From Nocardioides mangrovicus (lineage in GTDB: Bacteria; Actinomycetota; Actinomycetes; Propionibacteriales; Nocardioidaceae): a stretch of 64,000 nt of DNA. The notes under the pieces are model-generated. The model was not told where the DNA came from, did no database searches, and saw only the letters and a list, made by a program, of their open reading frames with translations. Both the position numbers and the translations under genes were made by a program. This document shows, piece after piece, positions 1-64,000 of the stretch (position 1 is the stretch's first letter; every line of letters starts with the position of its first letter). Where the stretch lies: positions 59,649 to 123,648 of the forward strand of contig NZ_RDBE01000010.1 of assembly GCF_003674065.1 (NCBI RefSeq), in the 5' to 3' direction.

Positions 1-415
1 GGTCGAGCGCCTCGCCGGTGTCGTCGCCGATGCCGTCGACCCGGTCGGGCTCCACCTGGCCGATCGTCTGCCCGGCCATCAGCTGCGCGATGGAGGCCGA
101 CCAGCGCGCGAGCAGCACCTGCAGGTCCGTACGGAGCTCGGAGGTGAGCTGGAACGTCATGAAGACGCTGTAGCGCTGCTGGGGCGTACGGATGCCGGCC
201 TGCTCGGCGCTGCCGTAGAACCGGTGGCGCTGCGCCAGGTCGACGACGTCGCCGCCGGCGACCGGCGTCGAGGTGTGGCCGCCCATCGCCGAGGCCGCGC
301 CCGCTCCCGCGACGGCCCCGACCACGCCGCCGCCGGCCGCGGCGGCACCGACGAGCAGCCGCCGCCGCGAGAGTCCCTCTCGCGACGGCGTCTGCGGGTC
401 CTGCGGTTCGCTCAT
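1..415 (-). CDS. efeB: Dyp-type peroxidase / deferrochelatase EfeB, N-terminal part
   Basis: Only the first 138 codons are inside the window; the gene runs off the left edge. The N-terminus carries a twin-arginine signal (SRRRLLVGAAAAGG) followed by an Ala/Gly-rich hydrophobic stretch and then RHRFYGSAEQAGI, as in Tat-exported Dyp-type haem peroxidases of the EfeB group. Its ATG overlaps the efeO stop codon (ATGA), so it is the third gene of a translationally coupled efeU-efeO-efeB operon. In the family, EfeB works outside the membrane in iron acquisition (haem iron release or ferrous oxidation). The haem-ligand region is not in the window, so activity cannot be judged. Confidence 0.88.
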   Translation of the reverse strand, partial: MSEPQDPQTPSREGLSRRRLLVGAAAAGGGVVGAVAGAGAASAMGGHTSTPVAGGDVVDLAQRHRFYGSAEQAGIRTPQQRYSVFMTFQLTSELRTDLQVLLARWSASIAQLMAGQTIGQVEPDRVDGIGDDTGEALD

Positions 416-1671
416 TGCGCGGTGGCGACCTTCTCCGCGATCTGGGACAGCGGCTCCTGGAGCGCCTGCACCGCACGACTCAGCGAGGCGCTCGACTGGG
501 CCTTCAGCGCGGCGTCGTAGTACTTGAAGCCACCCGGGATGCTCGGGTCGCGGTAGGTGTCCAACAGCTTCTCCACGTTCGCGAACTGCGTCTTCACGTT
601 GGCGGTCAGGGTCGGGTCGATCTTCTCAAGCCCCGGCTCGAGGTAGGCGAAGGCCTGCTCGGCGCCCTCGACGTTGCCGGCGAAGTCGACCAGGTCGATG
701 TGGCTGTACTTCTCCTCCTCACCGGAGATCTTGTTCGTCTGCACCTCCTCCAGGAGGCCGGCGGCGCCGTTGGCGAGATCCTCGGGCTTGTAGTCCAGCG
801 AGCCGACGACGTCGGTGAGCTTGGCGACGTTGGTCACCAGCTCGGTGGAGTACTGCTTGGTCTTCGCGGTGATCGCACCGCGGGCGAACAGGTCGCGCTC
901 GATGGCGTGCAGGCCGTGCCAGCCGACCTTGGGGTCGAGGTTGGAGGCACGCATGTCGATCAGGTAGTCCAGGTTGCCGGCGTTGTCGGTGGCCTTGAAG
1001 CCGGGCTCGACGAACCCGTCGACGTCGGACTCGATGCGCTCGTAGAACGGCCGCGCCAACGCGTAGTCCTTCTTCGCCTGCGCCAGGTTGCCGGCCTGCA
1101 CGGCGGTGTTGAGGGTGCCGACCGCGGTCTGCATGTCCTTCACGACGCTGTCGACGTACTGCGCGTAGCCCTTGGTACCGGTCTCGAGCAGGGTGGCGGT
1201 GCTGCCGGTGGCCTCGGCGGTCTTGCCGGTGACGGTGAACTCCTGCATCTCCTTCGCCGCGCCCGGGCAGTAGATCTGGTACGTGCCGCCGCCGAGCGTG
1301 ACGGTGAACTTCACGGTGGGCAGGCCCGGGGCGAGGTTCTCCTTCTCCCCGATGATGCGGTTGTCGCTCTGCAGCTCCAGCTCGGTGAGCGAGGAGGCGC
1401 TCTTGTTGGTGACGCTGAAGGTGACCGGCCCGGCCTTGGCCTTGGTGGCGTCGAGCGAGCAGGTCCCACCGTCGTCGCTGGTCATCGTCACGGCCACCTG
1501 CGAGGCACCGTTGGAGACCTTCGCGACGTCGGAGGCGCTGCTCGAGGAGCCCGACGAGCTCGAGGCGGCCGCGTCGTCGTCGGATGAGGCGCCACAGGCG
1601 CTCAGGGTGCCGGCGGCCAGCAGCAGCGCACCGGCCAGGACGACCGGTCGGGTGGGGTCAGGGAACCGCAT
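412..1671 (-). CDS. efeO: EfeO-type iron-binding lipoprotein (cupredoxin + M75 domain)
   Basis: 419 residues. A signal peptide ends in a lipobox (LSAC near residue 25), followed by a Ser-rich linker, a cupredoxin-like domain (about residues 50-150) and a helical M75 peptidase-like domain (about 170-415). The M75 HxxE metal motif is visible as HAIE in GWHGLHAIERDLF. EfeO proteins bind iron at the cell surface and pass it to the EfeU permease. The start lies inside the 3-prime end of efeU (14-base overlap) and the stop overlaps the efeB start, giving a tight operon. The iron box upstream of efeU should control all three genes. Confidence 0.93.
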   Translation of the reverse strand: MRFPDPTRPVVLAGALLLAAGTLSACGASSDDDAAASSSSGSSSSASDVAKVSNGASQVAVTMTSDDGGTCSLDATKAKAGPVTFSVTNKSASSLTELELQSDNRIIGEKENLAPGLPTVKFTVTLGGGTYQIYCPGAAKEMQEFTVTGKTAEATGSTATLLETGTKGYAQYVDSVVKDMQTAVGTLNTAVQAGNLAQAKKDYALARPFYERIESDVDGFVEPGFKATDNAGNLDYLIDMRASNLDPKVGWHGLHAIERDLFARGAITAKTKQYSTELVTNVAKLTDVVGSLDYKPEDLANGAAGLLEEVQTNKISGEEEKYSHIDLVDFAGNVEGAEQAFAYLEPGLEKIDPTLTANVKTQFANVEKLLDTYRDPSIPGGFKYYDAALKAQSSASLSRAVQALQEPLSQIAEKVATAQ

Positions 1672-3214
1672 GGGTGTTGCTCCTTCGTGGGGCGGGCGCA
1701 GTCGACGACTGCGGGGCAGGGGGAACCGGACGGCGCCGGAGGGCGACGAGCAGGACGAGGGCGGCGGCCACCAGCAGCGCGATCGGCAGGACGACGCCCC
1801 AAAACCGGTGCTCGGTGCGACGCGAGCCCAGCTGGCGCACGTCCTCGGCGGTGGCCGTGACGTGGCGGGGCGCGACCTGCCAGCTGCTGCCGCTGAGCGT
1901 GAGCGTCCGCGTGCTGGTCAGGCCGCCGCCGGAGAGGGTGACCAGCGTGGTGGTGCGCGAGGAGCCGTCGAGCAGGACGCCGTCGGCCAGCCAGACGCTG
2001 GTGGTGCGGTAGGTGCGCCAGCTCGCCTGGAACGGCCCGGGATTCTGGGCCGCGTTGAGCCCGACGGGCAGTCGTCCGCCGGAGAGCTGCACCAGGCGGT
2101 CGAGGGTGACGGTCGGGGTCGCATCGGCCGGCGTCGAGGTGCGCTGGGTGCGCCACAGCCGGGCCGCGACCCCGGCGTGGTCGTCGGCGCGTCCGGCCGA
2201 GGTGAGCCGGATCTGCTCGCGAGCGCCGGAAACGGCGACGTCGACGACCGTGCCCGACGCCGCGAGCCGTGCGGTGCCGGTGCCCTTCGCCGTGGTGAGC
2301 GGCGCGGTGCCGGTGGTCACCGACGGCGTGGGAACCGCCAGCACCAGCACGCCTGCCGCCACGGCGAGCGCGGCAGCGGCGCCGATACGCAGCCGCTGCT
2401 GGGCGCGGCCGCGGGGCCGGTGCTTCACGGGCCAGTAGACGAACAACGCCACGGGCACCAGGTAGGCGACCCAGCCGACGACCTCGACCAGACGGGGGTC
2501 CGACGGGATGCCGAGCACGCCGGTGATCAGCGCCGACCAGAGGCTGCCGGGCTGCACCAGCCAGGCCAGGTCGACCGTGCGCTGCTGGCCGGCGTTGAGC
2601 CAGCCCGCCTCGTGGGCGGTGCGCAGCGTCGTGACGACCAGGCCCGCGGCCACCAGGACGAGGAAGGCGCCGGTGATGCGGAAGAAGCGGGAGAGGTTCA
2701 GCCGCACGCCGCCGACGTAGATGCCCCACCCGATGCCGATGGCCACGAGGACGCCGAGCACGGCACCCACCGCGGCGAGCGAGGCCGATTGCGCCGCGGA
2801 GAAGGTGGCGAGCAGGAAGACGCTGGTCTCGAAGCCCTCCTTGAGCACGGCCAGGAAGGCCATGACCGCCAGGGCGTTGGCGCTGCCGCGGCCCAGGGCC
2901 TGCGCGGCCTCGGCCTCCAGCTCCTTCCTCATCCCGCGCGCGTGCGCGTTCATCCACACGATCATGCCGGTGACGAAGAAGATGGCGACGGCGCCGATGA
3001 TCGACTCCATGCCCTCCTGGGCGGCCTGGGGCAGCGCGTGCTCGACGGCGGCGAGGCTCAGCCCCACCGCCAGCGAGAGCAGCACCGCGAGGCCGACGCC
3101 CCACCACATCGCGGTCAGGCTGCGCCCCTCGCGACGCAGGAACGCCGCGATGATGCCCACGATCAGCGCCGCCTCGAGACCCTCGCGCAGGCCGATCACG
3201 AGCGTGGCGAGCAT
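1658..3214 (-). CDS. efeU: EfeU / FTR1-family iron permease with C-terminal extracytoplasmic extension
   Basis: 518 residues, about twice the usual EfeU length (about 280). The N-terminal half is a classic FTR1 permease: the iron-site motif REGLEAALIVG starts at residue 10, and a second acidic motif LKEGFETSVFLLA lies in a later membrane segment. After about residue 280 comes a Ser/Thr-rich, non-hydrophobic region of about 200 residues and then a last membrane segment (FWGVVLPIALLVAAALVLLV) with a basic tail, so the added part should lie outside the membrane. The function of the extension is unknown. It is first gene of the efe operon, with the iron box 46 bases upstream of the ATG. Confidence 0.92.
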   Translation of the reverse strand: MLATLVIGLREGLEAALIVGIIAAFLRREGRSLTAMWWGVGLAVLLSLAVGLSLAAVEHALPQAAQEGMESIIGAVAIFFVTGMIVWMNAHARGMRKELEAEAAQALGRGSANALAVMAFLAVLKEGFETSVFLLATFSAAQSASLAAVGAVLGVLVAIGIGWGIYVGGVRLNLSRFFRITGAFLVLVAAGLVVTTLRTAHEAGWLNAGQQRTVDLAWLVQPGSLWSALITGVLGIPSDPRLVEVVGWVAYLVPVALFVYWPVKHRPRGRAQQRLRIGAAAALAVAAGVLVLAVPTPSVTTGTAPLTTAKGTGTARLAASGTVVDVAVSGAREQIRLTSAGRADDHAGVAARLWRTQRTSTPADATPTVTLDRLVQLSGGRLPVGLNAAQNPGPFQASWRTYRTTSVWLADGVLLDGSSRTTTLVTLSGGGLTSTRTLTLSGSSWQVAPRHVTATAEDVRQLGSRRTEHRFWGVVLPIALLVAAALVLLVALRRRPVPPAPQSSTAPAPRRSNTHAVP

Positions 3215-3259
3215 GCGGACTCCTGGGGCGGGCGAGGACGGGCGACGACCCGTCAGCAG

Positions 3260-3278
3260 TGAGGTTAGGCGAACCTAA
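3260..3278. promoter_or_regulatory. IdeR/DtxR-type iron box upstream of efeU
   Basis: TGAGGTTAGGCGAACCTAA matches the mycobacterial/actinobacterial iron-box consensus TTAGGTTAGGCTAACCTAA at 17 of 19 positions. It is a near-perfect inverted repeat centred 55 bases upstream of the efeU ATG, where bound Fe-IdeR would block transcription. The divergent gene at 3463 starts 185 bases away on the other side and is a less likely target. Confidence 0.88.
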
Positions 3279-3462
3279 CCCATCTCCGCCACCCGGCCCA
3301 GCGGTGACCTGCCTTACCGCACCTGTCCGGGTTCGTCCCGAACGACACGCCTGTAGTTCTGGACTTTTCTTCACTTTGGTCACACAGGCCTCAGTTTTTA
3401 CGGCAGACTCCCCGACGTCGCATACCGCATGAATCGACGCATCTCGAGGAGACACGCCGGAA

Positions 3463-4791
3463 ATGAAGTTCGTCGTACGCCGCCCTGTGACCGTTCCTCG
3501 ACCGATGCGGCTGATCGCCTACGCGGTGCTGGGCAGCGTCCTGGTGGCCCCGGCGGTGGCCTCGGCAACCGGTGACGGCCAGGTCGCCGCGAAGGTGATG
3601 TCGGCGGCCAAGCGCACCCAGCAGGCGCCCAACGTCTTCTACCCGCTGCCGTCCTCGGCCTCGCCGACCGACCAGCAGAACTACCGCTCCGGCGGTGGCA
3701 CCGACCTCGAGGCCTCCTGCGGCACCCAGGTCCGCGCGATCCACGCCGGCACCGTTCACTACGTGCCCTCCAGCAGCTGGGGCGGCGCCAACACCGTCGA
3801 GGTCACCACCGGCGACGGCCACCTCACCAGCTACTACGGCTACCTGGGCAGCATCACCGCGTTCGACAACCAGATCGTCAGCGCCGGCCAGCCGCTCGGC
3901 ACCGTCGGCAGCCTCGGGGCCGCGGCCGGCACCTGCGAGCTCGGCATCCAGATCATGCCGAACGGCACGACCACCACCGACCCCACCGCGTGGCTGGAGT
4001 CGTGGGTGGGCAAGCCCAACCCCGACCTGAGCATGTGGGGCAGCAACGGCTTCCTGCTGGCCACCTTCAACGTGCTGGGCGCCTCCCACACCAAGCGCCC
4101 CGGCGGCGACGCCTCCCGCCGCTACCCGACGTGGTCCAAGCGACTGCCCGGCGTCGTGTCCTACCTGGAGAACAACCACATCGACGTCGCCGGCATGCAG
4201 GAGTTCCAGCGCTCGCAGCACAAGGCGTTCCTGAAGCAGGCCAGCAGCCAGTACGCCGCGTTCCCGGCGTCCTCGCGCACCGACACCGACAACACCATCG
4301 TGTGGCGCAAGGACACCTTCGACCTGGTCGAGGCCCACAAGTTCGCCATCCCCTACTTCAACGGCCACAAGCGCAACATGAACTACGTGCTGCTGCGGCA
4401 GAAGTCGACCGGGCGCACGGCGTACTTCATCAACGTCCACAACCCGGCCAACACCCGCCGCTACCACCACCAGCAGAAGTGGCGTAACCGCTCGATCGCG
4501 GTCGAGCGCAAGCTGGTCATCCGCCTGCGCTCGTTCAACCGCCCGGTCTTCCTCACCGGCGACCTCAACGACCGCGACAAGGCGTTCTGCCCGCTGACCA
4601 AGGACAAGCTGATGCTCTCGGCCAACAGCGTGCCGAGCTTCACCTGCGCCCCGCCCTCGAGCCTGTGGATCGACTGGATCCTCGGCGCCGGCCAGACCCG
4701 GTTCTCCTCCTACATCCGCGACTGGAGCCTGAAGAGCGCCAACGTCACCGACCACCCGGTGGTCTACAGCCGGACGTACCTGGCCGAGTAG
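3463..4791 (+). CDS. Secreted fusion: degenerate M23 (LytM-like) domain + EEP-family nuclease/phosphatase domain
   Basis: 442 residues. There is an export signal (about residues 1-36, hydrophobic core AYAVLGSVLVAPAVASA). Residues about 45-175 have the M23 fold pattern, but the metal ligands look lost: the expected HxxxD reads GGGTDLE, and the final HxH strand reads ELGIQI. Residues about 185-440 form an endonuclease/exonuclease/phosphatase domain: ATFNVLG, a catalytic-type QEF (DVAGMQEF), NTIVWRKD, INVHNP, TGDLND and the final TDHPVV with its His. I infer that the N-terminal part acts as a wall-binding or structural domain and the EEP part is the enzyme. Substrate is unknown. Confidence 0.8.
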   Translation: MKFVVRRPVTVPRPMRLIAYAVLGSVLVAPAVASATGDGQVAAKVMSAAKRTQQAPNVFYPLPSSASPTDQQNYRSGGGTDLEASCGTQVRAIHAGTVHYVPSSSWGGANTVEVTTGDGHLTSYYGYLGSITAFDNQIVSAGQPLGTVGSLGAAAGTCELGIQIMPNGTTTTDPTAWLESWVGKPNPDLSMWGSNGFLLATFNVLGASHTKRPGGDASRRYPTWSKRLPGVVSYLENNHIDVAGMQEFQRSQHKAFLKQASSQYAAFPASSRTDTDNTIVWRKDTFDLVEAHKFAIPYFNGHKRNMNYVLLRQKSTGRTAYFINVHNPANTRRYHHQQKWRNRSIAVERKLVIRLRSFNRPVFLTGDLNDRDKAFCPLTKDKLMLSANSVPSFTCAPPSSLWIDWILGAGQTRFSSYIRDWSLKSANVTDHPVVYSRTYLAE

Positions 4792-4799
4792 CGGGGCCC

Positions 4800-5975
4800 T
4801 CAGGAACCGCCGGCCACCGTCTCGAACCGCAGCCCCGCGTCCTGGAGCCGGCGGGTGAGGTTCTCCCCCATCGCGACGGCCGGGGTGACCTGGCCGGCCG
4901 TCGCCGGGTTGTCGTCGTCGAAGGCCAGGCTCAGCGCGGACTCGCCGAGCATCTTGGCGGTCTCGTCGTAGCCGGGGTCGCCGCCGCTGACCCGGGTGCG
5001 CACCTGCTGGCCGCCGGCCTCGCCGACGAAGTCGACGGTGAACCAGGACTTCTGCCGTCGCGCGGCCGAGGGACCCTCCCCCGCCGGCACCTTGTCGAGC
5101 AGGAAGCGTCGCAGCGGCGGCAGCTGCGCGGCCGCGGCCAGGGCACCGAGCCCCACGGCGCCGCCGGCCAGGTAGCGCAGCGTCTTGACCCCGGCGTAGT
5201 GGGAGTAGCGGAAGTCGGGGCCGTAGCGCTCGAGCGCGGCACCGGACCGGGCGACCACGAACGGGTCGATGGTGGGCAGCGGCACCAGCCAGTAGCCCAG
5301 CTCGGCGTCACGGTGCGGCTTGCCGGCGACGGCTTTCGAGCGCCGGCCCTCCGGTCGCGGCTCGACCTGACGGCGCTGCTGCATCGCCGAGCGCATCTGG
5401 CGCCCGCGCGCGAACGCCGTCAGCGCGGAGGCGAAGGTGCCGCCGGAGAACTGCGCCCCGGCGCGCACGACGCCGCGCAGCGTCACCGGTTCGCCCTCGG
5501 GAAGCTGCAGCACGGTGAAGCGGGCGCCGAGGTCGTGCGGCACCGAGTCGAACCCGCAGGCGTGCACCAACCGCGCGCCGGAGGACACCGCGGTCGCGTG
5601 GTGGCGGACGTACATCGTGTCGACGAACTCCGGCTCGCCGGTGAGGTCGAGGTAGTCGGTGCCGGCCTCGGCGCAGGCCGCCACCAGCGGCTCGCCGTAC
5701 TCGACGTAGGGCCCCACGGTGCTGACGATCACCCGCGCCGCGCGGGCGAGCGAGGCCAGCGACTCGGGGTCGGTCACGTCGGCCTGCAGCAGGGGCAGGT
5801 CCGCGTGCGCAGCGCCCAGCCGGGCGCGCACCTCCTCCAGCTTCGCGGGATTGCGCCCGGCGAGCGCCCAGCGGCAGCCCTCGGGCACCTGGCGCGCCAG
5901 GTACTCCGCGGTCAGGCCCCCGGTGAACCCGGTGGCGCCCAGCAGGACGAGGTCGTACTCCCGTGCGTCGGACAT
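4800..5975 (-). CDS. Saccharopine dehydrogenase-like NAD(P)-binding reductase (trans-acting enoyl reductase type)
   Basis: 391 residues. The N-terminal Rossmann motif GATGFTGGLTAEYLA is followed by AGRNPAKL, STVGPYVEYG and LTGEPEF, all typical of the saccharopine dehydrogenase-like family whose mycobacterial members include a trans-acting enoyl reductase. The conserved HACGFDSVPHDLG block is present. No lysine pathway gene is nearby, so true saccharopine dehydrogenase activity is unlikely; reduction of a lipid or polyketide-type substrate is more probable but not shown. It is convergent with the upstream gene at 3463 and divergent from the DUF2277 gene (22-base gap). Confidence 0.82.
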   Translation of the reverse strand: MSDAREYDLVLLGATGFTGGLTAEYLARQVPEGCRWALAGRNPAKLEEVRARLGAAHADLPLLQADVTDPESLASLARAARVIVSTVGPYVEYGEPLVAACAEAGTDYLDLTGEPEFVDTMYVRHHATAVSSGARLVHACGFDSVPHDLGARFTVLQLPEGEPVTLRGVVRAGAQFSGGTFASALTAFARGRQMRSAMQQRRQVEPRPEGRRSKAVAGKPHRDAELGYWLVPLPTIDPFVVARSGAALERYGPDFRYSHYAGVKTLRYLAGGAVGLGALAAAAQLPPLRRFLLDKVPAGEGPSAARRQKSWFTVDFVGEAGGQQVRTRVSGGDPGYDETAKMLGESALSLAFDDDNPATAGQVTPAVAMGENLTRRLQDAGLRFETVAGGS

Positions 5976-5997
5976 GGACGGAATCTACGGTGGTCCC

Positions 5998-6264
5998 ATG
6001 TGCCGCAACATCCGGACCCTGCACAACTTCGAGCCGCCGGCCACGAAGGACGAGGTGCACGCCGCCGCCGTGCAGTACGTCCGCAAGATCAGCGGCGCGG
6101 CCAAGCCGAGCCAGGCCAACCAGGCCGCGTTCGACGTCGCCGTCGCCGAGGTCTACGAGGCCACCCGCCGGCTGCTGGAGGGACTGACGACCACCGCCCC
6201 ACCCAAGGACCGTGAGGTCGAGGCCGCAAAGGCCCGCGCTCGCGCCCAGACCCGTTACGCCTAG
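5998..6264 (+). CDS. DUF2277 family protein
   Basis: 88 residues beginning MCRNIRTLHNFEPPAT, the hallmark start of DUF2277 proteins, small soluble proteins of unknown function common in actinobacteria. I chose the ATG at 5998 because the family begins with exactly this MCRNI sequence; a longer open frame upstream overlaps the divergent gene. There are conserved DEVHAAAVQYVRKISG and EATRRLLEGL helices and no membrane segment. It lies 16 bases upstream of the sirtuin gene on the same strand, so the two are probably co-transcribed. Confidence 0.85.
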   Translation: MCRNIRTLHNFEPPATKDEVHAAAVQYVRKISGAAKPSQANQAAFDVAVAEVYEATRRLLEGLTTTAPPKDREVEAAKARARAQTRYA

Positions 6265-6280
6265 CACGTAGCCTGGAGAG

Positions 6281-7120
6281 GTGCAGGAGCTCGCGGGACG
6301 CCTGATGGTGCTCACCGGCGCCGGCATGTCCACCGACTCCGGCATCCCCGACTACCGCGGGCCCGACTCACCGCCCCGCACGCCGATGACCTACCAGGAG
6401 TTCGTCGCCGGGCCGCAGGCCCAGCAGCGCTACTGGGCGCGCGCCCATCTGGGCTGGAACCGGATGCGCCGCGCCGAGCCGAACGCCGGCCACGCCGCGC
6501 TGGTGCGGCTGGAGGAGCAGGGTCGCGTGGAGCTCCTGGTCACCCAGAACGTCGACGGCCTGCACGAGCGGGCCGGCAGCCGCGAGGTCGTCGCGCTCCA
6601 CGGACGCATCAGCGACGTCGTCTGCCTGGACTGCGGCACGGTCTCCTCGCGCAGCGCCGTGCAGCACCGGATGGGCGAGCTCAACCCCGGCCACCTGCGC
6701 CGCTACTCCGGCGCCACCGTCAACCCCGACGGCGACGTCGAGCTCGACGACACCGACGACTTCGTGGTGCCCGGTTGCGCTGCGTGCGGCGGCCGGCTCA
6801 AGCCCGACGTCGTGTTCTTCGGTGAGAGCGTGCCCAAGCCGCGGGTCGAGCGCACCTACGCCGCCCTCGACCGCGCCGACGCGCTGCTGGTGATGGGGTC
6901 CTCGCTGACCGTGATGTCGGGGCTGCGGTTCGTCCGCTACGCCGCGAAGGCCGGCACGCCGGTGGTCATCGTCAACCGCGGCACCACGCGCGGCGACGAG
7001 CTGGCCACCGTGAAGCTCGAGGCCGGGTGCAGCGAGTTCTTGGAGCGGCTGGTCTCAGACGCGGGTGACGAAGATGTGCTCGGCGGACTCGGGGAGCACC
7101 TCAGCGGTCTCCCCCGCTGA
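6281..7120 (+). CDS. Sirtuin (NAD-dependent protein deacylase)
   Basis: 279 residues from a GTG start. All sirtuin landmarks are present: GAGMSTDSGIPDYRG (NAD binding), TQNVDGLH, the catalytic His in VALHGRI (near residue 107), and the zinc pairs CLDC and CAAC. GSSLTVMSGL and VNRGTTRGD close the NAD site. Sirtuins remove acyl groups from lysines using NAD. The last 66 bases overlap the convergent dtxR gene, so the extreme C-terminus is encoded antisense to the regulator C-terminus. Confidence 0.94.
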   Translation: MQELAGRLMVLTGAGMSTDSGIPDYRGPDSPPRTPMTYQEFVAGPQAQQRYWARAHLGWNRMRRAEPNAGHAALVRLEEQGRVELLVTQNVDGLHERAGSREVVALHGRISDVVCLDCGTVSSRSAVQHRMGELNPGHLRRYSGATVNPDGDVELDDTDDFVVPGCAACGGRLKPDVVFFGESVPKPRVERTYAALDRADALLVMGSSLTVMSGLRFVRYAAKAGTPVVIVNRGTTRGDELATVKLEAGCSEFLERLVSDAGDEDVLGGLGEHLSGLPR

Positions 7121-7741
7121 GCCGACCAGCACGCCGGCCTCGCCGCCGACCGCCTGCACGACCGCGCCCGGCAGGGCCCCGACCCGGCGCAGCGCCTTCA
7201 TCAGGGGCTCGTCCTTCTGCATCTCCTCGGAGATCCGCCGCACCCGCACGCGGACGGGCTCGGCCACGTCGAAGGCCAGGAGCGGCTCGACGTCGGCCAT
7301 GAAGTCTTCGTCGTCGGCCTTCTCCCCCAGCTCGGACAGACCCGGGATCGGGTTGCCGTAGGGCGACTCGGTGGGGTGCTCGAGCAGCTCGATGAGACGA
7401 CGCTCGACGCTCTCGGACATCACGTGCTCCCAGCGGCAGGCCTCCTCGTGCACCTGCTCCCACTCCAGCCCGATGACGTCGGTGAGCAGCCGCTCGGCCA
7501 GCCGGTGCTTGCGCATCACGCGCACGGCCATCCCGTGGCCCTCGGAGGTGAGCTGGAGGTGGCGATCGCCCTCCACGGTGAGCAGGCCGTCGCGCTCCAT
7601 GCGCGCCACCGTCTGGCTGACGGTGGGCCCGGACTGGTGCAGGCGCTCGGCGATGCGGGCGCGCAGCGGCGTGATGCCCTCCTCCTCCAGCTCGTAGATC
7701 GTGCGGAGGTACATCTCCGTGGTGTCGATCAGGTCGCTCAC
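7055..7741 (-). CDS. ideR: IdeR/DtxR iron-dependent repressor
   Basis: 228 residues, the IdeR/DtxR length (about 230). The N-terminal winged helix contains RIAERLHQSGPTVSQTVARM. Metal ligands sit at the same numbers as in DtxR: Met10, Cys102, Glu105, His106 (primary site) and His79, Glu83, His98 (ancillary site). The C-terminal SH3-like domain covers about residues 150-228. With Fe(II) bound, such proteins repress iron uptake genes; the iron box at 3260-3278 upstream of efeU is an evident local target. It is convergent with the sirtuin gene (66-base overlap) and divergent from the gene at 7782. Confidence 0.95.
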   Translation of the reverse strand: MSDLIDTTEMYLRTIYELEEEGITPLRARIAERLHQSGPTVSQTVARMERDGLLTVEGDRHLQLTSEGHGMAVRVMRKHRLAERLLTDVIGLEWEQVHEEACRWEHVMSESVERRLIELLEHPTESPYGNPIPGLSELGEKADDEDFMADVEPLLAFDVAEPVRVRVRRISEEMQKDEPLMKALRRVGALPGAVVQAVGGEAGVLVGSAGETAEVLPESAEHIFVTRV

Positions 7742-7781
7742 AAGGGGTATTCAACCCGACAGGGCCACAGCGAGGAATGGC

Positions 7782-8528
7782 ATGCTGAGCCCGATGGACC
7801 AGCTGATCGTCGCGTCCCGCTTCAACGGACCGCCGCGCTCGGGCAACGGCGGCTACACCTGCGGACTGCTGGCCCACGAGTTCGGGCTCGGCGAGACCGT
7901 CGAGGTGACGCTGCGGCGGCCGCCACCGCTCGACGTCGCGCTGGACCTGCGCCGGGGCGAGACCCTCGAGCTGCTCGACGGCGAGACGCTCGTCGCCGAG
8001 GCTCGCGCGGTCGAGGAGACGGTCGACGCGGTCGACCCGGTGGACCTCGAGACCGCCCGTGCGGCCTCCGAGCACTACCCCGGCCTCGGCTCCCACCCGT
8101 TCGCGCGCTGCTTCGGCTGCGGCACCGAGCGCCCCGACGGACTGCGCGTCTTCCCCGGTCCGGTCGCCGGTGACGACGCCGGCCGCGTCGCCGCGGCGTG
8201 GACGCCGGCCGAGTCGACCGCGGCGGACTGGCACGAGTACGACGACCCCACGGAGCGCTGCTCGGTCGCGACGACCTGGACGGCGCTGGACTGCATCGGC
8301 GGCTGGGCGTGCGACCAGGGCGAGCGGCTCATGGTGCTGGGCCGGATGACGGCGGTGCTCGATACGCTGCCGGCCGTCGGCGAGCCCCACGTGGTCGTCG
8401 CCCAGCGTGTGGGCGGCGAGGGTCGGCGCAGCCTGAGCCTGGCCACGCTCTACGATCCCGACGGCCGCATCGTCGGCCGCGCCCGCCACACCTGGGTCGC
8501 GATCGACCCGTCCAGCTTCGACGCCTGA
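7782..8528 (+). CDS. Predicted hotdog-fold (thioesterase-like) protein
   Basis: 248 residues. I chose the ATG at 7782 because GAGG lies 6 bases upstream; an in-frame ATG at 7794 (MDQLIVAS) is the alternative. The protein seems to have two hotdog-like halves joined around residue 105 by HPFARCFGCGTERPDGLRV, a Cys-rich hinge seen in thioesterase-like actinobacterial proteins. The N-terminal part contains FNGPPRSGNGGYTCG. No catalytic residue set is certain and the substrate is unknown. The stop precedes the GH13 gene by 11 bases, so the two are likely co-transcribed. Confidence 0.7.
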   Translation: MLSPMDQLIVASRFNGPPRSGNGGYTCGLLAHEFGLGETVEVTLRRPPPLDVALDLRRGETLELLDGETLVAEARAVEETVDAVDPVDLETARAASEHYPGLGSHPFARCFGCGTERPDGLRVFPGPVAGDDAGRVAAAWTPAESTAADWHEYDDPTERCSVATTWTALDCIGGWACDQGERLMVLGRMTAVLDTLPAVGEPHVVVAQRVGGEGRRSLSLATLYDPDGRIVGRARHTWVAIDPSSFDA

Positions 8529-8539
8529 GGAGCACCCCC

Positions 8540-10096
8540 GTGTCCACAGCCCCCTGGTGGCGCGATGCCGTCTGCTACGAGGTCTACGTCCGCAGCTTCG
8601 CCGACTCCGACGGCGACGGCATGGGCGATCTGCCCGGCATCACCTCGCGCCTGCCCTACCTGGCCGAGCTGGGCGTCGACGCGCTGTGGATCACGCCGTT
8701 CTACCCCTCACCGCAGCACGACCACGGCTACGACGTGGCCGACTACCGCGACGTGGAGCCGACGTACGGCACGCTGGCCGACTTCGACACCCTGGCCGCG
8801 CGGGCCCACGAGCTCGGGCTGCGGGTGATCGTCGACATCGTCCCCAACCACACCTCGTGGGACCACCCGTGGTTCCGCGCGGCCCTGGCCGGCGACGAGG
8901 CCGCCCGCGAGCGCTACGTCTTCCGCCCCGGCCGCGGGGCGCACGGCGAGGAGCCGCCGAACAACTGGCTGGCGATGTTCGGCGGCGGCGCGTGGGAGCG
9001 CGTGGAGGACGGGTCGTGGTACCTGCACCTGTTCGACCGCTCGCAGCCCGACCTGAACTGGCTCAACCCCGAGGTGCACGCCGACTTCGAGCGCACGCTG
9101 CGGTTCTGGCTCGACCGCGGCGCCGACGGGTTCCGGATCGACGTCGCCCACGCGTTGATCAAGCAGGACGGCCTGCCCGACGTCGACGACCCGCCCGCCT
9201 ACATCGACGGCACCGCCCCCGGCGGCCCGATGTGGGACCGGCCCGAGGTGCACGAGATCTACCGTGAGTGGCACCGGGTGCTGGCCGAGTACCCCGGCGA
9301 GCGCATGGCGGTCGGCGAGGCCTGGGCGCCGACGCCGGAGAGCACCGCCCGCTTCGTTCGCCACGACGAGCTGCAGCAGACCTTCAACTTCCACTGGCTC
9401 GTGGCCGACTACTCCGCCGCGGCCTTCCGCAAGGTCGTCGACGATACCCTCGACACGCTGCGCCCGGTGGGCGCGAGCGCCACCTGGGTGCTCGGCAACC
9501 ACGACGTGGTGCGCCCGCCCACCCGCTACGGCGGCGGCGAGCGGGGCGTGGCCCGCACCCGCGCGGCGACGCTGCTGATGCTCGCGCTGCCCGGCTCGGC
9601 GTACCTCTACCAGGGCGAGGAGCTGGGTCTCGAGCAGGTCGACGTGCCCGAGGCGGCCCGCCAGGACCCCGACTTCCTCAACGGCCGGGGCCCGGGCCGC
9701 GACGGCTGCCGGGTGCCCATCCCCTGGTCCGGCGAGGCACCGCCGTACGGCTTCGGTCCCGGCGCCGGGCAGCCGTGGCTGCCGCAGCCGGCGGACTGGG
9801 CCGAGCGCAGCGTCGAGGCCGAGCAGGCCGACCCGGCCTCCACCCTGGCGTTCTACACCGGCGCGCTCGCGCTGCGTCGTCGCCGGATCGCCGAGGGCTG
9901 GGCCGAGGACCGCGAGATCGAGTGGCTCGACCTCGGCGCGGACGTCCTGGCCTTCCGCCGCGGCGAGGTGACCGTGCTGATGAACTTCGGCACCGCCGCC
10001 GTGCCGGTGCCCGACGGCGAGGTGCTGCTGGCCAGCGGTCTCGTCGAGGACGCCGTGCCGACCGACACCGCCGTGTGGGTCAGCCGCGCTCGCTGA
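8540..10096 (+). CDS. GH13 alpha-glucosidase (oligo-1,6-glucosidase/maltase type)
   Basis: 518 residues from a GTG at 8540 with GAGGAG about 8 bases upstream. It is a GH13 (beta/alpha)8 barrel: [29 protein letters not shown], nucleophile Asp201 in GFRIDVAH, acid/base Glu260 in AVGEAW, and Asp322 in GNHD. There is no signal peptide, so it acts in the cytoplasm on imported or storage-derived gluco-oligosaccharides. GDLPGI and NHT patterns favour an exo-acting alpha-glucosidase over an amylase; trehalulose or isomaltose specificity cannot be told apart. The last 17 bases overlap the convergent MarR gene. Confidence 0.92.
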
Positions 10097-10556
10097 CGAC
10101 GGTCGGCTCCAGCGACTCGTTGTAGCGGGTCAGGGCGTCCACGAAGTCGCTGAGCTCCTCGGCGCTCCAGGTCTCCAGGCGCTGCTCGAGCAGGGCGCGC
10201 CGCGAGCGGGCGGTCTCGGCCAGCCGGGCGCGGCCCTTGTCGTTGACCTCGATCTGCTGCGCGCGTCCGTCCTCGGGGTCGGGCGTGCGGGCGATCAGGC
10301 CGAGCTCGCAGAGGTGGTGGACCTGCCGGCTGATCGCACCCTTGTCGATGTTGAACCGGTCGGCCAGCTCCGTGGAGCGCATCGGGCCGTTCTCGGCCAG
10401 GAACGAGAGCATCAGGTACGACGGCGTCGACAGCTCGGGGTGCACGGTGCGGGCACGCTCGGCCATGACGGCCTTGATGCGGCGCACCATCACCCCGATC
10501 TCCTGCTCGAGGAGGTCGACGGAACGCTGCTTGGCTCGGGTCATGGCGCCGGTCAC
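10080..10556 (-). CDS. MarR-family transcriptional regulator
   Basis: 158 residues. The winged-helix core reads [46 protein letters not shown], the MarR pattern with its DPEDGR wing. The GTG start at 10556 overlaps the stop of the MFS exporter gene (GTGA), so exporter and regulator are translated as a coupled pair; an internal ATG at 10544 is possible. MarR proteins paired with drug exporters usually repress the pair until a ligand binds. Two inverted repeats upstream of the exporter gene (12250-12286) are the likely binding sites. Confidence 0.9.
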
Positions 10557-12208
10557 CGTACCCGGTCAGCGGGCACGGGCTGCAGCGCCGAGGCACCGAC
10601 GGGCTCGCTGTGGTCGCGCTCGTCGGACCGCTCCACGGTGGTCCGCAGCGGCACCTCCTTGATGGCCAGTACGCACACCAGCGCCACCACCGCGAACGGC
10701 ACGGCGAGCAGGAACAGGTGCCCGGTCGCCTCGCCGTAGGCGCCCTCGAAGACGGCGCGCACGGTGGGCGGCAGCGTCGACAGCTCGGGGACGGCGTGGC
10801 TGGAGATGCCCGAGGTGGAGATCCCCAGCGAGGCCAGCTGGTCGCTGACGCTGTCGGCCACCCGCGTGCTCAGCACGGCACCCAGGGCGCTCACGCCGAC
10901 CGAGCCGCCCATCGAGCGGAAGAACGCCACCACCGAGCTGGCTGCTCCCATGTCGGCCTGCGCGGTGTTGTTCTGCACGGCGAGCACGAGGTTCTGCATG
11001 CTCGCGCCCAGGCCGACGCCCATGACGCACATGGCGACAGCGACGTAGACCAGCGAGGTCGTGGCGTCGATCCGGGAGAGCAGCGCCAGGCCGACGATCA
11101 CCAGCACCATGCCGCCGACCAGGAACCGCTTCCAGCGGCCGCGGGCGGAGATGATCCGCCCGGTGACGATGCTCGAGACGAACAGGCCGCCCACCATGGC
11201 GATCGACATCAGCCCGGCGTGGGTCGGCGACATGCCGCGGGCGAGCTGGAAGTACTGCGAGAGGTAGACGGTGGCGCCGAACATCGCGACGCCCACCATC
11301 ACCGACGCCGCGGTGGCCAGGGTCGTGGTGCGGTCGCGGAAGAGCCGCAGCGGGATGATCGGGTCGCTGGCCACGCGTGCCTCGACCAGCAGTGCGAGCC
11401 CGAGCAGCACCAGCCCGCCGAGCACCAGCAGGCCCGAGGTCGTCGAGACCCAGGCGAAGTGCTGACCGGCCAGGGAGACCCACACCAGCAGCAGCGAGAC
11501 CCCGGACATCAGCAGGGTCGCGCCGAGGTAGTCGATGCGCACCTGGCGCTTGACCACCGGCAGGTGCAGCGTCAGCTGCAGCACCACGAAGGCGAGCACG
11601 GCCACCGGGATGCCCACGAAGAAGCACCAGCGCCAGCCGACGCTGTCGACCAGCAGGCCGCCGATGAGCGGGCCGCTCACGGTGGCGAGCGCGAAGACGG
11701 CACCGATGTAGCCGGAGTAGCGGCCGCGCTCGCGCGGGCTCACCATCGAGGCGATCACGACCTGCACCAGCGCGGTCAGGCCGCCGACGCCGAGGCCCTG
11801 CACGGCCCGCGCGCCGATGAGCAGGCCCATGGTGTGGGAGAACCCGGCGATCAGGGAGCCGGCGACGTAGATGATCAGGGCCGCCTGCACCAGCAGCTTC
11901 TTGTTGAACTGGTCGGCGAGCTTGCCCCAGATCGGCGTCGAGGCCGTCATGGTCAGCAGCGTCGCGACGACCACCCAGGTGTAGGCCGACTGGCTGCCCT
12001 CGAGGTCACCGACGATGCGCGGCAGCGCGTTGGAGACGACGGTGCTGGACAGCATCGCCACGAAGAGGCCGAGCAGCAGACCGCTGAGCGCCTCCATGAT
12101 CTCGCGGTGCGACATCTCGCCGTGCTGCTCGACGACGGAGGCGTCGGCGTGCTCCGGCTTCTGGGGAGCGGCGACGTGCCGGCCGGGTGACGGACTGAGG
12201 TGGGACAC
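10553..12208 (-). CDS. EmrB/QacA-type 14-TM MFS drug exporter
   Basis: 551 residues from a GTG at 12208, chosen because GGAAG lies 5 bases upstream; longer readings run into the M14 peptidase gene. A hydrophilic N-terminus leads to about 14 membrane segments. DHA2 motifs are present: LSSTVVSNALPRIVGDL in the first segment, WGKLADQFNKK (motif A) and GARAVQGLGVGG. Such transporters export drugs or toxic metabolites with protons. It forms a coupled pair with the downstream marR gene. The putative operators lie 42-78 bases upstream of the start codon. Confidence 0.92.
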   Translation of the reverse strand: MSHLSPSPGRHVAAPQKPEHADASVVEQHGEMSHREIMEALSGLLLGLFVAMLSSTVVSNALPRIVGDLEGSQSAYTWVVVATLLTMTASTPIWGKLADQFNKKLLVQAALIIYVAGSLIAGFSHTMGLLIGARAVQGLGVGGLTALVQVVIASMVSPRERGRYSGYIGAVFALATVSGPLIGGLLVDSVGWRWCFFVGIPVAVLAFVVLQLTLHLPVVKRQVRIDYLGATLLMSGVSLLLVWVSLAGQHFAWVSTTSGLLVLGGLVLLGLALLVEARVASDPIIPLRLFRDRTTTLATAASVMVGVAMFGATVYLSQYFQLARGMSPTHAGLMSIAMVGGLFVSSIVTGRIISARGRWKRFLVGGMVLVIVGLALLSRIDATTSLVYVAVAMCVMGVGLGASMQNLVLAVQNNTAQADMGAASSVVAFFRSMGGSVGVSALGAVLSTRVADSVSDQLASLGISTSGISSHAVPELSTLPPTVRAVFEGAYGEATGHLFLLAVPFAVVALVCVLAIKEVPLRTTVERSDERDHSEPVGASALQPVPADRVR

Positions 12209-12249
12209 GGGAGCTTCCTTCGACGACTGTGCGGACGCCAGCCATAACG

Positions 12250-12286
12250 GTTGACGTGGGCAACTGTATTCCTTGCCGTCGGCAAC
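12250..12286. promoter_or_regulatory. Two operator-like inverted repeats for the MarR/exporter pair
   Basis: GTTGACGTGGGCAAC (12250-12264) and CTTGCCGTCGGCAAC (12272-12286) are related 15-base inverted repeats built on TTGCC/GGCAA half sites. Their centres are 22 bases apart, about two helix turns, and they lie just upstream of the exporter start at 12208. This is the expected place for a MarR dimer pair; binding is inferred. Confidence 0.6.
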
Positions 12287-12306
12287 TATCCAGCGAATCG
12301 CGAAGG

Positions 12307-13071
12307 TCAGCGTGTGGCGTGGATCGCGCGCAGCAGCCGGCGGGGCGCCTGCTTGGTCATCTCCCGACGGCTCGGGTGGGCGCCGTACTCCGCGGTGAGC
12401 GCACCGCCGGCGAACCCGTGGTTGAACCACATCGTCATCGTGCCGTGGCAGGCGCCGCCGCACTCGAACCGCTTGACCGGCAGCTGCAGGAAGTGCGCCA
12501 GCCGGCGCGCGAACGCGCGCTGCTTGGTGTCGATGTCGATGCCGTGCAGCGGCTGGTGGAAGCTCACCACCCGCAGCGGACGCACCTGCTGCAGGAAGGC
12601 CATCATCGCCTTCGTCTCGGGCTCGGATGCCGGGCGCGGGCCGGAGTTGTAGTGCCCGGTGAGCCGCTGCCACTTGTACGGGTAGTTGCGGTTGAGGTCG
12701 ACGCCGTGCGCGTTGACCCGCCTGTGGTGCGCCGCGCCGTCGGGGTTGTACGTCGGCACCAGCCACAGGTCCACGCCCCGCACCGGCGTCCCGTGCACCA
12801 GCGAGAGCAGGATCCGCCGCGACGCGGTCTCGTCGCCGTGCATCGTCGCGATGACCACCACGACCGGCTTGCCGGGCTCCCCCAGGTGGTAGGCCCGGAT
12901 CGGCCGGCCCTGCACCGAGTGGCCGATGACCCGCGTCTCGAGCACCGTGCCCGCCTGCGCCTGTGACTGCGCCCGTACCTGCGCCCGTACCTGCGCCTGG
13001 GCCGGCGGCAAGACCAGGAGGGGGGCCAGGAGGGGGGCCAGGAGGGCGAGGAGGGCGAGGAGCCGCTTCAT
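12307..13071 (-). CDS. Secreted M14-family zinc carboxypeptidase
   Basis: 254 residues from the ATG at 13071 (AGGA about 10 bases upstream; GTG at 13089 possible). A leucine/alanine signal peptide (LLALLALLAPLLAPLLVLPP) is followed by a low-complexity AQVRAQVRAQSQAQAG stretch; both come from short DNA repeats. The M14 zinc site is visible as MHGDE (HxxE) with the later His in VVSFHQPLHG, and the substrate-binding region as GVDLNRNYPYKW. C-terminal TAEYGAHPS holds a Glu at the catalytic position. Probably a wall or peptide carboxypeptidase outside the cell. Its 5-prime leader is unusual (see 13114-13304). Confidence 0.87.
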   Translation of the reverse strand: MKRLLALLALLAPLLAPLLVLPPAQAQVRAQVRAQSQAQAGTVLETRVIGHSVQGRPIRAYHLGEPGKPVVVVIATMHGDETASRRILLSLVHGTPVRGVDLWLVPTYNPDGAAHHRRVNAHGVDLNRNYPYKWQRLTGHYNSGPRPASEPETKAMMAFLQQVRPLRVVSFHQPLHGIDIDTKQRAFARRLAHFLQLPVKRFECGGACHGTMTMWFNHGFAGGALTAEYGAHPSRREMTKQAPRRLLRAIHATR

Positions 13072-13113
13072 GAGCGCCGATCCTGGCACGTGCGGCGCCG
13101 TCCGGACGTGCAG

Positions 13114-13184
13114 CGACCCGCAGGCGTGGCCTCCGTCGAAGGCCCTTGGAACCGGGCGGATGAGATCCGGTCGCCTGCGGGTCG
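13114..13184 (-). ncRNA. Candidate structured RNA (three-way junction) in the leader of the M14 gene
   Basis: A perfect 13-base inverted repeat, CGACCCGCAGGCG (13114-13126) with CGCCTGCGGGTCG (13172-13184), closes a 45-base interval holding two more hairpins: GGCCT/AGGCC (13128-13132 with 13140-13144) and ACCGG/CCGGT (13151-13155 with 13167-13171). Together they draw a three-way junction. It sits between the stop of the ABC operon (13366) and the start of the M14 gene (13071), after a tiny ORF. It could be a terminator for the ABC operon, an attenuator or another cis-regulatory RNA. I do not recognise a known class. Strand is assigned from the flanking genes. Confidence 0.45.
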
Positions 13185-13243
13185 GGTGACTGCTGATGGA
13201 TTGCCAGCGCGCGACGCGTGCCGCCTACTGGCGTGGTGCGCTG

Positions 13244-13282
13244 CTAGCGAGCAGCCACCTCACGAATCCGATAAGCATGCAT
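13244..13282 (-). CDS. Tiny ORF (12 codons) behind an unusually complete Shine-Dalgarno sequence
   Basis: Reads MHAYRIREVAAR, then TAG. Upstream, GGAAAGGAGGTGGTCC (minus strand, 13304-13289) is almost the full complement of the 16S rRNA 3-prime end, the strongest ribosome-binding site in the window; GGAGG ends 11 bases before the ATG. A hairpin, GCTGCT with AGCAGC (13240-13255), spans the last codons and the stop. The position, downstream of the ABC operon and upstream of a structured leader for the M14 gene, fits a leader peptide. There are no Cys, Trp or His runs that would name a sensed amino acid. Confidence 0.45.
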   Translation of the reverse strand: MHAYRIREVAAR

Positions 13283-13365
13283 TGATCGGACCACCTCCTT
13301 TCCCGTGTACGACCACGGTAGGGCGCGCACGCGGAGCGCTCAAGGGCTTATCTACGCCGTGGCGT

Positions 13366-15345
13366 CTACGTCGTGGCGCCGGCGAACTGCGACTGGTAGA
13401 GCCGCGCGTAGGCGCCCTCGGCGGCCAGCAGCTCCTCGTGGCTGCCCTGCTCGACGATGGCGCCGTCCTCCATCACCAAGATCAGGTCGGCGTCGCGGAT
13501 GGTCGAGAGCCGGTGGGCGATGACGAACGACGTGCGGTCCGAGCGCAGGGCGGCCATCGCCTGCTGCACCAGGAGCTCGGTGCGGGTGTCGACCGAGGAG
13601 GTGGCCTCGTCGAGGATCAGTAGCGCCGGATCGGTCAGGAACGCACGGGCGATGGTGACCAGCTGGCGCTCCCCCGCCGAGAGGTTCGAGCCGTCCTCGT
13701 CGATCACCGTGTCGTAGCCCTCGGGCAGCGAGTGCACGAAGCGGTCCACGAAGGTCGCCCGCGCTGCGGCCAGCACGTCCTCCTCGCTCGCGCCCGGGCG
13801 GCCGTAGGCGATGTTGTCGCGGATCGTGCCGCCGAACAGCCAGGTGTCCTGCAGCACCATGCCGATCCGGCCCCGCAGCTCGGCACGCGGGATCGTGGTG
13901 ATGTCGACGCCGTCGACGGTGATGCGACCGCCGTCGACGTCGTAGAAGCGCATCACCAGATTCACCAACGTGGTCTTGCCCGCTCCGGTGGGGCCGACGA
14001 TGGCGACGGTCTGGCCCGGACGGGCGACCAGCGAGAGGTCCTCGATGAGCGGGCGGTCGTGGTCGTAGGAGAACGAGACGTGCTCGAAGGCCACCTCGCC
14101 GCGGCCCGGAGCGGCGTCGGCCGAGGCCGGTGGGTCGGCGGGCTCCTCGTCGGCGTCGAGCAGCTCGAAGACCCGCTCGGCCGAGGCGACCCCCGACTGC
14201 AGCAGGTTCATCATCGAGGCCACCGTGGTCAGCGGCTGGGTGAACTGGCGCGTGTACTGCACGAACGCCTGCACCTCGCCGAGGGTGAGCGCGCCGCTGG
14301 AGACCCGCAGCGCCCCGACGACGGCGATGACGACGTAGTTGAGGTTCCCGATGAACATCATCGCCGGCATGATCAGTCCGGAGACGAACTGGGCGCCGAA
14401 GGAGACCCGGTAGAGCTGCTCGTTCTGCTCGGCGAAGCGGCGCTCGACCTCCTCGGTGCGGTTGAAGACCTTGACCAGCGCGTGGCCGGAGAAGGCCTCC
14501 TCGATCTGCCCGTTGAGCTGGCCGGTGGTGCGCCACTGGGCGACGTACTGGCCCTGCGAGCGCTTCATGATGGCGCGGGTGACGTAGATCGACACCGGCA
14601 CCGAGACCAGCGCGATGAGCGCGAGCAGCGGTGAGATCCACAGCATCATGGCCAGCACCGCGACCACCGTCATCAGCGAGGTGAGCAGCTGGCTCATGGT
14701 CTGCTGCAGGCTCTGGCTGATGTTGTCGATGTCGTTGGTGACCCGGCTGAGCAGCTCGCCGCGCGGACTCGAGTCGAAGTAGCCCAGCGGCAGCCGGTTG
14801 ATCTTGTCCTCGACGTCTTGCCGCATCGCGCGCACGGTGTTCTGCACGACGCCGTTGAGCAGGAAGCCCTGCAGCCAGCCCAGCAGCGAGGCGACGGCGT
14901 AGATGGCGAGCACCCACAGCAGCACGTGACCGACGGCGGTGAAGTCCACCCCCTGCCCGGGCACGACGTGCTTCATGCCGCTCAGCGTGTCGGCCAGCTT
15001 GTCCTGGCCGCGGGCGCGCAGCGCCTGGACGGCCTCGGCCTGGGTCAGCCCGGCGGGCAGCCGCTTGCCGAAGAGTCCGGCGAAGACAAGGTCGGTGGCG
15101 TGGCCGAGGATCCGCGGGCCGAGCGACATCAGCACCACGCTGACGAGGCCCAGCCCGACGACGCCGATGGCGCGCGTGCGCTCCGGGCGCAGCCGCGCGA
15201 CCAGCCGGCGCGCCGACGGGCCGAAGTTCATGGCCTTCTGGGCGACCATGCCGCCGCCCATCGGACCGCCACGACCCGGACCTCCGCCCTGGCCCTCGAT
15301 GCGCTCGGTGGCCCGGAAGCCCTTGGTCTTGGGCGAGTCGCTCAT
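13366..15345 (-). CDS. Heterodimeric ABC exporter subunit, canonical ATPase half
   Basis: 659 residues from an ATG that overlaps the stop of the preceding ABC gene (ATGA). A Gly-rich N-terminal tail (about 45 residues) is followed by a six-helix type IV exporter domain and an ATPase domain: Walker A GPTGAGKTT, Walker B LLILDEATSSVD with the catalytic Glu present, and a non-standard signature LSAGERQ instead of LSGGQ. In TM287/288-type heterodimers the partner with the intact Glu but altered signature pairs this way. Substrate unknown; drug or lipid-like export is usual. The TetR at 17084 should regulate it. Confidence 0.92.
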   Translation of the reverse strand: MSDSPKTKGFRATERIEGQGGGPGRGGPMGGGMVAQKAMNFGPSARRLVARLRPERTRAIGVVGLGLVSVVLMSLGPRILGHATDLVFAGLFGKRLPAGLTQAEAVQALRARGQDKLADTLSGMKHVVPGQGVDFTAVGHVLLWVLAIYAVASLLGWLQGFLLNGVVQNTVRAMRQDVEDKINRLPLGYFDSSPRGELLSRVTNDIDNISQSLQQTMSQLLTSLMTVVAVLAMMLWISPLLALIALVSVPVSIYVTRAIMKRSQGQYVAQWRTTGQLNGQIEEAFSGHALVKVFNRTEEVERRFAEQNEQLYRVSFGAQFVSGLIMPAMMFIGNLNYVVIAVVGALRVSSGALTLGEVQAFVQYTRQFTQPLTTVASMMNLLQSGVASAERVFELLDADEEPADPPASADAAPGRGEVAFEHVSFSYDHDRPLIEDLSLVARPGQTVAIVGPTGAGKTTLVNLVMRFYDVDGGRITVDGVDITTIPRAELRGRIGMVLQDTWLFGGTIRDNIAYGRPGASEEDVLAAARATFVDRFVHSLPEGYDTVIDEDGSNLSAGERQLVTIARAFLTDPALLILDEATSSVDTRTELLVQQAMAALRSDRTSFVIAHRLSTIRDADLILVMEDGAIVEQGSHEELLAAEGAYARLYQSQFAGATT

Positions 15346-17081
15346 ACCGTCGCCTCCTCGGCGCTCATCTGGGAGGAGACGATCTCCTGGTAGGTCTCGC
15401 AGCCCTCGAGGAGCTCGCGGTGGGTGCCGTGGCCGACCACGCGACCGTCCTCGAGCACGAGGATCTGGTCGGCGTCCATGATCGTGCTGACCCGCTGCGC
15501 GACGATGACCACCGTCGCCTCGGTCGTCGCCGGCCTGAGCGCGGCCCGCAGCCGGGCGTCGGTGGCCAGGTCGAGTGCCGAGAACGAGTCGTCGAAGAGG
15601 TAGACGTCCGGGCGCCGGATGAGGGCCCGCGCGATGGCCAGCCGCTGTCGCTGGCCGCCGGAGAAGTTGCCACCGCCCTGCGCGACCGGCGCGTCGAGCC
15701 CCTCGGGCAGCGCCTCGACGAAGTCGCGGGCCTGCGCGGTCTCGAGCGCCTGCCACATCTCCTCATCCGTGGCGTCGGCCTTGCCGTAGCGCAGGTTGTC
15801 GCGCACGGTGCCGGAGAACAGGTACGCCCGCTGCGGCACCAGCCCGATGCGCGACCAGAGCAGCTCGGGGTCCTGGCGGCGCACGTCGAGCCCGCCGACC
15901 GACACGACGCCGTCGGTGACGTCGAAGAGCCGCGGCACGAGGTTGACCAGGGTGGACTTGCCGGCTCCGGTGGAGCCGATCACCGCCACGGTCTGACCGG
16001 GCCGGCCGGACAGCGAGACGTCGTGCAGCACGGGCTCGTCGGCGCCGGGGTAGGCGAAGGTGACGTGCTCGAGGTCGAGGTAGCCGCGCTCGGCGGGCGC
16101 CGGCGCGAGCGGCTCCTCGGGCGGCGCCACCGACGTACTGGTGCCGAGCACCTCGCCGATCCGGTCGCCGCAGACCGCGGCACGCGGCACCTGCATCAGC
16201 ATGAAGGTCGCCATCATCACCGACATCAGGATCTGCATCAGGTAGGACAAGAACGCCGTCAGCGCGCCCACCTGCATCTGGCCCGAGTCGACGCGGTGGC
16301 CGCCGAACCAGATGACGCCGACGCTCGAGACGTTCACGACCAGCATCACCAGCGGGAACATCGTGGCCATCCAGCGGCCCGCGCGGACCGCGACCTCGGT
16401 GAGCTGGTCGTTGGCGACGCCGAAGCGCTGCGCCTCGTAGGGCTCACGAGTGAAGGCACGCACCACGCGGATGCCGGTGATCTGCTCGCGCAGGACCCGG
16501 TTCACCTCGTCGATGCGCCCCTGCATCTGGCGGAAGTTGGGCACCATCCGGCTCACCACGAAGCCGACGGTCAAGAACAGCACCGGCACGACGACGGCCA
16601 GGATCCAGCCGAGCCCGACGTCTTGGCGCAGCGCCATCACCACGCCGCCGACCATCATGATCGGCGCCGAGACCGCGATGGTGCAGGCCATCAGCACCAG
16701 CATCTGCACCTGCTGGACGTCGTTGGTGCTGCGCGTGATCAGCGACGGGGCGCCGAACTGCTGCACCTCGCGGGTGGAGAAGGTGCCGACCCGGCCGAAG
16801 ACGGCGGCACGCAGGTCGCGCCCCAGGCTCATCGCGGAGCGCGCGCCGAACCACACCGCCCCCACCGAGCAGGCGATCTGGATGAGCGAGACGGCGAGCA
16901 TGACGCCGCCGATGCGCAGGATGTAGTCGGTGTCGCCGTCGGCGATGCCGCGGTCGATGATGTCGGCGTTGAGCGAGGGCAGGTAGAGCATCGCCAGGAC
17001 GCTCACGAACTGCAGGGCCACCACCGCGCCGAGGAGGTGGCGGTAGGGCGCGAGGCGCTCGCGCAGCAGGGACAGCAGCAC
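15342..17081 (-). CDS. Heterodimeric ABC exporter subunit, degenerate ATPase half
   Basis: 579 residues from a GTG start 2 bases after the tetR stop. Six membrane helices precede an ATPase domain with Walker A GSTGAGKST and a canonical signature FSGGQRQRLAIARAL. Walker B ends LFDDSFSALD, so Asp stands where the catalytic Glu should be. This is the mark of the degenerate subunit of heterodimeric exporters, in which only one of two ATP sites hydrolyses. It is coupled to the canonical half by an ATGA overlap. Mycobacterial relatives form adjacent pairs in the same order. Confidence 0.92.
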   Translation of the reverse strand: MLLSLLRERLAPYRHLLGAVVALQFVSVLAMLYLPSLNADIIDRGIADGDTDYILRIGGVMLAVSLIQIACSVGAVWFGARSAMSLGRDLRAAVFGRVGTFSTREVQQFGAPSLITRSTNDVQQVQMLVLMACTIAVSAPIMMVGGVVMALRQDVGLGWILAVVVPVLFLTVGFVVSRMVPNFRQMQGRIDEVNRVLREQITGIRVVRAFTREPYEAQRFGVANDQLTEVAVRAGRWMATMFPLVMLVVNVSSVGVIWFGGHRVDSGQMQVGALTAFLSYLMQILMSVMMATFMLMQVPRAAVCGDRIGEVLGTSTSVAPPEEPLAPAPAERGYLDLEHVTFAYPGADEPVLHDVSLSGRPGQTVAVIGSTGAGKSTLVNLVPRLFDVTDGVVSVGGLDVRRQDPELLWSRIGLVPQRAYLFSGTVRDNLRYGKADATDEEMWQALETAQARDFVEALPEGLDAPVAQGGGNFSGGQRQRLAIARALIRRPDVYLFDDSFSALDLATDARLRAALRPATTEATVVIVAQRVSTIMDADQILVLEDGRVVGHGTHRELLEGCETYQEIVSSQMSAEEATV

Positions 17082-17083
17082 GG

Positions 17084-17728
17084 TCAGGCCGCTCCTTCCG
17101 AGACGTGGGTGCGACGACGGATGCCGTCGAGCATGATGTCCGCGATCTCCTCGGGCGTCATCAGGAATTCCTCGAACGCGCCGGGGTGGCGCTGGCCGAT
17201 CGCGAGGGTGCGCAGCGTCGCCGCCGCGGTCCGGGGTGCGACGCTGAGCTCGTCGGCGTAGACCGCGAAGAGGTCGGCCAGGCCGTCCATCAGCGCCCGG
17301 TTGGCATCGACGAGGAAGTCCGGCGGCCGGTGCTTGCCGCCCGAGCCGGGCATCTCGCGCTCACCGCTGCGGTACTGCTGGAGGATCGCGCCGCGCCAGA
17401 CCCCCACCACCGTCATCACGCGCTGCGAGCGGGCGAAGAGGTGATCGGCCAGGCTCACCACCAGCGATCGCAGGTCGCTCGCGCGGGCCGAGGCCTCCTT
17501 CAGCTGCCGGGTCTCGGTCTGGGGGTCCACCACGTGCTCGACGACCGCTTGCCACAGCGCGATCTTGTCGGGGAAGGCCCGGAAGATCGTGCCCTCGGCG
17601 ATGCCGGCCGCCTCCGCGATCTGCCGGGTGGTGCACTCGCGGCCGCTCGCCATCAGCAGCGGCACGACGACCTCCACGATGGCGCGACGTCGCTCCTCGG
17701 GGGCCATCGGGGTGGCGCGTGGACTCAT
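17084..17728 (-). CDS. TetR-family regulator of the ABC exporter operon
   Basis: 214 residues from the ATG at 17728 (MSPRATPMAPEERR). An upstream in-frame GTG lies inside the operator and is rejected. The N-terminal HTH reads CTTRQIAEAAGIAEGTIFRAFPDKIALWQAV, the TetR pattern; the rest is the variable ligand-binding domain. It is first gene of a three-gene operon with the ABC exporter (2-base gap). A perfect 20-base palindrome begins 15 bases upstream of its start codon, so autorepression together with the exporter is likely. Confidence 0.92.
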   Translation of the reverse strand: MSPRATPMAPEERRRAIVEVVVPLLMASGRECTTRQIAEAAGIAEGTIFRAFPDKIALWQAVVEHVVDPQTETRQLKEASARASDLRSLVVSLADHLFARSQRVMTVVGVWRGAILQQYRSGEREMPGSGGKHRPPDFLVDANRALMDGLADLFAVYADELSVAPRTAAATLRTLAIGQRHPGAFEEFLMTPEEIADIMLDGIRRRTHVSEGAA

Positions 17729-17742
17729 GCCGGTCAGTATGG

Positions 17743-17762
17743 GTGAGTGAGTACTCACTCAC
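17743..17762. promoter_or_regulatory. Perfect palindromic TetR operator
   Basis: GTGAGTGAGTACTCACTCAC is a perfect 20-base palindrome immediately upstream of the tetR gene. The related TGAGTGAGTACTCACTCA form is common upstream of TetR regulators in actinobacteria. It lies in the gap between tetR and the divergent DUF1800 gene (start 17857) but much closer to tetR. Confidence 0.85.
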
Positions 17763-17856
17763 AAGTGCTCGGCCTCGGCGACCCGATTTCGTCGTTTGTC
17801 CGCGAGCGGTGTCCGTTTTGCCATATTTTTGGGGCAACTCACGGGGGAGTGATCGT

Positions 17857-19443
17857 ATGACGCTGCTGGCTGCCGATCCGGCCGAGCGCCGCAAGCCGCG
17901 CAAGAAGCGCCGCCGGCGCAAGCACAAGCACCAGGTCAGCGCGACCAAGCCGACGACCTCCAAGCCGTCGACGTCCAAGCCGACCGTGACGCCCATCGTG
18001 ACCGCGGCGAACCCGCTGCTCTCCCCCACCGCCCTCCACCTCGCGCGACGCTTCAGCTTCGGCGTGACGCCGGCCCTGGGCAGCGCGATCAATGGAGCCG
18101 GCGGGGCACGGGCCTGGCTGGTGCAGCAGATGACGCCGTCCGCCGTCACCGATCCGGCCGGCGACACCGTCAACGGCTGGTTCGCGTTCTTGAACCGGAC
18201 CCCGCAGGAGATCTACTCCCGGGAGAAGGCCGGGACCGAGGGGTCCTGGGTGGTCATGGACGACCTGAGCAAGTGGACCGTGGCGCGGCGCATCCACAGC
18301 ACGCGCCAGGTGCACGAGGTGATGGTCGACTTCTGGTCCAACCTGTTCAACGTCGCACTGGGCAACGGCAACGGTGCCGCCTACGCGCGGGCCGACTACG
18401 ACCAGGTGATCCGGCAGTACGCGTTCACCAGCTTCGAGCAGCTGCTGCAGAAGGTGATCGTCCACCCCGCGATGGGGATCTACCTCAACAACAACGTCTC
18501 CACCAAGACCGCACCCAACGAGAACCTGGGCCGCGAGCTGCTCGAGCTGCACACCGTCGGGTTCGGCGCCGGCTACACCGAGGCGAACGTCAAGGACTCC
18601 GCCAAGATCCTCACCGGCTACCGCGTCGACACCTGGCCCACGTTCAACGCCTACTACGACACGGCCCGCCACTACACGGGCGCGGTGTCGGTCATGGACT
18701 TCAGCAGCACGAACACCGCCGCCGACGGCCAGGCCGTGACCATGGCCTACCTGTCCTACCTGGCCAAGCACCCCAAAACCGCCGCGCGGATCGCGCGCCG
18801 GCTGTGCGTGCGGTTCGTCAGCGACAACCCGTCCGCCGACCTGGTCAGCACCGTCGCCGCCGCCTACACGGCCAGCAACACCGACATCAAGACCACACTC
18901 CTCGCGCTGGTCGACCACCCGGAGTTCAACGCCTCCGTCGGCAAAAAGCTGCGAAGCCCGCAGGAGGACTACCAGGCGATGGTGCGCTCGCTGGGCATCA
19001 CCCTGGCGCAGCCCTCGGCCAGCGGCGACTTCGTCAACGCGATGCTGTGGCAGTACAAGACGCTCGGCGCCCCGCCGTACGAGTGGGCGCCGCCGAACGG
19101 CTACCCCGAGGTCAACGCGGCGTGGTCGAGCGCCGGGCGGATGCTGAACAGCTTCTCCAGCCACCGCAACATGGTGGCCCACTGGTGGCCCACCACCGGC
19201 GCGACGCTGCCCGACCTCGCGACCCTGTTCCCGCCGCTGCCCGCGACCCTGCAGAACGTCATCGACGTCGTCAGCACCAACCTGCTCGGCGAGACGCCCG
19301 GGCCGACGATCAGCGGGGCCATCGCGACGCTGCTCGGCTGGCCGCTGACCCACGTGATGACGCAGGCCGAGGCCAACAGCTACTGGCGCAAGATCGCCAT
19401 CGTCTCGACCCTGCTCGACTCCCCGCTCCACCTGTACCGATGA
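17857..19443 (+). CDS. DUF1800 family protein
   Basis: 528 residues from the ATG at 17857, with GGGGGAG 8 bases upstream. The N-terminus is unusual: an Arg/Lys-rich run (RRKPRKKRRRRKHKH, about residues 11-25) and a Thr/Ser/Lys/Pro linker, with no signal peptide. The DUF1800 body follows: ARRFSFGVTP, WSNLFNVAL, NENLGRELLELHTVG and AKILTGYRV. The function of DUF1800 proteins is unknown. They occur next to DUF1501 proteins, as here (ATGA overlap), and the partner has a Tat signal, so the two may be exported as a complex; that is inference. Confidence 0.88.
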   Translation: MTLLAADPAERRKPRKKRRRRKHKHQVSATKPTTSKPSTSKPTVTPIVTAANPLLSPTALHLARRFSFGVTPALGSAINGAGGARAWLVQQMTPSAVTDPAGDTVNGWFAFLNRTPQEIYSREKAGTEGSWVVMDDLSKWTVARRIHSTRQVHEVMVDFWSNLFNVALGNGNGAAYARADYDQVIRQYAFTSFEQLLQKVIVHPAMGIYLNNNVSTKTAPNENLGRELLELHTVGFGAGYTEANVKDSAKILTGYRVDTWPTFNAYYDTARHYTGAVSVMDFSSTNTAADGQAVTMAYLSYLAKHPKTAARIARRLCVRFVSDNPSADLVSTVAAAYTASNTDIKTTLLALVDHPEFNASVGKKLRSPQEDYQAMVRSLGITLAQPSASGDFVNAMLWQYKTLGAPPYEWAPPNGYPEVNAAWSSAGRMLNSFSSHRNMVAHWWPTTGATLPDLATLFPPLPATLQNVIDVVSTNLLGETPGPTISGAIATLLGWPLTHVMTQAEANSYWRKIAIVSTLLDSPLHLYR

Positions 19444-20762
19444 CCGCCACGACGACACCGGGACCTGCCATGGACGCCACCACCGCCACCGAGCCCTGCG
19501 GCTGCACGGGCTTCTCGATCGACCGCCGGCGCTTCCTCGCCTCGGCCGCCGCGCTCACCGGCGCCGTCGCCGGCGCCCAGATGTTCGGCGACTCCTTCCG
19601 CCAGGTCGCCTACGGCGCCGAGACCGGCAACAACGTGCTCGTCGTGCTCAGCATGCGCGGCGGCGCCGACGGCCTGTCGATGGTCGTGCCCCGTGGCGCA
19701 GACTGGGACACGCTCTCCGCGGCGCGCCCCGGCATCGTCGTGCCCAAGGCCTCCCTGGTCGGCGGCGACACCAACTTCGGGCTGCACCCCGCGTTCGCGC
19801 CGCTGGTGCCGATGTGGAACGCGGGCACGTTCGGCGCCGTGCACGCCGTGGGCCTGCCCGCCCCCAACCGCAGCCACTTCGACGCCATGGAGGCGATCGA
19901 GGACGCCTCGGTCAACGACTCGCTGCGCGTCGGCTGGATCAACCGCACGGTGGGCGTCACCTCTGGCGCCGTGCCCGAGACGGCCATGCAGCTGGGCACC
20001 GTGCTGCTGCCGACGTCGCTGACCGGCCCCGCCCCGGCGCTCGGCGCCAGCCAGCTGGCCGACCTCGCCCTGGTGCCGCTGGACAGCAACGCCAACCAGG
20101 CGCCCCGACAGGCCTCGATCAACGCGATGTGGGCCGGCCACACCGACGAGGCCGGCAACTCCGTGCGCGACGCGCTCGGCACCGTCAACCGGCTCGCCCC
20201 GCTGGTCACCCGCGCGGCCGTGAAGGACACCACGATCCTCAACCCCGCCAACTACCCCACCGGCGCCCTGCAGAGCGTCTTGTCGAACACCGCGGCCCTC
20301 ATCAAGGCCGACGTCGGCGCCAAGTTCATCACCGTCGACTACGGCAACTGGGACATGCACCAGGGCCTGGGCACCGTCTCCTCGGGCTGGATGCTCACTC
20401 AGGTCACCCACCTCGCCGCCTCGCTCAAGGCCTTCTTCGACGACCTCGGCACCGCCGCCACCCGCGTCACCGTGGTGACCATGAGCGAGTTCGGCCGCCG
20501 CGTCGCCCAGAACGGCAGCGCCGGCCTCGACCACGGCTACGGCAACGTCATGCTCACCCTCGGCGCCGGCGTGGCCGGCGGCACCGTCAAGGGCGAATGG
20601 CCCGGCCTGTCGACCCTCAACCAGGGCGACCTGGCCGTCCGCACGAACTTCCAGAGCGTGCTCTGGGAGGTCATCGCCAACCGCTTCCCGGCCCTCTCGG
20701 GTCAGAAGGCCACGATCTTTCCCGACCTGGCCGTACCGCAGACGATCGGCACGATGAGCTGA
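19440..20762 (+). CDS. DUF1501 family protein with Tat signal
   Basis: 440 residues; ATG overlaps the DUF1800 stop. A Tat signal is visible (DRRRFLASAAALTGAVAGA, about residues 23-41), preceded by ATEPCGCTGF. The DUF1501 body shows the alkaline-phosphatase-superfamily-like features VVLSMRGGADGLSMVVPRGAD, NRSHFDAMEAIEDAS, DYGNWDMHQG and MSEFGRRVAQNGSAGLDHGYG. Members resemble sulfatases/phosphatases in fold, but no reaction is established. It works with the DUF1800 neighbour by genomic context only. Confidence 0.9.
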   Translation: MTATTTPGPAMDATTATEPCGCTGFSIDRRRFLASAAALTGAVAGAQMFGDSFRQVAYGAETGNNVLVVLSMRGGADGLSMVVPRGADWDTLSAARPGIVVPKASLVGGDTNFGLHPAFAPLVPMWNAGTFGAVHAVGLPAPNRSHFDAMEAIEDASVNDSLRVGWINRTVGVTSGAVPETAMQLGTVLLPTSLTGPAPALGASQLADLALVPLDSNANQAPRQASINAMWAGHTDEAGNSVRDALGTVNRLAPLVTRAAVKDTTILNPANYPTGALQSVLSNTAALIKADVGAKFITVDYGNWDMHQGLGTVSSGWMLTQVTHLAASLKAFFDDLGTAATRVTVVTMSEFGRRVAQNGSAGLDHGYGNVMLTLGAGVAGGTVKGEWPGLSTLNQGDLAVRTNFQSVLWEVIANRFPALSGQKATIFPDLAVPQTIGTMS

Positions 20763-20809
20763 GGCTTCGGCCGACCTCCGGCAGGGTGCCAGAGCGGCAC
20801 TCCGAGCGA

Positions 20810-20845
20810 TGGTCGAGGAGGTCGCCCACGACCGTCTCGAAACCA
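20810..20845. repeat. Imperfect inverted repeat of the TGGTTTCGAGA type
   Basis: TGGTCGAGG (20810-20818) and TCTCGAAACCA (20835-20845) form an imperfect stem in the gap between the DUF1501 gene and pdxH, which converge. It resembles the GTGGTTTCGACG element at 39067-39147. It may act as a two-way terminator or be a dispersed repeat. Confidence 0.45.
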
Positions 20846-20858
20846 CCCGCCATCCGCA

Positions 20859-21623
20859 CTACGGCGCGAGCCGCTCGGTGACCCAGCCCGTCTCCTCGCG
20901 GCGGTACCGCAGCCGGTCGTGGACGCGGCCGTGGCGGCCCTGCCAGAACTCCACGGCCTCGGGGCGGACGACGTAGCCGCCCCAGGTGGGCGGGCAGGGC
21001 ACGTCGGCGTCGGCGAAGCGCGCCTGCGCGGCGTCGTAGGCGGCCTGCAGGGCGTCGCGGTCGGCGACGACGGCGGACTGGGGGGCCGGGTCGACCGAGG
21101 CCCAGGCGCCGAGCTGGGAGTCGCGGGGGCGGGTGGCGAAGTAGGCCTCGGAGTCCTCGCGCGGCAGCCGCTCGGCGACGCCCTCGACGCGGACCTGGCG
21201 CTCGAGGGCGTACCAGGGAAACAGCAGCGAGCAGGCGGGGTTGCCGGCCAGCTCGTCGCCCTTGCGCGAGTCGTAGTTGGTGAAGAAGCGCCAACCCCCG
21301 TCGAGGCCCTTGAGCAGCACGGTGCGCGACGACGGTCGGCCGTGGCCGACGGTGCCGAGCACCATCGCGTTGGCCTCGCGCTCGGCGTCCTGGGCCTCGG
21401 CGTACCAGCGCTCGAAGAGGGCCATCGGCTCATCGGTCAGGTCGGACTCGGCCAGTCCCCCGGCGGTGTAGTCCAGCCGCCCGAAGCGCTGGCCCTCGCG
21501 CGGCTGCTCGAGCCGGTCGGCGAGCGTACGCAGGCCGTCGGCGGCCGACCCGAGCCCGGAGACGACCGCCTTCGCGGCGTCGTCGAGGATCGCGCGGAGG
21601 TCGGGTTCGCGGCGGTCGTCCAT
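20859..21623 (-). CDS. pdxH: Pyridoxamine/pyridoxine 5-phosphate oxidase
   Basis: 254 residues, longer than the usual about 215 by an N-terminal extension of about 45 residues. The FMN and substrate motifs are present: AMVLGTVGHGRPSSRTVLLKG, GWRFFTNYDSRKGDEL, RQVRVEGVAERL, and the C-terminal HDRLRYRRE...ERLAP that ends most PdxH proteins. It oxidises PNP/PMP to pyridoxal phosphate. It is divergent from the citrate synthase gene with a 23-base gap, a pairing also found in other actinobacteria such as Streptomyces. Confidence 0.95.
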   Translation of the reverse strand: MDDRREPDLRAILDDAAKAVVSGLGSAADGLRTLADRLEQPREGQRFGRLDYTAGGLAESDLTDEPMALFERWYAEAQDAEREANAMVLGTVGHGRPSSRTVLLKGLDGGWRFFTNYDSRKGDELAGNPACSLLFPWYALERQVRVEGVAERLPREDSEAYFATRPRDSQLGAWASVDPAPQSAVVADRDALQAAYDAAQARFADADVPCPPTWGGYVVRPEAVEFWQGRHGRVHDRLRYRREETGWVTERLAP

Positions 21624-21646
21624 GGGCCCAAACTAGGCCGTGCGGC

Positions 21647-22765
21647 ATGATGCGCGACATGACCGAGGTCCACGAGGGTCTCGAAGGCGTCGTCGCCTTC
21701 CGGACCGAGATCGCCGAGCCCGACAAGGAAGGGTCGTCGCTGCGCTACCGCGGCGTCGACATCGAGGACCTGGTCGGCCGGGTTCCGTTCGAGAAGGTGT
21801 GGGGGCTGCTGGTCGACGGCAGCTACGAACCGGGGCTCCCGCCGGCGGAGCCGTACAACATCGCGATCCACACCGGCGACGTCCGCGCCGACGTACAGGC
21901 GTCGGTGGCGATGCTGGCGCCGATGCTCGGCATGGGCCAGACCTACGACATCACCGACGAGCAGGCCCGCACCGACCTCTCCCGCGTGGCGGTGATGGTG
22001 CTCTCCTACGCCGCCCAGTCCGCGCGCGGCCTCGGCAAGCACGTCATCACCCAGAGCGAGGTCGACCAGGGCGCGACGCTGGCCGAGAAGTTCCTGATCC
22101 GCTGGCGCGGCGAGGCCGATCCCAAGCACGCGCACGCGATCGACGCCTACTGGAGCTCCGCAGCCGAGCACGGCATGAACGCCTCGACGTTCACCGCGCG
22201 GGTGATCACCTCCACGGGTGCCGACGTCGCGGCCGCCTTCTCCGGCGCCATCGGCGCCATGTCGGGCCCGCTGCACGGCGGCGCGCCCTCGCGGGTACTC
22301 GGCATGATCGAGGAGGTCGAGAAGACCGGCGACGCCAGCGGCTACGTCAAGCAGCTCCTCGACAAGGGCGAGCGGCTGATGGGCTTCGGCCATCGGGTCT
22401 ACCGCGCCGAGGACCCCCGCGCTCGCGTCCTGCGCCGCACCGCCCGCGAGCTCGGGGCCCCGCGCTACGAGGTGGCCGAGGCGCTGGAGAAGGCCGCCCT
22501 GGCCGAGCTGCGCGAGCGGCGGCCCGACCGGGTGCTGGAGACCAACGTCGAGTTCTGGGCCGCCATCGTGCTCGACTTCGCCGAGGTGCCCGCGAACATG
22601 TTCACCGCCATGTTCACCTGCGCCCGCACCGGCGGCTGGTCGGCGCACATCCTCGAACAGAAGCGCACCGGCCGGCTCATCCGCCCCTCGGCGGTCTACG
22701 AGGGACCGGGCACCCGACCGGCCTCCGACATCGAGGGCTGGGACCCGAGCTGGGGCACGGCATGA
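21647..22765 (+). CDS. citA: Citrate synthase 2
   Basis: 372 residues. It has the short citrate synthase type of actinobacteria: GLEGVVAFRTEIAEPDKEG, LRYRGVDIEDLVG, catalytic His in SGPLHGGAPS, the GFGHRVYR block, and NVEFWAAIVLDFAEVP near the C-terminus. It condenses acetyl-CoA (or propionyl-CoA) with oxaloacetate. The start could be the ATG at 21659 (MTEVHEGLEGV). Oddly, its stop overlaps the ATG of the RiPP recognition gene (ATGA), so a housekeeping enzyme gene heads the RiPP operon. Confidence 0.93.
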   Translation: MMRDMTEVHEGLEGVVAFRTEIAEPDKEGSSLRYRGVDIEDLVGRVPFEKVWGLLVDGSYEPGLPPAEPYNIAIHTGDVRADVQASVAMLAPMLGMGQTYDITDEQARTDLSRVAVMVLSYAAQSARGLGKHVITQSEVDQGATLAEKFLIRWRGEADPKHAHAIDAYWSSAAEHGMNASTFTARVITSTGADVAAAFSGAIGAMSGPLHGGAPSRVLGMIEEVEKTGDASGYVKQLLDKGERLMGFGHRVYRAEDPRARVLRRTARELGAPRYEVAEALEKAALAELRERRPDRVLETNVEFWAAIVLDFAEVPANMFTAMFTCARTGGWSAHILEQKRTGRLIRPSAVYEGPGTRPASDIEGWDPSWGTA

Positions 22766-23022
22766 GCCAGATCAAGGCCCGCTCGGAGGACCTGTCCTGG
22801 CGCGAGGTCGACGAGGAGATCGTGATCCTCGACCTGGCCTCCTCGCAGTACTTCTCCCTCAACGGCACCGGCGCCGTGCTCTGGAAGGTGCTGGCCGACG
22901 GCGCCGACGAGGACGGCCTGGTCGCGGCCCTCACCTCCGCCTACGACGTGGACGAAGCGCAGGCGCGCGCCGACGTCGCCGCCTTCGTCGCCCACTGCCA
23001 GGAGCTCGGCGTCCTGGCATGA
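22762..23022 (+). CDS. PqqD-like RiPP recognition protein (lasso B1 type)
   Basis: 86 residues. The sequence WREVDEEIVILDLASSQYFSLNGTGAVLWKVLADG is the PqqD/RRE winged-helix pattern (three strands then helices). In lasso peptide systems the free-standing B1 protein binds the precursor leader through its conserved Tyr and Pro residues and delivers it to the B2 protease. It overlaps the citrate synthase stop by 4 bases and is followed 6 bases later by the exporter gene, so citA, B1 and exporter form one transcription unit. Confidence 0.9.
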   Translation: MSQIKARSEDLSWREVDEEIVILDLASSQYFSLNGTGAVLWKVLADGADEDGLVAALTSAYDVDEAQARADVAAFVAHCQELGVLA

Positions 23023-23028
23023 GCTGCC

Positions 23029-24785
<1,757 letters not shown>

Positions 24786-24798
<13 letters not shown>

Positions 24799-25907
24799 GT
24801 GCGCCGAGCGTCCTCGCGCTCGGCCGCGACCACCCAGCGCGCCAGCCCGGCGTCGTCCGGCACGGGGTCGCTCACCGGCAGGTCGATGCCTCGCAGCCGG
24901 TAGCGCACCCCCTCGGCCAGCATGTGCGCGACGGCGCCGGCCGTGGCCGGTCCGGTGTCACGAGTGGCCCGGTACCAGTTGCGCACCGAGTGGACGCTCG
25001 CCGACGGGGCCGACGGTGGCCGGCGGCGACCCAGCCGGTCGAGCAGCCGCACCCAGGCGGTGCGCGGGCCCATCGCGGCCGCCCACGGTCCGACGGCGGG
25101 ATCGAGCCAGCGAGACGTGGCCTCGAGCACCGCCCGTACGTGCGGGACCACGCCCCACTCCTGGGCGCGTCCACGCAGCTGGTCCGGCGCGAAGTCGGCC
25201 GCGCGGAGCACCTGCTGCACGTCGAGCAGCCAGCGCAGCTCCGAGCAGCCCGACAGGCAGGCGTGCAGCATCACGTGCAGGGCGAAGTCGAGCTCGTCGA
25301 GGGTGGCCACCGAGGCACCCTCGACCCGGACCAGTCGGCGACGCCCGAGGAGCACGTCGGCCGCGAGGTGCGTGCGGTCGCGCAGTGCGGCGTGGTTGAC
25401 CAGGCTCCAGTGCAGGTCGAGCACGGTGCCGTGGGGCAGCCGCATGCTCAGCTCGGCCGTGCGGTGGCGCACCGCGTAGTCCCAGTCCTCGGGCACCACG
25501 CTCGCCCCGGCCAACCCCAGCACGGCGACGGCCTCACCCACCCGCGTCGGGGAGACGAGCACGTCGAGGTCGGCGGCGTCGCGCACCTGCTTCTTCTCGA
25601 AGACGAGGCTGCGCAGCACCAGGCCCTTCAGCGCCGCCCACTCGATGTCCGCCCCGTCGAGCGCCGACCCCAGCCGCACCAGGTCGGCCACGGTGCGCAT
25701 GTCGCGAGCGGCGGCGCCACTGCGCAACCGCGTCAACGGTGGCGGCACCGGGTGACCCGCGGTCTGGACCGCGAAGGTCACTGGGGCCAGGACACCGGCC
25801 GCCACCGCGCGCTCGACCCAGGTGATCTGCGGCGGCGGCGTGGGACAGGGCAGGTCGCGGGCGAACGACCGGGTCGCGCCGTGCACGAAGGCGTCGGCGT
25901 CGTCCAC
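24786..25907 (-). CDS. Nucleotidyltransferase-family protein of the RiPP cluster
   Basis: 373 residues from a GTG at 25907. The central part, WAALKGLVLRSLVFEKKQVRDAADLDVLVSP, is the KG...DxD core of the uncharacterised NTP_transf_5 nucleotidyltransferases that recur in lasso peptide clusters carrying a kinase gene. HGTVLDLHWSLVNH and DELDFALHVMLHACLSGCSELRWLLDV are further family blocks. It could transfer a nucleotide to the peptide or use a phosphorylated peptide end; no reaction is proven in this window. It is transcribed against the exporter and away from B2, so it has its own promoter in the 25908-26024 gap. Confidence 0.8.
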
Positions 25908-26024
25908 GGGCGGCCATCCTGCCTCCTCGCCGGGCTGGGCGCAGGGGTCTGGCCGAACTCGCCTCCGAGCCGATGGCCGCCTCTAGCATGGCGGTGTTCC
26001 CACTGCACCCACCGATGGACGCCC

Positions 26025-26462
26025 GTGAAGCCCGACCACCCCGACTCCGCCGACCAGCGGCGGCACTACGCCGAGCTGGAGAGCCGTCCGGTGCGGCCCC
26101 GCCGCTCGCCGGTCGTGATGGCCGCGGCGGTCTGGACCTGGCTGGCCATCGCGATCACCCGGCGCCGGCTGCGACGAGTCGGCTTCGCCGCCGCGGTGCC
26201 GGCGCCACCGGCGCTGCTGCCCTGGAGCAGCCGGCGCGGCGTCTACGGCGTGCTCTCGCGGCTCTCCCCTACCTGCCTCGAGCGCTCCTACGTCCTCCAG
26301 CGGTGGTTGAGCGCCCACGGAGTGGACTTCGAGGTGGTGGTGGGCGTGCGCCGTGATGAGGCCGGTGCCATCGCCGCCCACGCCTGGATCGAGGAGCTCA
26401 CCACGGCCCGGGAGCGTGGCCGCTACACCGAGATCCACCGCGTCCCGGCGCCGGCCGCGTGA
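26025..26462 (+). CDS. Lasso-type B2 leader peptidase (transglutaminase-like)
   Basis: 145 residues from a GTG. The papain/transglutaminase-like core is clear: catalytic Cys in SPTCLERSYVLQRWL and catalytic His in AAHAWIE, the order seen in McjB-type proteins; an acidic third residue cannot be fixed. The N-terminus is basic with one hydrophobic stretch (PVVMAAAVWTWLAIAITRRR). It should cut the leader from the precursor with the help of the B1 protein encoded at 22762. Its stop overlaps the GTG of the synthetase gene (GTGA), coupling B2 to C. Confidence 0.88.
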   Translation: MKPDHPDSADQRRHYAELESRPVRPRRSPVVMAAAVWTWLAIAITRRRLRRVGFAAAVPAPPALLPWSSRRGVYGVLSRLSPTCLERSYVLQRWLSAHGVDFEVVVGVRRDEAGAIAAHAWIEELTTARERGRYTEIHRVPAPAA

Positions 26463-27652
26463 GCCGCGACCGACTCGCCGCGCTCGAGCGCGGCACCGGG
26501 CTGGTGTTCGGCCTCGACCCGGAGGTGACCGCGCCGCGGGCGCCGCGCGGCGCCACCGCTCGCGAGGCCCTCGAGTCGGTGGTGCTCGAGGCGCTGCAGC
26601 GGCCGCCCTGCCTGGTCAGCTTCTCCGGCGGCCGCGACTCGTCCTCCGTGCTGGCCGTGGCCGCTCACGTCGCCCGCCGCGAGGGACTGCCGCTGCCGGT
26701 GCCGACGACGTTGGTCTTCCCCGAGTGCGAGAGTGCCGAGGAGTCGGCGTGGCAGGAGCTGGTGGTGCGCCACCTCGCCCTGCCCGAGTGGAACCGCGTG
26801 GTGCTGCACGACGAGATCGACCTGGTCGGGCCCCTCGCCCGGCCGGTGCTGCGGACGCTGGGCCGTACCTGGCCCTTCAACGTCTACTTCCACGTGCCGA
26901 TCTTCGAGCTCGCCCGCGGCGGCACGGTGCTCTCCGGGGTCTTCGGCGACGAGACCACCTCCGCGGGCTGGGCGTGGCGTCACGAGAACCTCGTGGCCCA
27001 GCGGCTGCGGCCCGGTGGTCCTCGCGACCTGGCCCGCATCGTGCTGGCAGCGGCAGGGCCGAGAGCCGTGCGCGGACAGGTGCTGCGGCGGCGCGAGGTC
27101 CGTCGGGACGAGGTGCCCACCCGTCCGCCGTGGCTCACCGAGTACGCCTTCGACATCGTGCAGGACGCGCGACGCGACCAGGCCGAGCGCGAGAGCCTCT
27201 CGCTGCGGCGGTCGATGACGCAGACGCTGTGGCGGCTGCGTTCCCGCGTGCTCGGCCTGGAGACGCTGGACCGGCTGGCGGCCGAGTACGACGTCACGCA
27301 CTCCGCACCGTTCGCCGACGAACGCTTCGTCGGCGCCCTGCTGGCCGAGCGGTCGTGGCGCATGTTCGAGACGCGGACCGCGGCCGTGCGTCACCTCGTC
27401 GGCGATCTGCTGCCCGAGGAGATGTGCGCCCGCAGCTCCAAGGCCTACTTCGACTCCGCGTTCTTCCACCGCCACGCGCGGGCGTTCGCCCACGACTGGG
27501 ACGGCACCGGCCTGGACCCCGACTACGTCGTGGCCGAGGAGCTGCGCCGCACGTGGACCCACGACGACGAGCCCGACGCCCGCACGTTCGCGCTGCTCCA
27601 AGACGCGTGGCTGGCCGCCGACCGTCGCTCGCCGGCCTCAGACCGAGCCTGA
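26459..27652 (+). CDS. Asparagine-synthetase-like macrocyclase without glutaminase domain (lasso C type)
   Basis: 397 residues. The ATP pyrophosphatase domain begins early: SFSGGRDSSSVLAVAA (PP-loop SGGxDS) at about residue 60, then FGDETTSAGW and, near the end, SSKAYFDSAFFHRHARAF. Normal lasso C proteins and AsnB have an N-terminal glutaminase-like domain and about 500-600 residues; here fewer than 60 residues precede the PP-loop, so the domain is missing and no Cys2 exists. It should activate a carboxylate as an AMP ester, normally for an isopeptide ring. GTGA overlap with B2. The last 15 bases overlap the convergent kinase gene. Confidence 0.85.
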   Translation: MSRDRLAALERGTGLVFGLDPEVTAPRAPRGATAREALESVVLEALQRPPCLVSFSGGRDSSSVLAVAAHVARREGLPLPVPTTLVFPECESAEESAWQELVVRHLALPEWNRVVLHDEIDLVGPLARPVLRTLGRTWPFNVYFHVPIFELARGGTVLSGVFGDETTSAGWAWRHENLVAQRLRPGGPRDLARIVLAAAGPRAVRGQVLRRREVRRDEVPTRPPWLTEYAFDIVQDARRDQAERESLSLRRSMTQTLWRLRSRVLGLETLDRLAAEYDVTHSAPFADERFVGALLAERSWRMFETRTAAVRHLVGDLLPEEMCARSSKAYFDSAFFHRHARAFAHDWDGTGLDPDYVVAEELRRTWTHDDEPDARTFALLQDAWLAADRRSPASDRA

Positions 27653-28480
27653 GGGCAACTCCGCCAGCACCTCGGCCACCTCGGCCAGCGACTCCCACCG
27701 CCGGGGCCGCGACAGCCGGAGGAAGGGCAGCGCGGCGTAACCCATGAGCGCCACGGGGTCGGCCGGCTCGAGGAGCACCGCGCGGTTCTCCAGCAGCACC
27801 TTGATTCGCTCGCCGGCGGATAACGGCGCCAGACCGGTGCGCTCACCCCACTCCAGCAGCAGCCACCCCGCCAGCGGCACCCCGGTCACGACCGGCGTCA
27901 CGTCGTAGCGGTAGCGCGGGCGGGCGCCGAGCACACCCAGGTCACGACCCAGGCCGAGATGACGGGCAGCGTCGGGGCGCAGGTCGACGAACGCCGGGCC
28001 GGGGAGCACGAGGCCACCGTCCTCGACCACGACGTCGTCACTGAGCACCGGCAGCCCGCACGAGGCGAGGTAGCCCAGGGTGGTGCTCTTGCCCTGGTTC
28101 TTGTGGCCGATGACCGCCCAGGCACGACCGTCCACCACCACGGCGCCGGCGTGCATGGCGTCGCGTCCGTGCCACCAGTTGGTCACCGCGCAGGTGCCCG
28201 AGAGCAGCGGGTGCAAGAGCTCCTCGTCGGTGTAGTCGCGGCCGAGCCAGAGCCGCACCGTGGTCTCGCCGCGTCGCAGCTCGGCCCAGCTCTCGCCGTC
28301 GGAGAGGGGCAGCAGCGCGCGGTCGCGGTCGAGGACGAACCGAGGGTCGGGCAGCCGGTCGGCCGGGTCCGTGATGCGCTCGACCCGGATCTCGGGGTCG
28401 CCGTCGCGGGCCGGCGCCATCAGCCCCAGCGCTCCGGAGAGTCCCTCCAGGCGCAGCCCGTACACGCCGAAGCCGGTCAT
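27638..28480 (-). CDS. HPr-kinase-like protein of the RiPP cluster (PadeK type)
   Basis: 280 residues from the ATG at 28480 (GTG at 28486 possible). The P-loop is GHKNQGKSTTLGYLAS at about residue 150, preceded by HAGAVVV and followed by PVLSDDVVVED, the arrangement of HPr kinase-like proteins. In paeninodin-type lasso clusters such a kinase phosphorylates the C-terminal Ser of the precursor, and the precursor next door ends in Ser. It is divergent from the precursor gene, with an operator-like inverted repeat between them. Confidence 0.85.
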   Translation of the reverse strand: MTGFGVYGLRLEGLSGALGLMAPARDGDPEIRVERITDPADRLPDPRFVLDRDRALLPLSDGESWAELRRGETTVRLWLGRDYTDEELLHPLLSGTCAVTNWWHGRDAMHAGAVVVDGRAWAVIGHKNQGKSTTLGYLASCGLPVLSDDVVVEDGGLVLPGPAFVDLRPDAARHLGLGRDLGVLGARPRYRYDVTPVVTGVPLAGWLLLEWGERTGLAPLSAGERIKVLLENRAVLLEPADPVALMGYAALPFLRLSRPRRWESLAEVAEVLAELPSGSV

Positions 28481-28516
28481 CGCCACCGTCCGTGGGGCAT
28501 CTCGGGCGAGACCCTT

Positions 28517-28532
28517 AGGGGAGACCTCCCCT
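28517..28532. promoter_or_regulatory. Inverted repeat between the kinase gene and the precursor gene
   Basis: AGGGGAG (28517-28523) and CTCCCCT (28526-28532) are perfect 7-base arms around a 2-base centre. The element lies in the 152-base divergent gap, about 37 bases upstream of the kinase start and 100 bases upstream of the precursor. A dimeric regulator, perhaps the LuxR-type protein at 28845, could bind it; this is inference. Confidence 0.45.
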
Positions 28533-28632
28533 GTCGGGCGGCACGGCGCGCGACGTAGTTTCTCGGTGACACTTCACACCGCTGACGCGCACGAACCGCA
28601 GCGTGCCCAGCGCCACCAGGAATGAGCCCACC

Positions 28633-28767
28633 ATGTCGCAGGACTACACCAGCCCCGAGATCACGCTCGTCGCTAGCGTTCACGAGCTGACGCTCGACGT
28701 CGACAAGTCCTACCACCCGAAGTCGGACGGCTACACCTTCGGCGGCAAGCCGATCAACGTCTCCTGA
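28633..28767 (+). CDS. RiPP precursor peptide with lasso-type leader
   Basis: 44 residues, too short for most gene finders. The leader has Tyr5, Pro8, Ile10 and Thr20; with Thr20 at position -2 these fall at -17, -14 and -12, exactly the lasso leader register (YTSPEITLVASVHELT). The core would then be residues 22-44, beginning DVDKSYHPKSDGYTF and ending GGKPINVS. Positions 7-9 of that core are His, Pro and Lys, so no standard lasso ring can form; the first later acid is Asp at position 11. The last residue is Ser, the target type of the neighbouring HPr-kinase-like protein. AGGA lies 10 bases upstream, and a strong hairpin follows the stop. Confidence 0.85.
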   Translation: MSQDYTSPEITLVASVHELTLDVDKSYHPKSDGYTFGGKPINVS

Positions 28768-28778
28768 TCCCAGGACGG

Positions 28779-28816
28779 CACGAGGGGCGGAGGGCTGGTG
28801 CCCTCCGCCCCTCGTG
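28779..28816. terminator. Strong bidirectional hairpin after the precursor gene
   Basis: CACGAGGGGCGGAGGG (28779-28794) and CCCTCCGCCCCTCGTG (28801-28816) are perfect 16-base arms around a 6-base loop. It starts 11 bases after the precursor stop and ends 28 bases before the stop of the convergent luxR-like gene, so it can end both transcripts. There is no T-run, as usual in high-GC actinobacteria. Confidence 0.88.
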
Positions 28817-28844
28817 GCATGTAGGGCACGGACGCACGGTCGCT

Positions 28845-29480
28845 TCACAACAGTCCCCGCTCGGCGGCGATGCTCACGGCGTGCGACTGGTTGCGTGCTC
28901 CGAGCTTGGCGTAGAGGCGCGAGCGGTGCGCCTCGATGGTCTTCTCCGCCACCCCCAGCCGGCTGGCCAGCGACCGGCTGGTCAGCCCGTCGGTGAGCCC
29001 GCGCAGCACGTCGTGCTCTCGCGGCGTGAGCACCACCTGGGGCGGCGCCGTCCGACGCTGGTCCTCGCGCCAGCGCCGCAGCACCAGCGCCGCCACGTCG
29101 GGGTGCAGCGCCGAGCTGCCGGCGGCGACCGCATCGACGGCGCTGGGCAGCTCACCAGCCAGGTCGTCGTCGAGCACCAGCAGCCCCGACGCCCCGGCCA
29201 GCAGCACGAGTGAGGCGGTGCGTGCCGCAGGGTCGTCGGTGATGGCCAGCACCCGCGAGCCGTGGGCGACCAGCCGAGGCACGACGTCCTCGAACCCGGC
29301 CTCGATCATGCTCGGGCCGGCCACCACCACCTCGGCCGCGTGGTCACCGGCGGCGTCGACCAGGTCGGCATCGGCGCCGATCCGCTCCGCCCCCACGCCG
29401 GCTCCGCGCAGCCAGGCGAGCAGCAGCCCGGCCAGCCCGTCGTCGCGCTCGGCGACGAGCACCCTCGGATGCTGCGTCAC
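28845..29480 (-). CDS. LuxR-type regulator with atypical receiver domain
   Basis: 211 residues from the GTG at 29480 (VTQHPRVLVAERD); the frame stays open upstream to 29597 through a repeat that encodes GTGAVGTGA-like residues, so a longer form is possible. Residues 5-125 are receiver-like, but the phospho-acceptor region reads VVVAGPSMIEAG with no Asp, so normal phosphorylation is unlikely. The C-terminal HTH is complete: LTPREHDVLRGLTDGLTSRSLASRLGVAEKTIEAHRSRLYAKLG. It converges on the RiPP precursor and is the obvious candidate pathway regulator. Confidence 0.85.
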   Translation of the reverse strand: MTQHPRVLVAERDDGLAGLLLAWLRGAGVGAERIGADADLVDAAGDHAAEVVVAGPSMIEAGFEDVVPRLVAHGSRVLAITDDPAARTASLVLLAGASGLLVLDDDLAGELPSAVDAVAAGSSALHPDVAALVLRRWREDQRRTAPPQVVLTPREHDVLRGLTDGLTSRSLASRLGVAEKTIEAHRSRLYAKLGARNQSHAVSIAAERGLL

Positions 29481-29538
29481 TGCGCCGGTCCCCACTGCGC
29501 CGGTCCCCGCTGCGCCAGTCCCCACTGGTCTGTCCCCA
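29479..29538. repeat. 15-base tandem repeat at the 5-prime end of the luxR-like gene
   Basis: The unit ACTGCGCCGGTCCCC is present at 29479-29493 and 29494-29508 exactly, at 29509-29523 with two changes and at 29524-29538 in decayed form. Each unit supplies an in-frame GTG-containing Val-Gly-Thr-Gly-Ala segment if translation starts upstream. Slippage here could change the regulator N-terminus or its spacing from the promoter without a frameshift. Confidence 0.7.
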
Positions 29539-29701
29539 ACTGCCCCGTCGTGCCGTGTCGTCCCGAGCGACGCCGGCGCTGCGCCGGCCGTGATCACCTT
29601 AAGGTGCGTCTCCCCGTGGCGGTGCTCCCGCCGAGAAGTAGGGCCTCAACAGCCAGCCAGCGCGAGGAGGCGGCCTACGGCACGCACGCTGGAGACCTCG
29701 C

Positions 29702-30289
29702 CTAGCCGAAGTACGGCTCCAGCAAGCGAGCCAGCGCGAGGACATCCTTGCCCTGGTCGCGCTCGGACGGACCGCGCACGATGGCGATCTGGAGGCGCTT
29801 CCCACCGTCCGTCATGGTCACCTGCGCGCTGTTCGACTCGCTCGACCACGGATCGGTCAGGATGCCGGTGCCCAGATCTGCCGGAACGGCCTCGCTGTTC
29901 TTCTTCGGCCCCTGCTCGAACTGGCGCAGGAGCGCCTCGTTGTCGCTCTGCGCGCCCGTCTGGAACGTGACGTCGACCAGTCGCCGACCATCCGAACCCG
30001 CCTCGTCGATGTAGCAGCTCGCCGAGTCGGCGGACCTCATGGTCCGCAGGTCGTCCGAGGCTGCCTCGATCCGGACGTGGGACGTGGCGGTCGCCAACGT
30101 CACCGCCGAGCGGGGCAGCGCCCCGCAGAGCGACGACCCGTCCGAGGGAGCCGAGGTCGGTATGGCCGAGGTGTCGACGTCGGGAGTGCCGCACGCGGCG
30201 AGGACGAACGCGGTCACGACGAGGCCCAGGGCGGTGCGCGACAACGTCACGGGATCTCCCACACGCTGGCCTGCATCAGGCGTGGCCAT
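29702..30289 (-). CDS. Small lipoprotein, paralogue of the one at 39574
   Basis: 195 residues from the ATG at 30289. A signal peptide ends in a lipobox (VLAAC, Cys near residue 33). The mature part begins with a Ser/Thr-rich linker and contains SLCGALPRSAVTLA, PADLGTGILTDPWSSES, SAQVTM and a C-terminal DVLALARLLEPYF. It aligns well over its whole mature length with the lipoprotein at 39574-40164. The pattern resembles DUF3558-like actinobacterial lipoproteins, but I do not claim that assignment. Function unknown; it should be anchored on the outer face of the membrane. Confidence 0.8.
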   Translation of the reverse strand: MATPDAGQRVGDPVTLSRTALGLVVTAFVLAACGTPDVDTSAIPTSAPSDGSSLCGALPRSAVTLATATSHVRIEAASDDLRTMRSADSASCYIDEAGSDGRRLVDVTFQTGAQSDNEALLRQFEQGPKKNSEAVPADLGTGILTDPWSSESNSAQVTMTDGGKRLQIAIVRGPSERDQGKDVLALARLLEPYFG

Positions 30290-30381
30290 GGTCCCCCTTC
30301 GCGATCGTGTGGGGCCGGGGTTCAACCCGGCGCGGAGGCCGCGGAAACCGATCGGGACGGGATCGGGCGTGGACGTCGGGG

Positions 30382-30996
30382 TCAGGCGTCCTGGTCGTGC
30401 TGCCGGTGGGCGTGCACCCGCCACGCCACCAGCAGCAGCACCACCACGACGACCAGGACGACCGCGACGCCGCGCCCGACCTGCTTCTCCACCGCGTGGT
30501 ACGACGCGCCGGCCAGGTGGCCCAGCAGGACGAAGCCGGTGCCCCAGACCAGGCCGCCGACGGCGTTCCAGACCAGGAACCGCCGGTAGGGCATGTGCGC
30601 GGCGCCGGCCAGCGCCGGCATCATCGCGCGGAAGAACGCGGTGAACCGCCCCAGGAACACCGCCACGCCGCCGCGACGCGCCAGGAATCCGCGGGCCCGC
30701 TCGACCCGCTCGCGGTGGCGCGCCATCATCCGCAGCCGGAGCAGGCGGGTCAGGTAGCGGCGTCCGACCTCGTAGCCGACGGAGTCGCCCGCGATCGCCG
30801 CGAGCACGATCACGGCGATGGCCACCGGCAGCGAGACGTCGCCGATCGCGGTGGCCACGCCGGCCAGGACGGCGGCCGACTCCCCCGGCACCACGAACCC
30901 GACGAACACGGCGTCCTCGACGAACACCAGCAGGCCCGCCACCAGCAGCAACCACGCCGGCGGCAGGTGGAGGATGCCCTCGACCAGGTGGCCCAC
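30382..30996 (-). CDS. DedA-family membrane protein
   Basis: 204 residues with about five membrane segments. DedA motifs are clear: VGFVVPGESAAVLAG near residue 35, GDSVGYEVGRRYLTR, and GRFTAFFRAMMPALAGAAHMPYRRFLVWNAVGG with the conserved Arg and Pro. DedA proteins are proton-dependent lipid or membrane homeostasis transporters, some acting as undecaprenyl-phosphate flippases. The C-terminal helix (VAVVLVVVVVLLLVAW) is followed by a His-rich tail (VHAHRQH). Divergent from the M1 aminopeptidase gene. Confidence 0.9.
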   Translation of the reverse strand: MGHLVEGILHLPPAWLLLVAGLLVFVEDAVFVGFVVPGESAAVLAGVATAIGDVSLPVAIAVIVLAAIAGDSVGYEVGRRYLTRLLRLRMMARHRERVERARGFLARRGGVAVFLGRFTAFFRAMMPALAGAAHMPYRRFLVWNAVGGLVWGTGFVLLGHLAGASYHAVEKQVGRGVAVVLVVVVVLLLVAWRVHAHRQHDQDA

Positions 30997-31074
30997 TCCC
31001 CCATTGTGTCGGTGACCCGTGTGAGGGTGGAGGTCCAGGCCGCGGCGACGCGGCCGTCTCGGGAGGACACCTTC

Positions 31075-32583
31075 ATGACTTCACTTCTGCGGCGGGTGGC
31101 GGTGGTGCTCGCCATCGCCGTCTGCCTGCCCCTGGGTGGCGCCGCTTTCGCCTCACCCGGCAACGGCATCGGCTCGCCCGGCATCGGCGACCCGTACTAC
31201 CCCGACTACGGCAACGGCGGCTACGACGTCGCGCACTACGCGATCCACGTCGGCTACACCCCGGCCACCGACCAGCTCACCGGCGACACCACCATCACCG
31301 CCCACGCCACGCAACGGCTCGCGCGGTTCGACCTCGACCTGATGCTGACCGCCTCCGAGGTCACCGTGAACGGCGCGCCGGCCCGGTTCCGGCAGCGACC
31401 GCACGAGCTGGTCGTCCGGCCCCGGCACGTGCTCGCGGCCGGACAGAAGATGGTGGTGCGGGTCCGGTACGCCGGCGTGCCCTCCACGGTCGCCGACGGC
31501 GACATCCGGCCCTGGATCAAGACCGCCGACGGTGCCCTGGCCATCAACGAGCCAGAGATCGCCGCCTGGTGGTACCCCGCCGACGACCATCCCCGCGACA
31601 AGGCGACCTTCGACGTCCACGTGAGGGTGGCCGACGGCCTGGAGGCGCTCAGCAACGGCAACCTGGTGAGCAGCCGGGTCCGCGACGGGCAACGCACCTG
31701 GCACTGGCGCGAGACCTCTCCGATGGCCACCTACCTCGCCTTCTTCGACGTCGGCCAGTTCGACATCACGCGCACGCGCTCGCACGGCATCCCCGTCATC
31801 ACGGCCGTGGCCTCCAACGGCGGCCAGGAGGGCACCTACGCCGCCGCCGATCTCGCCCGTACACCGGAGATCGTCGACTTCGAGTCCTCGCTGTGGGGGC
31901 CCTACCCGTTCAAGCAGATGGGCGGCATCGCCCCCGCCGCCGACTTCGGCTTCGCGCTGGAGAACCAGACGCGGCCGAACTACTCGCGGAAGTTCTGGCG
32001 CAACGGACCGAACGTCTACGTCGCGGTGCACGAGTTGGCCCACCAGTGGTACGGCGACTCGGTCTCGGTCCACAGCTGGAAGGACATCTGGCTGAACGAA
32101 GGCTTCGCGACCTTCACAGAGTGGATGTGGTCGCAGCGGCACGGCGAGGGCTCGGCCGCGTCCTTGTTCCGGGCGACCTGGGACCAGCACCCGGCCGACG
32201 ACACGTTCTGGCGGCAGCGCATCGGCAACCCCGGCGCCGGCGAGGAGTTCGACGACCCGGTCTACGACCGTGGCGCGATGACCCTGCAGGCGCTGCGGAC
32301 GAGGGTGGGCAACCGCACGTTCCTGCGGATCATGCGCTCCTGGGCCCGCGAGCACCGCTACGCCAACGGCCGGATCTCGCAGTTCGTGGCCCTGGCCGAG
32401 CGCGTCTCGGGCAAGCGGCTGGACCGCTTCTTCAGGGTCTGGCTCTTCACCGCCCATCGCCCCGCGCCCACCGTCGCGAACGGCTTCCCGCCGCACTTCG
32501 GCACGTCCCGCTACCCGACCCCGATCTCGCTGGCCAAGATCATGGACGTGCAGCGGGTGGCCCAGCAGACCGAGCGGCGGTAA
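31075..32583 (+). CDS. Secreted M1-family metallopeptidase
   Basis: 502 residues from the ATG at 31075 with GGGAGGA 8 bases upstream. A signal peptide (VLAIAVCLPLGGAAFAS) precedes an M1 N-terminal beta domain and a thermolysin-like catalytic domain: zinc motif HELAHQW at about residue 318, with the third ligand Glu in WLNEGFATF, and the exopeptidase-type segment near GFALENQT in place of the common GAMEN. The C-terminal helical domain is shorter than in full PepN (about 850 residues). It probably releases N-terminal residues from extracellular peptides. Confidence 0.9.
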   Translation: MTSLLRRVAVVLAIAVCLPLGGAAFASPGNGIGSPGIGDPYYPDYGNGGYDVAHYAIHVGYTPATDQLTGDTTITAHATQRLARFDLDLMLTASEVTVNGAPARFRQRPHELVVRPRHVLAAGQKMVVRVRYAGVPSTVADGDIRPWIKTADGALAINEPEIAAWWYPADDHPRDKATFDVHVRVADGLEALSNGNLVSSRVRDGQRTWHWRETSPMATYLAFFDVGQFDITRTRSHGIPVITAVASNGGQEGTYAAADLARTPEIVDFESSLWGPYPFKQMGGIAPAADFGFALENQTRPNYSRKFWRNGPNVYVAVHELAHQWYGDSVSVHSWKDIWLNEGFATFTEWMWSQRHGEGSAASLFRATWDQHPADDTFWRQRIGNPGAGEEFDDPVYDRGAMTLQALRTRVGNRTFLRIMRSWAREHRYANGRISQFVALAERVSGKRLDRFFRVWLFTAHRPAPTVANGFPPHFGTSRYPTPISLAKIMDVQRVAQQTERR

Positions 32584-32594
32584 GCATTGCTCAC

Positions 32595-36429
<3,835 letters not shown>

Positions 36430-36453
36430 TCGGGGCGAACGTAGGTTGGCTGC

Positions 36454-37899
36454 ATGACTGACGAGACTCGCGCCACCGCGGACATCGGGCTCACCGGCCT
36501 GGCCGTGATGGGTAGCAACCTGGCGCGCAACATGGCCCGGCACGGACACACGGTGGCGGTGCACAACCGCACCACCAGCAAGATGACCGACTTCCTCGAC
36601 GCCCACGGCTCCGACGGCGACTTCGTCGGCTCGGAGTCGCTGTCGGACTTCGTGGCCAGCATCAAGCAGCCAAGGGCGATCATCATCATGGTCAAGGCCG
36701 GCGAGGCCACCGACGCCGTGATCGACGAGCTCACCGGGCTGCTCGACGACGGTGACATCCTCGTCGACGCCGGCAACGCGCACTTCGCCGACACCGTGCG
36801 CCGGCAGCAGGCCCTGGAGGAGCACGGCATCCACTTCGTCGGGATGGGCGTGTCCGGCGGCGAGGAGGGGGCGCTCAACGGCCCCTCGATCATGGTCGGC
36901 GGCTCCGACCACGCCTACGAGCGGCTCGGCCCGATCGTCGAGGACATCGCCGCGCAGGTCGACGGCACTCCCTGCGCCGCCCACGTCGGCCCCGACGGCG
37001 CCGGTCACTTCGTGAAGATGGTGCACAACGGCATCGAGTACGCCGACATGCAGCTGATCGCCGAGGCCTACGACGTGCTGCGCAGCGTCGCCGGCCAGGA
37101 GCCCGCCGAGCTCGCGGAGGTCTTCCGCCGCTGGAACGAGGGCGACCTGGAGTCGTTCCTCATCGAGATCGCCGCCGATGTGCTGGCCCACGTCGACGCC
37201 GACACGGGCCGACCGTTCGTCGACGTCGTCGCCGACTCCGCGGAGCAGAAGGGCACCGGCCGCTGGACCGTCCAGGTGGCCCTCGACCTCGGCGTCCCGG
37301 TCACCGGCATCGCCGAGGCGGTCTTCGCCCGCAGCGTCTCCGGCCACGACGCCCAACGTGAGGCCGCGCAGAAGGTGTTCGAGGAGAAGCTCGACGCCCC
37401 CGAGGTGGGCGAGGACTTCGTCGAGGACGTCCGCACGGCGCTGTTCGCGGCCAAGGTGGTGGCCTACGCGCAGGGCTTCGACATGATCGTCGAGGGCAGC
37501 AACGAGCACGACTGGGGCATCCACGCCGGCGAGATGGCCACCATCTGGCGCGGGGGCTGCATCATCCGCGCGAAGTTCCTCGACCGGATCCGCGAGGCGT
37601 TCGACGACGAGCCGGACCTGACCACCTTGATGACCCAGGAGTACTTCGCCACGGCCCTGCGCGAGGGCGAGCGCGGCCTGCGCCGCGTCGTCACGACGGC
37701 CACCGCGGCCGGAGTGCCCGTGCCGGGCTTCGCCGGGGCGCTCTCCTACTTCGACGCGCTGCGCCGCGACCGGCTGCCGGCCGCCCTGATCCAGGGGCTG
37801 CGCGACAACTTCGGAGCCCACACCTACGAGCGCGTCGACCGGGACGGTACGTTCCACACGCAGTGGGCCACCGACGACCGCAAGGAGGTCGAGGCGTGA
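36454..37899 (+). CDS. gndA: 6-phosphogluconate dehydrogenase, decarboxylating
   Basis: 481 residues, the long (about 470-480) dimeric type. The N-terminal NADP motif is GLTGLAVMGSNLARNMARHGHTVAVHNRT; the active-site segments are GMGVSGGEEGALNGPSIMVGG, GHFVKMVHNGIEYADMQLI and GTGRWTVQVALDLGVP. The C-terminal tail NFGAHTYERVDRDGTFHTQW reaches into the partner subunit in this family. It makes ribulose 5-phosphate and NADPH in the oxidative pentose phosphate pathway. It follows the GMC gene by 24 bases and overlaps the acyl-CoA dehydrogenase start (GTGA). Confidence 0.96.
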   Translation: MTDETRATADIGLTGLAVMGSNLARNMARHGHTVAVHNRTTSKMTDFLDAHGSDGDFVGSESLSDFVASIKQPRAIIIMVKAGEATDAVIDELTGLLDDGDILVDAGNAHFADTVRRQQALEEHGIHFVGMGVSGGEEGALNGPSIMVGGSDHAYERLGPIVEDIAAQVDGTPCAAHVGPDGAGHFVKMVHNGIEYADMQLIAEAYDVLRSVAGQEPAELAEVFRRWNEGDLESFLIEIAADVLAHVDADTGRPFVDVVADSAEQKGTGRWTVQVALDLGVPVTGIAEAVFARSVSGHDAQREAAQKVFEEKLDAPEVGEDFVEDVRTALFAAKVVAYAQGFDMIVEGSNEHDWGIHAGEMATIWRGGCIIRAKFLDRIREAFDDEPDLTTLMTQEYFATALREGERGLRRVVTTATAAGVPVPGFAGALSYFDALRRDRLPAALIQGLRDNFGAHTYERVDRDGTFHTQWATDDRKEVEA

Positions 37900-39053
37900 T
37901 CGATCTACGCCCGAACGAGGACCAGCTCGCCTTCCAGAAGGCAGCACGCGACTTCTTGGAGAAGGAGGTCGTCCCCCACCGGCAGCGCTGGGACCGCGAC
38001 GAGCAGGTCGACACCGACCTGATCCCCAAGCTCGCCGAGATCGGCTTCTTCGGTCTCACCATGCCCGAGGAGTACGGCGGCGTGGGCGGCGACCACGTGC
38101 TCTACGCCATCGGCATGGAGGAGCTGGGTCGCGCGGACTCCTCGGTGCGCGGCATCGTCTCGGTCTCCCTCGGCCTGGTGGGCAAGGTGATCTTGGCCCA
38201 CGGCAGCGAGGAGCAGAAGCAGGAGTGGCTGCCGCGGATCACCTCCGGCACCTCGCTGGCCTGCTTCGGCCTCACCGAGCCCGACCACGGGTCCGACCCC
38301 GCCCACATGCGCGCCAAGGCCGTCCGCGACGGCGACGACTGGCTGATCTCGGGCACCAAGATCTTCATCACCAACGGCACCTGGGCCGACGTCGCCCTCG
38401 TCATCGCGCGCACCAACCCCGACGAGCCGGGCGCGCGGGGCACCTCGGCGTTCCTCGTCCCGACCGACCTCGACGGCTTCACCCGCAACACCATCCACGG
38501 CAAGCTCGGACTCCGCGGCCAGGCCACCGCCGAGCTGGTGCTCGAGGACGTACGCGTGCCCGCCTCGGCGCTGGTTGGCGAGGAGGGCAAGGGCTTCAAG
38601 TACGCCATGGAGACCCTCGACAAGGGCCGCATCGCCATCGCCGCCAGCTGCACGGGACTGACGCAGGCCTGCCTGGAGGAGTCGGTCGCCTACGCCAAGC
38701 AGCGCCAGCAGTTCGGGAAGCCGATCGCCTCCTACCAGCTGGTGCAGGACATGATCGCCGAGATGTCGGTCGACGCCGACGCCGCGCGGCTGCTCACCTG
38801 GCGCGCCGCATCGCTGGTCGACGCCGGCGAGCCGTTCGGCACCGCCGCCTCGAAGGCCAAGCTGTTCGCCTCCGAAGCGGCGGTGAAGGCCTCCAACCTG
38901 GCCGTGCAGGTCTTCGGCGGCTACGGCTACGTCGACGAGTACCCGGTGCAGAAGCTGGTCCGCGACGCCCGGGTGATGACCCTCTACGAAGGCACCTCGC
39001 AGATCCAGAAGCTGCTCATCGGCCGGGCCGAGACGGGCATCAGCGCGTTCTGA
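37896..39053 (+). CDS. Acyl-CoA dehydrogenase
   Basis: 385 residues from the GTG overlapping gndA. All family blocks are present: ACFGLTEPDHGSDPAHM (FAD/substrate), GTKIFITNGTWADVALV, GKLGLRGQATAELVLEDV, RQQFGKPIASYQLVQDM and the C-terminal YEGTSQIQKLLIGR, whose Glu is the catalytic base. It introduces the alpha-beta double bond into an acyl-CoA with FAD and electron-transfer flavoprotein. Chain length or branch specificity cannot be read from the sequence. Confidence 0.94.
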   Translation: MIDLRPNEDQLAFQKAARDFLEKEVVPHRQRWDRDEQVDTDLIPKLAEIGFFGLTMPEEYGGVGGDHVLYAIGMEELGRADSSVRGIVSVSLGLVGKVILAHGSEEQKQEWLPRITSGTSLACFGLTEPDHGSDPAHMRAKAVRDGDDWLISGTKIFITNGTWADVALVIARTNPDEPGARGTSAFLVPTDLDGFTRNTIHGKLGLRGQATAELVLEDVRVPASALVGEEGKGFKYAMETLDKGRIAIAASCTGLTQACLEESVAYAKQRQQFGKPIASYQLVQDMIAEMSVDADAARLLTWRAASLVDAGEPFGTAASKAKLFASEAAVKASNLAVQVFGGYGYVDEYPVQKLVRDARVMTLYEGTSQIQKLLIGRAETGISAF

Positions 39054-39066
39054 CGTCGGCGGCGGG

Positions 39067-39147
39067 GTGGTTTCGACGCGCCTGCTCGCAGGGCTCGCAG
39101 AGCTGCTCAACCACCGACCCGGAAGTGGTTGAGCACGTCGACACCAC
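39067..39147. repeat. Nested inverted repeat between acyl-CoA dehydrogenase and DUF427 genes
   Basis: Outer arms GTGGTTTCGACG (39067-39078) and CGTCGACACCAC (39136-39147) pair with one mismatch. Inner arms GCTCAACCAC (39105-39114) and GTGGTTGAGC (39125-39134) are perfect around a 10-base loop. GGTGGTT/AACCACC (39066-39072, 39109-39115) offers an alternative fold. It may end the upstream transcript or be a dispersed palindromic repeat; a weaker relative lies at 20810-20845. It fills most of this 144-base gap. Confidence 0.65.
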
Positions 39148-39197
39148 CCGACCGCCGACGCTGGGAAGCCCACGCCGCCCTGCGACGTTCACCACCC

Positions 39198-39566
39198 ATG
39201 ACCCGCGGACAGAAGATCCCCGACGAGAAGCACCCCATCACCGTCACCCCCACCGAGGGCACGGTGCGCGTCACGATCGGCGACACCGTCGTCGCCGAGT
39301 CCACCCGCTCCCTGACCCTCCAGGAGGCGGACTACCCGCCGGTGCAGTACGTGCCGCTGGCCGACGTCGACGCCTCGCTGCTGAGCGAGACCGCGACGTC
39401 GACCCACTGCCCCTACAAAGGCGACGCCTCCTACTACACGGTCACCACCGCCGACGGCGCGGTCGAGGACGCCGGTTGGACCTACCACCAGGCCTACGAC
39501 GCGGTCGCCGAGATCACCGACCACGTCGCCTGGTACCCCGACAAGGCGAGCGTCGAGATCGGCTGA
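39198..39566 (+). CDS. DUF427 family protein
   Basis: 122 residues. The DUF427 pattern is clear: HPITVTPTEGTVRVTIGDTVVAESTR, THCPYKGDASYYTV with its Cys, and WTYHQAYDAVAEITDHVAWYPDKASVEI at the end. DUF427 proteins are small soluble beta proteins (about 95-125 residues) of unknown function, frequent in actinobacteria and fungi. Convergent with the lipoprotein gene at 39574 (7-base gap). Confidence 0.9.
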   Translation: MTRGQKIPDEKHPITVTPTEGTVRVTIGDTVVAESTRSLTLQEADYPPVQYVPLADVDASLLSETATSTHCPYKGDASYYTVTTADGAVEDAGWTYHQAYDAVAEITDHVAWYPDKASVEIG

Positions 39567-39573
39567 GCCAGCC

Positions 39574-40164
39574 CTAGGCGAAGTACGGCTTCAGCAGCCG
39601 AGCGAGCGCAAGGACGTCCTCGGACTGGTCGCGTCGGGCGGGCACCCGGGCGAGCGTGATCTGCAGCTGCTTCTCGCCGTTCATCATCGTGACCTGGGCA
39701 CTGGGCGACCCGGTCGACCAGGGGGAGTCGACCAGGCCCGTGCCGAGGTCGGACGGGAGCTTCTTCTCCCGGTTCCCGCTGCGCTGCTGGAACTCGGCGA
39801 GCAGCTGCTGGTTCTCGGTGCCCTTGAAGTCGGCGAAGGCGACGTCGAGCGACCACGTCGTCGAGCCCGGGCGGTAGACCTGACAGCTGGTCACGTCCGT
39901 CGACCCGATCGCGTCGAGGCCCGCACCGCGCTTCACCACGCGCAGGTCGTCGGTGCCGAGGGCCAGCTCGACCGCGTGACGCGGGAGCGCTCCGCACACC
40001 GTGCTGCCTGTCGTCGAGGAGGTCGAGATCGCCGAGAGGTCCACCGAGGCCGCCTGGTGCCCGCACGCGGCCAACGCGGCGACCGAGACCGCCGCGAGGA
40101 CGAGCATGGGAAACGTGCGCGGTCGCGCGGCGGACCTCGCCACCGAAGGGGTACTTGAGCTCAT
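39574..40164 (-). CDS. Small lipoprotein, paralogue of the one at 29702
   Basis: 196 residues from the ATG at 40164, chosen for GGAGG 9 bases upstream; a longer frame begins at 40200. Lipobox ALAAC with Cys near residue 34. The mature part shares with the 29702 protein the blocks CGALPR.AV.LA, LP.DLGTG..D.PWS, SAQVTM, K.LQI and RDQ..DVLALARLL.PYF. Pairs like this arise by duplication. Function unknown; outer-face membrane anchoring expected. It follows the topoisomerase gene on the same strand but is separated by the hairpin at 40208-40270. Confidence 0.82.
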   Translation of the reverse strand: MSSSTPSVARSAARPRTFPMLVLAAVSVAALAACGHQAASVDLSAISTSSTTGSTVCGALPRHAVELALGTDDLRVVKRGAGLDAIGSTDVTSCQVYRPGSTTWSLDVAFADFKGTENQQLLAEFQQRSGNREKKLPSDLGTGLVDSPWSTGSPSAQVTMMNGEKQLQITLARVPARRDQSEDVLALARLLKPYFA

Positions 40165-40207
40165 CGTTGTCGACCTCCGCTCGGCGTCAGTCTGCATCAC
40201 GCCGACG

Positions 40208-40270
40208 GGTAGTCCGTGACGAACGGACCCCGATCCGGCCCGATCAGGGGTCCGTTCGTCACGGACTACC
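40208..40270 (-). terminator. 24-base perfect inverted repeat at the end of the topoisomerase gene
   Basis: Positions 40208-40231 and 40247-40270 are perfect reverse complements (24 bases each), separated by 15 bases that contain two GATC words able to extend the stem past one bulged A. The topoisomerase stop codon (40266-40268) lies inside the right arm. It should form a very stable terminator between the topoisomerase and lipoprotein genes. It starts GGTAGTCCGTGACG, the same 14 bases found in the hairpin at 63713-63735. Confidence 0.85.
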
Positions 40271-41300
40271 GCTTCCGGCGGCGGCGCGAGGCCGACTCCG
40301 GGGAGATGTTCAGCAACCGGAGCACGGCCTTCTCCATCGCCGCCTGCCGCTCGACCGGGCCGTCGTACTCGCGCTCGACGGCGGCCGAGATCGTGACGCC
40401 GTCCTCGTAGAGGTCGATGACGCGTGGGTCGACGTAGGAGTTGCGCGCGATCGTGGGGGTGTTGCCGAGGAAGGCCGAGACCTCCTTCATCGCGGCGCTG
40501 ACCGCCCGCTTGCGCGAGGCCTTGGTGTCACCCGGCTCCTCGGAGGCCGCCAGGGCGGCCGCGGCGAGGACCGTGGCGTGCCAGGTACGGAAGTCCTTGG
40601 CCGTCAGGTCCTCCCCCACGCTGTCGTGCAGGTAGGCGTTGACCAGCGCGGCGTCGAGGTCGGCCCAGTTGGCGAGGTCCTTGTAGGCCATCAGCCGCTC
40701 GCTGCCGCCGCGGCGACGTCGCATGGTCTCCACGGCCTTCATCGCGTCCGGATCGTCGATCTCGATGCGGTGCTCGACGCCGGACTTGCCGACGAACTCG
40801 AAGACCAGCACGTCCTTGTGGCGCGAGACGTGCCGCTTCTCCAACGTGGTGAGGCCGAAGGAGTCGTTCTCGGCGTAGACGTCGCTGCCGATGCGGAAGT
40901 AGCCCAGGTCGAGCAGCCGGACCGCGGTGGCCGCGGCCCGCTCCAGCGGCATGCCCTCCTGCGCCAGGTGCTCGGCCAGTGCGGCCCTCGCCTTCGGCAG
41001 CTTCTTGGCCACCCGGGTGACCCGCTGGAACTTCTCGGCGTCGCGCTTGGTCCGCCAGTCCGGGTGGTAGAGGTACTGGCGCCGGCCGGCGGCGTCGGTG
41101 CCGACGGCCTGAATGTGGCCGTTGGCCACCGGGGAGATCCAGACGTCCTGCCACGCGGGCGGAATCACCAGCGCCTTGATCCGCTCGACGTCGGGCCGGC
41201 CGAGCCGCTCGCCGTGCTGGTCGAGGTAGCTGAAGCCCTTGCCCGAGCGACGCCTGGTGTAGCCGGGGTCGTGCGGGGAGACCGTGCGCAGCCGGACCAT
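40266..41300 (-). CDS. Type IB DNA topoisomerase (poxvirus-like bacterial form)
   Basis: 344 residues. Bacterial topoisomerase IB blocks are present: GFSYLDQHGERL, IPPAWQDVWISPVANGHIQAVGTDAAGRRQYLYHPDWR, LGYFRIGSDVYAENDSFGLTTLEKRHV, KDFRTWHAT and the catalytic Tyr289 in ARNSYVDPRV. It relaxes supercoils by nicking one strand with a 3-prime phosphotyrosine link. The ATG overlaps the preceding stop by one base (TGATG), so it is the last gene of a coupled run with the propeller-like and methyltransferase genes. Confidence 0.94.
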   Translation of the reverse strand: MVRLRTVSPHDPGYTRRRSGKGFSYLDQHGERLGRPDVERIKALVIPPAWQDVWISPVANGHIQAVGTDAAGRRQYLYHPDWRTKRDAEKFQRVTRVAKKLPKARAALAEHLAQEGMPLERAAATAVRLLDLGYFRIGSDVYAENDSFGLTTLEKRHVSRHKDVLVFEFVGKSGVEHRIEIDDPDAMKAVETMRRRRGGSERLMAYKDLANWADLDAALVNAYLHDSVGEDLTAKDFRTWHATVLAAAALAASEEPGDTKASRKRAVSAAMKEVSAFLGNTPTIARNSYVDPRVIDLYEDGVTISAAVEREYDGPVERQAAMEKAVLRLLNISPESASRRRRKR

Positions 41301-42070
41301 CAGCGACCCACCGCCAGCGCCGCGCGCACGGCCGTGCCGGCGTCGAAGAGCCGCAGCTGCACGACGGGCTGCCGCACGCCCTCCGAGCCGATCCGGACCC
41401 GCCCACCGGGGCCCACCGAGATGGACTCGCCCTGCCGCTGCGCGGGCAGCGGGTAGGTCGCGAGCCGGCGGAACCCGGGGTAGGCGTAGACGCCGACGTC
41501 GGTGTAGCCGCGGACCAGCACCTGGTCGTCGGAGAGGAACGCGCCGTCGGTGGCGAAGTCGTTGATCGACCCCACGCTGGTCAGCTGGTTGTCGGCGCCG
41601 GGGTCCAGGCGCTGCGGGGCTGCGTACACCACTCCACCGAACAGGGCCTTGGTGACGACGAACAACCTCCCAGAGTGGGGATCTCGCAGGAGCGTCTCGG
41701 CGTCGTGGGCCGTGCCGTCGGGGTAAATGAGCCGGTACGCCGGCACCTGCACCGTCCGCTCACCGCGGCCGACCGGCACCTTGCGCACCACCACGAAGCG
41801 CCGTTCGCGGTCGTTGTCGCCGATGTCGCCCACCCACACGTGCCCGGCGTTGGCCGGGGCGAGCGCCTCGGCGTCGACCTGGCTGCCGTAGTCGGTGATC
41901 CCGACGGTGCGGCCGTGGTCGTCGAGCACGAAGACCCGGCCGGCGTCGCCGCTGTCGTTGGTGAGAATCGTCAGCGAGCCGAGGTCCACCATCCCGCTGT
42001 CCTCGTCGATGCGCGGGTCCTGCACGGTGAAGACGGTCGCGGCGAGCACCGCCGCGAGGAACGGGATCAT
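41300..42070 (-). CDS. Exported propeller-like protein
   Basis: 256 residues; ATG overlaps the methyltransferase stop (ATGA). A short hydrophobic N-terminus (MIPFLAAVLAATVFTV) suggests export. The body is all beta with repeated motifs of a sugar- or phytase-like propeller: GSLTILTNDSGDAGRVFVLDDHGR, QVDAEALAPANAGHVWVGDIGDN, DAETLLRDPHSGRLFVVTK, YPGFRRLATYPLPAQRQGESISV. Acidic DSGD and DIGDND segments could bind metal. I recognise no exact family; phytase/esterase-like beta-propeller is the closest impression. Confidence 0.65.
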   Translation of the reverse strand: MIPFLAAVLAATVFTVQDPRIDEDSGMVDLGSLTILTNDSGDAGRVFVLDDHGRTVGITDYGSQVDAEALAPANAGHVWVGDIGDNDRERRFVVVRKVPVGRGERTVQVPAYRLIYPDGTAHDAETLLRDPHSGRLFVVTKALFGGVVYAAPQRLDPGADNQLTSVGSINDFATDGAFLSDDQVLVRGYTDVGVYAYPGFRRLATYPLPAQRQGESISVGPGGRVRIGSEGVRQPVVQLRLFDAGTAVRAALAVGR

Positions 42071-43257
42071 CCGAGCAGCTCGGCCAGCTTCGGGGTGACC
42101 TGCCAGACCTCGGTCAGCTCCGCCAGCGCGCGACGGTCCTCCTCGCGCGGGGCGGCGTCGGTGCGCACCGCCCGCAACAGCGTGTTGCGGGGCGTGTGCT
42201 CGGAGCCGACGAACTCCACGACGTCCACGCGGTAGCCCTCCAGCCGCAGCAGCGAGGCCCGTAGCGCGTCGGTGAGGGTGTCGGCCAACCGCTCGCGCAG
42301 GATGCCGTCGCGGGTGAGCATCGCGTACGGCTCGGGCGTCGGCGCGCGCCGCAGCTGGGCGGCGACGTCGTGGTGGCAGCAGGGAGCGGCGAGCACCAGG
42401 CTCGCCTCCCAGCCGACCGCGCGGGCCAGCGCGTCGTCGGTGGCGGTGTCGCAGGCGTGCAGCGCGAGCACCACCTCCGGCGCCGGGTCGACGTCGGCCC
42501 CGGAGATGGTGCCCTGCACGAAGCGCGCGTCGGCACCGAGCTCGTCGGCCACCCGCTCGTTGTGCGCCAGCGCCTGCGCCTTGGTGTCCACCCCGACCAC
42601 CCGCACCGGCAGCGACCGCTGGGCGAGGTGGGCCGCCGCGGCGAAGGTGAGATAGGCGTTGCCGCAGCCCAGGTCGACCAGCCGCAGCGGGTCCTCCGGC
42701 GTGGGCGTCCGCAGCCGACCCGAGGAGAGCGCGTCGGTGACGGCCTGGTCGAGCAGCCGGACGAACTCCTCGACCTGGCGGTACTTGGCCCGTCGGCTGG
42801 GCTTGACCCGTCCGTGCTCGTCGGCGATCCCGAGCGCTCGCAGCACCGGGTGGTCCTCGGCCAGCAGTCGCGCCTTGTCGTGGTCGTGGGACCGGTCGGG
42901 TTCCGCAGCGGCGCGGGTGACGCCCACGACCGCCTCGCCCTTCTTCGTCACCCGCAGCTGGTGGGTCTCGGTGGTGGTCTCCACCAGCCAGTTCGCGAAC
43001 GGCTCGGCCAGCAGCGCATCGAGCGCCGCGGCGCTCTCGGCGCCCGGCGCGTGGTTGGCGGTGAACGCCTGGGTCTGGTCGTAGGTCGTGACCTGCAGCC
43101 GGCGCCCGGCCTTGAGGTCGACGTAGCGCAGCTCGGCGCGGCGCCACGGCGGGGTCGTGCCTCGCCGACGGCCCGAGGCGACGGCGCGCACGAGGGTCTC
43201 CTGGGTCAGCACCAGCGCGCGCAGCCGGGCGAGCGCGACGTCGAGCGGCTGGGTCAT
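42067..43257 (-). CDS. SAM-dependent methyltransferase (METTL25/Methyltransf_32-like)
   Basis: 396 residues. Residues about 1-150 have no clear domain (a SAM-free N-terminal region with TTETHQLRVTKKGEAVVG). From about 165: RRAKYRQVEEFVRLLD, motif I LVDLGCGNAYLTFAAAAHL, VVGVDTKAQALAHNERVA, LALHACDTATDDALARAVG and LVLAAPCCHHDVAAQL, the pattern of the Methyltransf_32/METTL25-like family including its conserved HACDTATD and PCCH. Such proteins probably methylate an RNA or protein. It lies 10 bases after a mini-membrane-protein gene and overlaps the next gene. Confidence 0.82.
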   Translation of the reverse strand: MTQPLDVALARLRALVLTQETLVRAVASGRRRGTTPPWRRAELRYVDLKAGRRLQVTTYDQTQAFTANHAPGAESAAALDALLAEPFANWLVETTTETHQLRVTKKGEAVVGVTRAAAEPDRSHDHDKARLLAEDHPVLRALGIADEHGRVKPSRRAKYRQVEEFVRLLDQAVTDALSSGRLRTPTPEDPLRLVDLGCGNAYLTFAAAAHLAQRSLPVRVVGVDTKAQALAHNERVADELGADARFVQGTISGADVDPAPEVVLALHACDTATDDALARAVGWEASLVLAAPCCHHDVAAQLRRAPTPEPYAMLTRDGILRERLADTLTDALRASLLRLEGYRVDVVEFVGSEHTPRNTLLRAVRTDAAPREEDRRALAELTEVWQVTPKLAELLG

Positions 43258-43267
43258 CGCGCCGGTC

Positions 43268-43363
43268 TCATCGCAGCAGCGAGGTGATGGCGACGATGAG
43301 GATCAACCCGGCCAGCGCGCACGGGATGACCAGGCGCCTATAGCGGGGATGCACGTCCACCAC
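43268..43363 (-). CDS. Mini membrane protein (about 28-31 residues)
   Basis: Reads VHPRYRRLVIPCALAGLI followed by LIVAITSLLR and a TGA stop; start is GTG at 43354, with in-frame GTGs at 43360 and 43363. A basic head (HPRYRR) precedes one membrane helix, as in single-pass mini-proteins with the N-terminus inside. AGGGTGGTGG just upstream may serve as ribosome-binding site. It ends 10 bases before the methyltransferase gene on the same strand, so it probably heads that operon. No function known. Confidence 0.6.
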   Translation of the reverse strand: MVDVHPRYRRLVIPCALAGLILIVAITSLLR

Positions 43364-43459
43364 CCTAAATCGGGGGGTGGTGAAGGCCGCCGTCCGGGCG
43401 CAGACTGTTCAGTACGCCGGCCTCCTCGGCCGGCGCCGACTCTCGGAGATGGTGCGCAG

Positions 43460-44152
43460 ATGACTGCTTCCCTGCCCGACATGATGCCCGTGCTCTCCCG
43501 CGGCAAGCACCGCAACGCCAAGCGCGGCGCGTGCTTCATGGAGATGGCCTCCTACCTGGCCGGGGAGAAGTGGTCGGACCATCCCGCGTGCACGCACGGC
43601 CTCCTGGCGGCGGTCGCCCGCGACGTCAACGACTACGTCGAGGACGGCGCCCGCAGCCGCATCGTCCCGCTCATCCCCTCGGTGGTCGGCCTCACCACCG
43701 ACGACCCGCGCGCCGACGCCTGGATCGCCCAGGAGGTCGCGCTGATCGCCCTCCCGATCGCCCCGGCCCCCCGGCAGCGCGTGGCCGCCGTCGGGCTGGT
43801 GCGCTGCGAGGAGGTGCTCAACGACCTCGAGGGACGTCCCACCGAGGCGATGCGCCCGGAGATCCGTGCGGCACTGGACGCCCAGCCCCACGCCCGCGAC
43901 TGGGCGTACCGGTTCCTGCGCCGCGGCCGCAGCACCAGCGCCCGCAGCTTCAACCGCCGCAGCGCGCCGGTGATCGCCCGCGCCTCCGTGGCCGGGGTGG
44001 CCGAGGCGCTCGGGGAGGAGCGCGACGAGCGGCTGGTCGGGCTGCTGGAGCGGGTCGTGGTGCTGTGCGAGGAGCGCTTCCCTCAGGCCGCCATGGCCTC
44101 GTCGGTGGTCTCGGCCGCGTCGCCCGCCGAGCGCCAGCGCACCAGGGCCTGA
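43460..44152 (+). CDS. Actinobacterial protein of unknown function
   Basis: 230 residues from the ATG at 43460. No family recognised. Visible features: GKHRNAKRGACFMEMASYLAGEKWSDHPACTHGLLAAVARDVNDYV (a conserved-looking N-terminal block with two Cys), a hydrophobic middle (WIAQEVALIALPIAPAPRQRVAAVGLV), then an alpha-helical Arg-rich part and VGLLERVVVLCEERFP. No signal peptide or clear membrane helix. The last 70 bases overlap the convergent MFS gene. It is read away from the mini-membrane/methyltransferase operon. Confidence 0.7.
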   Translation: MTASLPDMMPVLSRGKHRNAKRGACFMEMASYLAGEKWSDHPACTHGLLAAVARDVNDYVEDGARSRIVPLIPSVVGLTTDDPRADAWIAQEVALIALPIAPAPRQRVAAVGLVRCEEVLNDLEGRPTEAMRPEIRAALDAQPHARDWAYRFLRRGRSTSARSFNRRSAPVIARASVAGVAEALGEERDERLVGLLERVVVLCEERFPQAAMASSVVSAASPAERQRTRA

Positions 44153-45375
44153 CGTCCGCCGCCGTAGAGGGCGTAGGCGACCAGCACGCCGAACAGCGAC
44201 ATCGCGCCACCGCCGATGAGGGTCCAGCGGGCCCCGAAGGTGGCGCCGACCCAGCCCACGACCGGGGCGCCCACCGGGGTGCCGCCCATGACCAGGGTCA
44301 TGTAGAGCGCCATGACGCGACCGCGCATCTGCGGGGCCGTCGAGAGCTGGACGGTGGTGTTGGCGGCGTTGAGCATCGTCAGCAGCGAGAACCCCAGCAG
44401 TGGGGTGAGCGCGGCGAAGGTGACGTAGCTGGGCATCAGGCCCAGCACGATCTCGACCGTGCCGAACGCCAGGCCGGCGACGACCACCAGCCACGGCCGG
44501 GGCCGGCCCTCGCGGCGCGCGCCGAGCAGCGCACCGGTCAGCGACCCGACGGCCAAGGTGGTGCCCAGCAGGCCGTACTGGCCCGAGCCCTTGTGGAAGA
44601 CCTGGGTGGCCATCAGCGCCGAGGTCATCTGGAAGTTCATGCCGAAGGTGCCGGCGAAGAAGCCGGCCACCAGCACCAGCTTCAGGTCCGCGCGACGGCG
44701 GACGTAGCGCAACCCGTCGCGGATCATGCCGGGCTCGCGGGGTGCCCGCTCGAGGCGCACCAGCTCCGACTCGCGCATCCGGCGCAGGGCGTAGATGACC
44801 GCGGCGTAGCTGAGGCCGTTGAGCAGGATGACCCAGCCCGTGGCGGCGACGCCGGAGCCGAACAGCGCGATCAGGAAGCCCGAGGCGGCCGGCCCGACCA
44901 CGCGCGCCAGGTTGAAGGAGGCGGAGTTGAGGCCGACGGCGTTGGCGAGGTCGTCGGGGCCCACCATCTCGCTGACGAAGGACTGGCGGGCGGGGGCGTC
45001 GAAGGCCGCGCCGATGCCGAAGCAGAAGGCGACGGCGAAGACCATCCACGGCTCCACGACGCCGGTGAGCGCGAGAACGGCGAGCAGCAGCGAGCTGAGC
45101 CCCATCCACGCCTGGGTGGCCTGCAGCATCTTGTTCTTCGCGAAGCGGTCGGCCAGGAGCCCGGCGTAGGGCGAGAGCAGCAGGATCGGCAGGAACTGCA
45201 GGCCGGTGGTGATGCCGAGCGCGGTGGCCGCCGCGGAGGAACTGCCGTGGTGGAGCTGGAGCACCAGCCAGTCCTGCGCGACGCGCTGCATCCAGGTGCC
45301 GGTGTTGGAGACGACGCCACCGGCGGCGTAGAGCCGGTAGTTGCGGTTGTGCAGGGCGCGGAAGGTAGGGCTCAA
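44083..45375 (-). CDS. MFS transporter (EntS/MFS_3-like exporter)
   Basis: 430 residues from a rare TTG start that overlaps the marR stop (TTGA). About 12 membrane segments. The first segment reads RNYRLYAAGGVVSNTGTWMQRVAQDWLVLQL, typical of the MFS_3 (enterobactin-exporter-like) group; motif A appears as GLLADRFAKNKML. It probably exports a small molecule. The preceding marR gene is coupled, so the pair resembles the MarR/exporter pair at 10-12 kb but in regulator-first order. Confidence 0.9.
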   Translation of the reverse strand: MSPTFRALHNRNYRLYAAGGVVSNTGTWMQRVAQDWLVLQLHHGSSSAAATALGITTGLQFLPILLLSPYAGLLADRFAKNKMLQATQAWMGLSSLLLAVLALTGVVEPWMVFAVAFCFGIGAAFDAPARQSFVSEMVGPDDLANAVGLNSASFNLARVVGPAASGFLIALFGSGVAATGWVILLNGLSYAAVIYALRRMRESELVRLERAPREPGMIRDGLRYVRRRADLKLVLVAGFFAGTFGMNFQMTSALMATQVFHKGSGQYGLLGTTLAVGSLTGALLGARREGRPRPWLVVVAGLAFGTVEIVLGLMPSYVTFAALTPLLGFSLLTMLNAANTTVQLSTAPQMRGRVMALYMTLVMGGTPVGAPVVGWVGATFGARWTLIGGGAMSLFGVLVAYALYGGGRQALVRWRSAGDAAETTDEAMAA

Positions 45376-45824
45376 TCGAGTGACGCAAGCCTTTCGAGGA
45401 TCGGGGCGGCCTGGCGGAGCACAGCGCGCTCGTCAGGGGTGAGCTGGTGCAGGCGCTGGGCCAGCCACTCGTCGCGGCGACGCCGGTCGGCCTGCAGCCG
45501 CCGGGTGCCCTCCGCGGAGATCGCCACCAGCACCTGACGCTTGTCGTGCTCGTCCTGGCGGCGCTCGACGTAGCCTCCGTCGACCAGGCAGGCGACGGTG
45601 CGGGTCATCGAGGGCGGTTGCACCCGCTCGTGGGCGGCCAGCTGGCCGACGGTCATCTCCCCCTCGCGGAAGAGCACGCCGAGCGCCGAGCGGGCGCCGA
45701 CGCTGAGGTCGTCGGTGGCCTCGCGCTGGTTGGAGAGCCGACGCCGCAGCCGCATCACCGAGACCCGCAGCTCGGAGGCGAGCCCGGCGTCGGTGCGCGC
45801 GACGCGCTCCACGGTCGGAGTCAT
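45372..45824 (-). CDS. MarR-family regulator coupled to an MFS transporter
   Basis: 150 residues. The winged helix reads TVGQLAAHERVQPPSMTRTVACLVDGGYVERRQDEHDKRQVLVAIS, with the MarR wing DEHDKRQ. It is the first gene of a two-gene operon; its TGA overlaps the TTG start of the MFS gene, which would let exporter translation depend on regulator translation. An inverted repeat just upstream (45832-45853) is the likely autoregulatory operator. Confidence 0.9.
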   Translation of the reverse strand: MTPTVERVARTDAGLASELRVSVMRLRRRLSNQREATDDLSVGARSALGVLFREGEMTVGQLAAHERVQPPSMTRTVACLVDGGYVERRQDEHDKRQVLVAISAEGTRRLQADRRRRDEWLAQRLHQLTPDERAVLRQAAPILERLASLD

Positions 45825-45831
45825 GATGCTG

Positions 45832-45853
45832 AGCCTAACTCATTAGTCAGGCT
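45832..45853. promoter_or_regulatory. MarR operator candidate
   Basis: AGCCTAAC (45832-45839) and GTCAGGCT (45846-45853) are inverted arms with one mismatch; nested inside is CTAACTCATTAG (45835-45846), a TTAG/CTAA palindrome of the kind MarR proteins bind. It begins 8 bases upstream of the marR ATG, so the regulator bound here would cover the start region. Confidence 0.6.
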
Positions 45854-45867
45854 AAGCATTCCTCGGG

Positions 45868-47313
45868 TCAGGTGAGCAGCTGGCGCACCGGGTCGATCGC
45901 GAAGTACACGACGAACAGCGCCGAGACCACCCACAGCAGCGGGTGCACGCCGGCGGTGCGGCCGCGCACCAGCTTGATGAGCGCGTAGGAGACGAAGCCT
46001 GCGCCGATGCCCACCGAGATCGAGTAGGTGAAGGGCATCAAGACGATGGTGAGGAAGGCCGGGATCGCGATGTCGACGTCGTCCCAGGAGATGCCGCCGA
46101 CCTGCTGCATCATCAAGAACCCGACCAGCACCAGGGCCGGCACCGCGGCCTCGCTGGGGATCACCTCGACCAGCGGCGCGAAGACCATGGAGAGCAGGAA
46201 CAGCACCCCGGTGACCACCGAGGCCAGTCCGGTGCGAGCGCCCTCGCCGACGCCGGAGGCCGACTCGATGTAGGCGGTGTTCGACGAGACGCCGCCGAGA
46301 CCGCCGGCCGCCGCGGCGAGCGAGTCGACGACCAGGATCCGCTGGGTGCCCGGCGGCATCCCCTCCTCGTCGAGCAGCCCGGCCTCGGCGCCGATGGCGG
46401 TCATCGTGCCCATGGTGTCGAAGAAGTCGGCGAGCATGAGGGTGAAGACGAGCAGCACGGCCGAGACCACGCCGATGTTGCTGAAGGAGCCGAGCAGGTT
46501 GACGTGGCCCACGGTGTCCAGGTGCGGGAGCGAGACGACGTCGCCCGGCAGCCGCGGCACGTTGAGGCTCCAGCCGTTGGGGTTCACCTTGTCGCCGTCG
46601 ACGCTCGGGCCGACGTTGGCGATGGCCTCGATGACGATGGCCAGCACGGTGGAGGCCACGATCGCGATGAGGATGGCGCCGCGCACCCGGCGCACGTAGA
46701 GGGCGATGACCAGGACCAGCCCGATCGCGAACACCAGGACCGGCCAGCCGTCGAGGAAGCCGTTGGCCCCCAGCTGCACCGGCACGGTGGTGTTGGCGGC
46801 GTCGGGGATGCGGCGCACGAAGCCGGCGTCGACGAACCCGATGAGGGCGATGAACAGGCCGATGCCGACCGAGATCGCCGTCTTCAGCTGCGCGGGCACC
46901 GCGTGGAAGACCGCGGTCCGGAAGCCGGTGAGCACCAGCACCAGGATCACGACGCCCTCGATCACCACCAGGCCCATGGCGTCGGCCCAGGTCATCTGCG
47001 AGGCCACCGAGAAGGCCACGAACGCGTTGAGGCCCAACCCCGTGGCCAGCGCCAGGGGGTAGTTGGCGACGAGGCCCATCAGAATCGTCATCACGCCCGC
47101 GACCAGGGCGGTGCCGGCCGCGATGGCGGCCAGGTTCGGGGCCGAGCCGCCGCCGAGGTACTTCCCGTCGGCGTCCTTGGCGAAGCCGAGGATGAGCGGG
47201 TTGAGCACGATGATGTAGGCCATCGTGAAGAAGGTGACGATGCCGCCGCGCACCTCCCGCCCAACGGTCGATCCGCGCTGGCTGATCTTGAAGAACCGGT
47301 CCACGGGCGGCAT
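45868..47313 (-). CDS. NCS2-family purine permease (AzgA/PbuG type)
   Basis: 481 residues from the ATG at 47313 (MPPVDRFFKISQRGS); about 12-14 membrane segments. AzgA-type blocks: GSTVGREVRGGIVTFFTMAYIIVLNPLIL at the start, NAFVAFSV, VGIGLFIALIGFVDAGFV, LMLADFFDTMGTMTAIGAEAGL and SSNTAYIESASGVGEGARTGLASVV, which form the substrate site. These are proton symporters for adenine, guanine or hypoxanthine. It is divergent from the NCS1 permease gene, so purine and pyrimidine uptake share one promoter region. Confidence 0.93.
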   Translation of the reverse strand: MPPVDRFFKISQRGSTVGREVRGGIVTFFTMAYIIVLNPLILGFAKDADGKYLGGGSAPNLAAIAAGTALVAGVMTILMGLVANYPLALATGLGLNAFVAFSVASQMTWADAMGLVVIEGVVILVLVLTGFRTAVFHAVPAQLKTAISVGIGLFIALIGFVDAGFVRRIPDAANTTVPVQLGANGFLDGWPVLVFAIGLVLVIALYVRRVRGAILIAIVASTVLAIVIEAIANVGPSVDGDKVNPNGWSLNVPRLPGDVVSLPHLDTVGHVNLLGSFSNIGVVSAVLLVFTLMLADFFDTMGTMTAIGAEAGLLDEEGMPPGTQRILVVDSLAAAAGGLGGVSSNTAYIESASGVGEGARTGLASVVTGVLFLLSMVFAPLVEVIPSEAAVPALVLVGFLMMQQVGGISWDDVDIAIPAFLTIVLMPFTYSISVGIGAGFVSYALIKLVRGRTAGVHPLLWVVSALFVVYFAIDPVRQLLT

Positions 47314-47365
47314 CAAAGCAGACGCGGTGTGGACCGGTGTGTTTCGGCGGCGTGAAATACCCGCG

Positions 47366-47387
47366 TCGGGGGTGGCGGCACCCCCGA
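47366..47387. promoter_or_regulatory. Inverted repeat in the NCS2/NCS1 divergent gap
   Basis: TCGGGGGTG (47366-47374) and CACCCCCGA (47379-47387) are perfect 9-base arms around GCGG. The element ends 11 bases before the NCS1 ATG. It could be an operator for a nucleobase-responsive regulator or an RNA hairpin that covers the ribosome-binding site; no regulator gene is adjacent. Confidence 0.5.
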
Positions 47388-47398
47388 ACGGGACGAGA

Positions 47399-48814
47399 AT
47401 GCCGCCCGTGACGACCACTGGAGACCTCGACAACCCGATCGCCGCCGAGCACTACGGACACCGGACCGTCGCGGTCGAGCCCGGCGGCGTCGAGCAGATC
47501 CCCGAGTCCGAGCGGCACGGCACCCCGCTGCAGCTGCTGTGGACCTGGACCTCGCCGAACCTGGAGTTCGCCACCATCGGCGTCGGCATCATCGGCCCGC
47601 TGTTCTTCGGCCTGAGCTTCTGGCAGTGCTTCCTGGCCATCGTCGTGGGCACCGCCCTCGGCTCGGCCACGCACGGGGTGCTGTCGGGCTGGGGCCCGCG
47701 CAACGGGCTGTGCCAGATGGTGCTCAGCCGCACCGGGTTCGGGTTCCTGGGCAACATCCTCCCCGCGGGTCTCAACGCCGTCATCGCCGGCGTCGGCTGG
47801 TTCGCGGTCAACAGCATCAGCGGGGCCCTCGCGCTGCACGCCCTGATCGACGGACTGCCGAAGGTGGTGTGCCTGCTCGTCATCGTGGCCGCGCAGCTCA
47901 CGCTGGCCTTCTACGGCCACAACCTGGTGCACGCCTTCGAGCGCTACGCCCTGCCCGTCCTGGCGCTCGTGTTCCTCATCGGCGCCGTCATCGTCTTCGC
48001 CAAGTCCGACCCGGGCGCCCCGGGCAAGCCGATCCCCGGCGCCTGGCTGATCGAGGCGGCCGCCGCCTTCGGCTACGCCTGCGGCTGGAACCCGTACGCC
48101 TCGGACTACACCCGCTACCTGCCCAGCAGCGTCGACCGCGTGAAGACCGGGCTCTACGCCGGCCTGGGCATCTTCGTCTCCTGCGTGGTGCTCGAGACCG
48201 CCGGCGCCGCGATGGTCTCCGCCGCCGGCAAGGCCGCGAACGTCGACCCGGGCGTCTACACCGGACTGTTGCCGACCTTCCTGGGCGACCTAACCCTGCT
48301 GTGCATCGCGGTCGGCGCCGTGGCCGCCAACGCGCTGAACATCTACTCCGGGGCGATGTCGTTCATGGCGCTGGGGGTCAAGCTGCCGCTGCACCGCGCT
48401 CGCGCGGTGGTCGCGGTGGTCTTCGGCGTGCTCGGCTTCGTCGTGGCGATCCTGGGCCTGAAGAACGCCGGCGAGAACTACGAGAACTTCCTGCTCGTCA
48501 TCGCCTACTGGATCGGCCCCTGGCTCGGCGTGGTGCTGACCGACCGCTACCTGCGGCGCGGGGAGTCCACCGAGGAGCTCACGGCGACCGCGACGGACAC
48601 GACGTACCGGAACTGGGCCGGGCCGATCGCGATGGGCGTCGGCATGGTGATCTCGATCTGGCTGTTCTCGAACCAGACCAAGTACGTCGGGCTCGTGGTC
48701 AAGCACGAGCCGCACGTCGGTGACATCACCTTCCTGGTCGGCTTCGTCGTCGCCGCCGCGCTCTACCTGGTGCTCTACCCGGCGATGGGCAAGCGCGCCA
48801 AGATGGCCGTGTGA
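47399..48814 (+). CDS. codB: NCS1-family cytosine/purine permease (CodB-like)
   Basis: 471 residues from the ATG at 47399 (GGACGAG just upstream; GTG at 47408 possible). It has about 12 membrane segments and the NCS1 signature regions: TPLQLLWTWTSPNLEFATIGVG, GPRNGLCQMVLSRTGFGFLGN, GWNPYASDYTRYLP and NALNIYSGAMSF. The downstream gene, coupled by GTGA, encodes a cytosine deaminase, so cytosine is the likely substrate; purines or related compounds cannot be excluded. Confidence 0.9.
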   Translation: MPPVTTTGDLDNPIAAEHYGHRTVAVEPGGVEQIPESERHGTPLQLLWTWTSPNLEFATIGVGIIGPLFFGLSFWQCFLAIVVGTALGSATHGVLSGWGPRNGLCQMVLSRTGFGFLGNILPAGLNAVIAGVGWFAVNSISGALALHALIDGLPKVVCLLVIVAAQLTLAFYGHNLVHAFERYALPVLALVFLIGAVIVFAKSDPGAPGKPIPGAWLIEAAAAFGYACGWNPYASDYTRYLPSSVDRVKTGLYAGLGIFVSCVVLETAGAAMVSAAGKAANVDPGVYTGLLPTFLGDLTLLCIAVGAVAANALNIYSGAMSFMALGVKLPLHRARAVVAVVFGVLGFVVAILGLKNAGENYENFLLVIAYWIGPWLGVVLTDRYLRRGESTEELTATATDTTYRNWAGPIAMGVGMVISIWLFSNQTKYVGLVVKHEPHVGDITFLVGFVVAAALYLVLYPAMGKRAKMAV

Positions 48815-49257
48815 CCACCGACGAGGAGATGCTCGCCGTCGCCGTCGAGGAGGCCCGACAGGGCCTGGCCGAGGGCGGCATCCCGATCGGCGGGGCGCTC
48901 TTCGGCGCCGACGGCACGGTGCTGGGCCGCGGGCACAACCGCCGCGTGCAGGACAACGACCCGTCGATGCACGGGGAGACCTCGGCCTTCCGCAACGCCG
49001 GCCGGCAGCGCAGCTACCGCGGCACCACAATGGTCACCACGCTCTCGCCGTGCTGGTTCTGCAGCGGGCTGGTCCGCCAGTTCGGCATCGGCCGGGTGGT
49101 GATCGGCGAGGCGCAGACCTTCTACGGCGGACACGAATGGCTGTCAGAGAACGGCGTCGAGGTGGTGCTGCTCGACGACCCCGGGTGCGTGGCGATGATG
49201 ACCGACTTCATCGCCGCCCGCCCCGACCTGTGGCACGAGGACATCGGCGTAGATTGA
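48811..49257 (+). CDS. Cytosine deaminase, yeast Fcy1-like
   Basis: 148 residues. The zinc deaminase motifs are SMHGETSAFRNAG (His plus catalytic Glu) and TLSPCWFCSG (PCxxC). PIGGALFGADG and the C-terminal EVVLLDDPGC resemble the small yeast-type cytosine deaminase of the CDA fold rather than the unrelated large CodA. It converts imported cytosine to uracil and ammonia. It overlaps the permease gene and is followed by a DUF2530 gene after 4 bases. Confidence 0.9.
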   Translation: MTTDEEMLAVAVEEARQGLAEGGIPIGGALFGADGTVLGRGHNRRVQDNDPSMHGETSAFRNAGRQRSYRGTTMVTTLSPCWFCSGLVRQFGIGRVVIGEAQTFYGGHEWLSENGVEVVLLDDPGCVAMMTDFIAARPDLWHEDIGVD

Positions 49258-49261
49258 GCGC

Positions 49262-49555
49262 GTGACCTCTCCCCCGCCGCAGCCGCCGGAGACGCACGAG
49301 ATCCGCGGCCGGGTGTACGTCGTGGCCGAGGTCGACCCGGTCGACCCCAACGGGGTGCGTACCACCGCCGTCGGCACCGTGCTGTGGCTGGCGGCGTTCG
49401 TGATGCTGCTGCCGTTCGTCGGCCGGCTCAAGGCCGACGACCACCTGTGGTGGCTGTGGACCTGCCTGGCCGGCTTCGGGCTGGGCCTGGCCGGCTGGGA
49501 CTACTGCCGGCGCCGCCGCAACCGGCTCCTGGAGAGCTCGGAGACGTCCGGCTAG
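49262..49555 (+). CDS. DUF2530 membrane protein
   Basis: 97 residues from a GTG. The DUF2530 pattern is VDPVDPNGVRTTAVGTVLWLAAFVMLL ... WLWTCLAGFGLGLAGWDYCRRRR: two membrane helices with a short charged loop and a cytoplasmic RRRR end. It is an actinobacterial family of unknown function. Its stop overlaps the stop of the convergent DUF3027 gene by 4 bases. In other actinobacteria DUF2530 and DUF3027 genes also lie near each other. Confidence 0.88.
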   Translation: MTSPPPQPPETHEIRGRVYVVAEVDPVDPNGVRTTAVGTVLWLAAFVMLLPFVGRLKADDHLWWLWTCLAGFGLGLAGWDYCRRRRNRLLESSETSG

Positions 49556-50322
49556 AACCGCTCGAGGTCCTGCGGGGTGAGGGTGTCGACGATCGGGTCG
49601 GGCACCGGCGCCGGCAGCTGCTTCTTGCGCAGCTGGGCCTCCGAGTGCGCGCCGCAGCCGTGGCCGTAGGCGACGACGCGGGCGTCGTCGTTGGCGAACT
49701 CGTTGGCGCAGACCCCGAAGTCCTCCGCCAGCGGGCCGGCCAGGCGCACCAGGAAGCCGCACGACCAGCACTGGTGGTGGGCCTGCTGGGCCAGCGGTGA
49801 GTCGGGGCCCTGGTCGCCGGCGTACCAGCGGTCGGCAGCGAGCGCACGACCTGCCACCGAGAGCACCCGGGTACGGCCCAGTCCCAGCTCCTTGGCCACC
49901 GCGCGCACCTGGCCGTCGTCGTGCTCGTCGGACTCCTCGGCGTCGCCGGCCAGGAAGGTCGGCACCAGCCGGTCGTCGTCCTCGTCGGTGGGCAGGATGT
50001 CGCCGGGCGAGAGGTCGCCGGGCCGGATCCGGTCGCGGTAGGGCACCCAGGCCGGCGCGACGATGGCGCTCTGGCCCGGCAGCAGCACGATCTCGTCGAC
50101 GGTGGCCGAGGCCTCGCCGGCGGCATGGGCGAGCGTGACGGCCCAGCGCCAGCCCGGGTAGCCGCGCTGGGTGCAGGCGAAGTACCAGGTGCCGACGCCG
50201 TCGCCCTCGGGCACCAGCTCCAGCGCCTCGCCGACGACCTCGGCACCTACCTCGGCCACGAGGGCCTCGCGGGCGGCGTCGGCGGAGGCCGCGAGCACGG
50301 CGTCGTCAGTGGTGGCGATCAC
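49552..50322 (-). CDS. DUF3027 family protein
   Basis: 256 residues from the GTG at 50322. The family blocks are GTWYFACTQRGYPGWRWAVTLA, LLPGQSAIVAPAWVPYRDRIRPGDLSPGDILPT and a C-terminal Cys/His part: HHQCWSCGFLVRL...GVCANEFANDDARVVAYGHGCGAHSE. The four Cys and nearby His residues could bind zinc. Function is unknown; it is widely conserved in actinobacteria. Convergent with DUF2530 and divergent from the MFS gene (49-base gap). Confidence 0.88.
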   Translation of the reverse strand: MIATTDDAVLAASADAAREALVAEVGAEVVGEALELVPEGDGVGTWYFACTQRGYPGWRWAVTLAHAAGEASATVDEIVLLPGQSAIVAPAWVPYRDRIRPGDLSPGDILPTDEDDDRLVPTFLAGDAEESDEHDDGQVRAVAKELGLGRTRVLSVAGRALAADRWYAGDQGPDSPLAQQAHHQCWSCGFLVRLAGPLAEDFGVCANEFANDDARVVAYGHGCGAHSEAQLRKKQLPAPVPDPIVDTLTPQDLERF

Positions 50323-50371
50323 GACGGGAGAGTCTACGAGACCGTGCCGGGCTTCTTGGCAGGATGGGCAG

Positions 50372-51790
50372 GTGGACGAGCGGACCGACGGCGACGTCGC
50401 CGAGCAGCCGTCCCCGGCGCCGCAGCGCGGCCGGGGGCGACGCTTCGCCTCGGCGACCGGTCGCGGGATCGGCGCCGCCGCGCGCGGGACGCGCGACGGG
50501 ATCGGCGCCGCGGGGCGCGGCACCGGCCACGGTGCGACGTACGTCTTCCGGCAGGCGCGGCGCGCCAGCCACGCCCAGGGCGCCGGCGACAGCGGGCTCT
50601 ACCGGATCATCGAGCTGCACGCCTTCAACGCCGCCGGCGACGCCGCGCTGGCGATCTCGCTGGCCGGCACGATCTTCATCGCCGACCCGGGCGGTGCGCG
50701 CGGCCCGGTGGCGCTGTTCCTGGGGCTGACCATGCTGCCGTTCGCGGTGGTGGCACCGCTGATCGGTCCGTTCCTCGACCGGTTCTCCCACGGCCGTCGC
50801 TGGGCGATCGGCGGCACCTTCGCCATCCGTGGCGTCTGCTGCCTGGTGGCCGCCGACGCGATCGCCTCGAACTCGGTGCTGCTCTACCCCGCCGCGTTGG
50901 GCTGCCTGGTCGCGTCCAAGGCGTACGGCGTCGCCCGCGCGGCCACGGTGCCGCGACTGATGCCCGAGGGGCTGAGCCTGGTCAAGGCCAACAGCCGGAT
51001 CTCGCTGGCCGGCATCGTCGGGGCGGCGGTCTCCGGCCCGCTGGCCGCCGGGGCCGCGTCGTTCGGCGGGCAGTGGTCGCTGCGCTACGCGTTCGTGGTC
51101 TACGCCGCGGCCACGGTGCTCTCGATCCTGCTCCCGGCCCGCTCCGACGCCAGCGACGACGAGGACTCCCTGATGGACGGGCCCACCCGCACCCGGCTGC
51201 CGTCGGTGGTGGTGCTCGGCCTGCGCTGCAACGCCGGGCTGCGGATGCTCTCGGGGTTCCTCACCATCTACATGGCCTTCCTGCTCACCCAGCACCCGCT
51301 GCCCGGCTGGACCGGCACCACGTTCCTCGGCCTGCACCGCGAGACGCTGCTGCTGGGGCTGGTCATCGGCGCCGCCGGCCTGGGCAACACCGTCGGCATC
51401 GGCCTGGGCAACCTGCTGCGCGCCGTGCCCACCCGCGTGATGGTGGTGGTGCCACTCGTGCTCGACGCCGCCGCCGCGGTGTGCGCCGCCCTGTTCTACG
51501 GCCTGCTGTTCGCCGTCGTGCTCGGCCTCGTGGCCGGCGTCAGCCAGGCCGTCGGCAAGCTCGCCCTCGACGCCGCCATCCAGCGCGACGTGCCCGAGCG
51601 GGTCCGTACCTCGGCCTTCGCCCGCTCCGAGACGCTGCTGCAGCTGTCCTGGGTGCTCGGCGGGTTCATCGGCATCGCCCTGCCGCTCGTGCCGCGGGTG
51701 GGGCTGGGCGTGCTGGCCGGGATCCTCGTGCTCTGGACCCTCTTCGTCCTCGTGGCCCGGTCGCGGCGGGTGGTGCCGGGGGTGGCCTGA
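50372..51790 (+). CDS. MFS transporter with long basic N-terminus
   Basis: 472 residues from the GTG at 50372 (AGGA 8 bases upstream). The first about 80 residues are hydrophilic, Gly/Arg-rich and repetitive (GRGIGAAARGTRDGIGAAGRGTGHG). Then come about 12 membrane segments: ELHAFNAAGDAALAISLAGTIF, LPFAVVAPLIGPFLDRFSHGRRWAIGG and CNAGLRMLSGFLTIYMAFLL. It resembles actinobacterial MFS proteins found beside DUF3027 genes. Substrate unknown. Confidence 0.82.
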   Translation: MDERTDGDVAEQPSPAPQRGRGRRFASATGRGIGAAARGTRDGIGAAGRGTGHGATYVFRQARRASHAQGAGDSGLYRIIELHAFNAAGDAALAISLAGTIFIADPGGARGPVALFLGLTMLPFAVVAPLIGPFLDRFSHGRRWAIGGTFAIRGVCCLVAADAIASNSVLLYPAALGCLVASKAYGVARAATVPRLMPEGLSLVKANSRISLAGIVGAAVSGPLAAGAASFGGQWSLRYAFVVYAAATVLSILLPARSDASDDEDSLMDGPTRTRLPSVVVLGLRCNAGLRMLSGFLTIYMAFLLTQHPLPGWTGTTFLGLHRETLLLGLVIGAAGLGNTVGIGLGNLLRAVPTRVMVVVPLVLDAAAAVCAALFYGLLFAVVLGLVAGVSQAVGKLALDAAIQRDVPERVRTSAFARSETLLQLSWVLGGFIGIALPLVPRVGLGVLAGILVLWTLFVLVARSRRVVPGVA

Positions 51791-51799
51791 CCCGCCGAA

Positions 51800-51888
51800 A
51801 CTCAACACTTGCGCAGTTGCGGCGCCCGATTTCGGGGGACATCGGCCGATAGGCCCGACTCACAACTGCGCAAGTGCGGGGTTTTGGT
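51800..51888. repeat. Palindromic repeat unit 1
   Basis: CACTTGCGCAGTTG (51806-51819) and CAACTGCGCAAGTG (51863-51876) are perfect 14-base inverted arms 43 bases apart; flanking AACTC and GGGTTTT words are also partly symmetrical. The whole unit is related to unit 2 at 51902-51991. It lies in the 205-base gap between the MFS and cold-shock genes, which converge. Confidence 0.8.
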
Positions 51889-51901
51889 CGCCCCGGGTGC
51901 G

Positions 51902-51991
51902 CCAACTCCACACTTGCGCAGTTCGGTGGCCCAAAAAGTCCGGCCACGAGCGAGATGCCGGAGTCACAACTTCGCAAGTGCGGAGTTTTGG
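51902..51991. repeat. Palindromic repeat unit 2
   Basis: CACTTGCGCAGTT (51911-51923) and AACTTCGCAAGTG (51968-51980) are 13-base inverted arms with one mismatch, again about 44 bases apart, flanked by CCAACTCCA on the left and CGGAGTTTTGG on the right, which pair further. Arm sequence, arm spacing and total length match unit 1, so the pair is a tandem duplication of one mobile-looking palindromic element. Confidence 0.8.
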
Positions 51992-51995
51992 CTCG

Positions 51996-52400
51996 CTACT
52001 CCAGCTCGTCGGCCAGCCCCCGCAGGAGCTTGGCGACCGGGCGGGCGACCTTGTTCTCCGGACGCCGGCCGGCGCGGTAGGTCTCGCCGATGCCGTCGAG
52101 GAGCCGGATCAGGTCCTCGACGATGCCGACCATCTCCTCGGGCTTCTTGCGGTGCGCGTTGCGCTGGGCGTTGCGCTGGTTGCTGGCCACCGACGTCGGC
52201 TGCTCGAGGATGCGCACCTGCAGCGCCTGGTCGCCGCGGCGGCCCTGGGCGATGCCGAACTCGACCCGGGTGCCCTGCTTGAGCGCGCCGGCGCCCTCGG
52301 GGAGGGCGGAGGCGTTGACGTAGACGTCGGCACCGTCCTCGCGCGACAAGAAGCCGAAGCCCTTCTCGGCGTCGTACCACTTGACCTTTCCGGTGGGCAC
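51996..52400 (-). CDS. Cold-shock domain protein with C-terminal extension
   Basis: 134 residues from a GTG with AGAGGT 7 bases upstream. Residues 1-67 are a cold-shock domain: MPTGKVKWYDAEKGFGFLS (RNP1) and ADVYVNASALP (RNP2). The remaining about 65 residues form a basic then helical tail (NQRNAQRNAHRKKPEEMVGIVEDLIRLLDGIGETYRAG) not found in CspA (about 67 residues) but seen in a longer actinobacterial type. It binds single-stranded RNA/DNA. The palindromic repeats lie just beyond its stop. Confidence 0.9.
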   Translation of the reverse strand: MPTGKVKWYDAEKGFGFLSREDGADVYVNASALPEGAGALKQGTRVEFGIAQGRRGDQALQVRILEQPTSVASNQRNAQRNAHRKKPEEMVGIVEDLIRLLDGIGETYRAGRRPENKVARPVAKLLRGLADELE

Positions 52401-52471
52401 AGCAAGACCTCTTCTGCAGCGAGTCGTTCGGGCGGGAGCCGGACGAGTCTACGGGTGCGGCCGAGCGCCGG

Positions 52472-53893
52472 TCATCGGAATTGCTCGGGCTCGGCCAGCA
52501 GCGCGTTCATCGAGCCCGACCGGAACCCCAGCGGGTCGACCTCGGCGTGGTCGAACCCGGTCTGGCGCACCGCCGCCAGCACGGTCTGGTCGACCTGCTC
52601 GATCAGCGCTCGGTCGATCTCGACCCGGGCGGTGTCCCCCAGGTCGCGCACCCGCACGTCGCGGGCCTGCGGCACCAGCGCCCGCACCGCCGCCTCGGCG
52701 CGCTCCACGCGGGCCAGCCGCGCCGGGGTGATCTCGATGCCGTAGGCCACTCGTGAGCTCAGGCACGCCGCCGCCGGCTTGTCCCAGGTCGGCAGGCTCC
52801 AGCGCCGCGAGGCCTCGCGCACCTGCGCCTTGGTCAGCCCGGCGTCGAGCAGCGGGGTGACGGCGCCCCGCGAGGCGGCCGCGGCGATACCCGGCCGGAA
52901 GCCCGCCCGGGCGTCGTCGGCGTTGGTGCCGGTGGCGACGACGTCGTAGCCCTCCGCCGCGGCCAGCGGGCCGAGCACGTCGAGCAGCTCGCTCTTGCAG
53001 AACGCACACCGGTCGCCGTCGTTGGCGCGGTAGCCCTCGCGCTCCATCTCGTGGGTGGCGGGGGTCAGCACCCGCACGCCGAGCGACTCGGCGAACGTAC
53101 GGGCGGGGTCGCGCTCGGAGGCCGGCAGCGAGTCGGAGTCGGCCGTGGCGGCGGCGACGTTCTCGGCGCCCAGCGCGCGCACGGCGGCGGCCAGTAGGAA
53201 GGCACTGTCGGCGCCACCGGAGAAGGCGACCATCACTCGGCCCAGCGCCCGCAGCCGCTCCTCGAGGGCGGCGAGCCGCAGCCCGAGGAGGTGCTCGTCG
53301 AGCCAGGCCGGGAAGGCGGTGAGGTCGTCGAGGACGACGTCGGTGCCGGCCGCCCTGAGCTCCTCGGCCGTGCAGCCGCCCGTCAGCACCGAGACGCTGA
53401 GGGCGCCGGCCGCTCGGGCTCCCTCGACGTCGTGCACGTGGTCGCCGACGTAGATCGACGCGCCGTGCTCGAGCAGCGCGTCGGCCTTGAGCGTGCTCCA
53501 CACCTCACCGGCCACGACGTCGACGTCCAGTCCGAGGTGGTCGACGTGGAGCTGGGCGTTGCGGGTGTACTTGCCGGTCACGAGCAGCACCCGGCCGTGC
53601 TCGCGTCGTACCGCCGCCAGCGCCTCGGCGGCGCCCGGCAGCGTCGGCGTCGGCTCGATGGCGGCGCCGGGGTAGATCTCGCGGAACCGGTCGACGGCCC
53701 CGGGAATGCGCTCGGCGTCGAGGTGATCGCCGAGCAGCAGGTCGAGCGGGGGGCCGAGCCGGGCGGTCAGCTCCTCCTCGGGGAAGCTGACGCCCAGCTC
53801 GGCGCCGAGGGTGCGCAGGGTGGCGGCGAACCCGTCGCGGGTGTCGATCAGCGTCATGTCGAGGTCGAACCCGACCACCAGCTGATCCGCCAC
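52472..53893 (-). CDS. HAD-superfamily hydrolase fused to LarE-type sulfur transferase
   Basis: 473 residues. Residues about 1-215 are a HAD phosphatase: FDLDMTLIDT (nucleophile Asp), LLVTGKYTRN (motif II Thr) and YVGDHVHDVEGARAAG (acidic motif IV). Residues about 225-473 are LarE-like: PP-loop VAFSGGADSAFLL, GDRCAFCKSEL, GTNADDARAGFRPG, LPTWDKPAAACLSSRVAYG. The CxxC plus a third Cys in AACLSSR match LarE forms that carry a 4Fe-4S cluster. LarE normally puts sulfur on a nicotinate-derived cofactor for lactate racemase; no larB/larC is in the window. It is third in a run with AmiS and a DszC-like gene. Confidence 0.88.
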   Translation of the reverse strand: MADQLVVGFDLDMTLIDTRDGFAATLRTLGAELGVSFPEEELTARLGPPLDLLLGDHLDAERIPGAVDRFREIYPGAAIEPTPTLPGAAEALAAVRREHGRVLLVTGKYTRNAQLHVDHLGLDVDVVAGEVWSTLKADALLEHGASIYVGDHVHDVEGARAAGALSVSVLTGGCTAEELRAAGTDVVLDDLTAFPAWLDEHLLGLRLAALEERLRALGRVMVAFSGGADSAFLLAAAVRALGAENVAAATADSDSLPASERDPARTFAESLGVRVLTPATHEMEREGYRANDGDRCAFCKSELLDVLGPLAAAEGYDVVATGTNADDARAGFRPGIAAAASRGAVTPLLDAGLTKAQVREASRRWSLPTWDKPAAACLSSRVAYGIEITPARLARVERAEAAVRALVPQARDVRVRDLGDTARVEIDRALIEQVDQTVLAAVRQTGFDHAEVDPLGFRSGSMNALLAEPEQFR

Positions 53894-53902
53894 CGTTCCA
53901 GC

Positions 53903-54505
53903 CTAGGCCGGTGCGGGCACGGCCGATCCTGGGACCGTCCGCAGCGCCACGGGCACCAGCACGACCACGGTGGCGACGATGGAGACCACCACCGCCCACG
54001 CGGGCACCGTCTCGCCGAGCAGGTAGACGAAGCCCGGCACCGTGCAGGTGGTGAAGGAGGCGATGATCGTGAACCAGGCGGTCACCTCGGTCAGCCGCGA
54101 GAGGCCGAGCGCGATGACGGCGAAGAACAGGCCCCACAGCGCGGCCCACTGGAACCACAGCAGCGCCGAGGCGGCGTCGTCGAAGCGGACCAGGTTCACC
54201 ACCGCGAAGCCGACGGCGAGGATCGCCACCCACAGCGAGAACCAGCCGAGGCCCGGTCCCTCGAAGCCGGCCAGGCTGTTGACGCCGACGTAGAGGTAGG
54301 TGAACCCGAACATCAGCACGCCGGCCGCCGAGAGCACCGCGTCGCCGTCCTTCGCGGTGACGATGAGGTAGAGCGGCGCGACGGTCTGCAGGCCGCCGAC
54401 GAACAGGTTGAACACGCCGGCGGTCTTGGCGTCGACCTTGCCGAGGAAGAGCAGGCCGTTGATCAGGAGCACCGCTCCGACGAAGAGCAGTCCGACGGAG
54501 GCCAT
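53903..54505 (-). CDS. AmiS/UreI-family membrane channel
   Basis: 200 residues with six to seven membrane helices: VGLLFVGAVLLINGLLFLG, GVFNLFVGGLQTV, AAGVLMFGFTYLYVGVNSLAG and a final hydrophobic helix. This is the AmiS/UreI family, hexameric channels for urea or short amides. No urease or amidase gene is in the window, so the solute is unknown. The ATG overlaps the DszC-like stop by one base (TGATG) and its own stop is 9 bases before the HAD-LarE gene, giving a three-gene operon. Confidence 0.85.
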   Translation of the reverse strand: MASVGLLFVGAVLLINGLLFLGKVDAKTAGVFNLFVGGLQTVAPLYLIVTAKDGDAVLSAAGVLMFGFTYLYVGVNSLAGFEGPGLGWFSLWVAILAVGFAVVNLVRFDDAASALLWFQWAALWGLFFAVIALGLSRLTEVTAWFTIIASFTTCTVPGFVYLLGETVPAWAVVVSIVATVVVLVPVALRTVPGSAVPAPA

Positions 54506-55725
54506 CAGAAGTACGCGTTCCCGGGGAAGGCGGCACCGTTGACCTCGTGGTCGCCGATGGCCGACGCCTTGAGGAACGTCGGGTTGTGCGTCGAGGCGGT
54601 CCGGGCGTTGCGCCAGTGCCGGTCGAGGTTGTGCACCGACTGCGTGGCCGAGGCGCCCCCGACGTCGAAGAGCCGCGCCGCGGTGGCGTAGGAGAAGCGG
54701 TCGATCGCCACCTTCGCCTGCGCCGCCGCGAGCTGGGCCGCCTCGGCGGCGGCCGCGGTGGGCAGTCCGTCGACCACGGAGTCGGCGGCCTCCTGCAACC
54801 GGTCGGCCGCGGCGAGGACGATCGCCTCGGCCGCGAAGGCGTCCGCGGAGATCTCCCCGACGACCTGAAGCACCTGCCGGTCCTCGGCGGGAGACCCAGC
54901 GGCGGCATGGCTGAAGTTGCGCGAGCGGCGCTGCACCAGCGCCACGGCGTCGTTGCGGACGCTGCGCAGGATGCCGACGGTGACCGCCTGCAGGTACAGC
55001 TGCAAGAAGGCGCCCTGGTAGACCGGGTCGTCTTGGTGGTCGGGGTCGCCGAGGTCGAAGTACTCCTCCTCCTCGACCCGGACGTTGTCGAGCCGGGTGG
55101 TGCCGGTGGCGGTCAGCCGCTGGCCGAAGCCGTCCCAGTCGTCCTCGACGGTGACGCCGTCGCGGTCCAGCGGCACGACCGCGCCGGCGATGCGGCCGTC
55201 GGGGGTGGCCGCCCAGATCTGGGTGTAGTCGGAGTAGAGGGTGCCGGTGGAGTAGAACTTCTCCCCGTCGAGCCGGTAGCCACCGCCGTCCTCGGGGGTG
55301 AGCGTGGTGTCGAAGTGCAGGCCCACCGCGTGCTTGCTCTGCTCGCTGAAGCCGTTGCCGACCAGCCGGTCGGCGTTCACCAGCGCCAGGCCGCGGGCCC
55401 GCGAGGCGGCGTCGCCGCTCTGCAGCTGCTGCTCGACGAACCAGAAGTGCGTGCGCAGGATGTGCGCGACGTTGGAGTCGGCCTCGGCGAGCTCGATGAG
55501 CGTCGTGAACAGCTCGCGCAGGCTCGCGCCGCCACCGCCCTCGGCGACCGGCACGCGGAGCCGGCCGAGGCCGGCCTGCTTGAGCCAGCCGATCTGCTCG
55601 AACGGCGCGATCCGCTCGCGATCGCGGACGTCGGCGTCGACGGCGATGCGGTCCAGCAGCGCGCGGAGCTCGGGTGAGCCGGCTCGGACCGGGGTCGAGG
55701 TGGAGGCGACGGTGTCGGTGGTCAT
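54505..55725 (-). CDS. DszC/SfnB-like flavin-dependent monooxygenase (acyl-CoA dehydrogenase fold)
   Basis: 406 residues. The acyl-CoA dehydrogenase fold is present (LRVPVAEGGGGASLRELF, ADSNVAHILRTHFWFVEQ, YRLDGEKFYSTGTLYSDYTQIWA, RRSRNFSHAA, GGASATQSVHNLDRHWRNART), but the catalytic Glu of dehydrogenases is absent and the C-terminal HNPTFLKASAIGDHEVNG is that of DszC/SfnB/hydroxylase-type proteins. These oxidise sulfur compounds (dibenzothiophene, dimethylsulfone) or other small molecules with reduced flavin. The partner flavin reductase is not nearby. First gene of the operon with AmiS and HAD-LarE. Confidence 0.85.
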   Translation of the reverse strand: MTTDTVASTSTPVRAGSPELRALLDRIAVDADVRDRERIAPFEQIGWLKQAGLGRLRVPVAEGGGGASLRELFTTLIELAEADSNVAHILRTHFWFVEQQLQSGDAASRARGLALVNADRLVGNGFSEQSKHAVGLHFDTTLTPEDGGGYRLDGEKFYSTGTLYSDYTQIWAATPDGRIAGAVVPLDRDGVTVEDDWDGFGQRLTATGTTRLDNVRVEEEEYFDLGDPDHQDDPVYQGAFLQLYLQAVTVGILRSVRNDAVALVQRRSRNFSHAAAGSPAEDRQVLQVVGEISADAFAAEAIVLAAADRLQEAADSVVDGLPTAAAAEAAQLAAAQAKVAIDRFSYATAARLFDVGGASATQSVHNLDRHWRNARTASTHNPTFLKASAIGDHEVNGAAFPGNAYF

Positions 55726-55749
55726 GGGCGTCCTCGGAGCACTAGGTCG

Positions 55750-55777
55750 ATAATGTCGAGTGAAATAATGCAGTAAA
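55750..55777 (-). promoter_or_regulatory. Candidate promoter of the DszC-like operon
   Basis: On the minus strand TTTACT (55777-55772) and CATTAT (55755-55750) are 16 bases apart, in a locally AT-rich stretch that stands out in this GC-rich window, 25-52 bases upstream of the ATG at 55725. A second ATAATG word follows at 55765-55770. This would be a housekeeping-sigma type promoter. Confidence 0.4.
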
Positions 55778-55815
55778 CGGCCAACCAGTACAGGCTGCCG
55801 GCCGACGGTTGTGCC

Positions 55816-55840
55816 GATCAGGGGGTCGGCTCCCCCGATC
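55816..55840. repeat. Inverted repeat in the divergent gap
   Basis: GATCAGGGGG (55816-55825) and CCCCCGATC (55832-55840) pair apart from one bulged A around a 6-base loop. The same words (GATC, A, GGGG) occur inside the hairpin at 40208-40270. The gap from 55726 to 55997 lies between the DszC-like operon and the divergent small membrane protein gene, so an operator role is more likely than termination. Confidence 0.5.
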
Positions 55841-55997
55841 AGGCGACGGCGGCCGAGGGGCGTATCGGGCTAGACAGATCGGGCCGATCGAGCCTCGGGA
55901 AACGCGTGTTCTCCCGAATCTGTGACACCGGCGTGGCGAACACCACATGATCGTCGGTGACGGGGATCATCGGGGATCTGACCATCGGAGTGCTGGC

Positions 55998-56348
55998 ATG
56001 ACCCTCTTCCCCCTTGCCCTCGCTGCCCTCGCTGCCCTCGTCCTCTTCGCGCTGGCGGCACTACTGACCGCGCCCGCGACCCGACGCCGTCGGGCGCCGA
56101 TCCCGCGACACACCGAACACCGCCTCGTCCTTCCGGTCGTGGGCGCGCCACCGGGCATCGAGGAGTTCGCGGCGTACGCGATGTGCGGCGACACGGTGGT
56201 GCTCTCGGTGAGCGCGGACGCGGCCGCCGACGTGGTCGCCGCCGCCGAGGTGGTCGCCGGCTGGTACGGCTTCGGCCTGCGCGTGTGCCGAGCCGAGCGT
56301 CCCGCGAGCGCCCGCCCCGACAGCGGGTCCCACCCCTCGGCCGCCTGA
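55998..56348 (+). CDS. Small membrane-anchored protein of unknown function
   Basis: 116 residues from the ATG at 55998 with GGAG 7 bases upstream. One strongly hydrophobic N-terminal helix (LFPLALAALAALVLFALAALLTA, encoded partly by a CTCGCTGCC repeat), then a basic RRRRAP stop and about 70 soluble residues with VLPVVGAPPGIEEFAAYAMCGDTVVLSVSADAAADVVAAAEVVAGWYG and a second Cys (RVCRAE). No family recognised. Convergent with the DUF885 gene (11-base gap). Confidence 0.65.
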   Translation: MTLFPLALAALAALVLFALAALLTAPATRRRRAPIPRHTEHRLVLPVVGAPPGIEEFAAYAMCGDTVVLSVSADAAADVVAAAEVVAGWYGFGLRVCRAERPASARPDSGSHPSAA

Positions 56349-56359
56349 GGGCGGCCGAC

Positions 56360-58003
56360 TCAGGAGAGCCGGGCGCGCACCACGCGGTCCAAGACGTCCA
56401 GCGGCAGCGGGCCCTGGTCGAGCACGGCGGTGTGGAAGGCCTTGATCTCGAAGTCGTCGCCCCGACGCTGCTCGGCCTCACGACGCATCCGCTGGATCTC
56501 CAGCCGGCCGACCATGTAGGAGCAGGCCTGACCGGGGCTCACGACGTACCGGTCGACCTCGGGGCGCACGATGCCCTCGGTCATCGGGGAGTTGGCCACC
56601 ATGTAGTCCACCGCCTGCTGCCGGCTCCAGCCCAGGGCGTGCAGACCGGTGTCCACGACGAGCCGGCACGCGCGCAGCGAGTCGGCCGAGAGCATCCCGA
56701 GCCGGTCGACCTGGCTGCCGTAGAGACCCATCTCGTCGCTGAGCCGCTCGGAGTACAGGCCCCAGCCCTCGGTGTAGGCGGCGGTGTGCAGGTGCTTGCG
56801 GAACTCCGGGACGCTGTCGGGCAGCTCGCCGGCCACCGAGAGCTGCAGGTGGTGGCCGGGGATGCCCTCGTGGAACGCCATCGACTCCAGCTCGAAGGTG
56901 CCCCAGTCCTGCGGCTCGTCGACGTTGACGAAGAAGGTGCCACCGCGGCTGCCGTCGGTCGCGGGCGGGAAGTAGAAGGCCTTGGCCCCGGTGAGCGTCC
57001 CCTCGACCGCGCACGGCGCCTTCGGCAGCGTCTCGAACCAGTCGCCCATCTCCGCTCCGGCCCGCTCCAGGGCCTGCTTCGAGGCCTCGACCAGCTGGTC
57101 GCCGGTCTCGAAGTGGAGCTCGGGGTCGGTACGCATGCGCTCGAAGATCTCGGCCAGGTCGTCGGTGCCGAGCGCCTCGGCGCCCAGCTCGCGGTACTCC
57201 TGCGCGAGTGCCTCGACCTGCGCGAGGCCGATGTCGTGGATCTCCTGGGCGGTCTTGTCGGTGGTGGTGAAGTAGCGCAGCGCGGCGGCGTAGGTCTCGG
57301 CGCCGTCGTCGAGCCACGACAGCCCGCACTGCTCGTCGGGCCGTGCCTGCGCCAGCACGACGTCGCGCAGCACGTCGCGGTAGCGCTCCATGCCGGGTCG
57401 CACCGAGGACGAGACGACGTCGACCAAGCGCGAGCGGAGGTCCTCGGAGCCCTCGGGCAGCGCCAGGGCGGCCACCATCGGGTCGTCGGCCACCGCGACG
57501 TCGAGCGCCTCGTCGAGCTGCCGGACGGTCTCGCGGACGGCGAACTGCGCCGGCCGGCGCCCGTGCTCGACGCCCTCGCGCACGCGGTCGGCCAGTGCGT
57601 CGTAGGCGGCGCCGATGCCCTCGAAGGTGCCCACCATCGCCTCGGCGACGCGGGCGTCGGGCAGCGTCAGCATGCCCAGCACGAGCGGCATCGAGGTCTG
57701 CATGCCGAAGATGGGGTCGGCCGAGAGCTCGGCCAGCCGGGTCTCGAGCAGGTCGGCGGAGGTGCGGGCGTCGCTGACCAGCACGGCCGCGGTGACCTGC
57801 TGCTCCTCGTCGAGCCCGCTCAGCGCCTCGGCCCGGTCGGCGAAGTCGCGCAGCTGCGCGATCCGCCGGTCCTCCTCGGCGCGCGAGAGGTCCTCGAACC
57901 TGCCCTCGCCCTGCGGGTAGAGCCCCAGCAGGTGCGCCTCGGTGGGCTCGGCCTGCAGCGTCGCGTCCCAGTACTCCCGAGCAAGGTCGTCGATGTCGCT
58001 CAC
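56360..58003 (-). CDS. DUF885 family putative metallopeptidase
   Basis: 547 residues without a signal peptide. The DUF885 hallmark is MAFHEGIPGHHLQLS (HExxxHH-type metal site) near residue 375, followed by YTEGWGLYSERLSDEMGLY with a possible third ligand Glu, and PGQACSYMVGRLEIQRMR. The N-terminal half is helical. DUF885 proteins resemble M32-like carboxypeptidases and are thought to be peptidases; no substrate is known. It is transcribed in the same direction as the acyl-CoA synthetase gene upstream, 4 bases apart. Confidence 0.9.
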   Translation of the reverse strand: MSDIDDLAREYWDATLQAEPTEAHLLGLYPQGEGRFEDLSRAEEDRRIAQLRDFADRAEALSGLDEEQQVTAAVLVSDARTSADLLETRLAELSADPIFGMQTSMPLVLGMLTLPDARVAEAMVGTFEGIGAAYDALADRVREGVEHGRRPAQFAVRETVRQLDEALDVAVADDPMVAALALPEGSEDLRSRLVDVVSSSVRPGMERYRDVLRDVVLAQARPDEQCGLSWLDDGAETYAAALRYFTTTDKTAQEIHDIGLAQVEALAQEYRELGAEALGTDDLAEIFERMRTDPELHFETGDQLVEASKQALERAGAEMGDWFETLPKAPCAVEGTLTGAKAFYFPPATDGSRGGTFFVNVDEPQDWGTFELESMAFHEGIPGHHLQLSVAGELPDSVPEFRKHLHTAAYTEGWGLYSERLSDEMGLYGSQVDRLGMLSADSLRACRLVVDTGLHALGWSRQQAVDYMVANSPMTEGIVRPEVDRYVVSPGQACSYMVGRLEIQRMRREAEQRRGDDFEIKAFHTAVLDQGPLPLDVLDRVVRARLS

Positions 58004-58007
58004 GGGC

Positions 58008-59645
58008 TCAACCTACGTCGTGGCCCTGCCCGACCAGCCCGAGTTTCTCGGCCGACTCCTCGCGCATCTGCACCTTGCGGATCTTGCCGGTCACGGTCAT
58101 CGGGAACTCCTCGACGACCATCACGTACCGCGGCAGCTTGTAGTGGGCCAGCTTGCCCTCGCAGAAGGCGCGGACGGCCTGGGCGTCGAGCGGCTCACGC
58201 CCCTCCCGCATGACGATCCAGGCGCACAGCTCCTCGCCGTAGCGCTCGTCGGGGACGCCGACCACCTGCACGTCGGCAATGTCGGGGTGAGCGTAGAGGA
58301 ACTCCTCGATCTCGCGCGGGTAGATGTTCTCCCCGCCGCGGATCACCATGTCCTTGATCCGACCGACGATGTTGCAGTAGCCGTCCTCGCGCATCTCCGC
58401 GAGATCGCCGGTGTGCATCCACCCCTCCGCGTCGATGGCCTCCGCGGTCTTCTCCGGGTCGTCCCAGTAGCCGAGCATCACCGAGTAGCCGCGGGTGCAG
58501 AACTCCCCCGGCGTGCCGCGCTCCACCGTCTCGCCCGTCACCGGGTCGACGACCTTGATCTCGACGTGCGGGGCGACCATGCCGATGGTGGCGGTGCGGT
58601 GCTCGAGGTCGTCGTCGGCCCTGGTCTGGCAGGAGACCGGCGACGTCTCAGTCATCCCGTAGGCGATCGAGACGCCCTCCATGTGCATCTCGTTGACGCA
58701 GCGCTTCATCACCTCCACCGGGCAGATCGAGCCGGCCATGATCCCCGACCGCAGGGTGGAGAGATCGGTGCTCGCGAAGTCAGCGTGGTTCTGCATCGCG
58801 ATGAACATCGTCGGGACGCCGTAGAGCACGCTGGCCCGCTCCTGCTGCACGCAGCGCAGGGTCGTGCCCGGGTCGAAACCCTGCGCCGGGATGACCATCG
58901 TCGCGCCGTGGGTGGTGCAGCCGAGGTTCGCCATCACCATGCCGAAGCAGTGGTAGAAGGGCACCGGGATGACGAGCCGGTCGGCGTCGGTGAGGCCGAT
59001 GGTCTCGGTGACCACGTAGCCGTTGTTGAGGATGTTGCGGTGGCTCAGCGTCGCGCCCTTGGGGTAGCCGGTGGTGCCGCTCGTGTACTGGATGTTGATC
59101 GCGTCGCCGGGATCGAGCGTGGCCATCCGCTCCGCGACGGCGTCGGCGGGCAGGGCGTCGCCCTCGGCCAGCAGCGCGTCCCAGTCGTCGGTGCCGATGT
59201 AGACCACGCGCTCCAGGCCGGGGTTCTCCGCAGCGGTCTCGTCGACCATCGCTCGGTAGTCGCTGGTCTTGAAGTCCACCGCACTGATGAGCATCCGCAT
59301 GCCCGACTGGTTCACCGCGTAGGAGAACTCGTGCGTGCGGTAGGAGGGGTTGACGTTGACCAGCACCGCGCCGATCTTGGCCGTCGCGTACTGAGCGATG
59401 GTCCACTCGGCACAGTTCGGCGCCCAGACGCCGATGCGATCGCCCGTGGCGAGGCCGGCGGCGATCAGGCCGCGGGCCAGCCGGTTCACCTCGGCGTCGA
59501 GCTCGGCGTACGTCCATCGCCGGCCGCTCTGGAACTCGACCAGCGCCTCGTTCTCGCCGTGCTCGGCCACGGTGCGCTCGAAGTTCGCACCGATGGTCTC
59601 CTCGAGCAGCGGCGGGGTGGCCTCACCCTTCGCGTAGGACTCCAT
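58008..59645 (-). CDS. Fatty-acyl-CoA synthetase / AMP-binding ligase
   Basis: 545 residues. AMP-binding blocks: [20 protein letters not shown] (P-loop-like A3), [14 protein letters not shown] (A5), [41 protein letters not shown] (A7-A8) and the catalytic Lys in [15 protein letters not shown] (A10). It activates a fatty acid as acyl-AMP and transfers it to CoA. The type ([20 protein letters not shown]) is the medium/long-chain FadD-like group. It is 4 bases upstream of the DUF885 gene; a large hairpin separates it from the divergent helicase locus. Confidence 0.92.
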
Positions 59646-59731
59646 GATCGGAACCTAGTGGCACTCGACCCACCGCGCACCAGGCGTGAGCGTCGATCGT
59701 GAACGTCGGCGGCCCGAGCGGCCCGTCGGGG

Positions 59732-59791
59732 TAGTCCAGAACGAGTAGCACCACGTCGTGCCCCACGATCGGTGCTACTTGATCTGGACTA
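59732..59791. promoter_or_regulatory. Large interrupted inverted repeat in a divergent promoter region
   Basis: The arms 59732-59752 and 59771-59791 are 21 bases each: TAGTCCAGA then AGTAGCACC on the left, GGTGCTACT then TCTGGACTA on the right, perfectly complementary except for a 3-base internal mismatch. The loop itself holds TCGTG/CACGA. It lies between divergent genes, so it is not a normal terminator. The right arm overlaps the likely -35 of the helicase-associated gene. Confidence 0.75.
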
Positions 59792-59805
59792 GGCCTCCGT
59801 AGAAT
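59779..59805 (+). promoter_or_regulatory. Candidate promoter for the helicase-associated gene, leaderless
   Basis: TTGATC (59779-59784) and TAGAAT (59800-59805) are 15 bases apart. TAGAAT ends 7 bases before the ATG at 59813, so the transcript would begin at or next to the start codon, a leaderless message as is common in actinobacteria; no Shine-Dalgarno sequence is visible. Confidence 0.5.
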
Positions 59806-59812
59806 TGGCCGG

Positions 59813-61981
59813 ATGTCCACGACCGGCGCCGCGAGGAGTCTCGCCGACCAGCTGCGGGGCTGGCCCGACGAGCGGCTCGCGGCGCTGATCGAGGCGCGGC
59901 CGGACCTCGGCGTGCCGGCGCCCCAGGACTCCGCCCAGCTCGCGGCCCGACTCTCGACGCGACCGGCGGTGGTGCGGGCGCTGGACTCCCTCTCGCTGCT
60001 GGAGCTGACGGTGCTCGAGGCGGCGCTGCACGCGCCCGGCTCGCTGCACGACGTCGTCCACGCGGCGCCCGCGAGCGTCGACGCCGCGCTCGCCCGGTTG
60101 CTCGACCTGGCGCTGCTGTGGGGCACACCCGAGGACCTGCGGCCGGTCAGCGTGCTGGCGGAGGTGCTCGCCTCGCCCCAGGGACCGCCCGTGGGCGAGG
60201 TGCCGCGACTGCTCGAGGGTCTCTCGGGGCCGGCCCGCGCACTGCTCGACCACCTCGACGAGCGCGACGCCGACGGTCGCTTCGAGTCGGTCACCGAGCC
60301 GGTGCGCGAGCTCCTCGACCGGCGCCTGCTGCAGCTGCGCGAGGACCGGCGCCACGTCAGCGTCCCGTGGTCGGTACGCGTGGCGCTGCGCGGTGGTCGG
60401 TCCACTCGCGAGCCCGTCGACGTCGTGCCGCGGGTCGCGACGAGCGAGCAGTCGCAGCGTATCGCCGACCGGGCCGCCGCCGGGGCCGCGTTCGAGCTGG
60501 TGCGCCGCACGGAGCTGCTGCTGGACCACTGGGGCAGCCATCCCGTGGGCGTGCTTCGGGCGGGCGGGCTCGGTGTCCGCGACCTCCGTGCGGCGGCGAC
60601 GCTGCTGGCCGTCGAGCCGGCCGAGGCCGGGCTGGTCGTCGAGACGGCAGCCGCGGCCGGGCTGCTCGCCCCCGGCAGCGCCGACGACGTCGACCCCGCC
60701 TGGCTGCCCACCGAGGCCTACGACGCGTGGCTGACCCAGCCGGTGGCCCAGCGCTGGATGACGCTGGCCCGGGCCTGGTTGGCGAACCCGCGGCTCACCG
60801 GGCTGATCGGGGCCCGCGACGAGGCCGACCGGCCCGTCAACGCGCTCACCCCCGAGCTGGAGCGGCCGTGGCTGCCGCCCGCCCGCCGCGAGGCGCTGAC
60901 CGAGCTGGTCGAGACCGAGGGGGTGCTGGCCGCCGGCACCGGGCTGCCGTCGCTGCTCGATCGACTGCGCTGGCGCGCGCCGCGACGACCGGCCGGTCGC
61001 GAGCGCGCGGTGACCTGGGCGGTGGAGGAGGCGGCGGTGATCGGGCTGACCGGTCTCGGCGGACCGGCGACGTACGCCGCCGCGCTGCTGACCGACGGCG
61101 ACGCGGCGGCCGGGCTCGAGCCGCTGCTGCCGGCGGCGGTCGACCACGTGCTGATCCAGGCCGACCTCACCGCCGTCGCGCCCGGCCCGCTGGAGCAGGA
61201 GCTCGCCCGCGCGATCGCGCTCGTGGCCGACGTCGAGTCGCGCGGCGGCGCCACGACGTACCGGTTCAGCGACGCCTCGGTGCGGCGCGCCTTCGACGCG
61301 GGCTGGTCATCGGTGGAGATCAAGGAGTTCCTCAGCAGCTCCTCGCGCACGCCGGTGCCGCAGGCCCTCGACTACCTCGTCGACGACGTCTCGCGCCGCT
61401 TCGGCACGCTGCGGGTGGGTGGCGCCGAGGCGTTCTTGCGCAGCGACGACGAGACCGCGCTCACCGCCCTGGTCACCGATCCGGGCGCGGCCGGCCTGCG
61501 ACTGCGGCGGATCGCGCCCACCGTGGTGGTCTCCGACGTACCGCTCCACGTGCTGCTGCCCCGGCTGCGCGAGCTCGGCCACGCGCCCGTGGTCGAGGCA
61601 GCCGACGGCACGGTGCGCATCGCCCGGCCCGACGTCTTCCGCTCGCGGACGAGCCGGCGGCGACCGGCGGGCGCCGAGCTGGCCCGTCGCGCCGCCCGCA
61701 CCAGCGCCGTCGTGGCCGCGCTGCGCTCGGGCGACCGGATCGCCGCGAGCCGTCCGGCCGGCCAGCGCGCCGCCCTGCCCGGCGACATCCTCAGCCTGCT
61801 GCGTACCGCCGCCGAGGGGGGCGACCGGGTCTGGATCGGCTACGTCGACCACGCCGGCTCGCGGATGGAGCGCGTGGTGCGGCCGCTGCGGGTCGACGGC
61901 GGCGCGCTGCTGGCCGACGACGAGGGCGAGCAGCGTTCCTTCGCGGTCCAGCGCATCAGCGAGGCGCGGCTGCTCGGCTGA
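59813..61981 (+). CDS. Helicase-associated (XPB/Ssl2 N-terminal-like) protein with WYL-like C-terminus
   Basis: 722 residues. The protein is built mainly of small winged-helix-like units (RALDSLSLLELTVLEAALHAPGSLHDVV and similar). Residues about 430-560 (VDHVLIQADLTAVAPGPLEQELARAI...TYRFSDASVRRAFDAGWSSVEIKEFL) are the helicase-associated XPB/Ssl2 N-terminal-type domain. The end (VWIGYVDHAGSRMERVVRPLRVDGG) looks like a WYL-domain strand set. Actinobacteria carry this protein next to XPB, as here (60-base gap). A role in DNA repair or transcription-coupled processes with XPB is inferred from that pairing. Confidence 0.85.
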   Translation: MSTTGAARSLADQLRGWPDERLAALIEARPDLGVPAPQDSAQLAARLSTRPAVVRALDSLSLLELTVLEAALHAPGSLHDVVHAAPASVDAALARLLDLALLWGTPEDLRPVSVLAEVLASPQGPPVGEVPRLLEGLSGPARALLDHLDERDADGRFESVTEPVRELLDRRLLQLREDRRHVSVPWSVRVALRGGRSTREPVDVVPRVATSEQSQRIADRAAAGAAFELVRRTELLLDHWGSHPVGVLRAGGLGVRDLRAAATLLAVEPAEAGLVVETAAAAGLLAPGSADDVDPAWLPTEAYDAWLTQPVAQRWMTLARAWLANPRLTGLIGARDEADRPVNALTPELERPWLPPARREALTELVETEGVLAAGTGLPSLLDRLRWRAPRRPAGRERAVTWAVEEAAVIGLTGLGGPATYAAALLTDGDAAAGLEPLLPAAVDHVLIQADLTAVAPGPLEQELARAIALVADVESRGGATTYRFSDASVRRAFDAGWSSVEIKEFLSSSSRTPVPQALDYLVDDVSRRFGTLRVGGAEAFLRSDDETALTALVTDPGAAGLRLRRIAPTVVVSDVPLHVLLPRLRELGHAPVVEAADGTVRIARPDVFRSRTSRRRPAGAELARRAARTSAVVAALRSGDRIAASRPAGQRAALPGDILSLLRTAAEGGDRVWIGYVDHAGSRMERVVRPLRVDGGALLADDEGEQRSFAVQRISEARLLG

Positions 61982-62041
61982 GTCGTGTGCTGCAGCGGTC
62001 GCCAGAGCGACCATCCAGGCACACGACCGTAGGCTGGACCG

Positions 62042-63718
62042 GTGAGTGAGGGTGCGCTGATCGTCCAGTCGGACAAGACGTTGCTGCTGGAGGTCGACCA
62101 CCCCGACGCCGCGGAGGCCCGCAAGGCGATCGCCCCGTTCGCGGAGCTGGAGCGCTCGCCCGAGCACATCCACACCTACCGCCTCACCCCGCTCGGGCTG
62201 TGGAACGCGCGCGCCGCCGGCCACGACGCCGAGCAGGTCGTCAGCGCCCTGCTCGACCACAGCCGGTACGCCGTGCCCCACGCGCTGCTCGTCGACGTCG
62301 CCGAGACGATGGCCCGCTACGGCCGGCTGCGGCTGGACAAGCACCCCACCCACGGGCTCGTGCTCTCCTCGGTGGACCGGCCCGTGTTCGAGGAGGTGCT
62401 GCGGAGCAAGAAGATCGCCGGGATGATCGGCGAGCGTGTCGACGCCGCCGTGCCCGATGCCGTGGGCGCCGTGGTGGTGCACCCCAGCCAGCGCGGCAAC
62501 CTCAAGCAGGCGCTGCTCAAGCTGGGCTGGCCGGCCGAGGACTGGGCCGGCTACGTCGACGGCGAGGCCCACCCGATCGCCCTGGACCAGGGCGACTGGG
62601 AGCTGCGCGCCTACCAGCAGCAGGCCGCCGACGCGTTCTGGGAGGGCGGCTCCGGCGTCGTCGTGCTGCCCTGTGGCGCCGGCAAGACCCTCGTCGGCGC
62701 GGCGGCCATGGCCCACGCCCAGGCCACCACGCTGATCTTGGTGACCAACACCGTCAGCGCGCGCCAGTGGAAGCACGAGCTGGTGCGGCGCACGTCGCTC
62801 ACCGAGGACGAGATCGGCGAGTACTCCGGTGCGCGCAAGGAGATCCGGCCGGTCACCATCGCGACCTACCAGGTGCTGACGATGCGGCGGAAGGGCGCCT
62901 ACCCCCACCTCGACCTGCTCGACGCCCGCGACTGGGGCCTCATCGTCTACGACGAGGTGCACCTGCTCCCCGCCCCGATCTTCCGGATGACCGCCGACCT
63001 GCAGGCCCGGCGCCGCATCGGGCTCACCGCCACCTTGGTGCGCGAGGACGGCCGGGAGGGCGACGTGTTCAGCCTCATCGGGCCCAAGCGCTTCGACGCG
63101 CCCTGGAAGGACATCGAGGCCCAGGGCTGGATCGCGCCCGCGGACTGCGTGGAGGTCCGGGTCACGCTGCCCGAGGGCGAGCGGCTCGCGTACGCGACGG
63201 CGGAGCCCGAAGAGCGCTACCGGCTGGCCAGCTGCACGTTCGCCAAGACCCGCGTGGCCGAGGAGCTGGTGGCCCGCCACCGCGGCGAGCAGACGCTGGT
63301 GATCGGCCAGTACCTCGACCAGCTCGACGAGCTCGGCGAGCACCTGGGCGCCCCGGTCATCAAGGGCGACACCACCGTCAAGGAGCGCGAACGCCTCTTC
63401 GAGGCCTTCCGCAGCGGCGAGATCGAGCTGCTCGTGGTCTCCAAGGTCGCCAACTTCTCCGTCGACCTGCCCGAGGCGGCCGTCGCCATCCAGGTCTCCG
63501 GTAGCTTCGGCTCGCGCCAGGAGGAGGCCCAGCGGCTGGGCCGGCTGCTGCGCCCCAAGGCCGACCGCCGCACGGCCCGCTTCTACGCCGTGGTCTCCCG
63601 CGACACCGTCGACGCGGACTTCGCCCAGAACCGGCAGCGCTTCTTGGCCGAGCAGGGCTACGCCTACCGGATCGTCGACGCCGACGACCTGGGTTCCCTG
63701 GACGCCGCGGCAGGGTAG
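62042..63718 (+). CDS. XPB-type DNA repair helicase
   Basis: 558 residues from a GTG. The N-terminal domain (about 1-190) is followed by a superfamily 2 helicase core: Q-type WELRAYQQQAADAF, Walker A CGAGKT with Lys215, DEVH box (IVYDEVHLLPA), the XPB-specific RED-like segment LVREDGREGDVF, and motif VI QRLGRLLRPK. Archaeal and bacterial XPB proteins of this length unwind DNA 3-prime to 5-prime and take part in repair with the nuclease Bax1 in archaea; no Bax1 gene is seen here. The stop codon lies in the left arm of a terminator hairpin. Confidence 0.95.
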   Translation: MSEGALIVQSDKTLLLEVDHPDAAEARKAIAPFAELERSPEHIHTYRLTPLGLWNARAAGHDAEQVVSALLDHSRYAVPHALLVDVAETMARYGRLRLDKHPTHGLVLSSVDRPVFEEVLRSKKIAGMIGERVDAAVPDAVGAVVVHPSQRGNLKQALLKLGWPAEDWAGYVDGEAHPIALDQGDWELRAYQQQAADAFWEGGSGVVVLPCGAGKTLVGAAAMAHAQATTLILVTNTVSARQWKHELVRRTSLTEDEIGEYSGARKEIRPVTIATYQVLTMRRKGAYPHLDLLDARDWGLIVYDEVHLLPAPIFRMTADLQARRRIGLTATLVREDGREGDVFSLIGPKRFDAPWKDIEAQGWIAPADCVEVRVTLPEGERLAYATAEPEERYRLASCTFAKTRVAEELVARHRGEQTLVIGQYLDQLDELGEHLGAPVIKGDTTVKERERLFEAFRSGEIELLVVSKVANFSVDLPEAAVAIQVSGSFGSRQEEAQRLGRLLRPKADRRTARFYAVVSRDTVDADFAQNRQRFLAEQGYAYRIVDADDLGSLDAAAG

Positions 63719-63735
63719 TCCGTGACGGACTGCCC
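63713..63735 (+). terminator. Hairpin terminator overlapping the XPB stop codon
   Basis: GGGTAGTCCG (63713-63722) pairs with CGGACTGCCC (63726-63735) through one G-T pair, leaving a 3-base loop. The TAG stop (63716-63718) is inside the left arm. The first 14 bases after the initial G (GGTAGTCCGTGACG) are identical to the start of the 40208-40270 hairpin, so the two share an origin or a convention. Confidence 0.7.
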
Positions 63736-63747
63736 CTCAGCGCACAC

Positions 63748-63774
63748 CCATCCACCCACCCGGGCGGTCCGAAA
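63748..63774 (+). promoter_or_regulatory. SigK-like promoter of the ECF sigma gene
   Basis: CCATCC (63748-63753), 15 bases, then CCGAAA (63769-63774). The SigK promoter consensus known from mycobacteria is CCATCC, 16-17 bases, CCGAAT; hence a match in all but one base with slightly short spacing. It lies 67 bases upstream of the ATG of the sigma factor gene, suggesting autoregulation. Confidence 0.5.
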
Positions 63775-63840
63775 CACTCTTCACGGGGGGTCGCCCGACC
63801 CGCCCCGATCAGTTGACGTCCAGCACACGACAGGAGCGCG

Positions 63841-64000
63841 ATGAGCGGCATCCGAGCGGTCCCCGACGGTGGTGACCACGCCGATCGCGCCGCCCGGGCG
63901 CGCCAGGACCAGTCGGCCCAGCTGGCCGCGCTGATCCAGCGCTCCGGACGCGGCGACGAGCGGGCGTTCGCCGCCCTCTACGACGCCGTGGTGCGGCGGC
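63841..64000 (+). CDS. ECF RNA polymerase sigma factor, N-terminal part (SigK-like)
   Basis: The first 53 codons are inside the window; the gene runs off the right edge. After a hydrophilic head, LAALIQRSGRGDERAFAALYDAVVRR is the start of the sigma-70 region 2 helix of ECF factors, closest in look to the SigK group (RxxxGDEAAFxxLYD). AGGAG lies 6 bases upstream of the ATG. The SigK-like promoter upstream supports the group call, and an anti-sigma factor gene would be expected downstream, outside the window. Confidence 0.8.
   Translation, partial: MSGIRAVPDGGDHADRAARARQDQSAQLAALIQRSGRGDERAFAALYDAVVRR

Follow-up and report, generated by a model that had tools for sequence, protein, structure and literature searches.

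A lasso-type precursor with two putative extra residues ahead of its ring acid, and possibly an 11-residue ring, in a kinase-bearing RiPP cluster of Nocardioides mangrovicus

Lasso peptide precursors are recognised by two rules, a ring size of 7-9 residues and a threonine at leader position -2 (Thr-2), and the locus described here raises the question of what is made from a precursor on which these rules disagree. The window, that is, the whole stretch of 64,000 nucleotides analysed (contig NZ_RDBE01000010.1 of Nocardioides mangrovicus, positions 59,649 to 123,648), contains a forward-strand gene at 28633..28767 for a precursor peptide of 44 aa, whose translation is MSQDYTSPEITLVASVHELTLDVDKSYHPKSDGYTFGGKPINVS followed by a stop codon. 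With Thr20 set as -2, Tyr5, Pro8 and Ile10 fall at -17, -14 and -12; the leader then comprises residues 1-21, with YTSPEITLVASVHELTL as its positions -17 to -1, and the predicted core comprises residues 22-44, DVDKSYHPKSDGYTFGGKPINVS. The Thr20 (-2) and Leu21 (-1) codons, which mark the leader end by the Thr-2 rule, lie at 28690..28695 (+ strand). An earlier note on this DNA had pointed out this lasso leader register (Y-17, P-14, L/I-12, T-2), and it is exact by translation and free of gaps against the precursors of 35 distinct relatives. The same note held that the core lacks an acid for a standard ring, and this too is borne out: if the leader ends at Leu21, core positions 7-9 are His-Pro-Lys, and the only acids within core positions 1-14 lie at 1, 3 and 11, the first usable one being Asp11 (Asp32 of the precursor). 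If Thr-2 is kept, the ring has 11 residues; if a ring of 9 is kept, the N-terminus is Asp24 and the threonine stands at -4. Thus, the two rules cannot both hold here unless a further peptidase acts, and the product, if any, must break a rule used for recognising lasso peptides.

The lasso-type cluster around the precursor is real and complete. The order along the window is citrate synthase, B1, ABC exporter, nucleotidyltransferase, B2, C, kinase, precursor, hairpin and LuxR; an RRE protein (B1), a Cys protease (B2) and an Asn-synthetase-type cyclase (C), the last in a short form, are all found near the precursor. By homology, B1 (22762..23022, + strand, 86 aa) is an RRE/PqqD-like leader-binding protein, which scores above the cut-off against Pfam PqqD and slightly below it against the NCBIfam lasso PqqD models (best 1.6e-18, 66.7 bits, cut-off 70). 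Next come an ABC exporter of 589 aa (23029..24798, + strand, from NCBIfam and Pfam) and an NTP_transf_5 nucleotidyltransferase-like protein of 373 aa (24786..25907, - strand, Pfam 1.3e-32). The transglutaminase-like leader peptidase B2 (26025..26462, + strand, starting at either GTG 26025 or ATG 26118) has an NCBIfam match of 4.4e-10, above the cut-off, and its active-site Cys and His are present. Canonical lasso cyclases have about 600 aa and an N-terminal glutaminase-like domain. The cyclase C (26459..27652, + strand) has only 397 aa, with the Asn_synthase domain at residues 35-367 (Pfam 9.8e-15) and without the N-terminal glutaminase-like domain; of the 668 positions of the NCBIfam lasso cyclase model, the best stretch on it is 510-604 only. 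The HPr-kinase-like kinase (27638..28486, - strand, 282 aa) matches NCBIfam HprK_rel_A weakly (0.013) and carries the catalytic His, Lys and Asp-Asp: its motif His ... GHKNQGKS ... SDD, with a GxxxxGKS loop, fits the H/GxxxxGKS/DD pattern given in the excerpted text of PMC10368454. The His and Gly-Lys of the kinase are common to all 26 aligned rows, the Asp-Asp is present in the window sequence, and the Cys and His-Ala-Trp of B2 are likewise common to all aligned rows. A LuxR-type regulator (28845..29597, - strand, from NCBIfam and Pfam) neighbours the precursor on its other side, as a possible member of the cluster.

The spacing of the leader motif alone is not significant: its strict form matches once across the six frames of the window, and 200 mononucleotide shuffles give 1.07 matches on average. 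No NCBIfam or Pfam family matched the precursor at E 0.1. We therefore take the precursor as real from its context, namely the cluster, the GC3 (0.933 in the precursor, 0.932 in C and 0.922 in B2), the hairpin that follows it and the precursors of relatives. The hairpin is a perfect 17-bp inverted repeat with a 4-base loop and no T run (28779..28816), which begins 11 bases after the precursor stop; the 73-base stretch that includes it folds at -49.2 kcal/mol (z -4.7), and it is likely where the precursor transcript ends.

Within the genus, the cluster is an accessory island: its cyclase was found in one of the 24 genomes searched, and the distance from citrate synthase to the downstream SerC is 1.2-3.7 kb in six congeners versus 10.9 kb in the window; neither these six wide congener loci nor 23 shorter ones gave matches to B1, ABC, C or K. 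The G+C of the cluster region is nothing unusual. The ATG of B1 overlaps the stop of the conserved citrate synthase gene (21647-22765) in an ATGA at 22762-22765, and the first gene of the island may thus be read together with citrate synthase. Searches with the precursor found only itself among 294 genomes of the family at E 0.01, and itself plus 24 weak matches (E 0.029-0.91) among 293 genomes of the order at E 1; the 14 of these 24 that were inspected, by pattern and by eye, showed no short ORF with a lasso leader. One precursor match in plasmids and three in phages, at E about 6-7, were judged to be chance, and the cyclase query of plasmids and viral contigs found nothing. Neither the 294 family genomes nor the cyclase query of the 24 genus genomes gave a second shifted precursor; the shift is seen in one sequence only, with no closer homologue in the genomes searched.

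The cyclase query yielded 27 related loci in total: two from the genome_contigs set, 19 in 18 other genomes of a class sample of 393, three in two others of a phylum sample of 396, and three in three others of a family sample of 197. The genome sets of the genus, family, order, class and phylum searches and of the B2 survey described below overlap. The cyclases of these relatives are about 36-46% identical to that of the window, and lasso-type cyclases like it, some 400 aa long and lacking the N-terminal glutaminase-like domain, occur in 25 genomes or contigs besides the window's. Among the 23 wide related loci, a kinase is present in 22, B1 and B2 in 21 each and the nucleotidyltransferase in 10, a shared gene set that marks one recurring kind of cluster. 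All loci but one truncated by a contig end (L022) gave precursors, 38 in number, of which 35 are distinct after three exact duplicates were dropped. The finder asked for Y/F/W(H)..P. and a hydrophobic residue, then T (or I/V/A) downstream, which biases the set toward Thr-2 and makes no demand for Gly-8 or an acid; the precursors were then chosen by eye as adjoining the cyclase and having a leader, with ORFs in other frames left out. Since a good number of them are closely related (one family, f21), the 35 are not independent, and the effective number of the Asp9 set is 13.6. In L005-L009, L011-L014, L016, L017 and L019, two tandem precursors with unlike cores lie upstream of one short cyclase, versus the single precursor of the window.

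These relatives define what the window keeps and what it breaks. All 35 have a core acid at 7-9, with Asp9 in 32 and position 8 only in L002, L003 and L039, a pattern suggesting that the short cyclase does not commonly accept other ring sizes. All 35 also have Gly-8, reported to be conserved across phyla, while Thr-2 occurs in 34 and the terminal Ser in 32. The window precursor breaks both invariant features, the acid at 7-9 and Gly-8, for which it has Ala. It agrees with the family majority at Thr-2, Leu-1, Leu-3, Ser-7 and Val-6, and keeps the Y, P and I of the leader, the Ser-Asp and the terminal Ser. The earlier note had proposed aligning homologues to check the invariance of Asp32, Gly33 and the terminal Ser: the counterpart of Asp32 is held, at position 9 or 8, whereas Gly33 is not, and the terminal Ser is found in all but three. 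The Ala in place of Gly-8 and the pairing of a kinase with the terminal Ser go beyond what that note had seen. At L042/L039, a stop interrupts the cyclase frame and the short precursor has Ala at -2; this locus may thus itself be damaged, and is possibly a decaying copy.

We then asked where the window core best fits the family, scoring it at 11 offsets against a profile built on core positions 1-13 of the 32 relatives with Asp9. The score is best at +2 (-1.67 bits), followed by +4 (-4.25), and is -15.42 at the canonical start. With the Asp9 column removed, +2 (-5.52) leads +3 (-6.53) by 1 bit. In a control with close kin removed, 25 of the 32 relatives score best at 0 and seven elsewhere, two of them at +2. 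Even the best score of the window is negative, and its core is thus unlike those of its relatives. Shifted by +2, its Ser31-Asp32 (codons 28723..28728, + strand) falls on family positions 8-9, as the counterpart of the ring-closing Ser/x8-Asp9 of relatives, and counting back from Asp32, HPKSD pairs with HGKSD of L010, which places the extra residues on the N-terminal side. Accordingly, the +2 reading of the core is favoured rather than proved. Being part of a Ser-Asp motif held at core 8-9 in relatives, Asp32 is probably the ring acceptor acid, and two extra residues probably separate the cleavage site from the ring. One candidate placing for them is Asp22-Val23 (codons 28696..28701, + strand). 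A 5-base repeat of period 6 (TCGAC g TCGAC) overlaps these codons; within the window, 11.8% of stretches of 39 bases contain a period-6 run equally long, and we take the repeat as a weak hint of a recent two-codon duplication as the origin of the offset.

The enzymes give no clear sign of a change accompanying that of the precursor in leave-one-out comparisons with the aligned relatives. The window cyclase breaks two of 38 otherwise invariant columns (normal relatives L003, L047 and L125 break 3, 3 and 2), and both C and K stay within the range of normal relatives; in B1 one Leu is replaced by Cys, and B2 has a gap that L002 and L003 also show. The end branch of the window cyclase is the longest in the tree (1.36; the next are 1.15, 1.12 and 1.12), and it groups with L002/L003 so weakly (67/86) that its place is unsure. 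A structure model of the cyclase from three sequences was poor (mean pLDDT 50), and Foldseek matched only its ATP-pyrophosphatase core (LarE, NAD synthetase), so nothing on ring size was taken from structure. Searched by sequence against solved structures, C matched only NAD synthetase, weakly, and nothing like B2 or K was found.

Among the possible products, we tentatively put first, while holding it to be somewhat less than probable, a peptide with an 11-residue ring from Asp22 to Asp32, made from a precursor with two extra residues by this kinase-bearing lasso-type RiPP cluster. B1 would bind YTSPEI of the leader, the kinase would phosphorylate Ser44 (codon 28762..28764, + strand), and B2 would cut after Leu21, at the Thr-2/Leu-1 site. 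The short cyclase, whose Asn-synthetase-type lasso counterparts take the N-terminal amine as substrate, would activate Asp32, which corresponds to Asp9 of the relatives, and join it to the new N-terminus Asp22, leaving an 11-residue ring with a loop and tail of 12 residues, any threading of which would be a further predicted step. The gap-free leader, the +2 fit of the profile and the intact-looking enzymes speak for this reading. The family supports both the cut at 21/22 and the acid at 32, which together give 11 without an extra enzyme; the Thr-2/Leu-1 site and Ser-Asp are both kept, as if both were used, and this slightly inclines us to the ring of 11. More specifically, a lasso or lariat with this Asp22-Asp32 macrolactam, closed by the short cyclase and phosphorylated on its C-terminal Ser, is in our estimate rather unlikely.

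We know of no lasso ring above nine residues. Searches of the open-licence PMC literature likewise found neither a natural ring above nine nor a paper on this short-cyclase family. In the excerpts of the relevant papers, rings over nine are described as too slack to keep the tail in place (PMC12427821), the extension of the lariatin ring by one Gly failed (PMC4960549), and altering ring size by one generally lowered the yield (PMC13352647). Besides these precedents, the negative best profile score, the narrow lead of +2 once the Asp9 column is removed and the single sequence with the shift count against the 11-residue ring, as does the loss of Gly-8, which could mean relaxed selection.

Precedent also speaks against the next contender, a normal 9-residue ring, DKSYHPKSD, from Asp24. 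Here, B2 would cut two residues later, or a second peptidase would trim Asp-Val; we regard this as possible, if on the unlikely side. The earlier note had listed starts at Asp24, Lys25 and Ser26, for rings of 9, 8 and 7, and of these Asp24 is the one favoured, Lys25 and Ser26 less so, because the rings of relatives have 9 (32/35) or 8 (3/35) residues. Counting back nine from Asp32 reaches Asp24, as most relatives close on Asp9, and His5-x-Lys7-Ser8-Asp9 from this start matches L010; the repeat at the boundary would suit a two-codon insertion there, weak though it is given how common such runs are in the window. A ring of this size is also within every limit in the published excerpts. It nonetheless requires Asp22 at -2 or the second peptidase, and in the published work excerpted, lariatin was abolished by changing Thr-2 to Ala (PMC4960549) and the other residues at -2 were Ile or Val (PMC10368454). 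Further, a cut two residues later would leave Thr20 with no role as -2 and the conservation of Thr20-Leu21 without a reason, which counts for the 11-residue ring.

Alternatively, there may be no macrocycle, the precursor having drifted out of register or yielding a linear, perhaps phosphorylated, peptide on which the cyclase no longer acts. The loss of two features that are invariant in 35 relatives would fit this, as would an accessory island found in one of 24 congeners. Yet every cluster ORF is unbroken with its catalytic residues retained, and the precursor keeps its Y, P, I, Thr-2, Ser-Asp and terminal Ser, and a cluster-like GC3; we consider this outcome unlikely.

The phylum does contain precursors with lasso leaders but no acid at 7-9 beside B1, B2 and kinase genes, which lends the absence of a macrocycle some further support. 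A survey of 296 phylum genomes found B2 in 39, the window's own included, and among 37 stretches examined, by pattern and by eye, a lasso-leader precursor was recognised in 10. Half of these (L083, L085, L086, L088 and L108) lack an acid at 7-9; such leaders thus recur, in precursors that are more distant from and unlike that of the window. A cyclase-like gene is present at L083 and L108; at L085, L086 and L088, none was found by a profile that also missed those of L080, L081 and L084. In 10 long frames from L085 and L088, Pfam showed no Asn_synthase domain, so the peptide made at these two loci may be modified by the kinase with no lasso cyclase involved. L083, L085, L086 and L088 have long Gly/Pro-rich cores beside B1, B2, an HprK-like kinase and a nucleotidyltransferase. 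In L106, L108 and L164, the leader ends in GSIADHTF or GSIAQHTF and a GDK-like motif follows at varied distance (Asp at 7, 12 and 15); a cyclase-like gene accompanies L106 and L108, and L164 lies on a short stretch. On the reading with an 11-residue ring, L108 and L164, whose first plausible acid is at 12 or 15, may form one unrecognised group with the window precursor.

Another crosslink, such as the Lys-Asp side-chain link raised by the earlier note or a link between side chain and tail, is very improbable: Lys25 and Lys30 do lie near Asp32 and the excerpts of PMC12427821 record a second isopeptide bond in lariocidin B, but nothing in the cluster or its relatives points to such a link, no Lys is conserved at that place, and Asn-synthetase-type lasso cyclases are described as using the N-terminal amine (PMC12427821, PMC4960549).

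To return to the 11-residue ring, if it is true, both the definition of lasso peptides and the filters for mining them from genomes would change, as mining rules limited to acids at 7-9 would miss such a peptide; if the shifted cut is true, it is the cleavage rule that would change. The product is lasso-like up to cyclisation and we do not file it as a lasso peptide.

The closest known systems place the locus as follows. The kinases of the paeninodin and pseudomycoidin systems, as described in excerpts of PMC9266682 and PMC8498205, modify the C-terminal Ser of the precursor, and the same excerpts link the pseudomycoidin nucleotidyltransferase to a hexose on that phosphate. The window resembles these systems in its split B1/B2, cyclase, ABC exporter, kinase, nucleotidyltransferase and Ser-ending precursor, and differs in its cyclase of 397 aa without the N-terminal domain, its lack of an acid at 7-9 and its Ala at -8. 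The terminal Ser44 together with the intact kinase suggests C-terminal phosphorylation by analogy. The Bradymonas BsfA system (PMC10368454, in excerpt) is likewise a lasso-type cluster with a kinase, whose BsfK motif, H...GxxGxGKS...DD, is similar; it differs from the window in its Ile at -2 and its normal Gly1-Asp8 ring. As BsfK phosphorylates core Ser3 (PMC10368454), a kinase alone is no proof of C-terminal phosphorylation, and Ser44 stands as a predicted site. Metanodin, as far as the excerpts of PMC12670498 tell, is similar in that a precursor with an unusual N-terminal residue was overlooked by automatic tools, but its nine-residue ring from Asn1 keeps the size rule and Thr-2. The short-cyclase family itself (stop-to-stop frames of 384-479 aa, or part of a longer frame) has the same leader register, and the window departs from it in the acid at 7-9 and the Gly-8 that all 35 of its distinct precursors share.
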